64,000 nucleotides of DNA from Sphaerolaimus hirsutus (Eukaryota; Nematoda; Chromadorea; Monhysterida; Sphaerolaimidae), in contig OZ038455.1 in NCBI GenBank assembly GCA_964036195.1, positions 18,307,855 through 18,371,854 on the forward strand. The letters run 5' to 3'. This document shows positions 1 through 64,000 of the stretch, piece by piece. Numbering within the stretch: the stretch's first letter is position 1; every line of letters begins with the position of its first letter. The notes beneath the pieces were generated by a model. The model was not told where the DNA came from, did no database searches, and worked only from the letters and a program-made list of their open reading frames with translations. The translations under genes and the position numbers were made by a program.

Positions 1-317
1 TAAGGATCGTAGTAAATAGTAGGCATTTGCGTACCCAAAATAGGTAATAAATGTGTCCAAACAGGATATATTTGGACATAAAAACGTAGATAGCTACACA
101 AACTAGTCTATGTGTAGCTGCAATGCAAATTAACAGTAATATACATCATGTACATTGCGTACATGACGTATTTATTATGTACATGACGTACATCATTCCG
201 AAGGGGGGGGGGTATTTCGAGGGGGGGGTTTATTATTTCCCCAGCCCATTTTGAGGGGGGGTTAATTCGAGGGGGGGGGGTAATTCAAGGGGGGGGATAA
301 TTCGAGGTAATACGGTA
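1..317. mobile_element. Type B TACCGTAT-group MITE, cut by window edge
   Basis: Right part of a short TIR element. The right end reads GATAATTCGAGGTAATACGG followed by TA. G-rich blocks separated by TTCGA lie at 201-300, and the inner part has the ATGTACATCATGTACATTGC-type segment also present in the copies at 20213-20549 and 36446-36871. The left end lies outside the window. No coding capacity. Confidence 0.75.
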
Positions 318-379
318 TTTTATATTGTTGTTGTCATTTAGTGTTTTATTATGCAGTCTGTTATGCATTTCCCGTACCA

Positions 380-434
380 CAAATTCATAGTGCCCATTTT
401 GAGGGGGGGGGGGGTATTTCGAGGAAATACGGTA
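380..434. mobile_element. Type A MITE right-end remnant
   Basis: A G-run followed by TATTTCGAGGAAATACGGTA is the right TIR of the type A family. No matching left end was found nearby, so this is a truncated copy. Confidence 0.6.
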
Positions 435-562
435 TTTAGTATATTTTAGAAAAATGATATGATTTCATCAAAATTTTATTATTTTATTACAGAAAATTGG
501 GATTTTAGCAACAAAATTTTCTTTGTACGCGTGTACTTTTAAAATATCAGCGTAAAAGTGAG

Positions 563-972
563 TACCGTATTTCCTGGAAATACCCCCCTCGAAATACCCC
601 CTCAAAATGGACACCATGAACTTATAAACCCCCCCTCGAAATACCCCCCCCAAAATTTAGTGTATAGAGAACTTAAATGACAAAGGCTGCGGTTTGTCAT
701 CTGGGTAATGCAAAACACACGTTAAAAACGATGACTCTGTTATGTGAGAACAGTGATTATACGTCTACACACGTATACAAGTCTTTAGAGTCTTCTAAAT
801 GGCGATTTTTGTTGCATTTTCGACGTCTGCGTACATTGCAGATGACAATTTAGTACTTGGTTTTCAAAAAATTTCTGGCGAAATAATAACCCCCCCCCCT
901 CGTTTAACCCCCCCTCAAAATTCTCACTCTGAAACAATAAACCCCCCGGGGGTATTTCGAGGAAATACGGTA
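563..972. mobile_element. Type A TACCGTAT-group MITE, complete
   Basis: Left end TACCGTATTTCCTGGAAATA, right end TATTTCGAGGAAATACGGTA, so the ends are inverted repeats and both carry TA. Inside each end are repeated units of the form CTCGAAATACCCCC. The interior matches the copies at 22679-23121 and 32569-32996. About 410 bp, non-coding. TA duplication is read from the terminal TA dinucleotides. Confidence 0.8.
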
Positions 973-1115
973 CATTACTTTTTTAAGTATATGTAAATGT
1001 ATTTACCGCGTACTCGCGTACGCGTAGTATTTTTCGAGTAAATGTGCGTACATTTAAACAACTGTGAATAAGGCACTCGTCGAATAAACCCCCTCGCAAT
1101 TTGTCGGCGAAATAA

Positions 1116-1236
1116 CACCGTATTTCTTCTAATAGAAGTGCGCCGTTCTATCTTTTTCGTCATTTTTTTTTACCTGCCGTTCTATTGGAGGTGCCGTCCT
1201 ATTGGAGGTTGCCGTTCTATTAGCAGAAATACGGTA
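1116..1236. mobile_element. Type E MITE, minimal copy
   Basis: Left end ACCGTATTTCTTCTAATAGA, right end CTATTAGCAGAAATACGGTA. The interior is little more than repeats of TGCCGTTCTATTGGAGG. At 121 bp it is almost only TIR. A further right-end fragment ending GAAGAAATACGGTA lies at 1237-1273. Confidence 0.7.
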
Positions 1237-1477
1237 CACGCCCTGCCTTGGCGGATTTCGAAGAAATACGGTATGCATTCATTTATCAAAATACATAAGC
1301 GTACGGTTAGAATGCGGGACGACCAGCAAAAGAAAGAATTTAAAAGTTCAAGTCAATACATTGTCAGTGATTTTATGCATCTCAGTTCGACAACTTGCAA
1401 AAAATGACAAGTTCTCGTATCCAGTCATGTCCTCCGATCAGGAAAACTCTTACTGGACCAGGAAAATGTTACTAGGA

Positions 1478-1643
1478 CCACTCGCACTCGCAGACCCTGT
1501 AAAATTTCAAATAGCATGCAAAATGTCAAACCAGCGGTAAATGAAATATCCAGGCAGAATAAAATTTGACATTTTACATGACTTTTAACACTTTGCATGA
1601 CATTTGACACTTTACACGGCATTTCACAACGACTGGGAGTGGC
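1478..1643. mobile_element. Foldback MITE, CACTCnCAGACCCTG family
   Basis: Starts near CCACTCGCACTCGCAGACCC and ends near GACTGGGAGTGGC. The two halves are inverted versions of TGTAAAATGTCAAATGTCAT units. Related copies are at 18387-18571 and 27313-27435. Non-coding. Confidence 0.55.
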
Positions 1644-2680
1644 GGCGATATGTCGCCAACTTGTATCTGGTTAAGAGTACCTAATAAGTAAAGTAAACCT
1701 ACGTAAATAAGTAAAATAATATTGAACACAATTTGGAATTTGGACTACGAAGGCGTTCAAAAACCGCATGACATAAGATAATCGTATTCGCAAGTATACC
1801 TAACTTCCAGAAAATTGACCATATGGCCCCACGCACACTAGTTTACTGGCGTTTTCAGTTTACTGGCGGTAAACTCCATTTTTTAGTTTACTGGCTAAAT
1901 TCACGCATAGTAAAAGTGGGCGGAGTTTAGGCCGCCATCTTTATTTTTTTCAAGTTTGCCTGTGATGTGAATTTACGCTGTAAACATTAATTTCTAATTT
2001 CTTTAATTGTGGAAGAACGGAGCATTGTTTATGCAATTTTTTTGCGTCATCGTGTACAGTACGTTGTGTAGATGTTGTCAAAATTTTTAAAATATTTTTA
2101 AGTGCAACATTGGATTTTTTATTGAATTTATCATGTTTTTGTGGAAATAAATTTTTATAAAATCACCTGTTACGTTTTTTCGTTTATTGAAACGTTCTAA
2201 ATTATCAGTTTTCTTTGCGCTATCGATTGGTGTACACAGCGGACATGAAATATAAACTTTCGATTTTTTATGATTTTATTTCAATTAAACGCAAATAAAT
2301 CACTAGCACGTGAACGGAAAGCCCGAATCCGGAAAAAAAAATCACACATGAAAGAGGAACATTAGCTGCACACATCACACAATTTTTCGCGGCGTGAAAC
2401 GAAAGACTTTGCGAATTATGATTTAATCACAATTAAAAAAGAAAAAATCAGCCAAAAATCGAATAGTGAATGAAAATTGTCCATTCAACGACAGTGTACT
2501 ACATAACAACCATTATAACCGGTTGCAATCGAAAAATGAAGTGTAGCTGTAGCAGATAGCATGAAAATGAATTTTTTGTATTTGTTACATCAGTTTACCA
2601 TTCCAGTGCCACTTTAATGCTAACTGCCACTGCAACGGAAATATTTCAGTTTGATTTTTATATTCAACGTAGTTGCAAAT

Positions 2681-4512
2681 TCAGCAGTCAGCGGGATTCA
2701 CCCACGGAACACGACCGGCGTCCGTCATCATCCACTCCTTGATTGCATCCCTGATGGGGCGCGCATCTCTTTCGTCAACGTCCCTTCGGATTGGCACGTT
2801 ATCGATCGTATCCATGTTGTCGTACACTGGTCGCCACTGCAGCTGTGTATGGGAATGAATTTATGTGATGTTGAATTGTAACAGTGAATATGCAAGGTAA
2901 ACTTACATTTCGCTCAACAGTGTCGTTCGGGTCATCTTGTGGTTTTTCATCGCCATTTTCATCAAATTGGTTGGCAGCACTTTCCCCGCGGATATCACGC
3001 AGCCAATTGTGCAGGTGGCAACAGGCCATAACCAGTCTTTGTACGCGTGGCGGTTCCATCGCGATACAGGTCATCAGTATGCGCCATCTGCCAGCCAAAA
3101 TACCAAAGACGCATTCGACAGTGCGCCTAGCTCGGGATAAGCTGCAGTAGTTGCAGTCAAATTTAGATTTCAGTTTTACCAAACAACGCTTCTTTCACAA
3201 TATTCAAACACACCGATAGTTGAAGTGTCGCTGGCTGTCATCCGCATGCAGCGCATATGGCACCATACACCACTTGCGCAACGCGAACGCTTGATCACCC
3301 ACAAAATAACTCGGAATGGTATTTGCAGGTTCGTTGGCATCTGCACCGGGCAGCAAGCACGGTGGCGCCATAAGCATTCTGCCATGTCTGTGTAAATGTA
3401 TCACTTTTATCATGTGTAAATGTATAGCACCTCATTGGAACATGTCAAAAAGGATGTAAACTCACATCAAATCCTGCCCGAAATCAGACGTGATCAGCAC
3501 AGCACCATCTGCTTGTGACCCCGGCATACCGATGTCCACGTACTGAATTTTCAAATCTGCGCTGGCACTGATGAACAGTATAATCGACGAGAAGCCCTTG
3601 TAGCACCAGTATCTCGTTCCACCCTCTGCAAGGCGTTTTTCATTTACTTTTGTAACTGTAAACATTTCCACCTCACTGCACAGTTTCCCATCACTGTGAA
3701 TTTAGTCATTTTTCTACAGTCGCCAGACCGTCGCCAGACCGTCGCCATTTCGTCGCGCAATTTGGCCCTTTTTTAAAAAAAATCATAACTTTTTTTTGGA
3801 TCACTTTTATGAGAAGCCAGGTACGTCAGAAGAAGCGCAATTTTTTTCTCTACAAGTACATCCAAAAATCATTTGCACAACATTCCCATGACCCAAATGA
3901 AGTTACTTTCAAATCGGTGGGGGTTGCGGTTAAACTCAAGCAAAAGCGACGATTTTGCGACGTTTGTGACGCAAAATGCGACGAAAAGCGACGTTTTCAC
4001 AAAAAAATTTGCAACCTCGGTAAACTGGCGACTATTTCTGATTGAAGGCGACGCACGCGTCGCAAGCGTCGCAAGCGTCGCAAATGCGACGCTTAGTTTA
4101 CCGTGACGTTGCATACGACTCACCATGTTTATGTTTACTGGAAACAACACACATGAGGGCAAAAGTAGAATGCGTAAAATGATATGTACTTACCAGCGGG
4201 TTTGCGAATACGGATGTGTTTGCCATCCAGACTCCCCACACAGTTCGGCATCTGCCACAGTTTCCAGTATTGCTGCGCGAAATCTTTCATTTGCCCTAAA
4301 TCACTCCCCATAGGTTTCAAGTGGTCCTTCAAAACTTTCACTATTCCGGTGGACACTTCGTCAATAATCGTTCTAATCGTAGCGCCGGAAATCTGTAAAT
4401 GTTTTTCCAAAATACAATGAACTATAAAGCAATCTAAAAGCATGAAAAATGGTATCACCTGTGACTGGCGTCGTTTGTGGCATCGCAGGCGCCGCAGCGG
4501 CAGCATCAACAG
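2681..4512 (-). CDS. HARBI1-like PIF/Harbinger DDE transposase, spliced, N-terminus short
   Basis: Six putative exons on the minus strand: 4512-4459, 4392-4194, 3625-3466, 3378-3214, 3141-2907 and 2836-2681 (stop at 2681-2683). Introns are GT-AG and phases join into 323 codons including stop. The DDE_Tnp_4 signature is visible in order: NCVGSLDGKHIRIRK (first Asp), YVDIGMPGSQADG (second Asp), then LSRARRTVECVFGIL (Glu) followed by the MACCHLHNWLR helix typical of HARBI1. HARBI1 proteins are about 350 residues; here only about 18 residues precede the QISGATIRTII stretch, so the usual N-terminal helix-turn-helix is missing or lies in an exon not recognised. The first exon and start codon are uncertain. 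The intron at 3626-4193 holds a block of GACGC/GCGTC repeats. All three catalytic residues are intact. Confidence 0.75.
3717..4105. repeat. GTCGC/GCGAC-rich block in transposase intron
   Basis: Clusters of CGTCGCCAGACCGTCGCC at the left and GCGTCGCAAGCGTCGCAAG at the right flank an AT-rich core. It lies wholly inside the 3626-4193 intron of the Harbinger transposase. The arrangement looks like a small insertion with short inverted GC-rich ends, but I could not fix a target duplication. Confidence 0.4.
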
Positions 4513-4615
4513 CTGCAGTATGCCGAGGTGACTGACAGTTTCTGGTTTTTTTCCTACTTATAATTCAGTGTTAAGAAGCAAGTAAATTCTATCCGCTTTT
4601 TTACAGCCCGCTGAA

Positions 4616-5358
4616 ATGGACTGCGAGAACGACGATGGCGTCGTGCTGCCGCAAAGTGCCCAGAAACGCACTGGCCAGCGTGTACCGGACACAGAATGTG
4701 CTGCGAAGCGGTACCGCCTGACAGTAAGTTTCTGTCTGCAGTGCTTCTGTTGTACAACTTTGTTGCCATTATAAAATGATAATATAAACTCAGAATCAGA
4801 CTGCTGCCAGTTCCCCGGCCAGCGCGCGCAAAAGTGCAAAGAAGAACGAGCAAGCGGCTGCCGGGACCGAAACGGTTAGGATAGAAAATTGCTTCAATAT
4901 TTTGCTTCGTACTGTAATCTATGTTTACAGTATGAAAATGTGCAGACAAGCGAACCGCCGCCGACCAGTGAACAGCGCCGTACCGTGCCACAGCCCATCC
5001 GCCAATCGCGCGCCGGTACGACGCCGCGCAATTGCCCTTTGGATGAGGAGGGCTACGCAAAACGGCTGGCGGTACGTCTTGGGTTCAATTGTGGTTTTCG
5101 GTGTTGTACATGTTTCTATGTGCAGTGTCTACTAGACTTTAGTATTTCTACAGTAATTGATATGTACAGTTCCCCAGTGTGCATATATATATATCTGGGA
5201 AACAGTTGGAAACTTTTCTATAAGTTTACCATTACAGATGTTCATAGATGTAAACTGTTTACTTCTTTTTAACAAATAGAACGGTATACTAAAATTGCAC
5301 ACATTCTCAGGCGATCAATGAAGACTATCATGAGGAACTGGAGGATTTTGATGATTGA
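4616..5358 (+). CDS. Small spliced gene of unknown function inside the Harbinger element
   Basis: Four exons, all in phase 0: 4616-4723, 4794-4874, 4931-5071 and 5311-5358 (stop TGA 5356-5358). Donors are GTAAGT, GTTAGG and GTACGT; acceptors end in AG after pyrimidines. The 125-residue product is hydrophilic: a Lys/Arg-rich stretch (ARKSAKKNEQ), then Pro-rich (SEPPPTSEQ), then an acidic C-terminus (DYHEELEDFDD). It lies head-to-head with the transposase. PIF/Harbinger elements normally carry a second Myb/SANT-like DNA-binding gene; no such domain is visible here, so partnership is inferred from position only. A good acceptor (TTTTTTACAG, ending 4606) just before the ATG suggests a further upstream exon. 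Confidence 0.45.
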
Positions 5359-5900
5359 AATGTGTTTTTTTTGGTAATGTGAAAGGGCCGTGTGCCTCTG
5401 TGCATGTTTACCCCATGTGCATGTCAGCGGTATTCTACACGTTGACTTTCCACGATGCTCCAGGGGATTGGGTAGACTCCTCTGGAGCGATTGATAGTTC
5501 TTAAAAATAAAACACATGGACTAGTGGTTTCAAAGGTGAAAATAGATAAACAGTTATGGAAATTGTCGAATTTGAGTTAAAATTAGGGTCCACATGCACA
5601 CTGGGTTTACATGCACAGAAGGCTTCAGTCATGTGAAAGTGCTGAAAGTAGTGAATATGTTTTAATGCAGTTTCTTATCATTTTACGTTCTCATACAGTT
5701 CCTTTTTTTGTAACATTTCAATCATTTGCAAATTATCACATTTCAAAGTGAAAACGTTATGTACTTTTTTAGTTTCTTCCGTATACAATTGTCAAATTTC
5801 GCATTCTGAGATAGGTAAACAAGTTTTAAATTTTGCTCAAAAGTGTAACTCTTGTCAACAGCAATATAGTCTTGTTTTTGTTTTTTCTTAGTTTTTGTTA

Positions 5901-6115
5901 CAGCGAAAAGGAGAATGATTTCTTTTTACAGTTTTAGATTTAAATTGAAAATTGGCGAGTACAAAGTTTGGATTTTTTTTTGTCGCACTTCCTTTCTTTT
6001 TGTCGAAGCAAGAAGGAGAATGATTTCTTTTTTTACAGTTTTAGATATACATTGAAAATTCGCGAGTACAAAGTTTGGATTTTATTTTGTCGCACTTGCA
6101 TTTCTTTTTGTCGAA
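5901..6115. repeat. Direct tandem duplication, about 107-bp unit, two copies
   Basis: Two consecutive units share AAGGAGAATGATTTCTTTTT, GCGAGTACAAAGTTTGGATT and TTTGTCGCACTT in the same order, differing by a few substitutions. Non-coding, within the right half of the Harbinger element. Confidence 0.7.
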
Positions 6116-6446
6116 CTTCCATACAAATCACGTGTCCATGTAATTTTTAATTTTTCTATCCGTAACAACATGATGAAATCACGCAATAAATCTGTTAGGT
6201 ATATTTCAATTTGTTAATTGAAGTAAAAAGTAACAAAAACGAATTATTCACAGTCACGATAAAAAACGAAATATCAACAGTCACGATAAAGAACAAATGT
6301 TAGCAGACACACACAAACGTAATTGTCACGTCTAAATTGTCTACGTTTCGCAACAAAGATACGTTAGGGAATTTGAAAAGTCAAAAAAAATTAGTTTACT
6401 GCTCACCTGATAAGTCTCGGGGAATAAATCCTTCCTTATTTTTGGC

Positions 6447-6680
6447 TGTACGACGCGTCGCGAGTCGCATACGACGCGTCGCGCGACGAAAGCGACGCGT
6501 CGCATAATCGTCACTTCCAGTTTACCCAGCTGTGTCACATTCGTGTGTAATCGTGCGACGCGTCGCACTTTTGTGACTTGCCGAAACCACTAACCCCAGA
6601 AAGTGAAACACCAACGTAAACTAAAGTACACACGTCGATCAAAAATGTAAACCGACGCGCGACGCGTCGCGTTTCAGTTT
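6447..6680. repeat. GACGCGTCGC palindrome cluster at Harbinger right end
   Basis: The palindrome CGACGCGTCG recurs at least five times within about 230 bp, and a larger inverted repeat pairs GATCAAAAATGTAAACCGAC with its complement around 6636-6695. It sits directly inside the proposed right TIR, where transposase-binding subterminal repeats would be expected. Function is inference. Confidence 0.5.
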
Positions 6681-6949
6681 ACATTTTTGATCGACATGCC
6701 GTGTTGGTAAACTAGCGTGTACAGCCACTATAATAGTAGTGCCGTCAAGGCGCCAAACCTATTTGATTGTTTACCTAAGACAAAAGTTGCAATGTTAAAC
6801 ATTGTATGGACCGTAGCTTCATTGCGGTAGACAACATTGTCATCTTATGTGTTCACATCGTAAAATTGCCGTCAGCTCAAATTCTGTCTCTAAAATTTCT
6901 GCCCACCCTCCAGGTATGGTAATTATTAGATTTTGTAGTAGACCGTGCA

Positions 6950-7244
6950 TAGCATTGAAAGAATCTCTGGGTGATTTATATTTATAAAATCTCAGATAAT
7001 CTCACAAAATATAAGATTTTCTGAGATTTATGTTTCTTCGCGATTTTCTAGAGAGAATTAATTATATTTTCTCCTTGAGAGATTTTCTGAGATTTTTAAA
7101 AATATCAGAAAATCTCTCAAATTCTTATATTTATATTTTTACAAGTTTTTTTGAGAAAGATTTTATTTTATTTTTTCTTGGGAAATTTTCTGAGATTATA
7201 TTTAATTATTTTTTTCTAAAAATTGACGATTTTTTTCAATGCTA
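6950..7244. mobile_element. hAT-like MITE, TAGCRTTxxAAA family
   Basis: Ends are TAGCATTGAAAG and TTTTTTTCAATGCTA. The interior is made of AATCTCxGAGATTTATATTT units in both orientations. Related to the copies at 18616-19753 and 28471-29049, where 8-bp duplications are visible. Here the flanking 8-mers match only partly. Confidence 0.55.
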
Positions 7245-8774
7245 ATCAGTGCAGTAAATGTTTGAACTTTGGTAACTGGCATGGCAAAAAAAACATGAAA
7301 TCTGAAAATGCTGAAAAGGTAGTATTTTAAGGTAGGCTAAACTTTACTTTGCTTGAGCTGTATCCATGTTGGACTACATCTGACTTTTCTAGTGCCGATT
7401 TCTTCAACATTCAACAGTAATTGTTTCACTCAATTTTGCTAAAATTTATGAGTAAATGAGTGTCTGAGCGGCACACTGTAGTAAACTTGTAAAAATTGCG
7501 CTAAATGGCACAACACAGTAAAGTTTCCAAATTTCCAGTACCATAAGTTACAATAAATTGTGCCAGCACTCTTTGGACGTCCCGATACTTTTAAAACGTG
7601 TTGTCGACAAACCCCAAGCTCACTTGCTTATCACAATTTTATCAGTGTGGCGACAGTAAATTTTAAGTATAGCTGTTACAAAATTGCGTTGTTTTCAAAT
7701 TCTTTCCGAGTTTAGTGTGTTCAATGCCCTGCCGCTAGCCGGGTTTATTATCTTTTAGTTATTATGGCATACAGTCACATACCGTATTCCTGAATACGTC
7801 CCAGGGGAGATATTTTTCAAACATTCATAGGGGATCGAGTCGACGTAGGCTCCCTCTGCATGTAAACCCCCTCGGCATGTAAACCCACTAGGCATGTAGA
7901 TCCTTTGTGGCGGTTTCCAAGGGGGGGGGGGCTGCCCCCCTGAAATAGGTCGGATATCTTTCTAGCCCAGAGGTCCGCTCAGCCAATGCCTTTATTGCAT
8001 GTAAACCGCCTGGCATGTGGACCCGGATGGCATTAATTTTTGTCCGCTTATCAAGCAGTTTACATGCCAAAATGCACAGCCCCGTCCGCTCAGCTATCTA
8101 TATAGGTATCTATCCCGAAGTGAGTCTTTGGGCTACTTTCCCTTGAACCCCTCCCCCACATCTACCTACCTATCTATTTACATGGAGAAAAATTTTGTTC
8201 GATTTTTTCCCAAATTTTCATTCAAACTTGTTACTTCTTGTTTCATTTTAACAATGTCACTTTAAAATCGCTATTTTGGGATAGTTGGGGTGGAAGTTTG
8301 TTTTAGATGGGGGCTCTAACTAAGTTTTATGGTAGTATTCTTCGCAGGGCGGTGTCTCTATTGTTTGCACTAGTTTATTATCAGTTCGCTTGTCTTGTAA
8401 CGCCAAGGTTTTGCTTAAGCGCTCTGTTATGGGCCCGTTCGGGATGGGCGAAATAATGGGACACTAAATTTAAGGTGTTTTTGCATAGGTGATACGTTCG
8501 GGTGGCGATTTTGAGCCTACAAATGACGGTTTGTTGGTGTGGTAGAAGGCTCAAGTTAAGTATTTACAACGATGTTCGTTCCGTTATTGGGGAGTCTCAT
8601 TCCAAACGTGCATTACCTAAGCGCTAAACCCACAAAAAATTTAGTCAAGAATGATTGACATAGGTATTTGAAGTGACGCCCATTTTAGAAGAAAAATTTA
8701 TGAAGTGGTCTATGTGGTTTCCAGTAGACTTAGAAATATTGGTATTTTTGGCACAGTTTTAAATGTAATAATAT
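7245..8774. other. Non-coding stretch with a TACCGTAT left-end remnant
   Basis: No convincing gene. A left end TACCGTATTCCTGAATACGT at about 7783 begins a G/C-run remnant with repeated GGCATGTAAACC units up to about 8080. I saw no right end. Confidence 0.35.
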
Positions 8775-9125
8775 TTTTTTAATTTTGAGTATTTATACTA
8801 AAATATAAAATGCTTTAAAAATACTCGGGGGTAATAAAAAAAGGGTAAACATAAAAACTTTTTTTATGCACCCCGCCTGAGTATTGAAAACATAATGTAA
8901 TTTTTTACTTTCACTCATGAGTTAGCATGAGTAAAATACTTTTCGAAAATTATTGGAAGATTTTTCACTTAACAACATTATACACTCAAAGTATCAAATT
9001 TTCATACGTTTTGCCTTCCCCCCCCTTATTTTTACCATTTTCCCCTTTTTTCTATTTTATGCATTGAAAAAGCCCATATACAGCCTATCTGAAATATGTT
9101 TTATTTACTCGAGTATTGTATTTGT
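8775..9125. repeat. Dispersed ACTC/GAGTA repeat
   Basis: Member of a dispersed family marked by GCATTGAAAAAGCCCATAT, CCTATCTGAAATATGTTTT and CTCGAGTA. Other members in either orientation are at 11255-11655, 14740-15330, 18773-18985, 30540-30765, 31240-31460 and 40905-41245. Non-coding; superfamily not identified. Confidence 0.5.
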
Positions 9126-10196
9126 GTAAATATGTGTATAAATAAAGATTTATTACAACACATATTACGCATGCTTGCTGCAGCGCCAGAGACATCTCAA
9201 GGATAACACGCACAAATGCATGACCCACATAAAAACATATTAATTGTTTCACTTGTAGCCAGCACCTAAATACATTGTTGTCACAGCTCAGTTTTTTACA
9301 AACGAAAATAACGAACAACATTTCGAATAGTGTTTGCAAAAATTGTTTCATGGCGTTTTCACTTTCGGCAAATTCGACGCCGGTAAGTTCGCAATGGGCT
9401 AACTAATATACTCGGCGGACACGATACTCTACAAACAGATAGGAGTTATGTCTTCGGCTGGCAGATGGCCAGCCAATAACTTATGGAAGACGTGATGATG
9501 ACGTCATGAATACGACGTGGTGGCGAGAGATGATGATGGCGACGAAAGTGATCACGTCATGATGGAGTGTTTCCTCCGAAAAAATCTACGGCGTAATGTC
9601 ATCCGAGTATACACACTTTACACAATCAATTGGAAAACTCCTATCTGCAAGCATGAACTTTTGCCGCCTGTTCGCAGGGAACTCTGGAAGCAGTTTCATT
9701 GCATGATCGGGTTTCGGTACAAGTGCGGTTTTCAATGTGCAAATCGATTTGCTTACAAAAACGGTTTACGCCCAAACCGTCAGAGTGCCAACTCGTCATA
9801 GACTTTAATTGTCATACTCGTCATAGCTCGTCATGGCGCATGCCATACAGAGTACAGTGAAATGAAATGAATAGAATGGAGAGCATACTTTTTCGCAGAA
9901 TCATACCATAACTTAATGAATAAAATCTTGTGGTAAATTTCGTAATTTATTTTTCCATAGTAAAAACAAAATATTATGATGGAAAAAATTGTATAATTTT
10001 TTGTTCATTATTCGGATGGACTATGGTAGGTTTCCATACCAAGTGGGATTTCCGCCAGGTATATTTATGTGTCAATTCATTTCTATAACGATTCGGCGCT
10101 TTGCCACTCAGAACATGACAACATGGATTATGACGAGTTGGGAACACACCACAAAAACACAGTGTTCGCTGAAAAGTGGAAAAATGTGAACGTTGT
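9126..10196. other. Non-coding stretch, nothing recognised
   Basis: Short open frames only. A TGATGATGACGTCATGA-type run lies near 9490-9560. No splice-consistent coding exons or TIRs recognised. Confidence 0.3.
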
Positions 10197-10204
10197 GTGC
10201 ACAT

Positions 10205-11036
10205 TAGTGATGGAATGGCGCCATGGCGCTGGCGCCATTTGAGGGCGCCAAAGGGCGCCGCGCCATGGCGCCATTGGCGCTTGGCGCCCTTTTTCCGTGG
10301 CGCCCTGCTATAAAAGGGCGCCAAAAAAGCGCCAGCAGAGTTTCAAGGTGAGTGCTGTGTAAATGAAAAAAATCATAAAAAACGCATCAGTGGATGATCT
10401 AAATTAGCCAGAAAAATGGACGAAGTGGTGTGAGTCGGTGGAAATCTTTCGTCCAACGTTTCATCAGATGTGTCTGACGGATCAGAAGATAAGAATGATG
10501 GACCGTCAAACTTGCACAATTATTTAAAAAAAGAATTCAAATCGTTGCAATTCCGTTTTTGTCCATTTCAGGGAAACATTGATTGGAAAAGCCTATTTGA
10601 AGTGAATGGATTGTTATCAAATGGCAATTTCCGTTGTGTTTGAATTTGTCACGTGGATTTTATTGAAATTTTGTTGCTAGATGTGTTTTTGTTCATTACA
10701 TCCTGAAGAACGCGAATTAAAACGTGAATGCGTGTACCACCGTGCTGTAGCAACATTTTTAGCACATGCAGGGTGTTGTAGGCACTTATTGATCTTGGCG
10801 CCCTTGGCGCCTGGCGCCCTATTTTCCAGATGGCGCCATGGCGCCCTTGGCGCTTGGCGCCCGCTTTCCGTGGCGCCCCTGGCGCCTGGCGCCCACTTTC
10901 CGAATGGCGCCATGGCGCCCTTGGCGCCTGGCGCCCTTTTTCTGTGGCGCCCTTGGCGCTTGGCGCCCACTTTCCGAATGGCGCCATGGCGCCCTTGGCG
11001 CCTGGCGCCATTTTTTCTGGCGCTTTTCCATCACTA
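10205..11036. mobile_element. hAT MITE, GGCGCC-rich, copy 1
   Basis: Flanked by the perfect 8-bp duplication GTGCACAT at 10197-10204 and 11037-11044. Ends TAGTGATGGAATGGCGCCA and CTGGCGCTTTTCCATCACTA are inverted repeats; TAGTG fits the hAT terminus. Both ends are packed with GGCGCC and GGCGCCATGGCGCC palindromes around an AT-rich core at about 10330-10790. Long frames here on either strand are low-complexity products of the GGCGCC repeats, not genes. Confidence 0.85.
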
Positions 11037-11047
11037 GTGCACATGAA

Positions 11048-11824
11048 TAGTGATGGAATGGCGCCATAGCGCTGGCGCCATTTGAGGGCGCCAAAGGGCG
11101 CCGCGCCAGGGCCCCATTGGCTCTTGGCGTTTTTTTCTGTGGCGCCATTGACGCCTGACCCCGTTTTTTAAATGGCGCCATGGCGCCCCGTTCATAAAAT
11201 GGCGCCATGGCGCCCCGTTTTTTAAATGGCGCCATGGCGCCATGGCAGAGTTGTTAAAAGTACTGAACTTTTTCGAAAATAAAAGTAAATGTAAAGTATT
11301 CATTTTTTACTCACAGGTGAGTACAGAAAACGTAAAGAATTAATTTTTTACTTTTACTCATGAGTAAACATCCCTGGAGTAAAAAAAAGTAAATTACTTT
11401 TGTCCCCAGAAAATGTACAAGTGGGTATTTTTGAGAAATTTTGCCCCAATTTTCACTCAAAATCATCAATTTTTAAACTTTTCCACCACCAAATTCACTA
11501 GTTCATGTGTTTTTGCCTATTTTTATGCTATTTTGGATATTTTGTACCTATTTTTTTCAGCTTTTCTCGCTTTTTTTCGTTTATGACTTAAAAAGCCCAT
11601 AAAGAAGCCCATTTGAAATATGTTTTCTCTAATTTCAAAAAGTATGGGAGTAAGTGAGCACCGGAATTTTTTCTGGGAGGAAACGTAAACGTTTTAACAA
11701 CTATGGTCCCTGGCACTCAGCGCCCTTTTTCTGTAGGTCCTTGGCGCCAGGCGCCCTGTTTTCGATTTGCGCCATGGCGCCATTGGCGCTTGACGCTCTT
11801 TTTTCTGGCGCTTTTACATCACTA
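11048..11824. mobile_element. hAT MITE, GGCGCC-rich, copy 2
   Basis: Flanked by the perfect 8-bp duplication CACATGAA at 11040-11047 and 11825-11832. Ends TAGTGATGGAATGGCGCCA and GGCGCTTTTACATCACTA. Its left duplication overlaps the right duplication of copy 1 by five bases, so one element inserted right at the edge of the other. The core (about 11255-11655) is a member of the dispersed ACTC/GAGTA repeat. Confidence 0.85.
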
Positions 11825-11832
11825 CACATGAA

Positions 11833-13305
11833 CCTACCGCAGATCATCAGGCATTACTTGTTGTATCGGCCATCAATTAAAATGTAGGTGTTCGTTTCTT
11901 ACAAGGGAAAGTAAGCAAAGGAGTGTTTTTTTGGCGTTACTTTTTATACCCGCATTGTCAAACCGCTACACTTCACGAACTGCAAAGTGAGAGAAAAAAA
12001 CGTTGTGTCATCTAATGCGAAATATTTACAAATAACAAACGAGTGTCAAGGGCTAATTTCGGTCAAAATTCAACCCGCACGTGCTTCAATTTCTGTCTAT
12101 TGATTCGTTTCTGCTTTGACGATGATTGATTGACTGCTTTGTGTCATGCGAACGCGAGCAAAAACTGGTAAACTATGACTGCACTGAGAAACTGGTGTTG
12201 GGAACGTACTTTGTCATTTTTCGTTCTTTATTATTTGTGAAATTTGTTATTTACTGTTTGTCACGTGTTTTTGTTATTATTGATTTTCTCGAAAATTTTA
12301 GAGAGTAAAGAACAGAATTGAGATCGAGGAAAGATCCAACTGTTTGTATCTAAATAAAATAAAATGTAACATTTACATTTATGAAAAAAATGTTAATGCA
12401 ATTTTACAATGTGCAATTATGCAATGTACACGGAATGGGTATATAATGATAACATGCAAAACACTTCCTTCACTATCTTTAAAACCTCTAACTATAAGTT
12501 TTTTAACGTATTATTTTACGAATTTCATTAAATTTCACTGAATATTTCTTAATTTAAAGCAGAATTCATTATTTTTTTCTGGATTCCTTCACATCGCTAG
12601 TTTCACGGTCATTGTGGTTGAGTACCGGGTGTCCCATTTTTGTTCACACAAAATTCAGACATCTTTCTGTCTATATTCTACGGAAGGAAATTGTAGCAAT
12701 CGCTTAAACCTGATAGTTCAATTTGTCTACGGTGTGGGTCCACATTGGAATGCCTCTCGAAGTGTCAAAATCAACACCTTTTACATTGATACACACGCAC
12801 TGTTTAGAAGAACTTACGTGTGCCTGTCGTTGTCACTGCACCTGTAGATAGTTACATTTTGGTAAATTTTACGCATGTTATCTAGTTGACATTAACAGGT
12901 GAAGTTGATCTAGGTAAGTTCGTGTGCACGCTACATGCATTTTCATATCCTTCGATCTGTATTTATTTACATAAAAAGCCCCGCAGACATCCTGACGTGG
13001 CAATCATTATCTCTTTGTATTGATAAATTCGTATCAAATCCACACTACTGGTGGAAATGGAACACCTGGCCAGTTTTTATTCCATATCTATTGTCAAAAA
13101 ATACGTGCAAACTTGACGGAATCCTTTATGTGAATTGTGATGAGCACATTTCATCACAGCGCCGCTACTGATCGCGACGATAAAGTGCCATAAAGAGAGT
13201 TATCATGGAAACTGCCCGGGATAATCGCATATTTCCACTTGATTAGCGGGCACTATGCGCCACATGTGTTCCGGCTTTGAAACGTCCATTGAGTGATTGT
13301 CGAAA
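11833..13305. other. Non-coding stretch upstream of the astacin gene
   Basis: No coding exons recognised. This is the 5' flank of the metalloprotease gene and should hold its promoter. I see no convincing TATA-initiator pair at the expected distance from the start codon at 13306. Confidence 0.3.
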
Positions 13306-16300
13306 ATGAAACTGGTGCTATATGATGATTCGATTGTCTTCATGTGGACGGTACTTTTCGGGGTGCTGGCGACCGTTGAACAAGTTAGTTTGGCAAAAGC
13401 CCCCGTGAGTTGTCGTGTTTTTTGTTAAACTCGGCAGACATGAAACGAGTCAGCTTTCCTTCTTTTATGTACGAGTAAGATATGTCTCAAATTCGAATTC
13501 GAACGGACGGATTCCCTTTGATTCACAGTTTATTTAAACTGATTGAACGTTCAAATGTGAAAAATAAATGGATTAAGCACGGATATAAAAATACACACTC
13601 GGAAAGCTAGATATCTCGCTCTAACAGTGCTAACGAATTCCTAAAAAGGACGAATGTGATAGATATCCGGTACGTTAACTTGGCAGTTGGCACGCGTCGG
13701 GTTACGTATTATACGAATGAGGTGAAAGACGCAGGATTTGTGTTTGCGTTACTCATTACGTCTGTGGAATACAATTAAGCGACTGGAAATGATCACAAAT
13801 GTGTCAACTAGTGTACGGGCTGCCATTTGTGATCATTACCGGTCGATTTATTGCATTCCGCATCGATAATCTGACGCGAACCTGCGTTTTTTGGTCTCAT
13901 TTGTCTGAAATGCAGAGCGACTTGGACGTGGGCCAAATTCACATGTGACCCTATCGTTAGTTTATACCGCACTTGTACAAAAATCCCTTAGACCATTGAC
14001 TTCCATAATGTCCGCCGAGTTTAGACAGTTTTGATAGGGAGGAGGGGTTGTTCAAAGGCAGACAAAGTTCAAAAATGGGCACTGTCTTAAGTCCCATCTG
14101 AAAATTGGACTCAACATCAATGTTTTTCATCCCAGCATTAAACCAAGCTTCCATAAATGAGCACAAGAAGTATCACCGGGATAACTTTAGTATTTCCTCC
14201 TTTCTCGATTACCCCCTAAAAATTTGCACTATGGAAAAAACCCTGGGGGCAAGTTTCACAAAATGTTGTCGACGTAATGTTGTGTGCAAAAGTCACGCGG
14301 CACGATAATTTTTACCCGGAAAAACACCATTCTGAAAAAGTATTTTGAAAGTATTAGCCTTATCAATCAACCCTTTCCCATCCAAATATACAATCGATGC
14401 CCACCACTTTTGGAACACCCCCGCCCATGCAGACTGCGGGCGCTCGATCGGCCGCGCAGCGCTGGCAAATGTGGCAGCGCACCAGGCATTACGATCGACA
14501 GGCGAGAACTAATCGAAATTCCAATCAAAGAGAATACTTTGGTGATATACCTGTCCCAGAAGTAGTGAGCAATTTTCTGACGGACGAGGATTTTGAGAGG
14601 GCGGATGTTTTGGAACAGACTGGAGTACTTGAAATGGTGGGACACATCACCAACCAGGATGCTGAGTATAGGGGTGACTTGTTTCAGGGTGAGTGGGGTT
14701 TTAGAGATTATTTTGTATTTTTAATGGTTTGCTGAGTTGAAACAAGTTACTGAACATTTCGCAAAATATATGTAAATGTAAAGTATTAATTTACCCCACC
14801 CCCTCAGTTTTTTTTGAGAAATTTAGCCAAATTTCCACTCAAAATCATTGATTCTCATTCCATTTTGACCATTTTCACCTTCAAATTCAGTGGTTCCTGT
14901 GTTTTTAGCATTTTTCAGCTATTCTTATCTATGTAAATATGTGCTTATATAGCCATTTTTGGCCATTTTTGCCTTACTTCTCTATGCCTAGAAAAAAGCA
15001 TAGTTGTTTAAACATATTTACGTTTACTCAAAAAACGTATAGTCGAGTACTGAGTAAATACGTTTACATATACTTTGAAAAAAAGTAGCTGTACTCGCTT
15101 TTATGTATACTTCTCGAAAGTACTTGAGTACAGAATACGTATTTCAAATAGGCTTTTTATAGGCTTTTTCAAGGCATTGATGGGAGAAAAGGGGGAGAAA
15201 AAGCGAAAAATAGGAAAAAATTGCTAAAAATAGGCACAAAACACATGTACTTGGTAATTTGAAGGTACGAAAATAACTGATTTTGAGTGAAAATTTGGCC
15301 AAAATTTTCCAAAAATAAATCCACCTTTAAACAGATCACATACTGCGGTGTTTGACAATTACACTCTCTTTACACTGATTTCCGGTGGGGGTATTTCGAG
15401 GGGGTGGGGAGTTATTGTGGCCACACAAGCTAGTTTTCAACAGAAATTTGAAAACACAGCATTAAAAACATTTTAGTTTTCTAGAATTTGTCATTTTTAC
15501 TCTCCGTCAACTGACCATGACGGGCACCTCATTCTAGAAAACTCAAATGCGTTCAATGCTGATTTTCGAGTTTTCAAAATTGCGGTTGAAAACTAGCTTG
15601 TGTGGACACATTTTTTTATTAGCTCACTCATACCTGGCGGGTATTTCGAGGGGTGCGGTTATTTCAAGGGGATTGAGATTTTTACTTTTTTTTTACCACA
15701 ATCGAATGTTCTAATTATCATTGGCTTGCTTCCAACCGAAGGCATAGATAAGTATTAGTGCAGAGTATGAACTACGAAGTCCGCCGATTATGATTATTTT
15801 TAATAGTTCGCACACCGAAATATTTCATCGAAATACTTATGTTAAGGCGATGCCAAGGAAATATGAACTTTAAAAATGAGTAGGTAAGTCATTTCAGTTT
15901 ATTTTGTTATTCCCCCACCAAAAAACGTCACATTTCCCATCCTCGTCCGTCACAGTCACACATTCGGTGATGAAAAATACATCTCAGGCGACATTGCCAC
16001 CACCGGCTTGTCTGTGGCAAACGTGGACACCTTTATACAGGGTGGTCCAATTTTCTCGGCACTTTCAAGACACAGAGGGGTCCTGCACACTGCCGTGGGA
16101 AGCCGGCTATTACTGTGGGACGATGCGCAGGTGCCCTACTCGATTTCAACGGAAGCGTCGGTTTCTGAAAAGTTTACCTAAATTATCGTATTTTTTCTTA
16201 TAGAAGAGCACCGTTCTTTTGTTTTCGTCAACTTTTTAACCTGCCGTTCTTTTAGAGGCGGCGTTCTATTGGAGGCTGCCGTTCTTTTTTTCACACATTT

Positions 16301-19300
16301 CTCATTCAAAATAGCTTTATTTTTAATGAAGCTTGAGCAATATTTTAATATCAGAGCATCAATTTCAGATTTAACATCTATTTGAATGGTCTGCACGTCA
16401 TCACCAATAATTTTTGTGTTTTGGAACATTCCCAACATACTTCCTACCTGCCGTTCTATTGGAGGTGCCGTTCAATTGGAGGCTGCCGTTCTTTTGTTTT
16501 TGTGATTGAAAAAATGTGCCAAAACTTGCCGTTCTATTGGAGGTGCCGTTCTATTGGAGGTATGCCGTTCTATTAGAAGAAATACGGTATCATAGGGGCA
16601 TTTGTTTTGATTAAATTTTTTCAATTCATTAATTTTTTATTGCATTCACACATTTTTCATACTGAGATAGGGTATATCCTCGAATAAGACCCCTCCTTGA
16701 ATAAATCCCCTGTTGGCCAAGTGAGAAAAAAAACTCCCACTTGAGTAACCCCCCCCCCTCGGTGGTCTTATTCTTATGTGGATACCTCCAACACTATTCA
16801 TTATTAATTCATAAAAGCCATTGGCTATCCAAAACTATTCAAACTGAACAACCGTATATCCTCGAGTAACTTCCCCCGGGGAAGCATTGAAATCAATGTG
16901 AGTGAACTCTAGCTGCAAGATAATACATATATTTAAATGTTAAAAACATAAGACATTTTTCATAAATGTGAAATGTTGTGAAATTTTTTCTACCCATCAA
17001 AGTGGGGGGAATTATTTTCTCCTCACACTCACAAGAGGGGGAGGGACATATTCAAGAGGGGGAGTTATTCGAGCGGGAGGAGTTATTCGAGAGGGGGGGG
17101 AGTTATTCGAGAGGGAGGAGTTATTCGAGGCAAGGACATAGCCAGGCGGGGGTGGGCGGGGGGGGGGGACCAAAAAATGTGCCAGAAATGGCACTTTCAG
17201 AAGACAATTTTGTTGACAGTTTCTGATGTTCATTTCTTTCATTTCTCATGCAGATGTTGCTTGTGTCCAAAGCTCATCAGTTTATTTTAATTGTACTAGA
17301 AGTTATGAATTTTGGCACAAATTTTTTTAATTTTACGCCCTAATTTTATCCAACTTACAGCGCTTAATTGACAAAATTGTGCCAAAATTCATAACTCCCA
17401 GTATGACAAAAATAAACTCATGAGCTTCGGACACAAGAAACATCTGCATCTAAGCTATCTTTGACTGAAATAACAATATCTTATCTTTATCCATTCATCT
17501 GTAATTTATTTTATGCCCAAAATCAATTTTACACCTGGTCAATTTTACACCCGAGCTGTAATCGCAGCATTAACAACATCTATTTTCGGCTGACCAATCT
17601 CCGCGGCTTCAAAGCCAGTGAAAATGGACTAAATTCAAGTCCATGTCGCTGTATATGCCTGTAAAATATAGACATATACTGCTGTTTTGACGCCAATGCC
17701 GACGCCAGTGGCGCCATGGCATGGCGCCTATGAATGGCACCAGTGCCGTGACGCCACCCCCCCCTTCTACAGAGGTAAAATTTTAGGGGGGGGGGGGCGC
17801 CGCCCCTCCCCCGTTCGCCGGGCTCCGTATACAATTCGCCCCCCCTCCGCTCAAAAATCCTGCCCACGTAAATACGTCCCTGATTCGAGGATATACGGTA
17901 GGTAAACTAGTTAATCTTTACACTGGCACTTTGACGTCGAAAAACGGTGTTCTTTTTGAAAACTTGTTCCCAGGCGGTCGATCTTGGCGGCCGCATTTAA
18001 CGAATTCGAGAGACAAACGTGCATCCGCTTCGTGCCGAAATTAAGTCGGCACACTGATTATTTACATGTCTTTCCTGAGCAGGGCTGTTGGTCGAAAATT
18101 GGCAAACAAGGTGAGCAGAATACTGGAGCCTTTTGACCTATGCAGGTAGTGGTTATGTTCACACTCGTTCCAGGGAAGGAAAAACAATGTTGTACTCATA
18201 TTTTTCCGGAAAGTGTCCAAAAGATGGTACTTATGTCTTAAAATGGGAGTTATGTCTAAATACGAGTACAACATTTTTTTTCCTTCCCTGGATCGAGTGT
18301 GAACATAACCACTACCTGCATAGGTCAAAAGGCTCCAGTATTCTGCTAAGGTGCATTCCCTCCCAACTGGCAACTGGGGGACGGGGGCACTCCCAGACCG
18401 TGTAAAAAGCTCTATAAAATGTCAAATGTCATGCAAAGTGTCAAAAGTCACGTAAAATGCCCTGCAAAATGGCAACACAGTTGCCATTTTGCAGGGCATT
18501 TTACATGACCTTTGACACTTTGCACAACATTTGACATTTTACAGGGCTTTTTACAGGGTCTAGGAGTGGCACCTGATTTTTCATGATTTTGCTATATTTT
18601 TATGCGCAGTGCCGTTAGCGTTCTAAAAATCTCTGGGAGATTTATATTTAAAAAATCTCTTTAAATATAATTAAATAGCAATTTAATTATATTTATATTT
18701 TTTCCGAGAACTTTTAGAGAGATTTAATTATTTTTTTTCTGTGGGAGAAAATATAAAAAAATCTCTGTGAAGGCATTTTTTGGGAAAATTTTGCCCCAAT
18801 TTTCATACTTTTTGCCCATTTTCACCTTCAATCCACTACAATCCATGCATTTTCCCCTTTTTTGGCTATACGTGTGCTTATTTGTGTACCATTTACTTTT
18901 GTGTACTATTTTTTCCCTTTTACGGCTTGAAAAGGCTTATAAAAGCCTATCTGAAATACATCTTCTGTACTCAAGTAGTTTCAAAAGGTATATGTGAAAG
19001 TCAATACAGGTACTTTTTTCAGTGGAAATGTGAACATATTTACCCAGTAAACCCAGTAAACTTGAGTATGCATATTTTTTGAGAAAACATAAATATCTTT
19101 TAGCAACTTTGGAAAAAAGAGAGAAAAGTTGAATGGTAAAATAGCTGAAAGTGATAATTCAGTTAATTCTTCTGAGGTTTCAGAGAATGATGTCATTGTT
19201 TAGGAAGTTCCGTGGCTAGAACAATCATGCAGTGAATCATTGCCATCATCACCCACTGGGTTTATCGGCAGTTTATGATCTTTTTTATGAAAGTTTGCCC

Positions 19301-22300
19301 AAATGAATATGAATGGAAATGGAAATACCCAAATGGAAATGAATATACTATGTATATATATACCTTGAAGTGCTGCCAGTGCTGAGCAACTCTTCAGTCA
19401 GACTTCAGTTGCCACAATGAGATGTTTAAATTTGAGTGAGAGGACTTTGCAGCGCAATATGTTTTTGAAGATAGTGTTTAAGTAACATTTGTGGCATTTG
19501 ATCATTGCACATATAAGAGCTTATTGAATACATGTTTACTCTGTGTTATACAAACCCCTTGAAATATCAAATAAAACTAAAATTCAAGGAGGGCGATTTT
19601 TTTAGATTTTTTCAAACATGGGAGATTTTCTCAGAGATTTAATTATATTTTCAAAATGACATGAGAGATTTAATTATATTTTATTTTGAGAGAGATTTTC
19701 TGAGCTTATATTTAATTATATTTTCTCAAAATCTGCCATTTTTTGGAACGCTAAGTGCCGTTTTATTTCGTTTTGTAACTTTTTAGATAAGAAAGAAGTT
19801 ATGAAAGCCTGAGACAGCGAAGCGAGCTGTCCGTATTAATTATACTCAACGATGGAAAAAAACACAGAAATTGAACACAGAAACTCATTGAATTTCTGTG
19901 TTTTTGTTTTACACAGAAACACGGAAACTCATAAATTTTGAAAAACTCAAAACTCAAATGAGTTTTTTTTCGGAGAACACAGAAACACAGAAACACGGAA
20001 ACACAGAAAAGTTTTTTTGAGTTTTTGTGTTTTTTTCAGCGAAGCGGTTGAATGCACATTAATTCAGCTAAACTAAACAAGATAAGATAAGCATCTATAG
20101 TATGTAATATGTACATAATGTATTCATATTTTATAATGGTACAAAAAAGAAATTCAAGATGGCATGCACATCTCATGGTGGATTTGACAATTTAAGTTTT
20201 GACATTTAAGTGTACCTAATTACCTTGTATTAACCCCCCTTGAATTAACTCCCCTCAAAATGGACTGGTGAAATAATAAGCCTCGCCCCCCTCAAAATAC
20301 CCTCCTCCGGGATGATGTACATCATGTATCCAATGTACATGATGTATTTATTACTGCTAATTTGCATCACAGCTACACATAGACTGTACTAGGTTGTGTA
20401 GCTATCTACATGTTTATTTCAAATATATCCTGTTTGTACGCATTTATAACCTGTTTTGGGTACGAAAATGCCTACTATTTTCTATGATCCTTACAAAACT
20501 TTTTGACAAAATAATAATGCCCATGGGGGTATTTCGAGGTAATATGGTAGTTGTAGTTCAAATCAATTCCGTAGTCTTCCATACAGTGCACATCCATTGA
20601 AGAATTTTGGAGTACTGCGTAAATTGTTGTTTCTGGGCATTTTGTTGCTGGTGTTGTGATGTTGATGTCCTCATTGTGGACATTTTATGGACTTTTTTGA
20701 CACTTGAATGAATACACAAATGTTATGTGGGGTTAAAACATGTGCAAAACCAATATTTTAAAGGAGAAAACCACTGTTTCCAGATCGAAATGCTGTAGAT
20801 AAAATTTTTTTGGGGGAAAACTCGAATTTTTTGGAAAAAAACTTGTTTTTTTTAGAAATAACTCAAAAAAATTGAGTTTTTACAACAAAAAAAAACAGAA
20901 ATAAAAACAGAGTTACTCAAGTTTTTTTCAAGAAAAAAACTCAAAACACAGGTATTCATTTTTGAAAAACTCAAAACACAGAAAGTGTTTTTTTTGGAGA
21001 ACTTACCCATCGTTGATTATACTCGGCGAATGCTATGCATTTTCTGAAGGAACCACTCATCGTGACGTCATCGTTTATAAGAAAAAATTGGTCCAAAAAA
21101 GGAAAAACGTTTCAGGAAAAAAGACATTCGTCAATTGTACTCGATTCACTATTTAATTTTGTTTTATGAAAATTTTTGTTTTTGTGCGTTTGAGTGCATA
21201 AGTATCGTACTGGCGCGTTAATGACTAAGACATAAGTAAATCTGGACGCATACTTAATGCTACCAGGAAATGACAAGTGGAAATAAAATGAGAAAATTGT
21301 CAACAAACGCACACAAATAAACTTTCACAGGCGGCTTACAAGAGTTATCCATCGGAGAAGGGTGCCTGTCGAAGGGCATCATAGTGCACGAACTGATGCA
21401 CACTTTGGGCTTCCTGCACGAACAGTCGAGGCCCGATCGTGATGAATATGTCACTATAAATTGGTATAACGTTATACCTGGCATGGAGGGTGCGTCTTTG
21501 CTCGCTGATGAATAAAAGTAGAACAAATTGAACACGTTTTCGAAGTTTTCGGCATCGAAAACGGAAAAGTCGGAAAAAAGTTGTTTGTGAGAATCTGGGA
21601 AATATTCGGTTGCTCTCGAAACACTGAAAGTGATTTTTGTGAAAAGAGAAAATTACTTACTAGTTTTATTACTAGTAAAACTTACCTACTAGAAAAATAC
21701 ATTTTGTTCTTTCGACAGAATGACAGAGTGCCTCGCCAAAAGTTCTATCTAAACAAATTCAGCTTGTTTTTTTCGGGTCCGGGTAAATATGTATATGACG
21801 TTTGGTTCCTCTCGCAGACCAATTTTATCGGTTTCGCGTGAACGAGGTGGCCACGCTGGGCACCAGCTACGACTACGGCTCCATCATGCACTACGGGCCG
21901 TTCGCGTTCAGCAAAAACTATAGGTGCGGCTGGGGAGTGTTGACAGCGGTGTAAATACCGTAAATATATCCTCGAAAAAGTCCCCCGGGGAGTTATTTTT
22001 TCGGCAGAAGTTTTTGAGGGGGAGTTATTCGAGGGGGGGGGTTTATTCGAGGGGGGAGTTATTTTTTCGTCAGAATTTTCAGTCAAATGTGTGATCGATT
22101 TACTGCACAAATGGGGTAAATTTCGTAACATAAATCATTTGTAGGAATACAAAATTCACAATTCAAGCAGTGAAATCAATGTGAGTGAACTCTAACTGCA
22201 AGATAATACATATATGTATTTAGATATTAAGAATAAAAACTGAAAACGGCTGATTTCCAACTTGTGTAAAATGTCGAAAGTCGGGAATAAAATTGTGGCT

Positions 22301-25300
22301 GGTTCAGGTTTCGGGGTCTTTCATCTGACCTCTATTCACTATTAACTACATAAAACGTTTTTCGTATGGGTGAGATGTTTCTACCTATTTAAGTGGAGGA
22401 GTTATTCTAGGGGGGAGTTATTGTTTCCTCACACTCACAAGTGGGGGGACTTATTCGAGGATATACAGTGCTTTGATTTGGGGGTGAAAGGGATACTGAT
22501 GTAAATAAGCACCGAACGTTTGGCACCAAGCGCTAAAAGTGCCATGGCATCTTTCGGAAGGACAGCGTCAAGCGCCAATGGCGCCAGCGTATTTTAGCGA
22601 CAAAGTTGATGCGTGCGGCATTTACCTATATGTATTTTTCAAGTAAAAGTTTATCTACATTTAAATTTTAAAATTTAATGCCGTATTTCCTCGAAATACC
22701 CCCCGGGGGGTGATTGTTTCATAGTGGTCCCGAGAGGGGGGGGGGGGGTATTTCGAGGGGGGGGGGTTATTATTTCACAAGAAAATTTTTGAAAACCAAG
22801 TACGAAATTGTCGTCTGAAACGTATGCAGACGTCGAAAAATGCAACAAAAACCGCCATTTATAAGGTTCTGTAGACTAATATTAGTATGTAAATAGATGG
22901 TATGTACACTGTTCTAACGTGATTCCGACATTGTTTTAACGTGTGTTCTGCACTACGCAGAACACAAACTGCCATATTTGTGATGTACGTTCTCTTTACA
23001 CTCAATTTGGGGGGGTATTTCGAGGGGGGGGGGTGATTGTTTCATAGTGGTCTCGAGAGGGGGGGGGGTCAAACGAGGGGGGGGTATTTCGAGGGGGGGG
23101 GTATTTCGAGGAAATACGGTATTTTAATTTAAAATATTTTAATATTTTAAAAAGTTTCGTTAAAAGTTTTATTCAATGTTAAAAAAATGTATTTTCGCAA
23201 CTGTGTTGGCAAGTTTTTATTTTTAATTGGTTGTCATTTTTAACCTAATATAGAACTCTCAATTTTGTTTTTACCATAAATTTTGCTACCCTATCTCCTC
23301 AAATCAGGCCAACTGTGCAACCAAAGCCCGCAAACATGGTTATTGGACAACGAGAAAAAATGAGCGCAATGGACGTGCACCGGTTGAATAAACTTTACCG
23401 GTGCTATGAAAAAGAAGAGGCTGCAAATGTGCAGAATGGTTTGTTTTTGTGTTTTTTTTCTTCGCAGAATTGTGAAAAAGGGATGTGTAGGGATAAGTTA
23501 CTTTTTACAGGCATCCATAGGTGCCCTACCCTAAGTAATGTTTTTGGTTTTTCATTTCATAATGGCTTTTCATTAAGAGAAATGTCTAGTAGTTTGTGGA
23601 GTATAACATTTCATTCATTTCAGCGAACATTGGCTCAAGGACTCAAATAAGCCACAATGTCAATGCAGCTGTGAGAAAACAAAAAGTATCGACGGAGACA
23701 GCATGCACTGACAAAATATCGAATTGTGCACAGGTTAGATACACCGTGTGGTCACCATATTTCTACTAATAGAAGGCTGTCGTTCTATTTTTCGTCAACT
23801 TTTGTGACTTTTGTATTGCGGTTCTATTGGAGGTGCCATTCCGTTAGATTTTTTTTCACCAGTTTTTGCACACATTTTCCATTTGAACATACCTAGTTTT
23901 GGGCCCGTGCCATTATGCATAAAAACCGATTATGCATCTAGGTAGGCCTATCATGGACTTAATTCTGCCCATTATGCATCTAGGTATACCGATTATGCAT
24001 GCAGATTGTAGATCTACCCCCTTATAGATGCAGAATCTGTCTAGATGCATAGTTGGTATATATGTGGAATGGGCGGCAGGTCGGCATACATAAAGGGTCG
24101 CTCCCCCCCATTTTAAAGTGTTTTTTTAAAATATTTATATGAGTGTACCAAATTCCGGGAGTTTACTAGTGTGCGCAGCACCTAAATATATTCCTAAAAT
24201 AAAGTATGAAATTTTTATGAAATCGCATTTTCCATTTCCAATATGCACACTGGGGTCGCATCTGTTTAAGAAGGTTGAGTTTAAATGATAACGCCATGTA
24301 TTGCACTAGAGGGTGGGGGAGAGGGGGGGGGGTGGTGTTGGCGCCAGTGGCATAAACAAACACATTTGCATTGGCTGGAGGTTACATGCATACAATAATC
24401 GGTATAGGTGCATAATGGGTATGGTTGGGTGCATGATCGGCCTAGATGCATAATCGGTTTAGATGAATAACTAAAAAATCCCACCCCATAGTCTTATTGT
24501 TTTAATGAAGCTTGAGCAATATTTTAATTGCACAGAAACAATTTGAAATTTAGTATCCTTTTCAATGATTTGAATGTTCTTGCTATCCAATTTTTAGTTG
24601 TTGTTTTTTTTGTTGTGTTTTGGCACCCCATAACATAATTTCTATATGCCGTTCTATTGAAGGTGCCGTCCAATTGGAGGTATTCCGTTCTATAAGAAGA
24701 AATACATTTATGTAAATAGTTTGTCACATTTGAACCATAGTGAGGTTATGTAAATATAACATCAAGTCAATTGGTCTTCATAAAAAATATGTTAGGTAAA
24801 CTCGGCAGACATTATGCGAGTCAATGGTCTAACGAATTTTTGTACAAGTGCCATTCTAACCCAATTTCATTGTTATTGACACTCGTATTTCATGCGTAGG
24901 AATGACCATCAACAAATTTTTCAATTAGATAAGTGAACGTCACCGTCGAAATTTGAATTTAAGATCTACACTTTATATATATATACACGATAATTTCGAT
25001 AATTTAAACTAATTACGTATCATCCCTGAAAATGACCGCATTCGTGAATGTCGCCTACAATAATTCCCCGCGCCGTCCAGGTGAACATTTGCCACGCATC
25101 CGCTAGCTTAGCGTCAAATTTATGTCGCCGCTCCTGCAACTTATGTCCCATTTCATCGGAAACCCGCCAGTCACAAGCGCAGAGTCGCAAATTGGGCCAG
25201 AATCATTTGCGGACAATTGCCGGTGGCGGAACGAGCGTGGTGAACCACGGTGCTAGTCAAACGGTTTGTTAATTAAACCATTTGGTAAATATTAAGCTGT

Positions 25301-28300
25301 TTTTGGGTCACCGGAAATAACATTCTAAGCTTGATAAAAAAGGAAAAGTCATTTCCTACCACTGCCACAAGCGAAAAGTCCAGCTTTTTGGGTAATATCG
25401 TTTTTGGCGGAGTTGAAATTAGGGCAAGCATTTTTTGGCTGTACAATTTCGTGAAGTGGCAGTATCAATTGATTCAACTTGAATCATGCAAGAGGGGTGT
25501 TCCAAGGAAATACGGTAGTCAAAAAGACAAGGTATACTATACCTGAAGGCATTTCAAATGTTCGTTTTTCCCGCTTTCGCTTTTCACTCCATTCTATGTG
25601 GCATTTTTCACTGGTGTCTGGGATAGGCAACGAATTTTCGTGCAATTACATCAATTAACTTGGATTTGTATCGCAGTAATGCACTTTTCCTCATCACATC
25701 ACCCTTTATATATTTGTAATGGCTTTTTGATGGGTTAAATTGGTGCTGGCATTTCTCCTTCGTTTGATGGCTGGTATTTGAAAAACTGTTTTAAGAATTG
25801 GCTTCCGTCAAATCCAAGCTGAATGCATTATTGTATCGGAAAACTTGCATCTGAACAAACTCTCAGTTGACATGTACAGTGTGTTCCACAAGCTAAATAT
25901 TGAAAGTTCACTTGAAAAATATAGAATAACGCTTACGTCATAAAATCATGTGTTCAAAATTTCAATCTGAAAAGATTACGGTGTTTCGAGCGAGTTTTGC
26001 ACAAACACACAGCTTTGTTTTTAATAAAAACGGCCTGTTCCCATAATTTCCGCCTCCTTTGATGCGAGAAATGTAGGCGCGTGGTGGAGGACCGGTGTTA
26101 TTTAATTTGCACACACAAAATTGTGTTATTACCTATTTTATTAATTAACAACAATACATTTGATCGCACTAAACTCAGGGTGTGGGTGCACGGCGGCGGC
26201 ACAAAGTCAAACTTAAATGTCTTCATTGGCAGTGTGTTAGTTTCTGGGACTGACTGAATGGGTAGCGCCGCCTTTTTCTTTGAATTTTTATTGAGGCCCT
26301 GGCTTCAATTGGCTTTTAAAAACGCATGGTGAAGAGTTGCTATGAGTTGATGGGGGTACTCTTCTTCCACATGCTCTGTAACTTACCCGAGCCATATCAA
26401 CCATCAGCCTATATACATATAATATTTTAATATTTGGAAACTGTTATTAAAGTATTCGTGATAAAAAACACTGCTGTCTAGTGACGGAATCGCGTCATGG
26501 CGCTGGCGCCCTTTAAAAAGAAATTGTGATAAGTGTAACAAGTCTACATCAAAATGGTATTTTTGGCAGAAATTGCCGCTTTGAAGTACTGTCCCGTGGC
26601 TACCGCTACAAACCCCTAAAGTGATTTTCCCTTTTTTCCATGCAATATTAGTTTTACTTTGTCAGTTGATCATGCTTCTTGTGAAGTGGTGAAAAGTGGT
26701 GACGGAAATACGCCATGGCGCTGGCGCCTTTTGAGGGTGACAAAGGACGCCGCGCATTGGCGATTGGCGCCAATTCATGTGGCGCCCATGGACGTTTGCG
26801 CTGGCGCTCTGCTTCGGAATGACGCACTGGCGCCCTCTTTCCGTGGCGCCCAGTCACAAAAGGGCGCTACAATTGTGGAAGCCATAAAACGGCCAGAACC
26901 CATAAAATCACCCAAAAGAAAATTGGCCAAAGTGGAACATATTGAAGTCTGCAGATGAAAGTGGCATTGCAATTGTCAGACACGGGTTATCCCATTCAAA
27001 ATACAACCAGCCCATATATGGATACGGTGCATTTCGAAAACATGAAAATGCGTTACCCAATAGTGAGCTGAGAACTGAGAGCCGGATGTTGCATCAATTT
27101 CCACCTTTTCCATCAATATCAATATTCAACTTTTCTACATGTTTGCGATCGAAGCAAACTTGGAAGGATATTGGAGGAAATCCGGCGTGGCAATATATAC
27201 CTATGGATGGCATTAGAAGTGATCTTGTTGGGAGGTAGATAAATACTTCCTTGTTTTGTTGTCACAAATGGGCGAGTGCGGTGCGCTGTTTAGAGTTGCT
27301 ACTCTAAGCTTTGGTGCCAATCCCGAACACTGTAAAATGCCCTGTAAAATGTCAAATCTCTTGCAAAGTGTCAAACGTCATGGAAAATGCGCACTTTGCA
27401 TGACATTTGACATTTTAAGGGTCTGGGACTGCACCCTGGTATGATCACCAAAAACAGTGGGTGGGTTACCGACCGTGGGTGACAAAAACGCAAACTCTAA
27501 AAATAGGCACCGAAGGATACCCATTTTTATAGGTTCCACGGCAGTTCCACCTATTGCCCTGCGCGGTACCTCACGATGGAAAAAACGTTAAGATTGACAA
27601 CGTTTACGAATTTTTATTTCACCGCTAGAAAAACAGTTAAAAAGCAATTTTTTTTAGAACATTTGTTTATTTTCCAAGTTTTTACAGTATTTTCGGCTGA
27701 ATTTTCGCCAATGGACACTTGAAGTGATCAGAACGACTTGAAGATACCATTTGAATTCTGTATGATTTGGCGATTTTGAAAGAGCGCCAGTGACGCCATT
27801 GCCCATTCCCATGTGGCGGCACACGTTGGTGCCCTCAAATGGCGCCGGCATGGTGTTGCCATTAAATCACAAGTGTCGGTGCAATGCAGTGCTTCAAATC
27901 GCTTCGACTAACTTAATGTTCTTTGTCGTTATTGCCAATTTCGGCAATTTCTTCATTAATATTCAACTCTTTGTCACTATTCAATATAGTCCATCGACTT
28001 GTCTCTTTGTACACTTCGTATTTACACTTGATTTCCAAAGTACCCCACCCATAATAGTTCATCACCCTGTGAAATGTCATACAAGTAATTTTAAAAACTC
28101 ATTTCATACTAAATCTAAAAATTTCAAATCTAAAATGTCAAACTCTTCAATCCATTTGACATATTCCATGAGTTTTTACACTTTGCACGACATGTCAGTG
28201 TTTTGGCGGGCTGGATGCGTGTGACGTGGCCTTTGTGAAGACACTTCCACACACCTCCACACGCTTCACGATAATTAAGGTCAACTTTCTTCCACACACT

Positions 28301-29259
28301 TCACCTATCACCAAGATGGCCGAAATTCGTGAAGTGAAGTGTCTCGGGGCGCCGTGAAGCGTCTGTAAACACAGTGAAGTGTCTTCACACCGACATCGCC
28401 CGCGTGTCTGCGTGTCCGCATGAAGCCACTTCACGACATTACATATCGCATCTAGGTATTTTACCGTGACTAGCGTTCCAAAAATCGCTGGGAGATTTAT
28501 ATTTAAAAATATATACCATATTTGCTTGAATAATTCCCCCCTCGAATAATCCCCCCTTGTGCGACGAGTGAGGAAATAATAATTCCCCCTCGAATAATCC
28601 CCCCTTTAAAGATGTGATTAATTTGTTATACCTAATTTTAACAAAAATGACACGTTATTGTGTATTTATAAGGCATATTTCGTGAAATGAGTTGATGGAA
28701 ACATGCTTGAAAATTTTGACGAATAATAATTCCCCCCTTGAATACCCCCCCCCTCGAATAGTTCCCCCCTCAAAAATGTCTGACAAAATAATAATCCCCG
28801 AGGGGGATTATTCATACAAATACGGTAATTAAATATAAAAAAATCTCTTCGTTAATGGTATTTTCTCCAGTTTTTTTCCCAGAGAGATTCAATTATTTTT
28901 TATTTATGAGAAAACAATAAAATTAAATATCTCATTTACATTTTCTCAGTGATTTTTCAGAGAGATTTAATTATATTTTATTTTTGAGTAATTTTCTGAG
29001 ATTATATTTAATTATATTTTTTGAAAATCACCCATTTTTTGGAACGCTCACAGTGACACAACCGGCCACTCAGTTGTCGCACCGGGCGAACATCCGAGCG
29101 CCTCCCTCGCCGGCCGCGGCCACCTCCTGCATCGACGTGGACAAGCGCGGCGTGTGCTCCGTGTACAGGAGGCAGGGATTCTGCACGGCCGACCGGCTGG
29201 GGCTCGTGGGCAAGTACATGCGCAGGTACTGCGCCAGGACTTGCGGTTTCTGCTTGTGA
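13306..29259 (+). CDS. Astacin-type zinc metalloprotease with two C-terminal ShKT domains, secreted, 10 exons
   Basis: Exons: 13306-13404, 14358-14688, 15898-16156, 17974-18110, 21331-21489, 21818-21923, 23308-23438, 23624-23733, 25081-25263, 29074-29259. Phases join throughout into 566 residues; introns are GT-AG, the exon 3 donor (GTCGGT) being weak. Residues 1-33 hold a hydrophobic signal segment. The long propeptide has two aspartate-switch candidates, YRGDL at 137-141 and ISGDI at 172-176. The catalytic domain (about 211-400) starts near [16 protein letters not shown] and shows the full zinc site [13 protein letters not shown] (His295, Glu296, His299, His305) and Met-turn SIMHY (350-354). 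ShKT domains with six cysteines each lie at 435-466 and 524-565, the last ending at the stop. This layout is that of nematode NAS proteases, which act on extracellular matrix, cuticle or gut substrates. All motifs are intact, so it looks functional despite transposons in most introns. A possible poly(A) signal AATAAA lies near 29816, inside later repeats. Confidence 0.9.
14740..15330. repeat. Dispersed ACTC/GAGTA repeat, inverted pair in astacin intron 2
   Basis: Left half carries TTTCCACTCAAAATCATTGA; right half carries TGATTTTGAGTGAAAATTTG, its inverted form, so two members face each other. AAATACGTTTAC and GAGTACTGAGTA motifs lie between. Confidence 0.5.
15417..15609. mobile_element. Harbinger-type MITE in astacin intron 2
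   Basis: Flanked by ATT at 15414-15416 and 15610-15612. TIRs GTGGCCACACAAGCTAGTTT and its near-perfect complement ending AACTAGCTTGTGTGGACAC. The 193-bp element is almost palindromic throughout. It interrupts a worn type A-like G-run remnant (about 15384-15675, GTATTTCGAGGGG on both sides). Confidence 0.75.
16184..16589. mobile_element. Type E TACCGTAT-group MITE in astacin intron 3
   Basis: Left end TATCGTATTTTTTCTTATAG (worn), right end TATTAGAAGAAATACGGTA. TIR units are GCCGTTCTATTGGAGGT repeated. The interior TAATGAAGCTTGAGCAATAT is shared with the copy at 23754-24707. It starts 28 bp after the end of astacin exon 3. Confidence 0.75.
16849..17900. mobile_element. Type C TACCGTAT-group MITE, interrupted by a hAT element
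   Basis: Left end ACCGTATATCCTCGAGTAAC, right end TTCGAGGATATACGGTA at 17900. The interior ATCAATGTGAGTGAACTCTA is shared with 21955-22469. It is split by the hAT element at 17131-17882. A left-end fragment of a second type C copy (GTATATCCTCGAATAAG) lies upstream at about 16671-16790. Confidence 0.7.
17131..17882. mobile_element. hAT non-autonomous element, CARGGACRTA ends
   Basis: Flanked by the perfect 8-bp duplication ATTCGAGG (17123-17130 and 17883-17890). Ends CAAGGACATA and TACGTCCCTG are inverted repeats of hAT type. The core 17246-17455 is a long imperfect foldback (GCAGATGTTGCTTGTGTCC pairs with GGACACAAGAAACATCTGC). A GC-rich block with GGCGCC units lies near 17690-17850. Non-coding. 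Confidence 0.8.
18114..18347. mobile_element. Foldback MITE abutting the exon 4 splice donor
   Basis: About 85-bp arms, nearly perfectly complementary: AGCAGAATACTGGAGCC... at left, ...GGCTCCAGTATTCTGCT at right, with a loop of about 60 bases. Flanked by the 6-bp direct repeat AAGGTG (18108-18113 and 18348-18353). The left AAGGTG spans the astacin exon 4/intron 4 boundary, so the insertion lies three bases inside the intron. Confidence 0.8.
18387..18571. mobile_element. Foldback MITE, CACTCnCAGACCCTG family
   Basis: GCACTCCCAGACCGTGTAAA at left pairs with the complement of CAGGGTCTAGGAGTGGCA at right. The whole 185 bp folds on itself through TGTCAAATGTCATGCAAAGTG and its inverse. Located in astacin intron 4. 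Confidence 0.7.
18616..19753. mobile_element. hAT-like element, TAGCGTTC ends
   Basis: Flanked by the perfect 8-bp duplication AGTGCCGT (18608-18615 and 19754-19761). Ends TAGCGTTCTAAAAATCTC and ATTTTTTGGAACGCTA. Subterminal AATCTCTGGGAGATTTATAT units occur at both ends. The middle contains a dispersed ACTC/GAGTA repeat (about 18773-18985). Non-coding. Confidence 0.8.
19847..21015. mobile_element. hAT element with CAACGATGG ends, interrupted by a type B MITE
   Basis: Flanked by the perfect 8-bp duplication ATTATACT (19839-19846 and 21016-21023). Perfect 9-bp ends CAACGATGG and CCATCGTTG fit hAT termini. The inner ends are built of ACACAGAAACACGGAAACTC-like units and AAAACTCAAAACAC repeats. 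The type B MITE 20213-20549 is nested in it. Located in astacin intron 4. Confidence 0.8.
20213..20549. mobile_element. Type B MITE nested in a hAT element
   Basis: Worn left end TACCTAATTACCTTGTATTA and right end GGGTATTTCGAGGTAATATG then GTA. The interior GTACATCATGTATCCAATGT and CTACACATAGACTGTACT is the inverted counterpart of the copy at 1-317. Confidence 0.7.
21955..22469. mobile_element. Type C MITE in astacin intron 6
   Basis: Left end TACCGTAAATATATCCTCG, right end TTCGAGGATATACAGT. Units AGTTATTCGAGGGGG repeat at both ends. Starts about 30 bp after the donor of exon 6. Confidence 0.7.
22679..23121. mobile_element. Type A MITE in astacin intron 6
   Basis: Left end TGCCGTATTTCCTCGAAATA, right end TATTTCGAGGAAATACGGTA. 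The interior includes CTAATATTAGTATGTAAATA and GTTCTGCACTACGCAGAACA, shared with 32569-32996 in the opposite orientation. Contains several runs of eight or more G. Confidence 0.8.
23754..24707. mobile_element. Type E MITE interrupted by a TATGCATCTAGG repeat element
   Basis: Left end ACCATATTTCTACTAATAGA, right end TCTATAAGAAGAAATACA, both worn. GCCGTTCTATTGAAGGTGCC units lie at the right. The middle, about 23895-24480, is a separate insertion with inverted GATTATGCATCTAGGTATA / TAGATGCATAATCGGT units at its two ends. Located in astacin intron 8. Confidence 0.6.
25264..28470. other. Left part of astacin intron 9: remnants only
   Basis: Holds a type A right-end remnant (AAGGAAATACGGTA ending 25517), GGCGCC-family hAT fragments (26479-26520 starting TAGTGACGGAAT; 26696-26870; 27788-27850), a foldback MITE at 27313-27435, and a run of GAAGTGTCTTCAC-like units at 28230-28430. 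No exon compatible in phase with the flanking astacin exons was found. Confidence 0.4.
27313..27435. mobile_element. Foldback MITE, CACTCnCAGACCCTG family, short copy
   Basis: GGTGCCAATCCCGAACACTG at left and GGGTCTGGGACTGCACC at right are inverted. The body is CCTGTAAAATGTCAAATCTC and its complement. In astacin intron 9. Confidence 0.6.
28471..29049. mobile_element. hAT-like element, TAGCGTTCC ends, next to astacin exon 10
   Basis: Ends TAGCGTTCCAAAAATCGC and TTTTTTGGAACGCTC. Flanking 8-mers ACCGTGAC (28463-28470) and ACAGTGAC (29050-29057) match at seven of eight bases. It is split by a type D MITE at 28514-28827. Its right end is only 24 bp before the start of astacin exon 10. Confidence 0.7.
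28514..28827. mobile_element. Type D MITE nested in a hAT-like element
   Basis: Left end TACCATATTTGCTTGAATAA, right end ATTCATACAAATACGGTA. Repeated unit CTCGAATAATCCCCCC. Flanking AAATATA/ATTAAATATA sequence belongs to the host hAT-like element. Confidence 0.7.
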
Positions 29260-29322
29260 ATTGGGTGGATGGATTTTTAGGTACCTTGTGTTTGTGTGAT
29301 CGTGACTTGTCGATGTTTCGTG

Positions 29323-29720
29323 TTATCGTGTTTACTTGAATAATCCCCCCCCCCCGTCAGACGAGTGGGGAAAAATAATTCATCCATTTCAATAATCCTC
29401 GCAATGATGGAACAAAATACTGCACATACTGGCTTTAAAAAATAATTGATGAAGACAGATTAAGCAAAAGAGCGGTCTGGTTTGATTCGTCGAATTCAAA
29501 TGCAGCACGTCCGGTGTGCAAAGATGGAACGGAATGTGCACTAAACAACGGCGACAGGAGGTAGTTACATGTCCATGACGCGTGTCATGTGATAAAAACA
29601 TGCTTGAAAATTTGGCGAAAAAATTCCGCCGCTTGAATAATCCCTCCCCTTTGAATAGCCCACCCCAAACGTCAGACGAAAAACTATTTTCCCAGGGGAA
29701 TTATTTGGGTAAATACGGTA
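29323..29720. mobile_element. Type D MITE downstream of the astacin stop codon
   Basis: Worn left end TATCGTGTTTACTTGAATAA, right end ATTATTTGGGTAAATACGGTA with one extra base. Unit CTTGAATAATCCC. It begins 64 bp after the astacin stop and so may lie within the 3' untranslated region. Confidence 0.65.
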
Positions 29721-29897
29721 ATTTTTCGGTATGGAACGGTCCAATGAAGGATGCATCAATGATAAATGAGCAATTGACATTGATTCAAGGAAAGATGACT
29801 TATTATAATTAATTCTAATAAAAAGATCGTGATGCAATTTTTTAAAAATAATTTACACGCAATTCGAATTCTAGGCGAATTTACACGTTTTTGAATC

Positions 29898-31193
29898 TAC
29901 CGTATTTTCTCGAAATACCCCCTTGAATTGACCCCCCCCCCCCTCGAAGTACCCCCAGGCAGTGACGAAAAATGTGGCGGTGACGCAGTGATTGTCACCG
30001 CCTGCTTTTGGGATGTCACTGCCACAAAATGAGATGTCTTCGCGATGACAATCACCGCCAGATTCATTGATTAGTGGTTCTGTGCAACAAAAATAATTTT
30101 TTTCTGGGGGTCATTCCATAGTAGATGCATTAGGCAGCGTGCATTCCGAAATAAGCATTCGGCTCACAAAAAAATGTGTTCTCGGGGCTGGGCCAGGCGA
30201 AACCCGCTGCACGTAGCACCCGCCTAAATTCAAATATTTGAAATACCTAGTACGTCACGTTTGCGTACACATTTGCATGAATAAAGTGAGCATTGATCAA
30301 GTGAGTGTAGAAGCCGTTCAGTCGATGCCTTTTGGATTTTGCTTTGCACTCTGCTTTCGCAATGCATTTTTGTGAAGAATATATTTTATGCTTAGATGTT
30401 CGGCATTTTGTAACACTATTGATAAACACTACAGGAAAGTGTTTTAATTTAAGTAATTTTTCTCAAATGACTTCAAATTTTGAAAAATTTCAAGTATGCT
30501 TTTCAAATCGAGTTTCCAACTCAATTTGAAAAATTCCAAAATTTAGAAAAATTTTCAAGTTTCGTTACTTTTTACCCAGTTTTTACCCACCTTCAAAACC
30601 ACTATTGTGCCATGCCTATTATTGCTATTATTGCCCATTTTTAGACTATTGTGCATATATACCTATTTATGTGCTTATATACCTATTTTAGTCATTTTCA
30701 CCTATTTTTAGCGATTTTTCTCACTTTTTCTCATTCTATGACTTAAAAAAGACTATTTATTGTCACCGCCTCTAGAATACCTGTCACTCACTGTCACTGC
30801 CAGAATTTTTTGGAACATTTTTCGTCTATGCCCCCAGGTGTTTTCGAGCTGAGGAAACCCTACCCCCTCGAAATACCCCCGTCTGGAATGATGTACATCA
30901 TGTATACAATGTACATGATGTATACAATGTACATGATGTATTTATTGATGCCAGTTTGCATCGCAGATACTCATATATACCTCAATATGTTACGCTAAAT
31001 TGTGTAGAGATGTGCGTTTATTTCTCCAGTAATACAGTTTTTGGTCACTTTTATTACCGGTTTCGGGTATGTAAATGACAATCTTTTCTAGAAATTTCGC
31101 GAAAATTTCTGACAAAATAATCACCCCCTCCCCCCCCAAAATTTCTACTCTGAAAAAATAAACCCCCTGGGGGTATTTCGAGGAAATACGGTA
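29898..31193. mobile_element. Type A/B MITE split by a hAT element
   Basis: Left end TACCGTATTTTCTCGAAATA at 29898, right end TATTTCGAGGAAATACGGTA at 31193. The interior GATGTACATCATGTATACAA is of type B kind. The hAT element at 29960-30830 separates the two parts. Confidence 0.7.
29960..30830. mobile_element. hAT non-autonomous element, CAGTGACGAAAAATG ends
   Basis: Flanked by the perfect 8-bp duplication CCCCCAGG (29952-29959 and 30831-30838), taken from the host MITE. Ends CAGTGACGAAAAATG and CATTTTTCGTCTATG are inverted repeats with two mismatches. Inside are GTCACCGCC/GGCGGTGAC palindromes and a dispersed ACTC/GAGTA-type segment (30540-30765). Non-coding. Confidence 0.8.
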
Positions 31194-31509
31194 ACTTGAC
31201 CACATTTTTATACAGCGACTCACTCGAGTTTACATCAGAGTTGTTAGAATTACTGAAACTTTTCAAAAGTATATGTAAACGTAAAGTACTTTTTTTACTC
31301 GTACTAATGCGTAAATGTGAGTACTTTTATTGTGAGTGTAGAAACAAGTACTTTTCTTCATAGAATATGTAAAAGTTGGCACTTTTTCATGTGTACTACA
31401 CAACGTATTTCAGCTATAAGAAAATGATTGATAAAATAGTTTCCAAGGTCTTTTTATTCTAGGAAATAAAAATCGTCACTCTCCCGACTTGTTTCCACGG
31501 GTCAGGCCT

Positions 31510-31951
31510 CCTACGCACAAATGCCTGGTACGCACAAACACCCGGTACGCACAAAATTGTGCCCGCCACGCACATCTGCCCGGTAACTTACATGGCTGAT
31601 GATCTTTGCGTACCGGACAGATGGTCACTAATGTTATTGCACAGCTTTTTTCACTTCACTGATATCTGAAAATCACTTGAAAAATTGTCAAGTGAAAAAA
31701 ACAGTCAAAAATAGCCATTATCCACCGTTTTTTCACTTGACACTTTTTCAAGTGATGTTCAAATATGTGTGAAGTGACAAAAAGTGAACTAATGTCATTG
31801 CGCAACTTTTTTTCACTTCACTCACAAGTGTGAAGTGAAAAACATGGTCAAAATGTAATGTAATGTCATTTCGTACCGGGCAGATGTGCGTGGCGGGCAC
31901 AATTTTGTGCGTACCGGGCATTTGTGCGTACCAGGCATTTGTGCATACAAG
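31510..31951. mobile_element. Long-TIR element, ACGCACAAATGCC family
   Basis: About 75-bp inverted ends: ACGCACAAAATTGTGCCCGC and CCACGCACATCTGCCCGGTA at left, with complements GCGGGCACAATTTTGTGCGT and TACCGGGCAGATGTGCGTGG at right. Each arm itself repeats GGTACGCACAAA. The core holds CAAGTGAAAAA / TTTTTCACTTG inverted motifs. Target duplication not resolved. Confidence 0.6.
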
Positions 31952-32568
31952 TGCACCGCCGTTTCCACTTCTATTGTCTCCGCAGCATAGGCGGCGTAAG
32001 TGCTTGGATGCTTGTGTATGTCACGAGTGGAATTTTTGGTGTCACAAGCAGAAATTTCACTGTCACATTGTGACATTCACAAACATGTATTGTACTAACG
32101 AGAGTGAAAGCTGAAAATTAGCTCAAAATCTGTAAAATTTGCTCCATGTTGCAAAATGTTCACCTTTCAAATCACTATTCCCATCTATACACATGGTTAT
32201 ATACATATTTTTAGCCAATTTTATTTATATTAATAGCGATTTCGATATTTTTGGCTGGCTGCCAACTTCACATAAGGGCTCCAAGGAAAATGTTTCAGAA
32301 AGTGAAGTTTTGGCTAATGTGAATGTTAAATACATACAAGTACAAATTGGGACGTTGTGCGGCTGTGCCGCCTATGATCCGCAGCCATTTTGATCTTGTT
32401 GCAATTTTTTACAGGCACTACCCCCCTGTATCTCTAATATTCAACGGACCCATTTCTGTAAATACATACCAGTGTAGTCACTTTATAAATCTGTCCCACA
32501 CTTTATTTTCTGAAATACATTTTCGCGTACGTGTATTTTTTGAGTAAAGTAAAGTATTTACCGTATTT

Positions 32569-32996
32569 CCTCGAAATACCCCCCCCCCTTGAAATACCCC
32601 CCCCCCTCTCGAGACCACTATGAAACAATCACCCCCTCCCTCGAAATACCCCACCCCAAATTGAGTGTAAAGAGAACGTACATGACAAATACGGCAGTTT
32701 ATGTTCTGCGTAGTGCAGAACACACGTTATAACAATGTCGGAATCACGTTAGAACAGTGTTTATACCATCTACGTACTAATATTAGTCTACAGAACCTTA
32801 TAAATGGCAGTTTTTGTTGCATTTTTCGACGTCTGCGTACGTTTCAGACGACAATTTCGTACTTGGTTTTCAAAAATTTTCTTGTGAAATAATAACCCCC
32901 CCCCCTCGAAATACCCCCCCCTCGTTTAACCCCCCCCCTCTCGGGACCACTATGAAACAATCACCCCCCCGGGGGGTATTTCGAGGAAATACGGTA
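32569..32996. mobile_element. Type A MITE, complete
   Basis: Left end TACCGTATTTCCTCGAAATA, right end TATTTCGAGGAAATACGGTA, TA at both ends, 428 bp. One of the best-preserved copies; useful as a family reference. Confidence 0.85.
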
Positions 32997-33561
32997 CCTA
33001 ATTTAACAATTTAATTAGTTTACATAAAGAATCGGAACATAGAGTTTACATAGAGAATGATTAATATCGGATTGTGTTTGTGGGTGTGAATTGACGTGTA
33101 TGATGCTCTTCTCACAAAATGAAACCGGCGCCTTCATTTCCTTTTGAAGACAAATACCTATCATAATTAATTATGGTTTGATTTGACTTGGGAAACCTGC
33201 GTTTTCTACGCCAAACAACGGCTGTTGGGAAAGAAAAGTGTACCTATGTACCTTAAATATAAATATTTAAGTGTCTAAACAGTTTATATTCCTGGACGCG
33301 TGGTTTGTAACAATGGCAAACCCTCTTGAAAAAAGTATTTTCAAGTGTGTTTTTTTCAGAACGAATTATCGAATTTCGAATTTTTTCTGAATTGTTTTTC
33401 GAATTTTCAACTTACAGCTTTCCGAACTGTTACCGCAGTGACATTTGCACATATTTTGTTGCTGCCACTTCTATAGATCCATGTGAATATGTTTTTGAAG
33501 CTTTTTATATTCCTTTTTTGCATTGTTGTTAAAATACTGGTGTTTTTGGAAAATTTAAATG

Positions 33562-34009
33562 TACCGTATTTCTTCAATCATATTGACCGCCAATGTATTG
33601 TTTCACAAGCGGTTTTGGGGGGTCAATGTAAACGAGCACGGCAATGTATTCGAGCACGGCAATATATTTTTCAGATAGTATTCATCATTTAAGTGCATTT
33701 AGTGACAATCATTGTAAATTTAGTATATTTTAGTAAATTAAGTGCAAATCATTGTAAATTTGTGACATACGCTGCACAATACCGTATGAGTAGATAGCGA
33801 AAGCAAAACATAGCTAGGCAGAACAGACGGTGTGCATATGTATGGCGGCGAACATCAAGACATGCATCAGATCATGCAACGTCAATTTTGTTCATACGGC
33901 AATGTATTCGAGCACGGCAAAGTATTTTTCAGATGCTCTTTAGACCCGCCAAAGTATTCGAGCAAGCCAATGTAATCGAACACGTCAATAAAATCGAAGA
34001 AATACGGTA
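33562..34009. mobile_element. Type G TACCGTAT-group MITE
   Basis: Left end TACCGTATTTCTTCAATCAT, right end AATCGAAGAAATACGGTA, TA at both ends. Inner units are AATGTATTCGAGCACGGC and relatives, in direct copies at the left and right. 448 bp, no poly-G runs, otherwise built like types A-E. Confidence 0.75.
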
Positions 34010-35463
34010 AATACCTTTTCAAATTTTGCAGTACAAATACTAAAACAGAAGGTTTTTTTCTTCAAAATACCTGGGAAAACGTAAAATAAAACGTAAACAT
34101 AAAAATTTCAGAACCGAACGGAAAAACGGAATCAGAACCGGTTGACAATTGGATTGTTGTCAACTACTGTGTGTAGGTCCGTTCTGCAAGTGTGGTCAAT
34201 TCCCACTGTACCAATTCCGCAAGTGGTGAACTAAAAACACTTGATAAGTGAGAAGTAATTCCAAGTTGGATGGCAGGTAAAAGTGAAAGAAAATTAACTT
34301 ATAAGTGACAAGTTAAATGGCAAGTTAAAAGATAAATGGCAAGTCACAAGAGAACACTAAAAACGTTTTGGCTTTTTTACTTGCATTTCACTTCTCACTT
34401 ATAACTTTACTTTTCTTTCAACTTTTTACTTCTCACTTACAAGTTCGCGTTTTGGTTCTCCACTTGCCAAATTGGCACCCTCTTAACATAAAATCATGTT
34501 GAACTCATCATAATACACTACATTTGTTGAACAATACGGTTCCGTGTTCCATATACCTAGCATATTTTTTACGTTTTCTCTAGTACCCAGGTGCCTGAAA
34601 AACGCAACAAAACATAATGGTAGTTTTGGAAAGCATAAACATAAACGTAAATATAAATACCCGAATGACCGGGTATTTTGGGTAAACGTAAATATGTTTT
34701 TTCAACACTGCTTTTTCATGCCTTTTGAACCAAAAATGCCAAAAAAAAATCGAAAATTCAAAACGTTTTCAAATTTTTCTAGAAAACAATCGATTTTTTA
34801 AGTGTTTTTTTTCTGAGGGTAAAAAAAAACTCGGAATTACAAAAAAAACTAGATAATTCTATAACATTTTCGAATTTTCAAATGTTTATTTGCCATCGTT
34901 AGTGGTTTGATACGGTTTTGTGTGCTTTAAAGGGCTTTTTTCTCGATTCAAGTCAGTAACTTTTTTTTCATATTTCAGTGAGCTATGGTAAACACACACC
35001 AGGGGAAAAATTAGAAGAGAAATGTGTAAAATATAATCCGCAGACTAAGCACTTCACATGGAAATCTAACAAATCCTATTCATTTCAAAAACGAACCATA
35101 ATTTTTGTGAACAATGTGCTAAAAGGCATACAAATTTAGTTTTTTTAATTTCAAATTTTTCTTGGAATACTTTTTGAATTTTTGAATTTTCCGACCAGAT
35201 TGTAATTTCGAATTTTTGGGTTAATTTAGAATGCATCTAAATGTTTTACAGCTTTCAAACTGTTGTCGCAGTTCGCAGGTACATTCGCCTGGTCGTGTTT
35301 CTCGCAATGAATAAATTTCAATCGCGTTTCCGCATTTCCGAATTTGGAATCAGAAAATTAGAAAACGTTTTTGGATCTTTGCCATCTGTTTGATATCGTT
35401 AGTCCGGAGGAATGGGAGTACAGCGGGCAAAAATAGTCGGTCTGGCAGAAAAAATTATATACC
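34010..35463. other. Intergenic stretch, AT-rich, no gene seen
   Basis: Contains an inverted arrangement of AAGTGAGAAGT / ACTTCTCACTT motifs at 34225-34470 that may be a worn foldback element. No coding exons recognised. Confidence 0.3.
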
Positions 35464-35648
35464 TACCGTATTTCCTCGAAAAAATCCCCCCTCAAAATAA
35501 CCACTATCAATTAATAAACCCCCCTCAAAATACCCTCTTTAATTGAGTGTTAACAGAACGTAAATGACAGAAGCTGCGATTTGTTAACCAGGCTTTACAT
35601 AACACACGTTAAAACGATGACTGTGTTACATTAGAACAGGGTTCATAC
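35464..35648. mobile_element. Type A MITE, left half
   Basis: Starts TACCGTATTTCCTCGAAAAA and shares AGAACGTAAATGACAGAAG and CACACGTTAAAACGATGACT with type A copies, then stops at the TA where a type E element begins (35649). Confidence 0.65.
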
Positions 35649-35945
35649 TACCGTATTTCTTCTAATAGAAGGGCGCCCTTCTATTTGTTTCGTCGACTTC
35701 TTTACCCGCCCTTCTATTGGAGACCGCCCTTCCATTTTTTCGCCATTTTTTCAGCGAATTTTTTTCACGTTCTGCCAAGGTTTGTCAAGTGTTACGTCAC
35801 AGACAGTTCATAGAATTATGATTTATAGAGTTAATTCAACATTTGGTGTTAGAATTGCACCAATTCAATTCAATTTTTTACTCGGCGCAGACTTTTCAAG
35901 TCAAATGCAAGTAAACTTAACCGCCGTGCACCCGTCGGCTACCCT

Positions 35946-36341
35946 TACCGTATTTCTCCGTGTAAAGCACCCAGGTGCTACACAAAATTGTAACCCCTTC
36001 CAGCAACCTTTTTTAAAAACTTGTATAACACCCGTGTGTTAGCCAGGTCATGGGTGTTATACACGGAAACAAAACTGAACTACAAATGTGTGCTTTCGTT
36101 TTCGATCAATGATACACGTCCCTACATATTAAGGCTTTTTTTGGTTCCCAGCATACATCAATTCAATGGAAAAATGCATGCCGCGGAATTACAATGAGTG
36201 GCGCGCACCACGCACAATATTTAAGCAAATTCAAATTGGGTGACCTTTTTGCAACCTAGCATAGCACCCCGGGGGTGCTATGCAGCTGTGTAACACCCCG
36301 GGTGTTGTGCACGGGGGTCCTTTACACGGAGAAATACGGTA
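35946..36341. mobile_element. Type F TACCGTAT-group MITE
   Basis: Left end TACCGTATTTCTCCGTGTAA, right end TTACACGGAGAAATACGGTA, perfect over 20 bp, TA at both ends. Units AAAGCACCCAGGTGCTACAC and CACCCCGGGTGTTGTGC form palindromes inside each end. 396 bp. Confidence 0.8.
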
Positions 36342-36355
36342 ATTGTGGTCCTAAT

Positions 36356-37028
36356 GGCCCTACACACACTAGTTTTCACCGTGACCGATGTGAATACTGA
36401 AATGGCGACATGGCGACATCCAGCCTACTCTTTTTGTATGCTAAATACCGTATTACCTCGAAATACCCCCATGGGGGTTTATTATTTCGCCAGCAAAATT
36501 TGACGGGGGGGTTAATTCGAGGGGGGGGGGGGGGTTTATTCGAGGGGGTTTTATTATTGCGCCAGAAAATTTTGTGGAATTCATAGTAAAGAATACGCTA
36601 TTTCTTACACAAAAACGGTAATAAATGTGAGAATATAGGTTATATTGGGGCTATAGATGTACATCTGTACACAAATGAGCGTATAAGAGTAGCTGCGATG
36701 CAAATAAGTAGTAATAAATACATCATGTACATTGCATACATGATGTACATCATTCCGGAGGGGGGTATTTCGAGGGGGGTTTATTTTTTCCCCAGCCTAT
36801 TTTGAGGGGGGTTAATTCGAGGGGGGGGGGGTTAATTCAAGGGGGGGGGGATAATTCAAGGTAATACGGTATATGTGTTTTAGTTTGAAAAATTTTAAAT
36901 TTTAACATTCATTAATTTAAATTCCAATTTAAATGTCATAAAAATATTCAACCGTGTTCATTTATTTGGATTTGTAAAAATTTCAGTTTTCACACAAAGT
37001 CACGGTGAAAACTAGTGTGTGTAGGCAC
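36356..37028. mobile_element. Harbinger-type MITE, interrupted by a type B MITE
   Basis: Flanked by AAT at 36353-36355 and 37029-37031. TIRs GGCCCTACACACACTAGTTT and, as complement, GTGCCTACACACACTAGTTT, followed by TCACCGTGA on both sides. The type B copy 36446-36871 is nested in it. Confidence 0.75.
36446..36871. mobile_element. Type B MITE, complete
   Basis: Left end TACCGTATTACCTCGAAATA, right end TAATTCAAGGTAATACGGTA, TA at both ends, 426 bp. The inner CATGTACATTGCATACATGA matches the copy at the window start. Runs of up to about 14 G. Confidence 0.85.
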
Positions 37029-38660
37029 AATATGTGAGATTTTGCAGTTACTGGTTTGTCCTCCAAACTGAGTTTCCAAAATTGTGAAAACTTTCTGACT
37101 CGGTTTAGGTTTGCTTTGAGTGTTATTGAAAATGTCTAAAAAAGAACCTGTTCCTTTTGCGCATTGGTGCCTTCATGGGATTAATATTTTGCAGAAGCAG
37201 AAATACATCAGTTGTAGAATTGAATTATGGGTTGTCATCAGTTTATCATGTCTTGGTAACGTGGTGGTATGTCACAGAAAATGGTTGCTCAATGAAACTA
37301 TAGCTTCGAATTTGTACATCTATTTTCATGATTGCAGAACAGGCATCCCAAATGTGGATGAGTACCGTAATTGTCACTGCGTTCAGCCCATTCTGCCAAT
37401 ATTTCCATAAGTTTCTTCAGATATTTGCAATGCATTACGTTTCTTGTGACAGACTTCGGAATCAAAGAACTCACCTGTCTCTCTCAATGCTATGGTTATC
37501 ATAGAGTTGTGGTTCTATTTCCACTGCGGTTCTCATGGTGTGGGGTTCCCCCTCACAATGTCAGCTGCAGCAGTCTTCACTAAGCGATCTTACCCATGAT
37601 TTGCGGCAGAGGACCATTGTGGGATGCTAACACTGGCCCAAAATATGATTCAGAGTCATCCAAAATGACCATCTGAGCGCCTCACACGGCGGACAGTTGT
37701 TTCATTGCTGTGTATTGTTTCATCTGCAAACATAGTTGTTTCACTTTGGGGAGCCAACTGTGTCTCCCTGCAACCCAAATGTGTTCATCAGTTTGTGGCG
37801 TTTCCAGCATTAGCAGAGAAATATCATGAAATACGAGATTTTCCCACTGGATGCTTCTTTGCCCATGTTGTTTCAATACCTCCATCTACCCATATAGTTT
37901 ACATGCATCGAGTACTTATGTTTTACTAGTAATTTCTGTGTTTTCTAGTCCTACTTATTTTCTTAATGCCCTTGCCCATCTGGCGAATTGGTCCTCATGG
38001 ATGTGTCATTCCCTCTACCCCGCTTACTGCTTGAAATCTCCACGGCTAGTTTTGTTGTCTCTGATGCTTTGTTTGACTTTATGTAGTCATTGTATCTTAT
38101 CATGCTGTATTTATACCAGCATTCCATGGTCCTAATGTTCCAGTCTATCCCCTGTAGTTTGTTTGACATGTTCATTATCACACCACCTAGTTGGTGATAT
38201 CATCCCATTTGCACCCCTGCCATTTGCTTCAGCATTGTCCATGCCATACATAACTGTGCTTGCCACGTATGCCCCCCGATATTTTTCCGCTGATATTTTT
38301 CATGCATTTGGCACAATTCCAGCACTTTCTGTACCTTCAATTGGAGACCACCCCTCTTTTTATTTTGTGGCCCAAATTAAGTTGAAAAAGTGTACCTTCT
38401 ATTGGATACCTGCCGTTCTATTAGAAGAAATACAGTATCTACATTTTTACTTTTTAGAAGATTTACATCTTTGATGAAAATTGATTTTGAAAAATGGTGA
38501 AATGACACTTGAACGTACTTGGTAAACGTATTTAGTAAATGTGCTGTATGATAAAAGAAAGCTACTTGTAATTAATTGCATTTATTCGTCTGACGGTACA
38601 AAAAAGTAATTAAATCAGGTCCACTACGACGGGGTTATTTATAATGCCAGCCCTGCAGCA

Positions 38661-38903
38661 TACCGTATTTCCTCGAAATACCCCCCCTCAAAATGGGCAC
38701 TATGGATTTGTGGTCAGGGTTCATAACAGATGTTCAAAACACTTACTGTGTTACGTTAGAACATCGTTTATACCATCTACATCCTTGAATAAGCCTGTAA
38801 AAACTTATAAATGGTGGTACTTGTTGCATTTTTCACGTTTTTCTCTCAAAATTTACACTCTGAAAACATAAACCCCCAGGGGGTAATTCGAGGAAATACG
38901 GTA
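38661..38903. mobile_element. Type A MITE, short copy
   Basis: Left end TACCGTATTTCCTCGAAATA, right end TAATTCGAGGAAATACGGTA, 243 bp, with an internal deletion relative to 32569-32996. Confidence 0.8.
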
Positions 38904-39000
38904 GTTGTTAAAACGTAAATACGTTTACTCAATAAATACGGATACTTGAGTACTGCATAAATACGTTTACGTTTCCTCCTGAAAAAAATACCTGTACGCT

Positions 39001-39185
39001 AGGGTTCGGATGCTATGACTTTTTGATATCGATATTTGATAATTTTTTCAGAAACTCGATATCGATATTCAATATTCAATATTTTTTCTGGAACTCGATA
39101 TTCAATATCGATACAATATGGACCCTCAATATCGATATTTCGATATTTTTGATATTTTCGATATTTTTCGATATTTTGCTTTTGG
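39001..39185. repeat. GATATCGATATT-rich simple repeat
   Basis: Dense GATATCGATATT, CTCGATATTCAATATC and TTTCGATATTTTTGATATT units after AGGGTTCGGATGCTATGAC. Possibly the subterminal array of a transposon end; no partner end seen. Confidence 0.5.
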
Positions 39186-39199
39186 TACAGTAAGGCATA

Positions 39200-40904
39200 T
39201 TTCAATCAGCTTTTTGTATTTTCATGTGGTTGTAAACATGGTCATCTCCTGACTGGATTGGATTGATTATCTCTTTACTGAAATGTAAATGGCAATTTTA
39301 ACAGGGTTCACAATGGTCAAAATAAGAAAATGGAAGAAAAACATGATGAATAAAATTGTATCAGGAAAACAATAATTGGTAGACATCTCAGTTCATACTT
39401 ATGACACAGTTGCTTAATTTTTTCCCTTTTCTGCCTTCTTAACCTTGAAAAAGCCTATATATTGTGCCCCCGCCAGCCCCCCCCCAAGCCCCCCCCCCAG
39501 AAAATTTTTTCAGCTATCTATCCCTGTGATGAAGCCACCGAAGTCAGCGTCTTCTACCACCGAATCCGGCAACTCCAAGACCGTAGTGAGAAACGGCCTT
39601 TAGAGTGGTTGATATCCCGTTGTAGCCGAACGTCCACTTGGCGACAGCCAAGTTGAGTTTATTTCATAGTTGCGTGTTGAAAGGGGGTTTCGAGATTGTT
39701 TCAGGTACTTTATTTCGATCAGATACAGCTCGATACAAAAGCGCAAGCCTAGCGAGCTTCCTAGTCGAAGTTTCTATCGCTAGCTCATTTCTTTCACAAG
39801 CTTGAGGTGGGTCCAAAGACTGAAGTAAAAACTTCCGAAGTTACTAAGACACGGAAATTATGTATAAAACATGACTACAGTAATTTCCTAAATACAAATG
39901 CACAAATAAGTCATAAATGCAACAATAAGACACATCTAGCCGAAACAGTTGGCTTATACTGCGCGTGCATACATTCAAACAATTATGGTAAAGAAATACC
40001 AGGTACAAATTGGGCTAATGGAAAAACTATTAATCTTGAGAGGCGCGAAGTCGGCAAACTTGGCCGATTTACTAATTTGCTTCAATTTGTCAGAAAACAT
40101 TGACGCACATTGGAACTAATAAAATAGGGTTTGGAAATTGTAAATAGTAGTGCAAATGTTCCTAATGACATAAATAGAGTAGGGTATATTCAATACAATC
40201 AAAATAATCACTTCCTGGAAATGTATACTTCATAATTGGCAAATTGGGATTTATTCGAGGTAAATGGGTATGTTAATTGAGCAGGGTTTATAATATAACT
40301 TTAATATAATTTGAGCAGGGTATTCTATAAATGTCAAAGTAGATAATAATATAAAGCATTGAAAAACTAACATAATTATGCCTACGCGAAGGGCTTTGTT
40401 GAACACATAAAGTAAATGCTAGTCACACACAGGACACAATTTCTCTATTACGACGCTGGCCTAAGTAAGTACGTAGCACATAAATATTTACAAGATTTGA
40501 CTTTCCTAAATTGCAAGTAAACCATGTAAATGTATATATAATAATGATCAGAAAATTACGGCGAGTTGAATGAGCCTTATTTCATATTCATAAACCTAAT
40601 AATAACTTATTTGACCTTTTAACCTAAATTTTCTATATAAACATATCAATAACTTATGGAACACTTTCCTAATTAAATATTCTCCATGGATAAATAATAT
40701 AGTGCAGAAAATATAAATTGCGTGGTAAATTAATGTAGTGCATGAAATGTAAAATAGTGCAAATAGGTAAATGGACAAATATAAGCCTAATTATCAAATC
40801 TCTGTATTTCTTTATCCATCCATTTTGCCACGGTCAGCACAATCCCTCCAGAGGAGCGATTTGCTATCTATCCAGCCCCCCACAAGGGCCAAAATCCTGG
40901 AGAC
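39200..40904. other. Intergenic stretch, no gene recognised
   Basis: A 98-codon frame at 39807-40103 has no recognisable domain and no supporting splice context. The sequence is AT-rich and lacks the TIR families that fill the surroundings. Confidence 0.3.
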
Positions 40905-41316
40905 CCCTGGTACGCACTTTTAAAGTACGCGAGTACAGAAAACTTGTTTCAAACAGGCTTTTCATAGGCTTTTTTCAAGGCAGAAATGGTAAAAAAGATG
41001 GAAAAACAAAAAATTGGAGACAAAATATTCAAAGTAGCATAAAAATAGCGAAAAAGACACAGTAACTAATGGATTTGGTGGTGAAAAAGCTTGAAAATTA
41101 GTGATTTTGAGCGAAAATTGGGGCAAAATTTCTCAAAAATTCCCACTTTTACATTTTCTGGTGACAAAAGTAATTTACTCACGTTTACTCATGAGTAGAA
41201 GTAAAAAATAAATACTTTACGTTTTCTGTACTCACCTGTGAGTAAAAAACCCGTTTGACGCCCGCCGGCAGAGTGGTAATAAACTTGATCTGATTTGATT
41301 TGATTTGATTTGATAA
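40905..41316. repeat. Dispersed ACTC/GAGTA repeat followed by a TGATT-tailed fragment
   Basis: The first part (to about 41245) carries GTACGCGAGTACAGAAAACT, CATAGGCTTTTTTCAAGGC and TTTACTCATGAGTAGAAGT. After it, CGGCAGAGTGGTAATAAACT ends in four TGATT repeats (41280-41314), which looks like the 3' tail of a retroposon (LINE or SINE type); that assignment is inference. Confidence 0.45.
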
Positions 41317-41317
41317 G

Positions 41318-41504
41318 TCTATAAACTGTAATATTTATATGGCAGTTTTTTTGCATCCTTCTTAGCCTGCATACATGACACACAACAAACAAGTACTGCA
41401 AGTTAGAGAAATTTCTGGCGAAATAATACCCCCTCTCGAAATACCCCTTCAAAACATCAATAATGGAAAATAAACCCATCGGGGTATTTCGAGGAAATAC
41501 GGTA
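41318..41504. mobile_element. Type A MITE, right part
   Basis: Interior similar to type A (ATGGCAGTTTTTTTGCATCC, TTTCTGGCGAAATAATACC) and right end TATTTCGAGGAAATACGGTA; the left end is replaced by the TGATT-tailed fragment. Confidence 0.6.
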
Positions 41505-41521
41505 GCTAGGTAGCTACTAAA

Positions 41522-41850
41522 TACCGTATTTACTGGAATAATTCCCCACTTGAATGATTCCCTCTCACCTCGAATAGTTCCTCCCTGCTTGACCAGTGAG
41601 GAAAAAATAATTCCTCCACTTGAATAATTCCCCCCCCCCCCAAATGATGGAATAAAGTGAATGCACATATCTTTTGAAAATAATCTACACAAAATGTCTA
41701 CATAGTGTGATAAATACACGCTTGAAAAATTTTTTGAGGAAAAAATAATTCCCCCACTTGAATAATTCCACCCTCGAATAGTTCCCTCTCAAAAATGTCT
41801 GACGAAAAAATAATTCCCCGGGGGAATTTTTCGAGTAAATAAATACGGTA
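41522..41850. mobile_element. Type D MITE, complete
   Basis: Left end TACCGTATTTACTGGAATAA, right end TCGAGTAAATAAATACGGTA (with a small duplication). Units CTTGAATAATTCCCCC repeat at both ends. Lies just upstream of the receptor gene start. Confidence 0.75.
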
Positions 41851-41994
41851 TGTACCTAGATAAATATCTGTCGAGTTTGAGGGAGGGAGCTTATTGCACA
41901 TTTACGGTAAATACAAAACAATGTCAATGAAGACTACGTGTTTAACACAAAAAAAATACTTACAGGCACTAGAATATACCGTAAACCCTAGAAA

Positions 41995-44900
41995 ATGCCG
42001 TTATCCCTATACACAACCGTTAACATGATTTTCTACGCGCTAACGATACAATACAATGGCATTTACATTCTCCAAGGAGCGCTCATGTTCAGCGGCAATA
42101 TGCTAATTTGTGGATCGATTTTTTCGCACAAACAATTGCGAAGGAAGAAAGAGTATATCGTGGTGGCTGCTTTGGCACTAGCCGATGCCTGTTCCGGTTC
42201 GTTGTTGGGTCCTATTGATTCTACCGTATTTAATCGAGCAATTCCCCAGCTCTTGAATAATTCCCCCTAAATCAAATCAAGCTCCCCTGTTAGACGAGTG
42301 AGGTACAATAATTCCTTAATCGAAAAATTTCCCCGAAATTTCTTTGACAGAATGATGTGAAGATCGTAAGAATGTAGGAATTGTTTTATTTATGACATTT
42401 ACATGTCAAGATGGCTACAGTATATCATGCAGTTCACTCAGTGCAAGAAAACAAACATTCAAAAACGAGGGGTTCACATTCACATCCATGAAGATCAATC
42501 CACATTTTACATTCAGGGGCTGGTCTGTCTCTCACGGGTATGTTTCGAAGTTGGCTCGACTTTGAAGTGTTCAGTGGAAAATTACCTGCCTCACTGCTGA
42601 CGACCCCATGGAAATGCATTACTGGTTGGTTTACGCTGATTTATAACATTCTTGTCCATTTGATCGAATATTGAAAATCAATGCAGGAACTCCACATGTA
42701 ATGATCTATTTATGCGGGAACTGTCTGGGATCTTTGATGCTTTTCTGTGTCAGTTGCGATAGGTAAGTATGATTTTATGTACTACACCTAGTTTTTTTTG
42801 GTGAATACCAGTGAATAAACAATTCACCAAGTAAATTCACAATGGCTTCTTTTGGAAACTCATGTGCTTGGAAAGTACTTTCACACACATTTTTGCTGAT
42901 CTTGACAAAAAAAATTGGATCGCGGGCAGTGATGGAAAAGCGCAATGGCGCTGACGCCTGGTGCTAGCGCCAAAGGAGAATGGCGCCTTTGGCTCTGAGC
43001 ACTATTTTGAATTTGATGTGGCACCAATGATACGTGGCGCTGGGGTTCGTAAAAGCCAAATGGCGCTTTTTCCATCGCTTATCGCGGGATTGAGTCCAGC
43101 AAACAGGACACTACAAACAGCCAAAGAATTCTTCTTCTCAGGTTATTTGCAGTTGCGGTACCCCTAGTGTATTACAAGATGGGAAAGAGATACGGGTACA
43201 CAATGGTTGCCACATTCTACCTGGTCGCGGTCATTCAGGCAGCCCTGTACCTTCATGCGGCATACATATCGGATGTTAGATAAATTTTGAATCGCGAATC
43301 GCGATGTTATTTAACCTTCCCCATCAGGGGTCTCCAATGGAAGGGGTAACCCCCCCCCCCCAAACGCTCCAGCTATCTACTGTACTTCCTCGAAATACCC
43401 CCGTCTCGAAATACCCCCCTCAAAATGAACACTATGAATTTTTTAACCCCCCCCCCCCCTCGAAATACCCCCCCCCCCACCCCCCCAAAAAATACTCGAA
43501 ATACCCCCCTCGTTTAACCCCTCTGAAAATTCTCACGCTGAAATGATCACCCCCAGGAAAATAGTCAAGGGGGGGGGGGGGTTATTCAAGAGGGGGGAAT
43601 TATTCGAGTAAATACGGTATATATAAACCAATGACATCGCCGCCTGACGCTTGACTCCGATACCCAAAGCTCCAATCAATCTCAGATTCGAGTGCCACAC
43701 CATTGTGACTTGACCCCGGCTGTTGATTCATTCGCCCAGGCCGTGTACCGCTTCACGATAATGTGGATGCCCATTGGCAGCGTGTGCATCTACATCGTCG
43801 TGCCGTTCGCGTACAGTTGAGTTTATATTTATGTCGCGACGGCTGGATGGAACATGCCATATATACGTGAATTACGTATAACTCTTTATTCGTGTCATTT
43901 AGGTACCGTATTACCTCGAAATACCCCCAGGGGGTTTATTATTTCGCCAGCAAAATTTGAGGGGGGGATAATTCGAGGGGGGGGTTTATTCGAGGGGGGG
44001 GTCGATTATTTCGCCAGAAATTTTCAGAAATTCCGCATACTCAAACGTAGAAAAATCAAGCGTTTACATAGACATATATGTGTTTTTAGGCATATAAAAC
44101 TGTATATACACATAAACCCTACCCTAACATCACTCAATCATCAGTCTTAACGTGTGTTCTGACTTGTACAGATCACAAACTGCGGTATTTGTCATGTACG
44201 TTCTCTTTACACTCAATTTTAGGGGGGGTATTTCGAGGGGGGGTTTATTATTTCCTCAGCCGAAATTTAGGGGGGGGTATTTCGAGGGGGGGTTAATTCA
44301 AGGGGGGGATAATTCGAGGTAATACGGTACTTAGAGTCAAATTGATAAGTGGCATAGCAATTGTAACAATGTGCAATGGGTCGGACAGCGATTTAAAAAA
44401 CCTTTCTTTCAAATTTTCTTTTTCTCTTTATCTTGCTGTACTCGCAAAAATGCTTCACATAGCCCTCCTAAATATAAATACCTACATATATATACTCCGG
44501 TTACTTTACACCCTGCACGCGTGGTTCCCACTGGAAGTGTGCCAACGATGGTTAACGCGTCCGAGTTTCATAAAAAGATGACAAAATTGATTGTTGTTAT
44601 AATGTTATTCATTAACATATTCACATCGATGAATTTTTTTCATAATTTTACGGAAATCGCATGATTTAATAATCATTGGCACGCTTCCAACACGAGACAT
44701 AAATCAATGCGAGGGCAGAGTATCACGTACACCGAGTATACCTACACAGGTACAATGTGACCAGAGGAGCGCAGCCGAGCAATCTCTCAGCGCTTCGGGC
44801 AAAGATGCGTACGCAGAAAAGGTAAAATGTCACTCAATAAAATGAAGTAAAATAAAACTATACCCAGGGTTGGAAAAAAACGTTTTTAGTGCTTTGTAAA

Positions 44901-47900
44901 AAAAACACGTTTTTTAATTTTAAACGTTTTTTTTAAAGCTCCCAGATATGGCCTTGTGTCAACATATATACCTAGATATATCAGACAAGTGGCAATACTC
45001 TGTGATGTTATATAGGACCATTTAATAGCTGTGGAGCCATGGGATAGACTTATAAGTGGTGATTTGTGTAAAAAAATATCCGTTTTAAAATCAAATGTTC
45101 GTATATCTCCTTATAGTCGAATGTTCATGACTACAAGTGAAGTTTGGCACACAATAGTGATCAAACAAGGTTACCGTATTACCTGCAATATAAGGTATAC
45201 CTCTAATATAAGGTACCCTCTAATATAAGGTATACCTTTTGGCCGTTTTAAACGTGACGAAATAAATATAAGGCATACCTCTAATACAAGGTATACCTCT
45301 AATATAAGGCACAGCTGGCTGCGCGCCAAAACGCGTTAAATCATATTAACTTTGTCAAACATGGCGGAAAACGACAAAAATGGTGGCGAAGGGCACTCAG
45401 ACAACTTTATGCCGATTTTCGCCACTGCAAAATGCATCAAGCTATGGCGGTACTATCCACTTGAAGAGAAAAAGCGAATTGTCGATGATACCTTGTCCTT
45501 GTGGCCTTCTTGAACGTGACGAAATAAATATAAGGCATAAATACCTCTCATATAAGGTACCCTCTAATATAAGGTATACCAAAACGCCAAAAAAATGACG
45601 AAATCAATATAAGGTACCTAAATAAATATACCGTATATCCTTGAATAAGACCCCCCCCTTGAATAATACCCCCCTTGAATAACACCCCCCTGTTGGCCAG
45701 GTGAGGAAAAAATAACGCCCCCCCTTGAATAACTCCCCCCTCTTGAATAAGTCCCCCCTCTGGGTAAAACGATTGATGAGCAACACACGAAAATGAAAAC
45801 GAGACAAACAAAAAAATAAAGCTATGTCTGGGCTGATTCATCGAATGGGGTTTGGTGTGTGAAACGAAAAATACAAAAGAATGTTAGCCTATGATATTTT
45901 TTAGGTTTAGATGATTGAACACGAATTTTAGGATGGATACGTTGTTTTTGTGAGCAAAAGTGGGTGTCCAAAAATTGTAAAATTCGAAAAATTTTAAACG
46001 TAAATGTATATACAGTTCACCTAATGAATTTATGTAGAGGGTTGTTTACACTTCCGAGCTTACAATAATTAAAACATTTCAGTTCTACTTCGACGTTGGG
46101 TTTGGGCGATTCGGTGGGCGAACGTGGCGTTGGCGTTTTCGTTTTCGGCGACGTCGCTGCGCTATGTTGGCAACGTGCATTTCCGTTTTTCCGGTGCCCC
46201 ATTGTGTTATGTATGTCCTTTTGGCCAAGGAAAGGATTGGAGGTATTGAGGATCTGACACAAAGTTGACGCTGTGATGTAAATAGTTGTTCTTTTGTTTA
46301 GATTTTTTTATTTTATTCAATTAGGTAGTTTTTTAAAGAGAGTGAGACAAGTGAGGTGGCAACAATTTTATTTGTGATAGACTGATTAAAAAGTATTTTT
46401 CCAATTTTACCAGCAGTTTAGATTGCATAATAAAGTTTTGTTTATTTTCTCTAAGTAGAAAAGAGTGACGCTGCGGTTACGTGTCGTGGTGCGTGAATGG
46501 TCAGTGATGGCTGAGGACACATAGGTTGATATTTGACTAACTTTCACTGTTTTTTTTGAGTGAGGGCCGTGGCTATTGATCTAGTATGTACTGTGCATTT
46601 CTGCATTTCCGAATTGAGAAACAAAAGTTAATTTACAAGCGATTTTACAAAAGTACACTGATTATAGAGGTGCGGTGATGATTGGTGTTGAAAATGAGAG
46701 GTAATTAAAAGAATCGAGTCTAACTCGACAGACATGATTTCATGTTTAAATGCCTACTCCCTTGGCTTGTTGTGAGAACAGCCCAGTCTGCCGATCTCAT
46801 CGAAACAAGCACCCATACAGTGACAAGTGTACTTATTTTTGAGTGAATTGGACAGTTCGGTATTTTCGGGGTGTGGTTTTTGCACAGTGCATATGGGATC
46901 AAAAGCCGTGGTTGACTAATTAACATTCTGGTAGCAGAATGAGTGGTGTAGCAGCGAGAGTGGTCATTTTCTAAAGATAGGTGTCTTCGGTGGTTAGTGG
47001 CTGTTGCGTTTCGGCATGTGGCAGTGGATTCACTTAGATATTTCGTTCAGTTTCGAACTTCTAAAAAAAAGTCATGCAATCTAAACATGTATTTGAGCTA
47101 AAAAGATTGAAATTTATCAACTTTCCAGTTGCCAATCATTTGCGTTTGTATTTTTATTTAGCATCATACCGATTTCACATTCATTTTAACGTTAGGTTTG
47201 GTAGGGAATAGGTAAAACTCGAGTATGTTAATTTTTATTTGAATTCTACTTTTGCAACTTCGCTATTTTTTTTTTATCTACCTAATCCTAGATTGTTTTT
47301 TTTGAGTGTTTCCTTTTCCCCTAGAAAACTGATAACTTGACCTTCGGATATTTAGGAATTTATGCAAATTTCGTGGTTGATCTTTATTATACAAAGAGAT
47401 GAAATAATAAGCCGCTTGTTTTTCCTGTTTTTTTCCCGAATAAGTTGATAAGTGTAAAGGTGATCTGATTTGAGTGCGTATTTTATCACTCTGGTGGAAT
47501 TTCCGCTTAGCGTCTTTAAAACGGTACCGTAATTCGTTTTTTCCTTGACAGTCAGTGTGAAAGTTAATTCCATTCGCCTTACCGGTATCCTAATCTTATC
47601 ATGGATTATCCCTCTTACGACATTTTTTCATTGTGTATTAATAATACGTGTGCTTCTTACGCTTTGGATATCAATGTCATTTTTGTTTACTATACGCTCT
47701 TTTTGCTGATGGGATTATTGTTTGCGTGTTTATTTGTCTCGCTTATCGCTGTGTGTTTCCCCGTTCGTGGAGGTGGTTTTGGATTTTCGGTAGAATTCGC
47801 TGAGTAATTTTTGAATCGCCCGCCATTTTTTCGCGCTAAAACAAGTTTTTACAGTATCTCTTGTGTTTTTCCTGTTCTTTTTATTCTTCTCGCATTCGTT

Positions 47901-50900
47901 CATTTTCTATTTTCGTACTCGTTCCCATTCCCATCCATTTTTGCGCGTGAATTCTTTGTGTTTTTGTGTACTTTGATCGACATATCCTGTAAACTGACGC
48001 CGTGAATAATTTTAGGTATGCCCATTTTCAAATTCCGTGTGTCCGTCAAATCGGCTGTAAGCATGCTTCTCGTGGTATGTGGAAGTGTTGTCTGGACTTG
48101 GCTTATGTTGTTGCATATAAAAGCGGACCGTAATTTAGAGTAGGGGTCGATTCAGTCAAAATTGCTTCGGTTTTATTTCTTGGAGTGTTTTTGAAGGTTT
48201 TGTGCCGCTGGTTAGAAACTCGCTCTCAGTGTGTTCCCTGTGTTCTATATGAATGTGTGAATTCTGAGTCTAAAATCGCCTAAAATAAAATCTCTTCTAA
48301 AAAACTTCGGACCCCTTGGTGTAAATTAGACATTTAACTAATTGCTAGTGCGTTGATAAAAACGCCATTCGCTAAAAAGCTAACTTAATTGACGTAGCGT
48401 ACACCTGTGATATTCACTTTGGTGGATTCACCATTGTGCGTTGTGAATTCAATCGGTAGTCGCTTTTCCGTTGCCTTACTTTGTCGCTCATCCAACGAGT
48501 AGGTGTGAGATCGGTAAAACTTGGCAGTTTGCCATAGTGGAATTTGGTTGAGTAAAAAGCAGCCGGTGAAAATTCATGACAACTGGTAGCAGCGAGTGGT
48601 TTGTTTAATATTCCCAGTGAGTTCAGGCGACTGATCACCGTTTGACAATCGCTGGTGAGAACAAACGAATTACCGCCCGGCTGGAGGAACGGAAGGCTAC
48701 CCGATCGACGCAACCGATAAGTACGGACATTTTTGTATTGGGGTGTGAAACTGACGAAATTATTAGTGGGCAAAAAAGGGAAAAACGGAAAAGTAAGAAA
48801 AAACCAAAATCGGTTCAGTTCAGTACGGACGCGCATTGTTCTGAGCCTGGAACCGCTGAGTTGAGTGACGAACCTAACGACTTTGACGTCAACTGCTGGG
48901 TGGACGCGGAAGGACCGGTCCCTGAAAGAGGTGCGGAGTAGCCATTCCCGACCTTTGAGCAAGGCAAGCCAAGTGCGGGTGCGGAGGTGCCATTCCCGAC
49001 CACAGGGCAAAGTAAGTTAGGGCACCGAAGCGCGAGTGCCGGGTACCGAAGCACGAGTACCCAGTCGTCGAGTGAGTGTGTGCTTTTCCGGTATTCTACT
49101 TTGAGTATGGCGCATGCGAGCGGTAGTGGTGTGAATACGGGTCCAGATGTGGTGCAATTGTTGATTCAAGCGAAAAATTTGACTTTGAATCAAATTAATT
49201 CATCGATAGTGGGGAATTCGGTTCAGGGGTCAGAATGGAATCTTAGTCAGGTTGTGACTCAAACAGTGAGTATTGCCGCTTATTTGTATAATCAGCGCCC
49301 CATGAGTTCATTGGAAAATGGAAACATGAGTGATAATGATGAAAAATTGGTGGCGTTGGTAAAATTAGGTGTTGATTGTTATAATTTGCAAAATGATGTG
49401 AGTCAAATTGCGGACGCGATTAATGCATTTGCTGAGCATATTCATTTAGAGAAGCCTGACATGCAAGCGATTAATGCCGTAATTAGTGCTGTTTCTAATT
49501 TGGGAGGGTGCTCTACCGCTACCACACTGCCTATACCTGCCATGAGTATGGTTGCTACTAGTAGGGAGGGTTATGCCGCCGCCATGACTGCGCTTACCGG
49601 ACAGGTAGTACCATTTAAGGGGCACGCTGATGATAAGTTTGCTGATTGGCGTAAAAATTGGGATGCAGTTTGTGAGGCGTTGCAAATTCCGACAGATGAG
49701 CGAAAATCGCTGCTTCCGGTTTATTTGCGTGACAGCGCGCATTCGATTTATATGTCGCATAAGAGTGAATTGATTAATTTGGATTATGAGGAGTTCATGG
49801 ACGCTTTGGAACGTTATTATACTAACCCCATTTCGGAGCATCATGCGCAAAGGGAAGTAATTAGTAGTGAGCAGGGCGAAGATGAAGATGTGTTAAATTG
49901 GTCAGTGCGGCTGGAAAGAATTATAAAACGTGCTTTTCCGAAACTTTCAAAAATTGAACGCGAAAAGATGGCAGTGGCAAAATTTGTTAGTGGATTGTAC
50001 CCTGACATCCGTAGGAATGTATCCATTACCGCTGGGGCTAAGTTTCAAGACGTAGTCAATAATGCGCGCACGCAAGAAAGTTTTCTGGAAATTGATAAGG
50101 ACAAAGTGGGTGGTAAGAAAAAGTCAAAATCCAACGCTGAATTAGTTTCAGAAGCCACCAATTCGGTAATCGAGCGAATTTTTGCTTTAGGGGGTGCGGG
50201 AGCTTTTGGAAATTCTCCGCCCGCTTTGTCGGCGGCGGAAAATCCAAAGTTTGAGGAACAGCGAGTGAAACTGGAAGAACTTTCTAAGCAATTAGAGGAT
50301 AAGGATAAGCGCTTAGTTGACTTGGAAAAGCAATTGATAGGTAACAATGCTGCGAAACCAGTTTCCAAATTTAGGCCGCATAAATTTGATGAGGGCTGTT
50401 ATGAATGTGGGGCAGATGACCACTTTCGTTCTGATTGTCCTAAGTTGACAGAAGAGGAAAGAGCGCGCTTTAGAAATTTTCGGCGCGGGCCGCCGCAGCG
50501 ACCAATGAATAACTTTAGAGGTCCAGCGAATATGATGCGCTCTGCACAGCAACCCGTATATCCCATGCAAGCGGCGCCTTACCTGTATTATCCCCCTCCC
50601 GCGCAAATGTCAACCACTAATTGGTCTCCAGTGCAACAAGTGCAATCATCGCAAATGGCCATTGCAGCCGCTCCGTCAAATGAATTGACTGCATTAAATC
50701 CTACGCGCGTGTTTGCGAACTCAGTGAATCACGCACGCTGCGTGCAAGAAAGTAAGGAATATGTGCGCATTATTAGGGTTTTGCCGGGTCTTGAAAGTTC
50801 GGATGAGGAAACAGAGGATCCATGCAACCCGCCTGAAATAACGCCGCAAGAACATCAATTCATGCTCGAAAGGGAGGCATGGATTATGCCTTGGGTTTAT

Positions 50901-53900
50901 GCGCATTCGTTAGACAGTATGATTTTTCGAACGAAGTGGTGGGCTCAGTTGCAACATATGGGTTTGCAGGGGTTGAATATTAGTGGGTTTTGTGAGCATG
51001 TTGATGAACATCCGCATGATGATCCTGAGGACACTTTGACGTATGTTAAGTTAGAAGCGCTGCTAGAATTAACCATGCATACGTTTATGTGTGAACCGCC
51101 GGACATTAGTTTGTCGCGAACGTCATCTGACTCTGAGCTGTATGTGTTGTCCGATTATTGTGAAGCAAGCGTGCCAACTTTGTACCGAACGTGGTCGGAA
51201 CTGAGTATGTTGCCCAGTGTGTTGAACCGTGTGTTTTTCCTGTGCTGTCTATTTACGTTTTTTTGCAAGTGCTGACGCAATGGGTGTTTCAGGTGGTGGT
51301 GGCGTTGCTAAGAAAAAAGGAGTGTCAGATGGGTGGATTTTGACCGTGCGAAATTTTCTTGAGGGATTTATCGCTGGAATGTGCACTTTTGTGTTTCTTA
51401 GATTTTTTCTGCCCGCTTTGTGTGAACTGGTGTTGTATTTGGTGTGCGTGGTGTGTGATTGGATAAAATTGAGAGTGTTGCGGTTTCAATTAAATCGCAT
51501 GCAAGCGATAGAAAATAGGCGCAATACTGCAAGGGGTGCGACCCCTGTGACGCCGCCGCAAAAATTGAATCCAACCAGCGCTAACAGTTCAGGGTATAGC
51601 GCCGATGTTGAAGAAACGCCAGTGAGTATATTTAAGCGTTTGCCGCCGCTGCGCGTTCCTAAAGACTCTGCGGTCATGGAAAAAGTGAATGTAGTCACGC
51701 TGACTAGTGAAGAAATTGCGAACATCAAAAGTATTACGGCTAAGCGTAAAGAACTCGTGCCAATTTACTACAGTCCGTCGATTATGGTAGAAATTGAAGG
51801 GAATGAATACAAAAGGTGTCTGTTGGACACAGGTGCGATGAGGTCATTGTGCAGCCCTCTAGTGTTGGCTAGGCATGGCCAATTTCCGCTGCCCAGATTA
51901 GACGACACAATAGAGTCATTGCACAGCTGCAAGTATTTTTAGCAGTGTCGATATCAATCAAGCGTTTTACAACATTGCGCTGCATCCGGATGATAGACAT
52001 ATTACATCGTTTTGTAATTGTTTTGGCCAATTTCAGATGAAATGTTTGCCGATGGGATTAAAATGTTCCCCGGCTTTAGCACAGCGCTGTTTTGAAGTTA
52101 CGATGGCTGGATTATTGCACCGGAATGTGTTGGTATATATAGATGATTTGCTTATTTACAGTAGGTCATGGGAAGATCATTTGAGTGATATAAGTCAGGT
52201 TTTGTCGCGCTTGATAAGTAGCAGTTTTAAAATACACCCCAAAAAGTGTTTTTTCGCGCGCACAACCGCTGTTAAATTCCTGGGTTATATGGTAGGGCGT
52301 GAAGGGATTTGTATACCAGATGACAAGCGAAAATATTTGAGTGATTGGCCGCTACCTGTGTGTGTGCGTGAAGTTAAAGCGTTTCTAGGTGCCGTTGGGT
52401 TTTTCCGGAGGTTAATTCATAAATGTGCTGAATATGCCGCTCCCTTGTCTAATTTAACTCGAACAAAAACTGAATTAGGAACTGAAAAGTATAGTGGAAG
52501 TACTCCTGTAGATTTAAATGTGAATCCCGCCGCTTTGGAAGCTTTTAATAAGTTAAAATTGATGGTGGCTGAGAGTCCCTGTATACAGTATCCTGATCCC
52601 AGTAAACCGTTTATAATTATTACCGATGCTTCTAAAGTTGCGTTAGCGGGTATTTTAGTACAGCGCGCTGAACCTGCCGCCGCTCTGCATGCGTGTTCAT
52701 TTTATAGCCGAAAACTTTCTGAAGCGCAATCCCGATGGCCTGCAATTACGCAAGAAGCATGTGCTATTTTTGAGAGCATACGAAATTGGCATTGTTATTT
52801 AGCGGGCCGGCCGTTTGAAGTGTGGACCGATGCGAAAAGTATTTCATGGGTTAAAAATCCCAATTTGGAAACCCATCCCCATACGGGTTTGCACCGATTT
52901 GCGCTTGCTATTCAATCATATCAAGTTACTTTTAAGCATTTGCGCGGGAAAAGTAATGAATTGGCTGATGCCTTGTCGCGCCGGCGTGATGCACCTGTTG
53001 AATTTGATGAGCGTGTTAATTTGGATGAAGCTTTTGAAGAATATGCATTTGATATACCTGTTGATGAATTGGCGAGAATTTTGACTGAGGAAATGGCGCT
53101 GTTGACATCTGAAGAACATTTAGCTTATCAAGCAGTAACTAAGGCTATGGCGTGATTGGCTGCTGCTCAAAATTGGCTGAAACATGCAAAAATGAAGTCT
53201 TTGGAACCGTCAGTTATGGTAGCTGCTGAACCGCCAGTGGCAAGCGTTGCTACTGTGCGGGCGCCACATCCAATGACTATGCGTGTGCGAAGTAAACCGA
53301 AGGCGGAGTCCAATTCTGAAAGTGCTTTGAAATCACCGCCAAAAAGTGACGATGCGCCTAAATTAATGGCTGGTGGCCGCCGTTCCGTTCAATTAAGTAA
53401 GAAACCGGAAAAACTCGATGCTTTACCTCCTCCCATCACTCCAATTGAAGAGTTGTCGCGTTTGCAAAAAGAAGAACAGTATATAATTACAATTCGACGC
53501 ATGTGCGAGGAATCTACTTTGCGTAGAGCCCCACCGTTTTTTATCGATCAATTTGATGTGGTTAGACGTGATGCGGATCCGTCAATATTAGTGGGTGAAA
53601 GGAAATACGACCCTGCGTGTATTCCCCAGTCATTAGTTGTCACTGTGTTAGAATTGGCGCATAACCACCCCACTGCTGGACATTTAGGTGTGATGAAAAC
53701 GTTTGAAAGATTGCGCGAATTTGCTTGGTTTACAAATATGCGACCAGAATGTGCTAGATGGGTTTCTACTTGCCCTTCGTGCAACGCAAAGAAGGGATTG
53801 CGTCGCTCGATGAAAACTCAAATTCAGAGCCGGAAAATTGCTAAGTATCCTGGTGATTTTATTGCGATTGATGCAGTAGGGCCATTGCCAATTACTGAAA

Positions 53901-56900
53901 AACGAAATGTGCATGTATTGGTATTTGTGGATCAATGTACGCGTTTTGGTTTAGCAGTGCCCGTTCCTAATTTGAAACAAGATACTGTGGCTATTGCGTT
54001 CTTGCAACATGTGTTACCGATTTTTGGCGCGCCCGCTGTAATCTTATCCGACAATGCACCAAGCTTCATTGGCGGCATTTTTGCGGAGTTGCTGCGTTAT
54101 CTAAACACGGTGCAGCACAAGTGTTTCAATTATACGCCAAAAGGAAATGGTTTGGTTGAGCGCAGGAATGGCGTCTTAATGGAAATAATTTCGCATTATG
54201 TGAATGGTTCGCATTCGGATTGGGACAAACACTTCGGTGCCGCTGTCTATGCGTATAATACGTCTAAGCACCCCTCTATGAAAGTGACGCCATATGCGCT
54301 GCTATTTGGATCAAATTCTCCGTCACTTTGGGAGGGAGTGTATGATAGAGCCGACGGGAAATGGCACCGATAAGACCGATAAGCCGACGGCGTACAGTCC
54401 CTTTGTGTCAAATTTAGACGCGCGACTTTCGGACGTCCGCACGGCCGCGCATTCGGCTTTACAACACGTGCAAGAAAAAGAATGTTTTTATGCAAATCGC
54501 AGTGCGCGTCGCTTGAATTTGAAGCCCGGTCAATCAGTTTGTGTTTATTCGCCCCGAATTCTTCGAAAGTTAGGCCGCGTTAAGAAGTTCACGCATCATT
54601 ATATTGGCCCGTATGAATGCTTAGATTATGTGCATCCCATTGTGACCGTGTTTAATAGGTTGTCTAAGAAAACTTATACCGTTCATGCTGATCGCGTTAA
54701 ATTAACAAATGAACCAGTTAATCCCACCTATTCGCAGATTTTCGGTTAAAAACCCTGAGATTTTCCGCTCTTCAACCTTAAGTGCTTTAATCAATTATTC
54801 CGTTCGAAAGTTCAATTAAAAGTCCATTTTTTTATTACTATTTGGATTATTCACGTTTAATTCTGGCCGTCAATTAGTGGTGAGTTCGGGGTTGCAAATT
54901 TTGTCTTTTTGTTTGCGCGTGCGCGTGAGGTAAATTTGAAGTAAAAAGTTGTATTTTGTGTAAAAGGTAAAGCGCGAAAGTTTTATAAGTGTTATTTGTT
55001 GTTCGTTCCTAATTGTCGTCGCAGTTTTAATTCATCAGTTATTCATACCATCGCATTTATTTTTCCTTCTAAATTTGTTCTTTAATTTCATTCTCATTTT
55101 CGCCCATTTCGCAACAAAATAAAAATTATTTTTGGCGCAATACGTTCAACGTAGTGCGTTGAAAATAATTCGCAACTTTTCAGTTAGGGTGTTGCTCAGA
55201 CCTTCGTGCATTTCGGTGCCGACATTCTGGGTGGCGCATTTTAAGTAGCAATAAGTTGTGTTTTCCGGTTCTCTACTTTGAGTGTGAAAAATGAGCAGTT
55301 CGGGCGGCGTACCTATTGGTGGGTATGGTGCTAGTTCTAGTTTGTACCGTGGCGGGCGCATAGCCAAGGCGCCGCTCAAATCGTGGACTTCTCATGGAAA
55401 ACAGGGCGGGGACACTATTCCGCCGCTGCCTTACAATCCCCCTCGAAACGCTCGATTGGTTTGTCCTGAATTTGTCATCAACAAAAAGTTGTCGGGAATA
55501 GTGGATCGAGTTCACGTCAGCAACGAACAGCGTCCTACCAGTTATCAATGTCACATTCGTTTCGACGGCGATGCGCAGGCGATTTTGGAAAGTTATCCGG
55601 AATGGTCGGAAGCGGAAAGGGCTTATCCATTTTTCACTTATTTGGTCAACAAAGCGGAGCGCGCTCGCGAGCGGTCGGTGCAGAAAATTTTGAGGGAATA
55701 TCGCGAGGCTAACGAGGCGTACCACATGTTTTTGCCGCTTGTCCGCCACAGCATGCATTTTGTCGCGACTGGTATCAGTAGGGTTAGCACCGATCCAAAG
55801 TATTGGGAATTGCGCGGCGTCACCATTATGAAAAATGACGCTCAAATGCCATTGTTTTTGGGCCGCCCGGTTGTCATTGTTTCGCAAGGCCAAGTTGACC
55901 TCTCTGTCGATGAACCGGCGTCGGAAATTTCACAGAGAAAACAGGAAAATCGCAAAGGATATCACGCTTATCCAACCAAGTGGAGGTATTTGCGTTTGAG
56001 AGCGGCGTTCACCCCTTCGCGATACATTAGTGCACCCCCCTTCAAAGGCGCCGACGAGCGGGATCCGGGCCCTGAAAAATTGATTTTTGCGCATAGCGAA
56101 AATGTCTTGGAAAGCGACGTGCACCCGCACGCTGGACAATCAGGCGTGGCGCATGTAGAGTATCATGCTTTTGACGACGCCGGTAAAGTCAACAACTTTT
56201 ATTGGGCTCATGCCTATGGCGTGCGTATTTTTTCGGCGCGGGAAATTGAGGCTGGTATGGAGTGGAAGGGTGAAATGAACAGAAATCAACTTACCTCTCA
56301 GCTGCAGCTCCGTTCCATCTTTTTGGCCGCTGCTAATGTGTGTCACGAAGCGCATTTGCGATACACTGCGACTAGGGCGAAGGCGGTGCGTGCGCAGGTG
56401 ACTTGGCAAAATGGCCCGCGGGGATTAATTGCAATAATTAGGTGGGAGCGCGTGCACTTAAATCCAGCCACTGCGATGCGCGACACGGCCGAGTGGCACA
56501 GGAATAAGGCGCAGGGCTACATGTTGAATTTCACTTCACCCATGTTGTCGCTACAAATCGTCGAAGCTGATCCCCGGGGGGAAGAGCGTGCTCTGACTGG
56601 TCGCCCGCAAATAAGTTTACGCACGGTCAGCGCTGACATCACCGCCGAGGCGGTACAGTTGGTCGCCAAACCGGATGTGTTGGTGCCGCAGGCGCTGTCG
56701 CCGCATTTGATGCCCAATTGCGATTACATGGTGCGCGGTTCCGCTTTGTCGCCTAGCTATAATGGCCGCATGGAAATTTTGGAGCGTTTGTGCATAATGG
56801 GGCCTAGTGGTTACCGGCCAACAGAGAGTGACACCGGAATGCTCGCTGTGGAAGACCAGGTCAAAATGGCGGTAGTGCTGCACAAACAGCTGACCCAGGT

Positions 56901-59900
56901 TGAAACTAATTGGCAGCGAACGCTCGACAAAATTGAGTCTGACGGGTTGTATGCTGTGGTGCGCAGAGGCACATGCGAAGACTTATTGCAAGCGCACCAG
57001 GGTGATTTTCGGCCGCAGGAGGGGCAGGGGCGTGTGATTGCGTCAGTTATCAAGTCTGTGCGAAAAACTGCGCCGCTGTTGTTGATGTGTGATTCACCGT
57101 TCGGTTCCGGTAAAACGACTGTGCAAAGTCAGTGTGCGTACGCGGTTGCGTATAAGTTTACTGAGAAAAATGACCCGCCGAACCCGCTGAAGAGGGAATT
57201 ACCCTCTGATGCAAACAAAAATGTGCTTTACCACTCCACAATGATCACCTGCAGTGTGAATTCGGCCGCTGATGAGTCTGCTAGACGATCGTTGCAAAGT
57301 TTGGCGGACATTGGTCTGCCTAATTTGGAAACAGTCGTGGAAGTTTTGCTGCGCAGTAGGGAGAGGTGGACTGCGATGGATGACAAACCGAATTTCGAAA
57401 CACCTGGCTATGCGCGTTTTTGTCAGGTGCGCGCTGCTTTCGCGATTCGCGTGCTGAGTCCGTTGTTGGAAGTTGACGATCGCTACGTCGATATGACGCT
57501 CCAGCAATTGCCGCTGTTGAATTTGATCGCGCAAAATATGCCCGTGCATGTGATTCGATTGAATGACCACTGGCTAACTGCTTATGAACGCTTTACCGCT
57601 CAACGCCATATTTGTGACACTTTGAACGAAATCGTCGCGAACAATCAGCATCCCGCCGACATTTTTGAAGCCATTCGGTTGCAGTTGCCTTTGGTTCGTT
57701 TGTCCATCGACAAAGACGACGAGGATGATTTGGTGCCACTGGACGATGGTCAAGAGGAAGGCGTGCAGGCGTGGGGGGCCGCGGCTGGCTTTGTCGACGA
57801 CAACCAGACGTGGGGCAAAATTTACAAGCGCGAAATGCGACGCCTCGTTAGGGTGGCTACTAGGTTGCATAAGGTGGTGTTGAATGTGCTGCAGCCCGGT
57901 CAAGTTCACGTGACTTTGGATTCATCGCGCGATAAGCGACTGCAAGTTTTGAAATATGCTGCAGTGTTTGTGGACGAGGCGTCTCTGGCGGATGAAACTG
58001 CCATTTTTGGCGCTGTTTCAAACGCTCGACTCCCCCACAATGGCTTGGTGCTTTTGTTTGGCGATAGCAAGCAGTTGACCCGAATGGTCAGGCCGCATTC
58101 ATGGATCGCTCCGATCCTGAAACCTGATCCATCGTTAATCAACAGGTTGGTGGAAGGTGTGCTGTGTCCAATTCTGAAGCTCGAGACTGTTTTCCGCGGC
58201 CACGACGCGCTGATTCAAGCGAATTCTGTCGCTGCGTAAGATGGCCAATTGCGCGCGTTCCACGAATACAGTCAGTGGCGGGACAAATTACCGCTCATGG
58301 CTTGCGGTGCCGATCAGGTGCCTTTGTCTTCTGTGATCGTGCACATGGGTTTCGAGATGAGCGAGGGCGTGTCTGTTAAGAATTTGGCGGAAGTGGACAT
58401 TGTGGTGCGCGTTGTACAGCAGTTTGTCATTTTGGCGCTGAACAGCGAGGGCGAGAATGTCGTTCCGTGGAGTAATTTAGAAAGCGCTGATACGCTGCTG
58501 GTTGTGTGTTTCTATTCAGCGCAGGAGAGAAAAGTGATTGACGAATTGGTGTGATTGAACTGGACGCAGTTGTTAGGGGGTGAGGGGTTCCCCGATTATT
58601 TGGTGACCCCAGCGTTTTGGCGGAAAAAAGTCATCACTGCTGATCGAGCGCAAGCTCGTGAAGCGCACGTGGTGATTGTGTCATGTGTGAGGGGTAGTGT
58701 GCCGCGAGTGGATGCTACTGGACATCCGTCGCAGCGCGAGCGCGATGTGATGGACAGAATTGGCTTTTTGGCGATGCCGGAGCAGTGCAACGTGGCCACG
58801 TCTCGAGCCAAAACGGCCAGGGTCGTGATCATGAACGCCACTACCGTGCTGCATTCTGAGTTTTTCTGGCGTTTTGTGGACGTGGAATTAAGAAAGGGAC
58901 GCGTGTTTGCGTACCATGAGCGGCGGTTGTGGGAGTGTGACCCGTTGGCTAGGTTTTTGACGCACTGGAGAAGTGCCCCGGTCGATCTGCAAGAACCCGC
59001 TCCGCCAGTGCAAGAAGAAGAAGAAGAAAATGAGGTTCCGCCGCCAGAAGAAGAAGTTCAGGAGGTGGATGTGAGCGAACAGCAAGCGTCCCCTCAGCCA
59101 GATGCTAGCGTCGCCGCTCCCGATTCCCCAGACATGCAAATGTTGCCGCCAGAAGATCAAGACGAGGAGCCAGAGAAAGTGCAGCCGCGCGCGGAGGAAA
59201 AAGCGGGTTGTTCTCGGTCTCGGCATCGATATCGTGGTCGCCGTCGCTCTCCCTCGTCGAGTTCTTCCTCTTCCTCTAGTTCTTCGTCGGGTTCGTCAAA
59301 ATCGGGATCGAGTGAAACCGATTCGGCTTCGGAGTCTGAACGCGCGCCGCCCGTGCCAGCACATCAACAGAAACCGCTCCCGGAGGAGGAGGTGATGGAG
59401 GTGGAACAGGAGCAAGGTGAACAAAGTGCCCAACAATTGGAACCAGAGGAGTTGGAAGGCCAACGGCAGGAACCAGAGCCAGAAACTGAAGAGGCTAACA
59501 ATGCAGTCATTGGAGAGAAATTGGATGAGTTAATTCAAATGGCGGGCGAGTTGAACACCGAGTTGGACGCCGAGCGACAGAAACAGTCCATGAATCCAGA
59601 CAGACAGGTGCTTAGAGAAATGGACGCCATCCAGGAAGAGGCCAATGAAGTTGAGCCCATGCAAGAAGATGAACAGGAACAGGAGCAGCCTGAGGAAGTG
59701 GTCGCACAGCAGCTGCAGCAACCTGTTCAGGTTGTTGTAGTTGGCTCGCCGCCGCCACCGCAAGAGGAACAGAGTCCGCCCCTGCCAGTGACTCCGACTT
59801 TGGCAGGTTTGGAGCCAGAGGAGGAGATGGAAGCGGAGTAATGGTAATTTAGGTGTACAGGAATTTTTGTTGTTGTTGTTTTCGTCTTTGTGCGTTTTTT

Positions 59901-62900
59901 TGTTGAGTGAACTTTTTATCAGTAGAATTGAGTTTTCGTTGAATTGAAAATTGAATTTTCATTGAGTTTTACCGGTTCAAAAGTTTTTTTTCTGTTCTCA
60001 ACAAAGTGTGGAAAAGTACGTAATTTTGTTGATAAATTTAAAGTTGGTTTAAATAGTTCTTAGAAACGGGGATTTATTTTAATTCATTTTAATAGTTTTG
60101 CTGTGTTTCGATTTTAGCCGGGAGGTAAAATGTATGGCTGGTGGAGTTTGTGAGCAAAAGTGGGTGTCCAAAAATTGTAAAATTCCAAAAATTTTAAACG
60201 TAAATGTATATACAGTTCACCTAATGAATTTATGTAGAGGGTTGTTTACACTTCCGAGCTTACAATAATTAAAACATTTCAGTTCTACTTCGACGTTGGG
60301 TTTGGGCAATTCGGTGGGCGAACGTGGCGTTGGCGTTTTCGTTTTCGGCGACGTCGCTGCGCTACGTTGGCAACGTGCATTTCCGTTTTTCCGGTGCCCC
60401 AATGTGTTATGTATGTCCTTTTGGCCAAGGAAAGGATTGGAGGTATTGAGGATCTGACACAAAGTTGACGCTGTGATGTAAATAGTTGTTCTTTTGTTTA
60501 GATTTTTTTTTTTTATTCAATTAGGTAGTTTTTTTAAAGAGAGTGAGACAAGTGAGGTGGCAACAATTTTATTTGTGATAGACTGATTAAAAAGTATTTT
60601 TCCAATTTTACCAGCAGTTTAGATTGCATAATAAAGTTTTGTTTATTTTCTCTAAGTAGAAAAGAGTGACGCTGCGGTTACGTGTCGTGGTGCGTGAATG
60701 GTCAGTGATGGCTGAGGACACATAGGTTGATATTTGACTAACTTTCGCTGTTTTTTTTGAGTGAGGGCCGTGGCTATTGATCTAGTATGTACTGTGCATT
60801 TCTGCATTTCCGAATTGAGAAACAAAAGTTAATTTACAAGCGATTTTACAAAAGTACACTGATTATAGAGGTGCGGTGATGATTGGTGTTGAAAATGAGA
60901 GGTAATTAAAAGAATCGAGTCTAACTCAACAGACATGATTTCATGTTTAAATGCCTACTCCCTTGGCTTGTTGTGAGAACAGCCCAGTCTGCCAATCTCA
61001 TCGAAACAAGCACCCATACAGTGACAAGTGTACTTATTTTTGAGTGAATTGGACAGTTCGGTATTTTCGGGGTGTGGTTTTTGCACAGTGCGTATGGGAT
61101 CAAAAGCCGTGGTTGACTAATTAACATTCTGGTAGCAGAATGAGTGGTGTAGCAGCGAGAGTGGTCATTTTCTAAAGATAGGTGTCTTCGGTGGTTAGTG
61201 GCTGTTGCGTTTCGGCATGTGGCAGTGGATTCACTTAGATATTTCGTTCAGTTTCGAACTTCTAAAAAAAAGTCATGCAATCTAAACATGTATTTGAGCT
61301 AAAAAGATTGAAATTTATCAACTTTCCAGTTGCCAATCATTTGCGTTTGTATTTTTATTTAGCGTCATACCGATTTCACATTCATTTTAACGTTAGGTTT
61401 GGTAGGGAATAGGTAAAACTCGAGTATGTTAATTTTTATTTGAATTCTACTTTTGCAACTTCGCTATTTTTTTTTTTATCTACCTAATCCTAGATTGTTT
61501 TTTTTGAGTGTTTCCTTTTCCCCTAGAAAACTGATAACTTGACCTTCGGATATTTAGGAATTTATGCAAATTTCGTGGTTGATCTTTATTATACAAAGAG
61601 ATGAAATAATAAGCCGCTTGTTTTTCCTGTTTTTTTTCCCGAATAAGTTGATAAGTGTAAAGGTGATCTGATTTGAGTGCGTATTTTATCACTCTGGTGG
61701 AATTTCCGCTTAGCGTCTTTAAAACGGTACCGTAATTCGTTTTTTCCTTGACAGTCAGTGTGAAAGTTAATTCCATTCGCCTTACTGGTATCCTAATCTT
61801 ATCATGGATTATCCCTCTTACGACATTTTTTCATTGTGTATTAATAATACGTGTGCTTCTTACGCTTTGGATATCAACGTCATTTTTGTTTACTATACGC
61901 TCTTTTTGCTGATGGGATTATTGTTTGCGTGTTTATTTGTCTCGCTTATCGCTGTGTGTTTCCCCGTTCGTGGAGGTGGTTTTGGATTTTCGGTAGAATT
62001 CGCTGAGTAATTTTTGAATCGCCCGCCATTTTTTCGCGCTAAAACAAGTTTTTACAGTATCTCTTGTGTTTTTCCTGTTCTTTTTATTCTTCTCGCATTC
62101 GTTCATTTTCTATTTTCGTACTCGTTCCCGTTCCCATCCATTTTTGCGCGTGAATTCTTTGTGTTTTTGTGTACTTTGATCGACATATCCTGTAAACTGA
62201 CGCCGTGAATAATTTTAGGTATGCCCATTTTCAAATTCCGTGTGTCCGTCAAATCGGCTGTAAGCATGCTTCTCGTGGTATGTGGAAGTGTTGTCTGGAC
62301 TTGGCTTATGTTGTTGCGTATAAAAGCGTACCGTAATTTAGAGTAGGGGTCGATTCAGTCGAAATTGCTTCGGTTTTATTTCTTGGAGTGTTTTCAAAGG
62401 TTTTGTGCCGCTGGTTAGAAACTCGCTCTCAGTGTGTTCCCTGTGTTCTATATGAATGTGTGAATTCTGAGTCTAAAATCGCCTAAAATAAAATCTCTTC
62501 TAAAAAACTTCGGACCCCTTGGTGTAAATTAGACATTTAACTAATTGCTAGTGCGTTGATAAAAACGCCATTCGCTAAAAAGCTAACTTAATTGATGTAG
62601 CGTACACCTGTGATATTCACTTTGGTGGATTCACCATTGTGCGTTGCAAATTCAATCGGTAGTCGCTTTTCCGTTGCCTTACTTTGTCGCTCATCCAATG
62701 AGTAGATGTGAGATCGGTAAAACTTGGCAGTTTGCCATAGTGGAATTTGGTTGAGTAAAAAGCAGCCAGTGAAAATTCATGACATTTTGTTAGTGTTGAA
62801 CTGGTCATTTTCTGCATTAGATGTGTTGGCGGGATGCATACAAACAATGAATAAAGTGAAAGTTTTCCTGGAAGTTCTGAGGAAAAAATAACTCCCCCCC

Positions 62901-63216
62901 TTGAATAGTACCCCCCTTGAATAACTCCCCCCTCCAAAACCTCTGACGAAATAATAACGCCCCTGGGGTCTTATTCAAGGATATACGGTATATACCTTAT
63001 ATTAGCCTTATATAAATATATATACATATATACATTATACCTCATTCAAACTCAGCCACAATTCCAACAAGAATCCCAAGATCATGCATGTTTCACAGGT
63101 TGATGGTGACCCTGGGCATAACGAGCCTGGGCACCCTGATTCTGTACGTGCTGCCGAGCATCTTCATGACCGACGTGCTCAACCACCTGCTCACGGAGTG
63201 GAATGCGTGGCGACCG
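41995..63216 (+). CDS. Seven-transmembrane receptor, nematode Srsx-like, partial (runs off window)
   Basis: Exons: 41995-42208, 42687-42762, 43142-43274, 43686-43810, 44750-44821 and 63099-63216; phases agree at every junction. Exon 1 covers TM1 and TM2 (LQGALMFSGNMLICGSIF; VVAALALADACSGSLL), exon 2 TM3 ending in CDR, exon 3 continues LFAVAVPLVYY (the DR-L-x-A-V-x-x-P motif after TM3) plus TM4, exon 4 extracellular loop 2 with Cys and TM5 (VCIYIVVPFA), exon 5 a basic intracellular loop 3 (ALRAKMRTQKR), exon 6 TM6 (LGITSLGTLILYVLPSIF). TM7 should lie past 64000. Such receptors are usually chemosensory, in the plasma membrane of neurons. The TM2-TM3 link is about 20-30 residues shorter than usual, so an exon between 42209 and 42686 may be missed. 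Intron 5 is 18.3 kb because of the LTR element. The exon 1 start is the first in-frame Met; an upstream exon is possible. Confidence 0.75.
42222..42340. mobile_element. Type D MITE, left part, in receptor intron 1
   Basis: Begins TACCGTATTTAATCGAGCAA, with units TTGAATAATTCCCCC and GACGAGTGAGG as in other type D copies; no right end found. It starts 14 bp after the proposed exon 1 donor. Confidence 0.55.
42927..43080. mobile_element. hAT MITE, GGCGCC family, in receptor intron 2
   Basis: Flanked by the perfect 8-bp duplication ATCGCGGG (42919-42926 and 43081-43088). Ends CAGTGATGGAAAAGCG and CGCTTTTTCCATCGCTT. 154 bp, with GGCGCC units as in 10205-11036. It lies 61 bp before receptor exon 3. 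Confidence 0.85.
43378..43619. mobile_element. Chimeric TACCGTAT-group MITE: type A left end, type D right end
   Basis: Left end TACTGTACTTCCTCGAAATA is type A; right end ATTATTCGAGTAAATACGGT (then A) is type D. The middle is C-runs (type A, GAAATACCCCCC) then a G-run and GTTATTCAAGAGGGG (types C/D). Located in receptor intron 3. Confidence 0.6.
43904..44329. mobile_element. Type B MITE, complete, in receptor intron 4
   Basis: Left end TACCGTATTACCTCGAAATA, right end AATTCGAGGTAATACGGTA, 426 bp. The inner right part (CATGTACGTTCTCTTTACAC) is shared with type A copies, so types A and B exchange interiors. Confidence 0.8.
45172..45628. mobile_element. Type H TACCGTAT-group element retaining a transposase-like N-terminal frame
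   Basis: Left end TACCGTATTACCTGCAATAT followed by AAGGTATACCTCTAATAT units; the same units in the same orientation return at 45520-45620. Between them an ATG at about 45364 opens a frame of about 50 codons (MAENDKNGGEGHS..., then YPLEEKKRIVDDTL) ending at a stop near 45511. A sequence of the type Y-x-L-E-x-K-x-x-I is reminiscent of the N-terminal helix-turn-helix of pogo/Tigger transposases; this is a weak resemblance. No canonical right end: a type C element starts at 45629. Confidence 0.5.
47601..48005 (+). CDS. Small hydrophobic frame(s) in LTR U3 (5' copy)
   Basis: An ATG frame of 68 codons (47601-47807) has one clear membrane segment (FVYYTLFLLMGLLFACLFVSLIAVCF, trimmed: VYYTLFLLMGLLFACLF) and an NNT glycosylation sequon near the N-terminus. 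After its TAA the same frame stays open to 48005 for 64 more codons, with a second hydrophobic segment (VFPVLFILLAFVHFLFSY) but no ATG at its start. Both frames are unbroken in the 3' LTR (61804-62208), with only synonymous or near-silent changes. Function unknown; it could also be chance in AT-rich DNA. Confidence 0.35.
48116..48157 (+). promoter_or_regulatory. LTR promoter: TATA box and initiator (5' LTR)
   Basis: TATAAAAG at 48116-48123 and TTCAGTC, matching the arthropod/nematode-type initiator TCAGT, at 48151-48157. The spacing of about 35 bp is slightly long. The same pair is at 62319-62326 and 62354-62360 in the 3' LTR. Confidence 0.6.
48284..48289 (+). terminator. LTR poly(A) signal AATAAA (5' LTR copy)
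   Basis: AATAAA about 130 bp after the putative initiator; the functional copy for element RNA would be at 62487-62492 in the 3' LTR. This places the poly(A) site in R. Confidence 0.5.
48584..48600 (+). other. Primer-binding site
   Basis: TGGTAGCAGCGAGTGGT starts two bases after the LTR end. TGG is the complement of a tRNA 3' CCA, and TGGTAGCAG-type sites are common in animal Ty3/gypsy elements. The tRNA species was not identified. Confidence 0.8.
48642..48941 (+). CDS. Leader frame upstream of gag, no ATG
   Basis: About 99 open codons, in the same frame as gag and separated from it by one TAG (48939-48941). The product would be basic in the middle (GQKREKRKSKKKPKSV) and acidic after. There is no ATG; it could be a read-through extension, an exon, or just leader RNA. 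A direct repeat of about 45 bp (GCCATTCCCGACC units) lies at 48930-49020. Confidence 0.25.
   Translation: MTIAGENKRITARLEERKATRSTQPISTDIFVLGCETDEIISGQKREKRKSKKKPKSVQFSTDAHCSEPGTAELSDEPNDFDVNCWVDAEGPVPERGAE
49076..49106 (+). promoter_or_regulatory. Leader motif before gag, shared with the helicase frame
   Basis: CTTTTCCGGTATTCTACTTT then GAGT directly precedes the gag ATG. An almost identical sequence (TTTTCCGGTTCTCTACTTTG) precedes the helicase ATG at 55261-55283. Confidence 0.6.
49107..51275 (+). CDS. Gag-like protein with one CCHC zinc knuckle
   Basis: 722 residues from the first ATG. The frame is open upstream to 48942 without an ATG, so this start was chosen; it also follows the shared leader motif. 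An N-terminal capsid-like region (residues about 170-330, with FADWRKNWDAVCEAL and YPDIRRNVSI) is followed by an Ala/Gly-rich linker, a short coiled coil (EEQRVKLEELSKQLEDKDKR), the zinc knuckle CYECGADDHFRSDC at 431-444, a Pro/Gln/Met-rich stretch and an unusual long C-terminal tail of about 230 residues ending in a Cys/Phe-rich hydrophobic segment (FFLCCLFTFFCKC). Gag packages element RNA into particles. The stop at 51273 lies just before the ATG of the next frame (51280), so the next product needs re-initiation or a frameshift. Confidence 0.85.
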   Translation: MAHASGSGVNTGPDVVQLLIQAKNLTLNQINSSIVGNSVQGSEWNLSQVVTQTVSIAAYLYNQRPMSSLENGNMSDNDEKLVALVKLGVDCYNLQNDVSQIADAINAFAEHIHLEKPDMQAINAVISAVSNLGGCSTATTLPIPAMSMVATSREGYAAAMTALTGQVVPFKGHADDKFADWRKNWDAVCEALQIPTDERKSLLPVYLRDSAHSIYMSHKSELINLDYEEFMDALERYYTNPISEHHAQREVISSEQGEDEDVLNWSVRLERIIKRAFPKLSKIEREKMAVAKFVSGLYPDIRRNVSITAGAKFQDVVNNARTQESFLEIDKDKVGGKKKSKSNAELVSEATNSVIERIFALGGAGAFGNSPPALSAAENPKFEEQRVKLEELSKQLEDKDKRLVDLEKQLIGNNAAKPVSKFRPHKFDEGCYECGADDHFRSDCPKLTEEERARFRNFRRGPPQRPMNNFRGPANMMRSAQQPVYPMQAAPYLYYPPPAQMSTTNWSPVQQVQSSQMAIAAAPSNELTALNPTRVFANSVNHARCVQESKEYVRIIRVLPGLESSDEETEDPCNPPEITPQEHQFMLEREAWIMPWVYAHSLDSMIFRTKWWAQLQHMGLQGLNISGFCEHVDEHPHDDPEDTLTYVKLEALLELTMHTFMCEPPDISLSRTSSDSELYVLSDYCEASVPTLYRTWSELSMLPSVLNRVFFLCCLFTFFCKC
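51280..51942 (+). pseudogene. Membrane segment plus truncated aspartic protease, broken by deletion and frameshift
   Basis: Starts at ATG 51280, four bases after the gag stop, in another frame. The N-terminal part has a strongly hydrophobic span (about residues 25-58, FIAGMCTFVFLRFFLPALCE and LVLYLVCVVCDW), unusual before a retroelement protease. The protease catalytic motif LLDTGAM is at about 51820. About 15 residues later the sequence passes directly into what belongs to the RT (LPRLDDTIESLHS), so the rest of the protease and the RT fingers are missing. A run of five T (51936-51940) then puts the frame into a stop at 51940. Confidence 0.8.
51930..54749 (+). pseudogene. Pol: reverse transcriptase - RNase H - integrase, Ty3/gypsy order, disrupted
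   Basis: RT palm: VDINQAFYNI (motif A), LPMGLKCSPA, YIDDLLIYS with catalytic Asp pair (52139-52165), FLGYMV. RNase H: TDASKVALAGILVQ, YSRKLSEAQSRW, ADALSR. Integrase: HHCC finger (H-x-x-x-x-H near HPTAGH; CPSCN), catalytic Asp in FIAIDAVGP, Asp in ILSDNAPSF, Glu in NGLVERRNG, and a C-terminal GPY/F module (YIGPYECL). Damage: the RT fingers are missing at the 5' end, a TGA at 53153-53155 lies between RNase H and integrase in frame, and a one-base shift near 54356-54360 moves the integrase C-terminus to another frame (54294-54749). Other domain residues look intact, which points to recent decay. Confidence 0.9.
54750..55290 (+). other. Spacer between pol and helicase frames with leader motif
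   Basis: 540 bp without an open frame on the + strand. It ends with the motif TTTTCCGGTTCTCTACTTTG at 55261-55280, nearly the same as that before gag, then seven bases and the helicase ATG. Could hold an internal promoter or splice acceptor; no TATA box is obvious. Confidence 0.55.
55291..59841 (+). pseudogene. UPF1-like superfamily 1 helicase with acidic/Ser-rich tail, interrupted by two stops
   Basis: One frame of 1,517 codons broken by TAA at 58237 and TGA at 58552. About 600 N-terminal residues have no domain I recognise. Helicase motifs follow in SF1B order: Walker A DSPFGSGKTT (601-610), Ia-like ITCSVNSAADESARRSL, Walker B VFVDEAS (DEAS 895-898), motif III GDSKQLTR (from 924), motif IV-like ETVFRGHDALIQ, then after the stops motif V TADRAQAREAHVVIVSCVRG (about 1115) and motif VI NVATSRAKTARVV (about 1166). 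The tail (59000-59841) is Glu/Pro-rich, has an Arg/Ser stretch with a run of Ser, and a coiled-coil-like part (EKLDELIQMAGELNTELDAE). UPF1-type enzymes unwind RNA or DNA 5'-3'; a role in element RNA handling or integration is speculation. It takes the usual env position of the element. Confidence 0.85.
59842..60148 (+). other. 3' untranslated spacer before the 3' LTR
   Basis: AT-rich, no frame. No classical polypurine tract abuts the LTR: the nearest purine-rich bits are GGGAGGTAAAA (about 60120) and GGTGGAG (60141-60146). Confidence 0.5.
60149..62784 (+). repeat. 3' LTR
   Basis: 2,636 bp, same ends as the 5' LTR. It carries copies of the small hydrophobic frames (61804-62010 and 62014-62208), TATA box (62319), initiator (62354) and AATAAA (62487). 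Confidence 0.95.
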
Positions 63217-63246
63217 GTCAGCTTTTTGTGCACATTTCTTCTTTGT

Positions 63247-63595
63247 TACCGTATTTCTTATAATAGAGGGCAGGTCTCAAACACACTTTTTTGACTTGGT
63301 TTAGGCCATGAAGTAAATAGGTAGAAGGGCAGTCTCCAATAGAAGGTACACAAAGTGCTGGAATTATGCCAAATGCTAAAAAAATATCAGCGGACGCTGT
63401 GAATTTATGTCTTTGGTCTATTGATTTTGTACTTTTTTAACACCAAATGTTGGATGAACTCAATTTTATCGTCATTCTAAGAACTGTCTGTGACGTAACA
63501 TTTTGAAAAACTTTGGCAGAAGTTGAAAACGATTGGCTGAAAGAATATGACGAAAAAAATTGAAGGGTGCCCTTCTATTAGAAGGAATATGATAT
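63247..63595. mobile_element. Type E MITE, short copy, in the intron after receptor exon 6
   Basis: Left end TACCGTATTTCTTATAATAG, worn right end CTATTAGAAGGAATATGATA. The inner CAAAGTGCTGGAATTATGCC and GAACTGTCTGTGACGTAACA match, inverted, parts of the long copy 35649-38437, making this its deletion derivative. Confidence 0.75.
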
Positions 63596-63651
63596 TTTGC
63601 ATTGAATAATTCCGAAGTGATTATTTGAGTATGTCCCATTGAAGGGTGTGC

Positions 63652-63960
63652 TTCTAAAAGTACCGATCTACTAATTTGTCAAATTTGAGTTAGGATCATT
63701 TTTGAGGTCCCCATAAAATGCGCTTAAAAAAAAACGGTATATAATATGTGGGGGGTGCGAAATTCAATTTTGAGATATTGGGGGTCGAAAAAAGCAAAAA
63801 ATCGCTAAATACAGTTTTTGAAATTTTAAAAGTACCGATCTACAAGCTTTTTCAGCTTTTGTATTTTTAAATGTACCGATCTACCCACATTTTAAAAAAT
63901 TGTACTTCTAAATGTACTGATCTGCACAAGATTTTTTGTGCTTCTAAAAGTACCGATGTC
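63652..63960. repeat. Spaced repeat of CTTCTAAAAGTACCGATCTA
   Basis: The unit or a close variant (TTTTAAATGTACCGATCTAC) occurs five or six times in about 310 bp, in one orientation. May be the subterminal array of a transposon whose other end lies past the window. Confidence 0.55.
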
Positions 63961-64000
63961 AGCTCGGGTTCATTAGTAGCAAAAACTCAATTTATGCTTT

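Follow-up and report, generated by a model that had tools for sequence, protein, structure and literature searches.

A UPF1-like helicase as the third gene of a multi-copy Ty3/gypsy-type LTR retrotransposon

The window, meaning the whole 64,000-nucleotide stretch of DNA analysed here, contains a single, decayed copy of a Ty3/gypsy-type element that is present many times in its genome and has a UPF1-like helicase as its third gene. A homologue of this helicase is present in a second LTR family (family B, the window's own being family A), and the gene is kept by purifying selection in both. In this lineage of elements the helicase is almost certainly a third gene kept by selection, and it is seen as an old one because of its intact copies, its low dN/dS and its same place in family B. 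The literature, as far as it was searched, describes no UPF1-like helicase gene belonging to an LTR element.

The element and its decayed copy

The element spans 45949-62784, with a genomic RNA of about 17 kb, and has the following parts:

45945..45948, no strand: left target-site duplication TTTT, read by eye
45949..48581, + strand: 5' LTR with ends TGTGAGC...ATGACA, from alignment with boundaries read by eye
48583..48600, + strand: probable primer-binding site TGGTAGC..., adjoining the 5' LTR
49084..49106, + strand: leader motif copy 1, ending immediately 5' of the gag ATG
49107..51275, + strand: gag, open; Pfam PNMA above cut-off
51226..51942, + strand: hydrophobic segment, part of retropepsin (LLDTGAM) and start of RT, by motif only
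51914..53155, + strand: RT (palm onward) and RNase H; Pfam RVT_1 2.6e-25, RT_RNaseH 1.4e-25
51931..51942, + strand: +1 frameshift-type site TATTTTTAGC, within the RT domain, with the stop codon of ORF1 at 51940
53156..54749, + strand: integrase; Pfam H2C2 and rve, frame broken near 54290-54373
55291..59841, + strand: helicase gene (third gene), between integrase and 3' LTR in the env position
60149..62784, + strand: 3' LTR, from LTR alignment and reading of boundaries
62785..62788, no strand: right target-site duplication TTTT, read by eye

Paired TG...CA LTRs, a short target duplication and the gene order gag, protease (by motif only), RT-RNase H and integrase identify a Ty3/gypsy-type LTR retrotransposon, the type being assigned from domains and their order. 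The LTRs are 98.98% identical in an alignment of 2638 columns (45947-48581 against 60147-62784), which holds 20 transitions, 4 transversions and 3 gap columns, and TTTT stands on each side. The first-pass annotation had described matching LTRs with a target duplication and a Ty3/gypsy-type pol upstream of the helicase; both descriptions hold, the latter through the Pfam matches to RVT_1, RNase H and the H2C2 and rve domains of integrase. Duplications of 4 bp (CTAT, CCAC and TAAG, by eye) flank three other family-A copies, and the TGGTAGC... sequence also adjoins the 5' LTR of a family-B copy.

In gag, Retrotrans_gag and zf-CCHC lie slightly under their Pfam cut-offs, and Pfam gave no match in the 51226..51942 piece, where LLDTGAM is what we take to be the retropepsin motif. 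The RT piece found generic Ty3/gypsy relatives in a set of 5.8 billion proteins (best 36% identical), and the integrase piece found one locus in viral_contigs and genome_contigs, 35% identical over 60 residues. The pol of the window copy is broken by a stop at 53153, a frameshift near 54290-54373 and the loss of about 1.1 kb near 51876-51879, a stretch that is present in three other copies. The TATTTTTAGC site is common to all four family-A copies and the single family-B copy examined at that place. Across the window, the tRNA scan and Rfam at gathering score each gave 0, Rfam at E<=1 gave ten weak matches, every one under its gathering score, and PHROGs and NCBIfam gave no match above cut-off, where a cut-off was given.

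The helicase gene and its leader

55050..55290, + strand: conserved leader upstream of the helicase; pairwise distance averages 0.023 in 21 copies
55124..55170, + strand: stem-loop within the leader, 21 pairs, z=-3.84
55261..55283, + strand: leader motif copy 2, ending 7 bases 5' of the helicase ATG
55291..56952, + strand: N-terminal region, about 554 aa long, with no Pfam domain; identity between families A and B 37%
57091..57117, + strand: motif I (Walker A), DSPFGSGKT
57247..57288, + strand: motif Ia
57964..57984, + strand: motif II (Walker B), VFVDEAS
58048..58077, + strand: motif III, VLLFGDSKQL
58183..58212, + strand: ETVFRGHDAL, presumably the segment ahead of motif IV
58636..58695, + strand: motif V, TADRAQAREAHVVIVSCVRG
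58783..58812, + strand: motif VI, QCNVATSRAK
58990..59838, + strand: C-terminal tail, acidic and Gln/Pro/Ser-rich by composition

The motifs are sequence motifs, and their names are our own assignment. The 1,517-codon open frame first proposed for 55291..59841 is not open in this copy, being closed by in-frame stops at 58237 and 58552; the first piece is nevertheless stop-free for 982 codons, against a longest run of 245 codons in 200 base shuffles. The proposed identity as a UPF1-like helicase with SF1 motifs stands, as AAA_12 matches 58555-59838 with E=2.2e-9, over its Pfam cut-off, AAA_11 matches 55291-58236 with E=3.9e-5 (24 bits, below the cut-off of 27), and the motifs can be located. 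AAA_12 is above cut-off in the second piece of the window, in family-A copy L015 and in family B; AAA_11 is below it in the first piece and in family B, and is not listed for L015. SPFGSGKT of motif I is invariant across three A copies and one B copy, the residue before it being N in one A copy, and Glu makes up 20% of the 298 aa of the tail measured from 58945. AlphaFold run without an alignment on the two pieces gave mean pLDDT values of 35 and 32.

The family-B protein alone matches a '5'-3' RNA helicase-like protein' entry at 1.5e-5 and UPF1 at 0.015, while a profile of A and B together reaches SMUBP-2 at 9.5e-5 and UPF1 at 0.003. The zinc-binding CH domain that would mark a UPF1 orthologue (NMD factor) was not found by Pfam at E<=1, and Viral_helicase1 (PF01443), the domain of viral (virga-like) SF1 helicases, was absent from A and scored 13.5 bits in B against a cut-off of 21. 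In the 5.8-billion protein set, the first helicase piece, entered whole and as residues 500-982, gave no relative at E<=0.001 or E<=10 among 7999 and 7997 scored candidates, a weak sign of absence, since this search reaches only candidates with exact words in common with the query. A helicase relative was likewise not found in viral_contigs and genome_contigs.

As the first-pass annotation had it, the helicase has its own leader motif, with TTTTCCGGTNYTCTACTTTGAGT standing ahead of both the gag ATG and the helicase ATG. These are its two sites in 64 kb, against 0 matches in 100 shuffles, a control that is favourable because the pattern was written from the same two sites; blastn of the internal region against itself gives the pair E=0.002. 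All three other copies read also have copy 1 of the motif, two of them with a single T/C change. The motif was not seen by eye in the family-B helicase leader, and the idea of a shared leader is therefore family-specific. We take the TTTGAG of the motif to resemble the nematode spliced leader SL1; an SL1 RNA search gave 0 matches, and the control genomes likewise gave 0.

Among 21 copies, the mean pairwise distance is 0.091 in 54770-55049 as against 0.023 in the conserved leader. The stem-loop is without covariation support, as no pair has changed on both sides in these 21 copies, and the 541-base helicase leader as a whole is not unusually stable (z=-0.83). The gag and helicase leaders of the window are free of ATG over 525 and 541 bases, and the gag leader is so in all three other copies read; however, at least one ATG lies between the end of pol and the helicase ATG in 18 of 20 other copies, so that an ATG-free leader was dropped as a sign of scanning or reinitiation at the helicase.

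Copies, a second family and selection

The genome of origin (348 Mb) was searched with the first 982 helicase codons, and 47 of 577 first-look candidates were scored, ranked by helicase similarity, a sampling that cannot reveal copies without the helicase. All 46 copies other than the window's are full length (982 residues) and 95-97% identical, and 45 of them have no stop. One open frame of 1515-1520 codons is present in 19 of 20 other copies fetched, with the LTR starting 304-329 bases past it in 15 of these 19; the LTR start was missed by an exact 10-mer in the other four, one of which, read further, has the LTR. In all three copies read piecewise, the helicase lies between pol and the 3' LTR of the window's family, their LTR pairs being 99.28, 99.96 and 99.96% identical (two differ by one base). 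Of these three copies, two have a damaged ORF1, and in copy C13 a stretch of about 1 kb is absent from gag. The helicase stays in the env position from copy to copy, which is the place of the third gene in ORF3-bearing LTR elements.

Family B is an LTR element of the same genome with the helicase homologue at the same position. Its identity to family A is 74% in RT, 60% in integrase and about 40% in the helicase, and scored helicase matches number 148 for family B and 47 for family A.

The median dN/dS of the helicase is 0.085 in family A (range 0 to 0.25; 210 pairs, 21 copies) and 0.070 in family B (21 pairs, 7 copies), values lowered by the ranking of A copies on helicase similarity and the choice of B copies with long open frames; neither sample can bring to light copies that lack the helicase. 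In a comparison of four copies (6 pairs each, with gag and RT of C13 partial), dN/dS is 0.07-0.17 for the helicase, 0.05-0.11 for gag and 0-0.06 for RT, while integrase gives 0.07-0.08 in the three pairs without C13 and 0.31-0.42 in the three with this frame-damaged copy; the helicase is close to gag and integrase. The purifying selection across copies that the first-pass annotation had looked to is thus seen in both families.

Candidate roles and known systems

As a rule, retroelements use helicases of the host or are held back by them, and two families with their own selected UPF1-like helicase suggest that unwinding or RNA surveillance limits the life cycle. The predicted helicase probably helps the element multiply or escape the RNA quality control of the cell. 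We consider it fairly likely overall that this selected third gene encodes a translocase on the element's RNA or cDNA, and give about an even chance to action of the predicted helicase in cis, on the RNP of the element itself. The gene would have been acquired before families A and B diverged, and its protein may be translated separately, from an mRNA that has its end in the conserved 240-base leader. Moving along RNA or cDNA of the element as an ATP-driven translocase, it could clear the ~17-kb genomic RNA of proteins and structure while this is packaged and reverse-transcribed, and/or dislodge surveillance factors of the host (NMD, small-RNA machinery) from the element RNA, which would look abnormal because of the very long sequence after the ORF1 stop. 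More tentatively, the UPF1-like helicase might have become a gene for replication or RNA protection that ranks fully with gag and integrase, in an element whose RT is also split by a shared +1 frameshift. Host UPF1 and the element helicase form a natural pair for testing RNA quality control against retrotransposition; if the proposal is true, a retroelement fighting or imitating NMD with its own UPF1 becomes directly testable.

A somewhat unlikely alternative is that the helicase counters host defence (NMD, piRNA/siRNA) in trans, with no direct role in reverse transcription. UPF1-like helicases such as MOV10 are used by piRNA/siRNA pathways, and among solved structures SMUBP-2 and UPF1 were the closest relatives found; SF1 helicases of insect transposons also weakly suppress silencing in a plant assay, according to the available part of PMC6338049. 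The rapid change expected of such a role is not seen, however, with dN/dS low and near that of gag and integrase. A gene captured once and since carried without function in the element is very improbable: LTR elements can trap foreign DNA (PMC6431247, as far as its accessible text goes) and the window copy is broken, but purifying selection acts on the helicase in both families, at only about 40% identity between the two proteins, and all but one of the 46 other scored copies are stop-free over 982 codons.

A protein serving cell-to-cell transfer is just as improbable, since, apart from the env position of the gene, the protein has helicase motifs and, by hydropathy only, no strongly hydrophobic stretch such as the membrane-spanning glycoprotein of a retrovirus-like env would have; its best 19-residue Kyte-Doolittle means are 1.31 (first piece) and 1.02 (second), against 2.16 for the segment before the protease. 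Helitrons are mobile elements with an SF1 helicase, and the insertion of one, or of some other element, into the LTR element is still less probable, as the helicase is at the same position in two families, no Rep (HUH)/Helitron domain was found (Pfam, E<=1), and the longest word common to both flanks is 11 bases, the same as in shuffles. No matching transposon ends were found around the helicase block, and the first-pass reading of a captured, stably carried gene rather than a chance nested insertion is upheld by its same place in copies, purifying selection and the family-B homologue.

There are precedents for retroelements with a helicase, so the earlier statement that none is encoded by LTR elements goes too far. 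The partial texts available describe, for Diptera and Hymenoptera, fusions of SF1 domains to proteins of LTR elements (PMC6338049) and, for plants, viral helicase sequences in the neighbourhood of LTR elements (PMC4686597). The giant gypsy-like Burro elements of planarians also bear extra domains, although these lie inside the polyprotein (TRAF, BCL-2, midasin-like), with no helicase named in the accessible part of PMC6431247. The cellular SF1B helicases UPF1 and SMUBP-2 share the helicase motifs and AAA_12 with the element protein, which differs in having no CH-domain Pfam match and weak profile similarity to solved members.

Similar in organization are Vesta, Juno and TelKA, LTR retrotransposons of bdelloid rotifers that bear ORF3 and, in the portion of PMC5408684 available, are gag-pol elements whose third gene, at the place of env, encodes an enzyme, is common to distinct families and is thought auxiliary to replication. 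In place of a helicase these elements encode a DEDDy exonuclease and a GDSL esterase, and the same portion reports no significant departure from neutrality within the genome, whereas purifying selection is strong here. Retrotransposons with viral SF1 domains likewise acquired and retained a full-motif SF1 helicase (PMC4686597, PMC5563155 and PMC6338049, each in its available part); theirs is virga/tobamovirus-like and fused into LINE or LTR polyproteins or located near the element, whereas the present one is UPF1-like (AAA_12, SMUBP-2/UPF1), stands as a gene by itself and has its own large N-terminal region.

The helicase gene and its LTR element family

The helicase lies within a complete Ty3/gypsy-type LTR element whose two terminal repeats share 98.98% identity (2638 aligned columns, among them 24 substitutions and 3 gap columns), and TTTT is seen by eye at both ends of the element; the gene is therefore inside matching LTRs with a target duplication, as the first-pass annotation had stated. 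The 1,517-codon open frame described there is, however, interrupted in this copy by two in-frame stops. A segment of about 1.1 kb from the protease and RT region, present in all three of the copies read further, is also missing here.

Features of the element in the window
45949-62784: complete LTR element, with gag, broken pol and helicase between the LTRs
Within the element: broken pol, with part of the protease, RT-RNase H and integrase
49075-49109 and 55254-55286: 35-base motif common to the gag and helicase starts in family A, the family of the window element
51914-51942: RT split site; same place in the family-A copies L032, L030 and L034, and at 948-988 in L036, a copy of a second family (B)
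55291-59841: helicase gene, in-frame stops at 58237 and 58552

Other members of the LTR family carry the helicase too. A search of the genome (348 Mb) with the first 982 helicase residues gave 577 first-look candidates, 47 of which were scored, window included; each of the 46 others aligns along the full 982 residues with 95-97% identity, and a stop-free frame over this length is kept in 45. Among the 20 of these that were fetched, 19 hold the helicase as a single open frame of 1515-1520 codons, and one (L010) has a stop after 51 codons. Three copies, read in separate pieces, all have the order window-family 5' LTR, leader, gag, pol, helicase and 3' LTR, and their target duplications, read by eye, are CTAT, CCAC and TAAG. 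Identity within the LTR pairs is 99.28, 99.96 and 99.96%, implying that two of the three insertions are very recent. One of the three, C13, is missing about 1 kb of gag.

Helicase class and a second family

In the window protein, Pfam AAA_12 is matched downstream of the second stop (2.2e-9) and AAA_11 upstream of the first (3.9e-5, below cut-off), and helicase motifs I, Ia, II, III, V and VI follow one another in order. Against solved structures, the first piece of the window helicase alone gave no match; a profile of both families found SMUBP-2 (9.5e-5) and UPF1/NAM7 (0.003-0.02), and the family-B protein found UPF1 (0.015) and a '5'-3' RNA helicase-like protein' (1.5e-5), which we take to be Sen1. 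No Helitron or UPF1 zinc domain is among the Pfam matches in either family; a Viral SF1 helicase domain is matched under cut-off in family B and is not among the matches in family A. By these domain and profile matches the protein is UPF1-like, as assigned at first pass, but is neither UPF1 itself nor the virga-like helicase of insect LINEs.

Family B was recognized through AAA_12, for which 150 of 454 genome candidates were scored. Two matches (177.7 and 146.6 bits) stand far above the rest and are probably cellular; the remaining 148 score alike (89.7-97.8 bits), and 97 of the 146 open-frame lengths recorded are 1300-1400 codons. The seven of these 148 that were read form a single family. 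Reading one copy in pieces showed an LTR element, about 17.6 kb long and with TGGA on both sides (length and TGGA by eye); its terminal repeats are 99.48% identical over 1,546 aligned columns in the main piece, plus 159 further identical bases. Identity to the window element is 74% in RT, 60% in integrase and 39-42% in the helicase. Region by region, against the family-A copy L015, helicase identity is 37% (N-terminal region), 47% (core) and 28% (tail). As the homologous helicase occupies the same position in both families and is under selection in both, it is either older than their split or was exchanged between them long ago.

Published work describes enzymatic third genes in LTR elements of bdelloid rotifers (PMC5408684), and viral SF1 helicase domains both in insect LINEs and, in Diptera and Hymenoptera, fused to LTR-element proteins, with mention of viral helicase sequences near plant LTR elements (PMC6338049, PMC5563155, PMC4686597). 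The insect LINE helicases are virga-like, whereas the one here is UPF1-like, and a UPF1-like helicase gene in an LTR element did not appear in the part of the open-licence literature sampled.

Selection and possible role

Purifying selection, which the first pass had proposed testing for across copies, is evident in both families. Over 982 helicase codons in 210 pairs of 21 family-A copies, median dN is 0.017, dS 0.153 and dN/dS 0.085 (range 0 to 0.25), values of dN/dS biased downwards by the ranking of copies on helicase similarity; the median in seven family-B copies is 0.070. In a common set of four family-A copies, dN/dS spans 0.07-0.17 in the helicase, 0.05-0.11 in gag and 0 to 0.06 in RT, with C13 contributing partial gag and RT sequence. 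The integrase gives 0.07-0.08 in the pairs without C13 and 0.31-0.42 in the three that include it, the integrase frame of C13 being damaged. Selection on the helicase is on a par with that on gag and integrase, which speaks more for a function in the element's own cycle than for one in the host.

For an ATP-driven translocase that a roughly 17-kb element encodes, the simplest target would be the element's own nucleic acid, from which it would clear structure and protein ahead of packaging and reverse transcription, or remove surveillance factors. The evidence fits both readings equally.

Leaders, the split RT and other window features

The 240 bases 5' of the helicase ATG differ between copies by a mean of 0.023, compared to 0.091 in the preceding 280 bases and a median helicase dS of 0.15, and include a stem-loop (z -3.84) for which no covariation support was found. 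This conserved stretch resembles the 5' leader of an mRNA of its own, which an internal start, splicing or reinitiation might produce. The leader motif reported before the helicase was located there, being the 35-base motif common to the gag start; it was not seen (by eye) before the family-B helicase. The 525-base gag leader (48582-49106) is ATG-free in the window and in three of three other copies; among the 1815 intervals between ATGs counted over both strands of window positions 1-45900, none is as long. The leaders of two family-A copies, L021 and L022, are apparent mosaics of two subfamilies (by eye), suggesting recombination between copies.

The RT domain is split: ORF1 (gag, protease and the start of RT) stops at a TAG within TGYAARTATTTTTAGCAGTG, and ORF2 carries RT onward in the +1 frame, in all four family-A copies read and the one family-B copy read. 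A +1 frameshift inside RT would be unusual, as a review locates the shifts of the yeast Ty elements close to where gag ends (PMC5009743). Within 51289-51942, between gag and protease, a strongly hydrophobic segment (Kyte-Doolittle mean 2.16) is possibly membrane-spanning.

Elsewhere in the window, there are long palindromes, with an 80-90% match to their reverse complements, at 17248-17449, 18114-18347, 18388-18568 and 31645-31784. Direct repeats at 10197-11146 and 11720-11832 align over about 100-155 bases each and fall where the minus strand reads as a repetitive frame.
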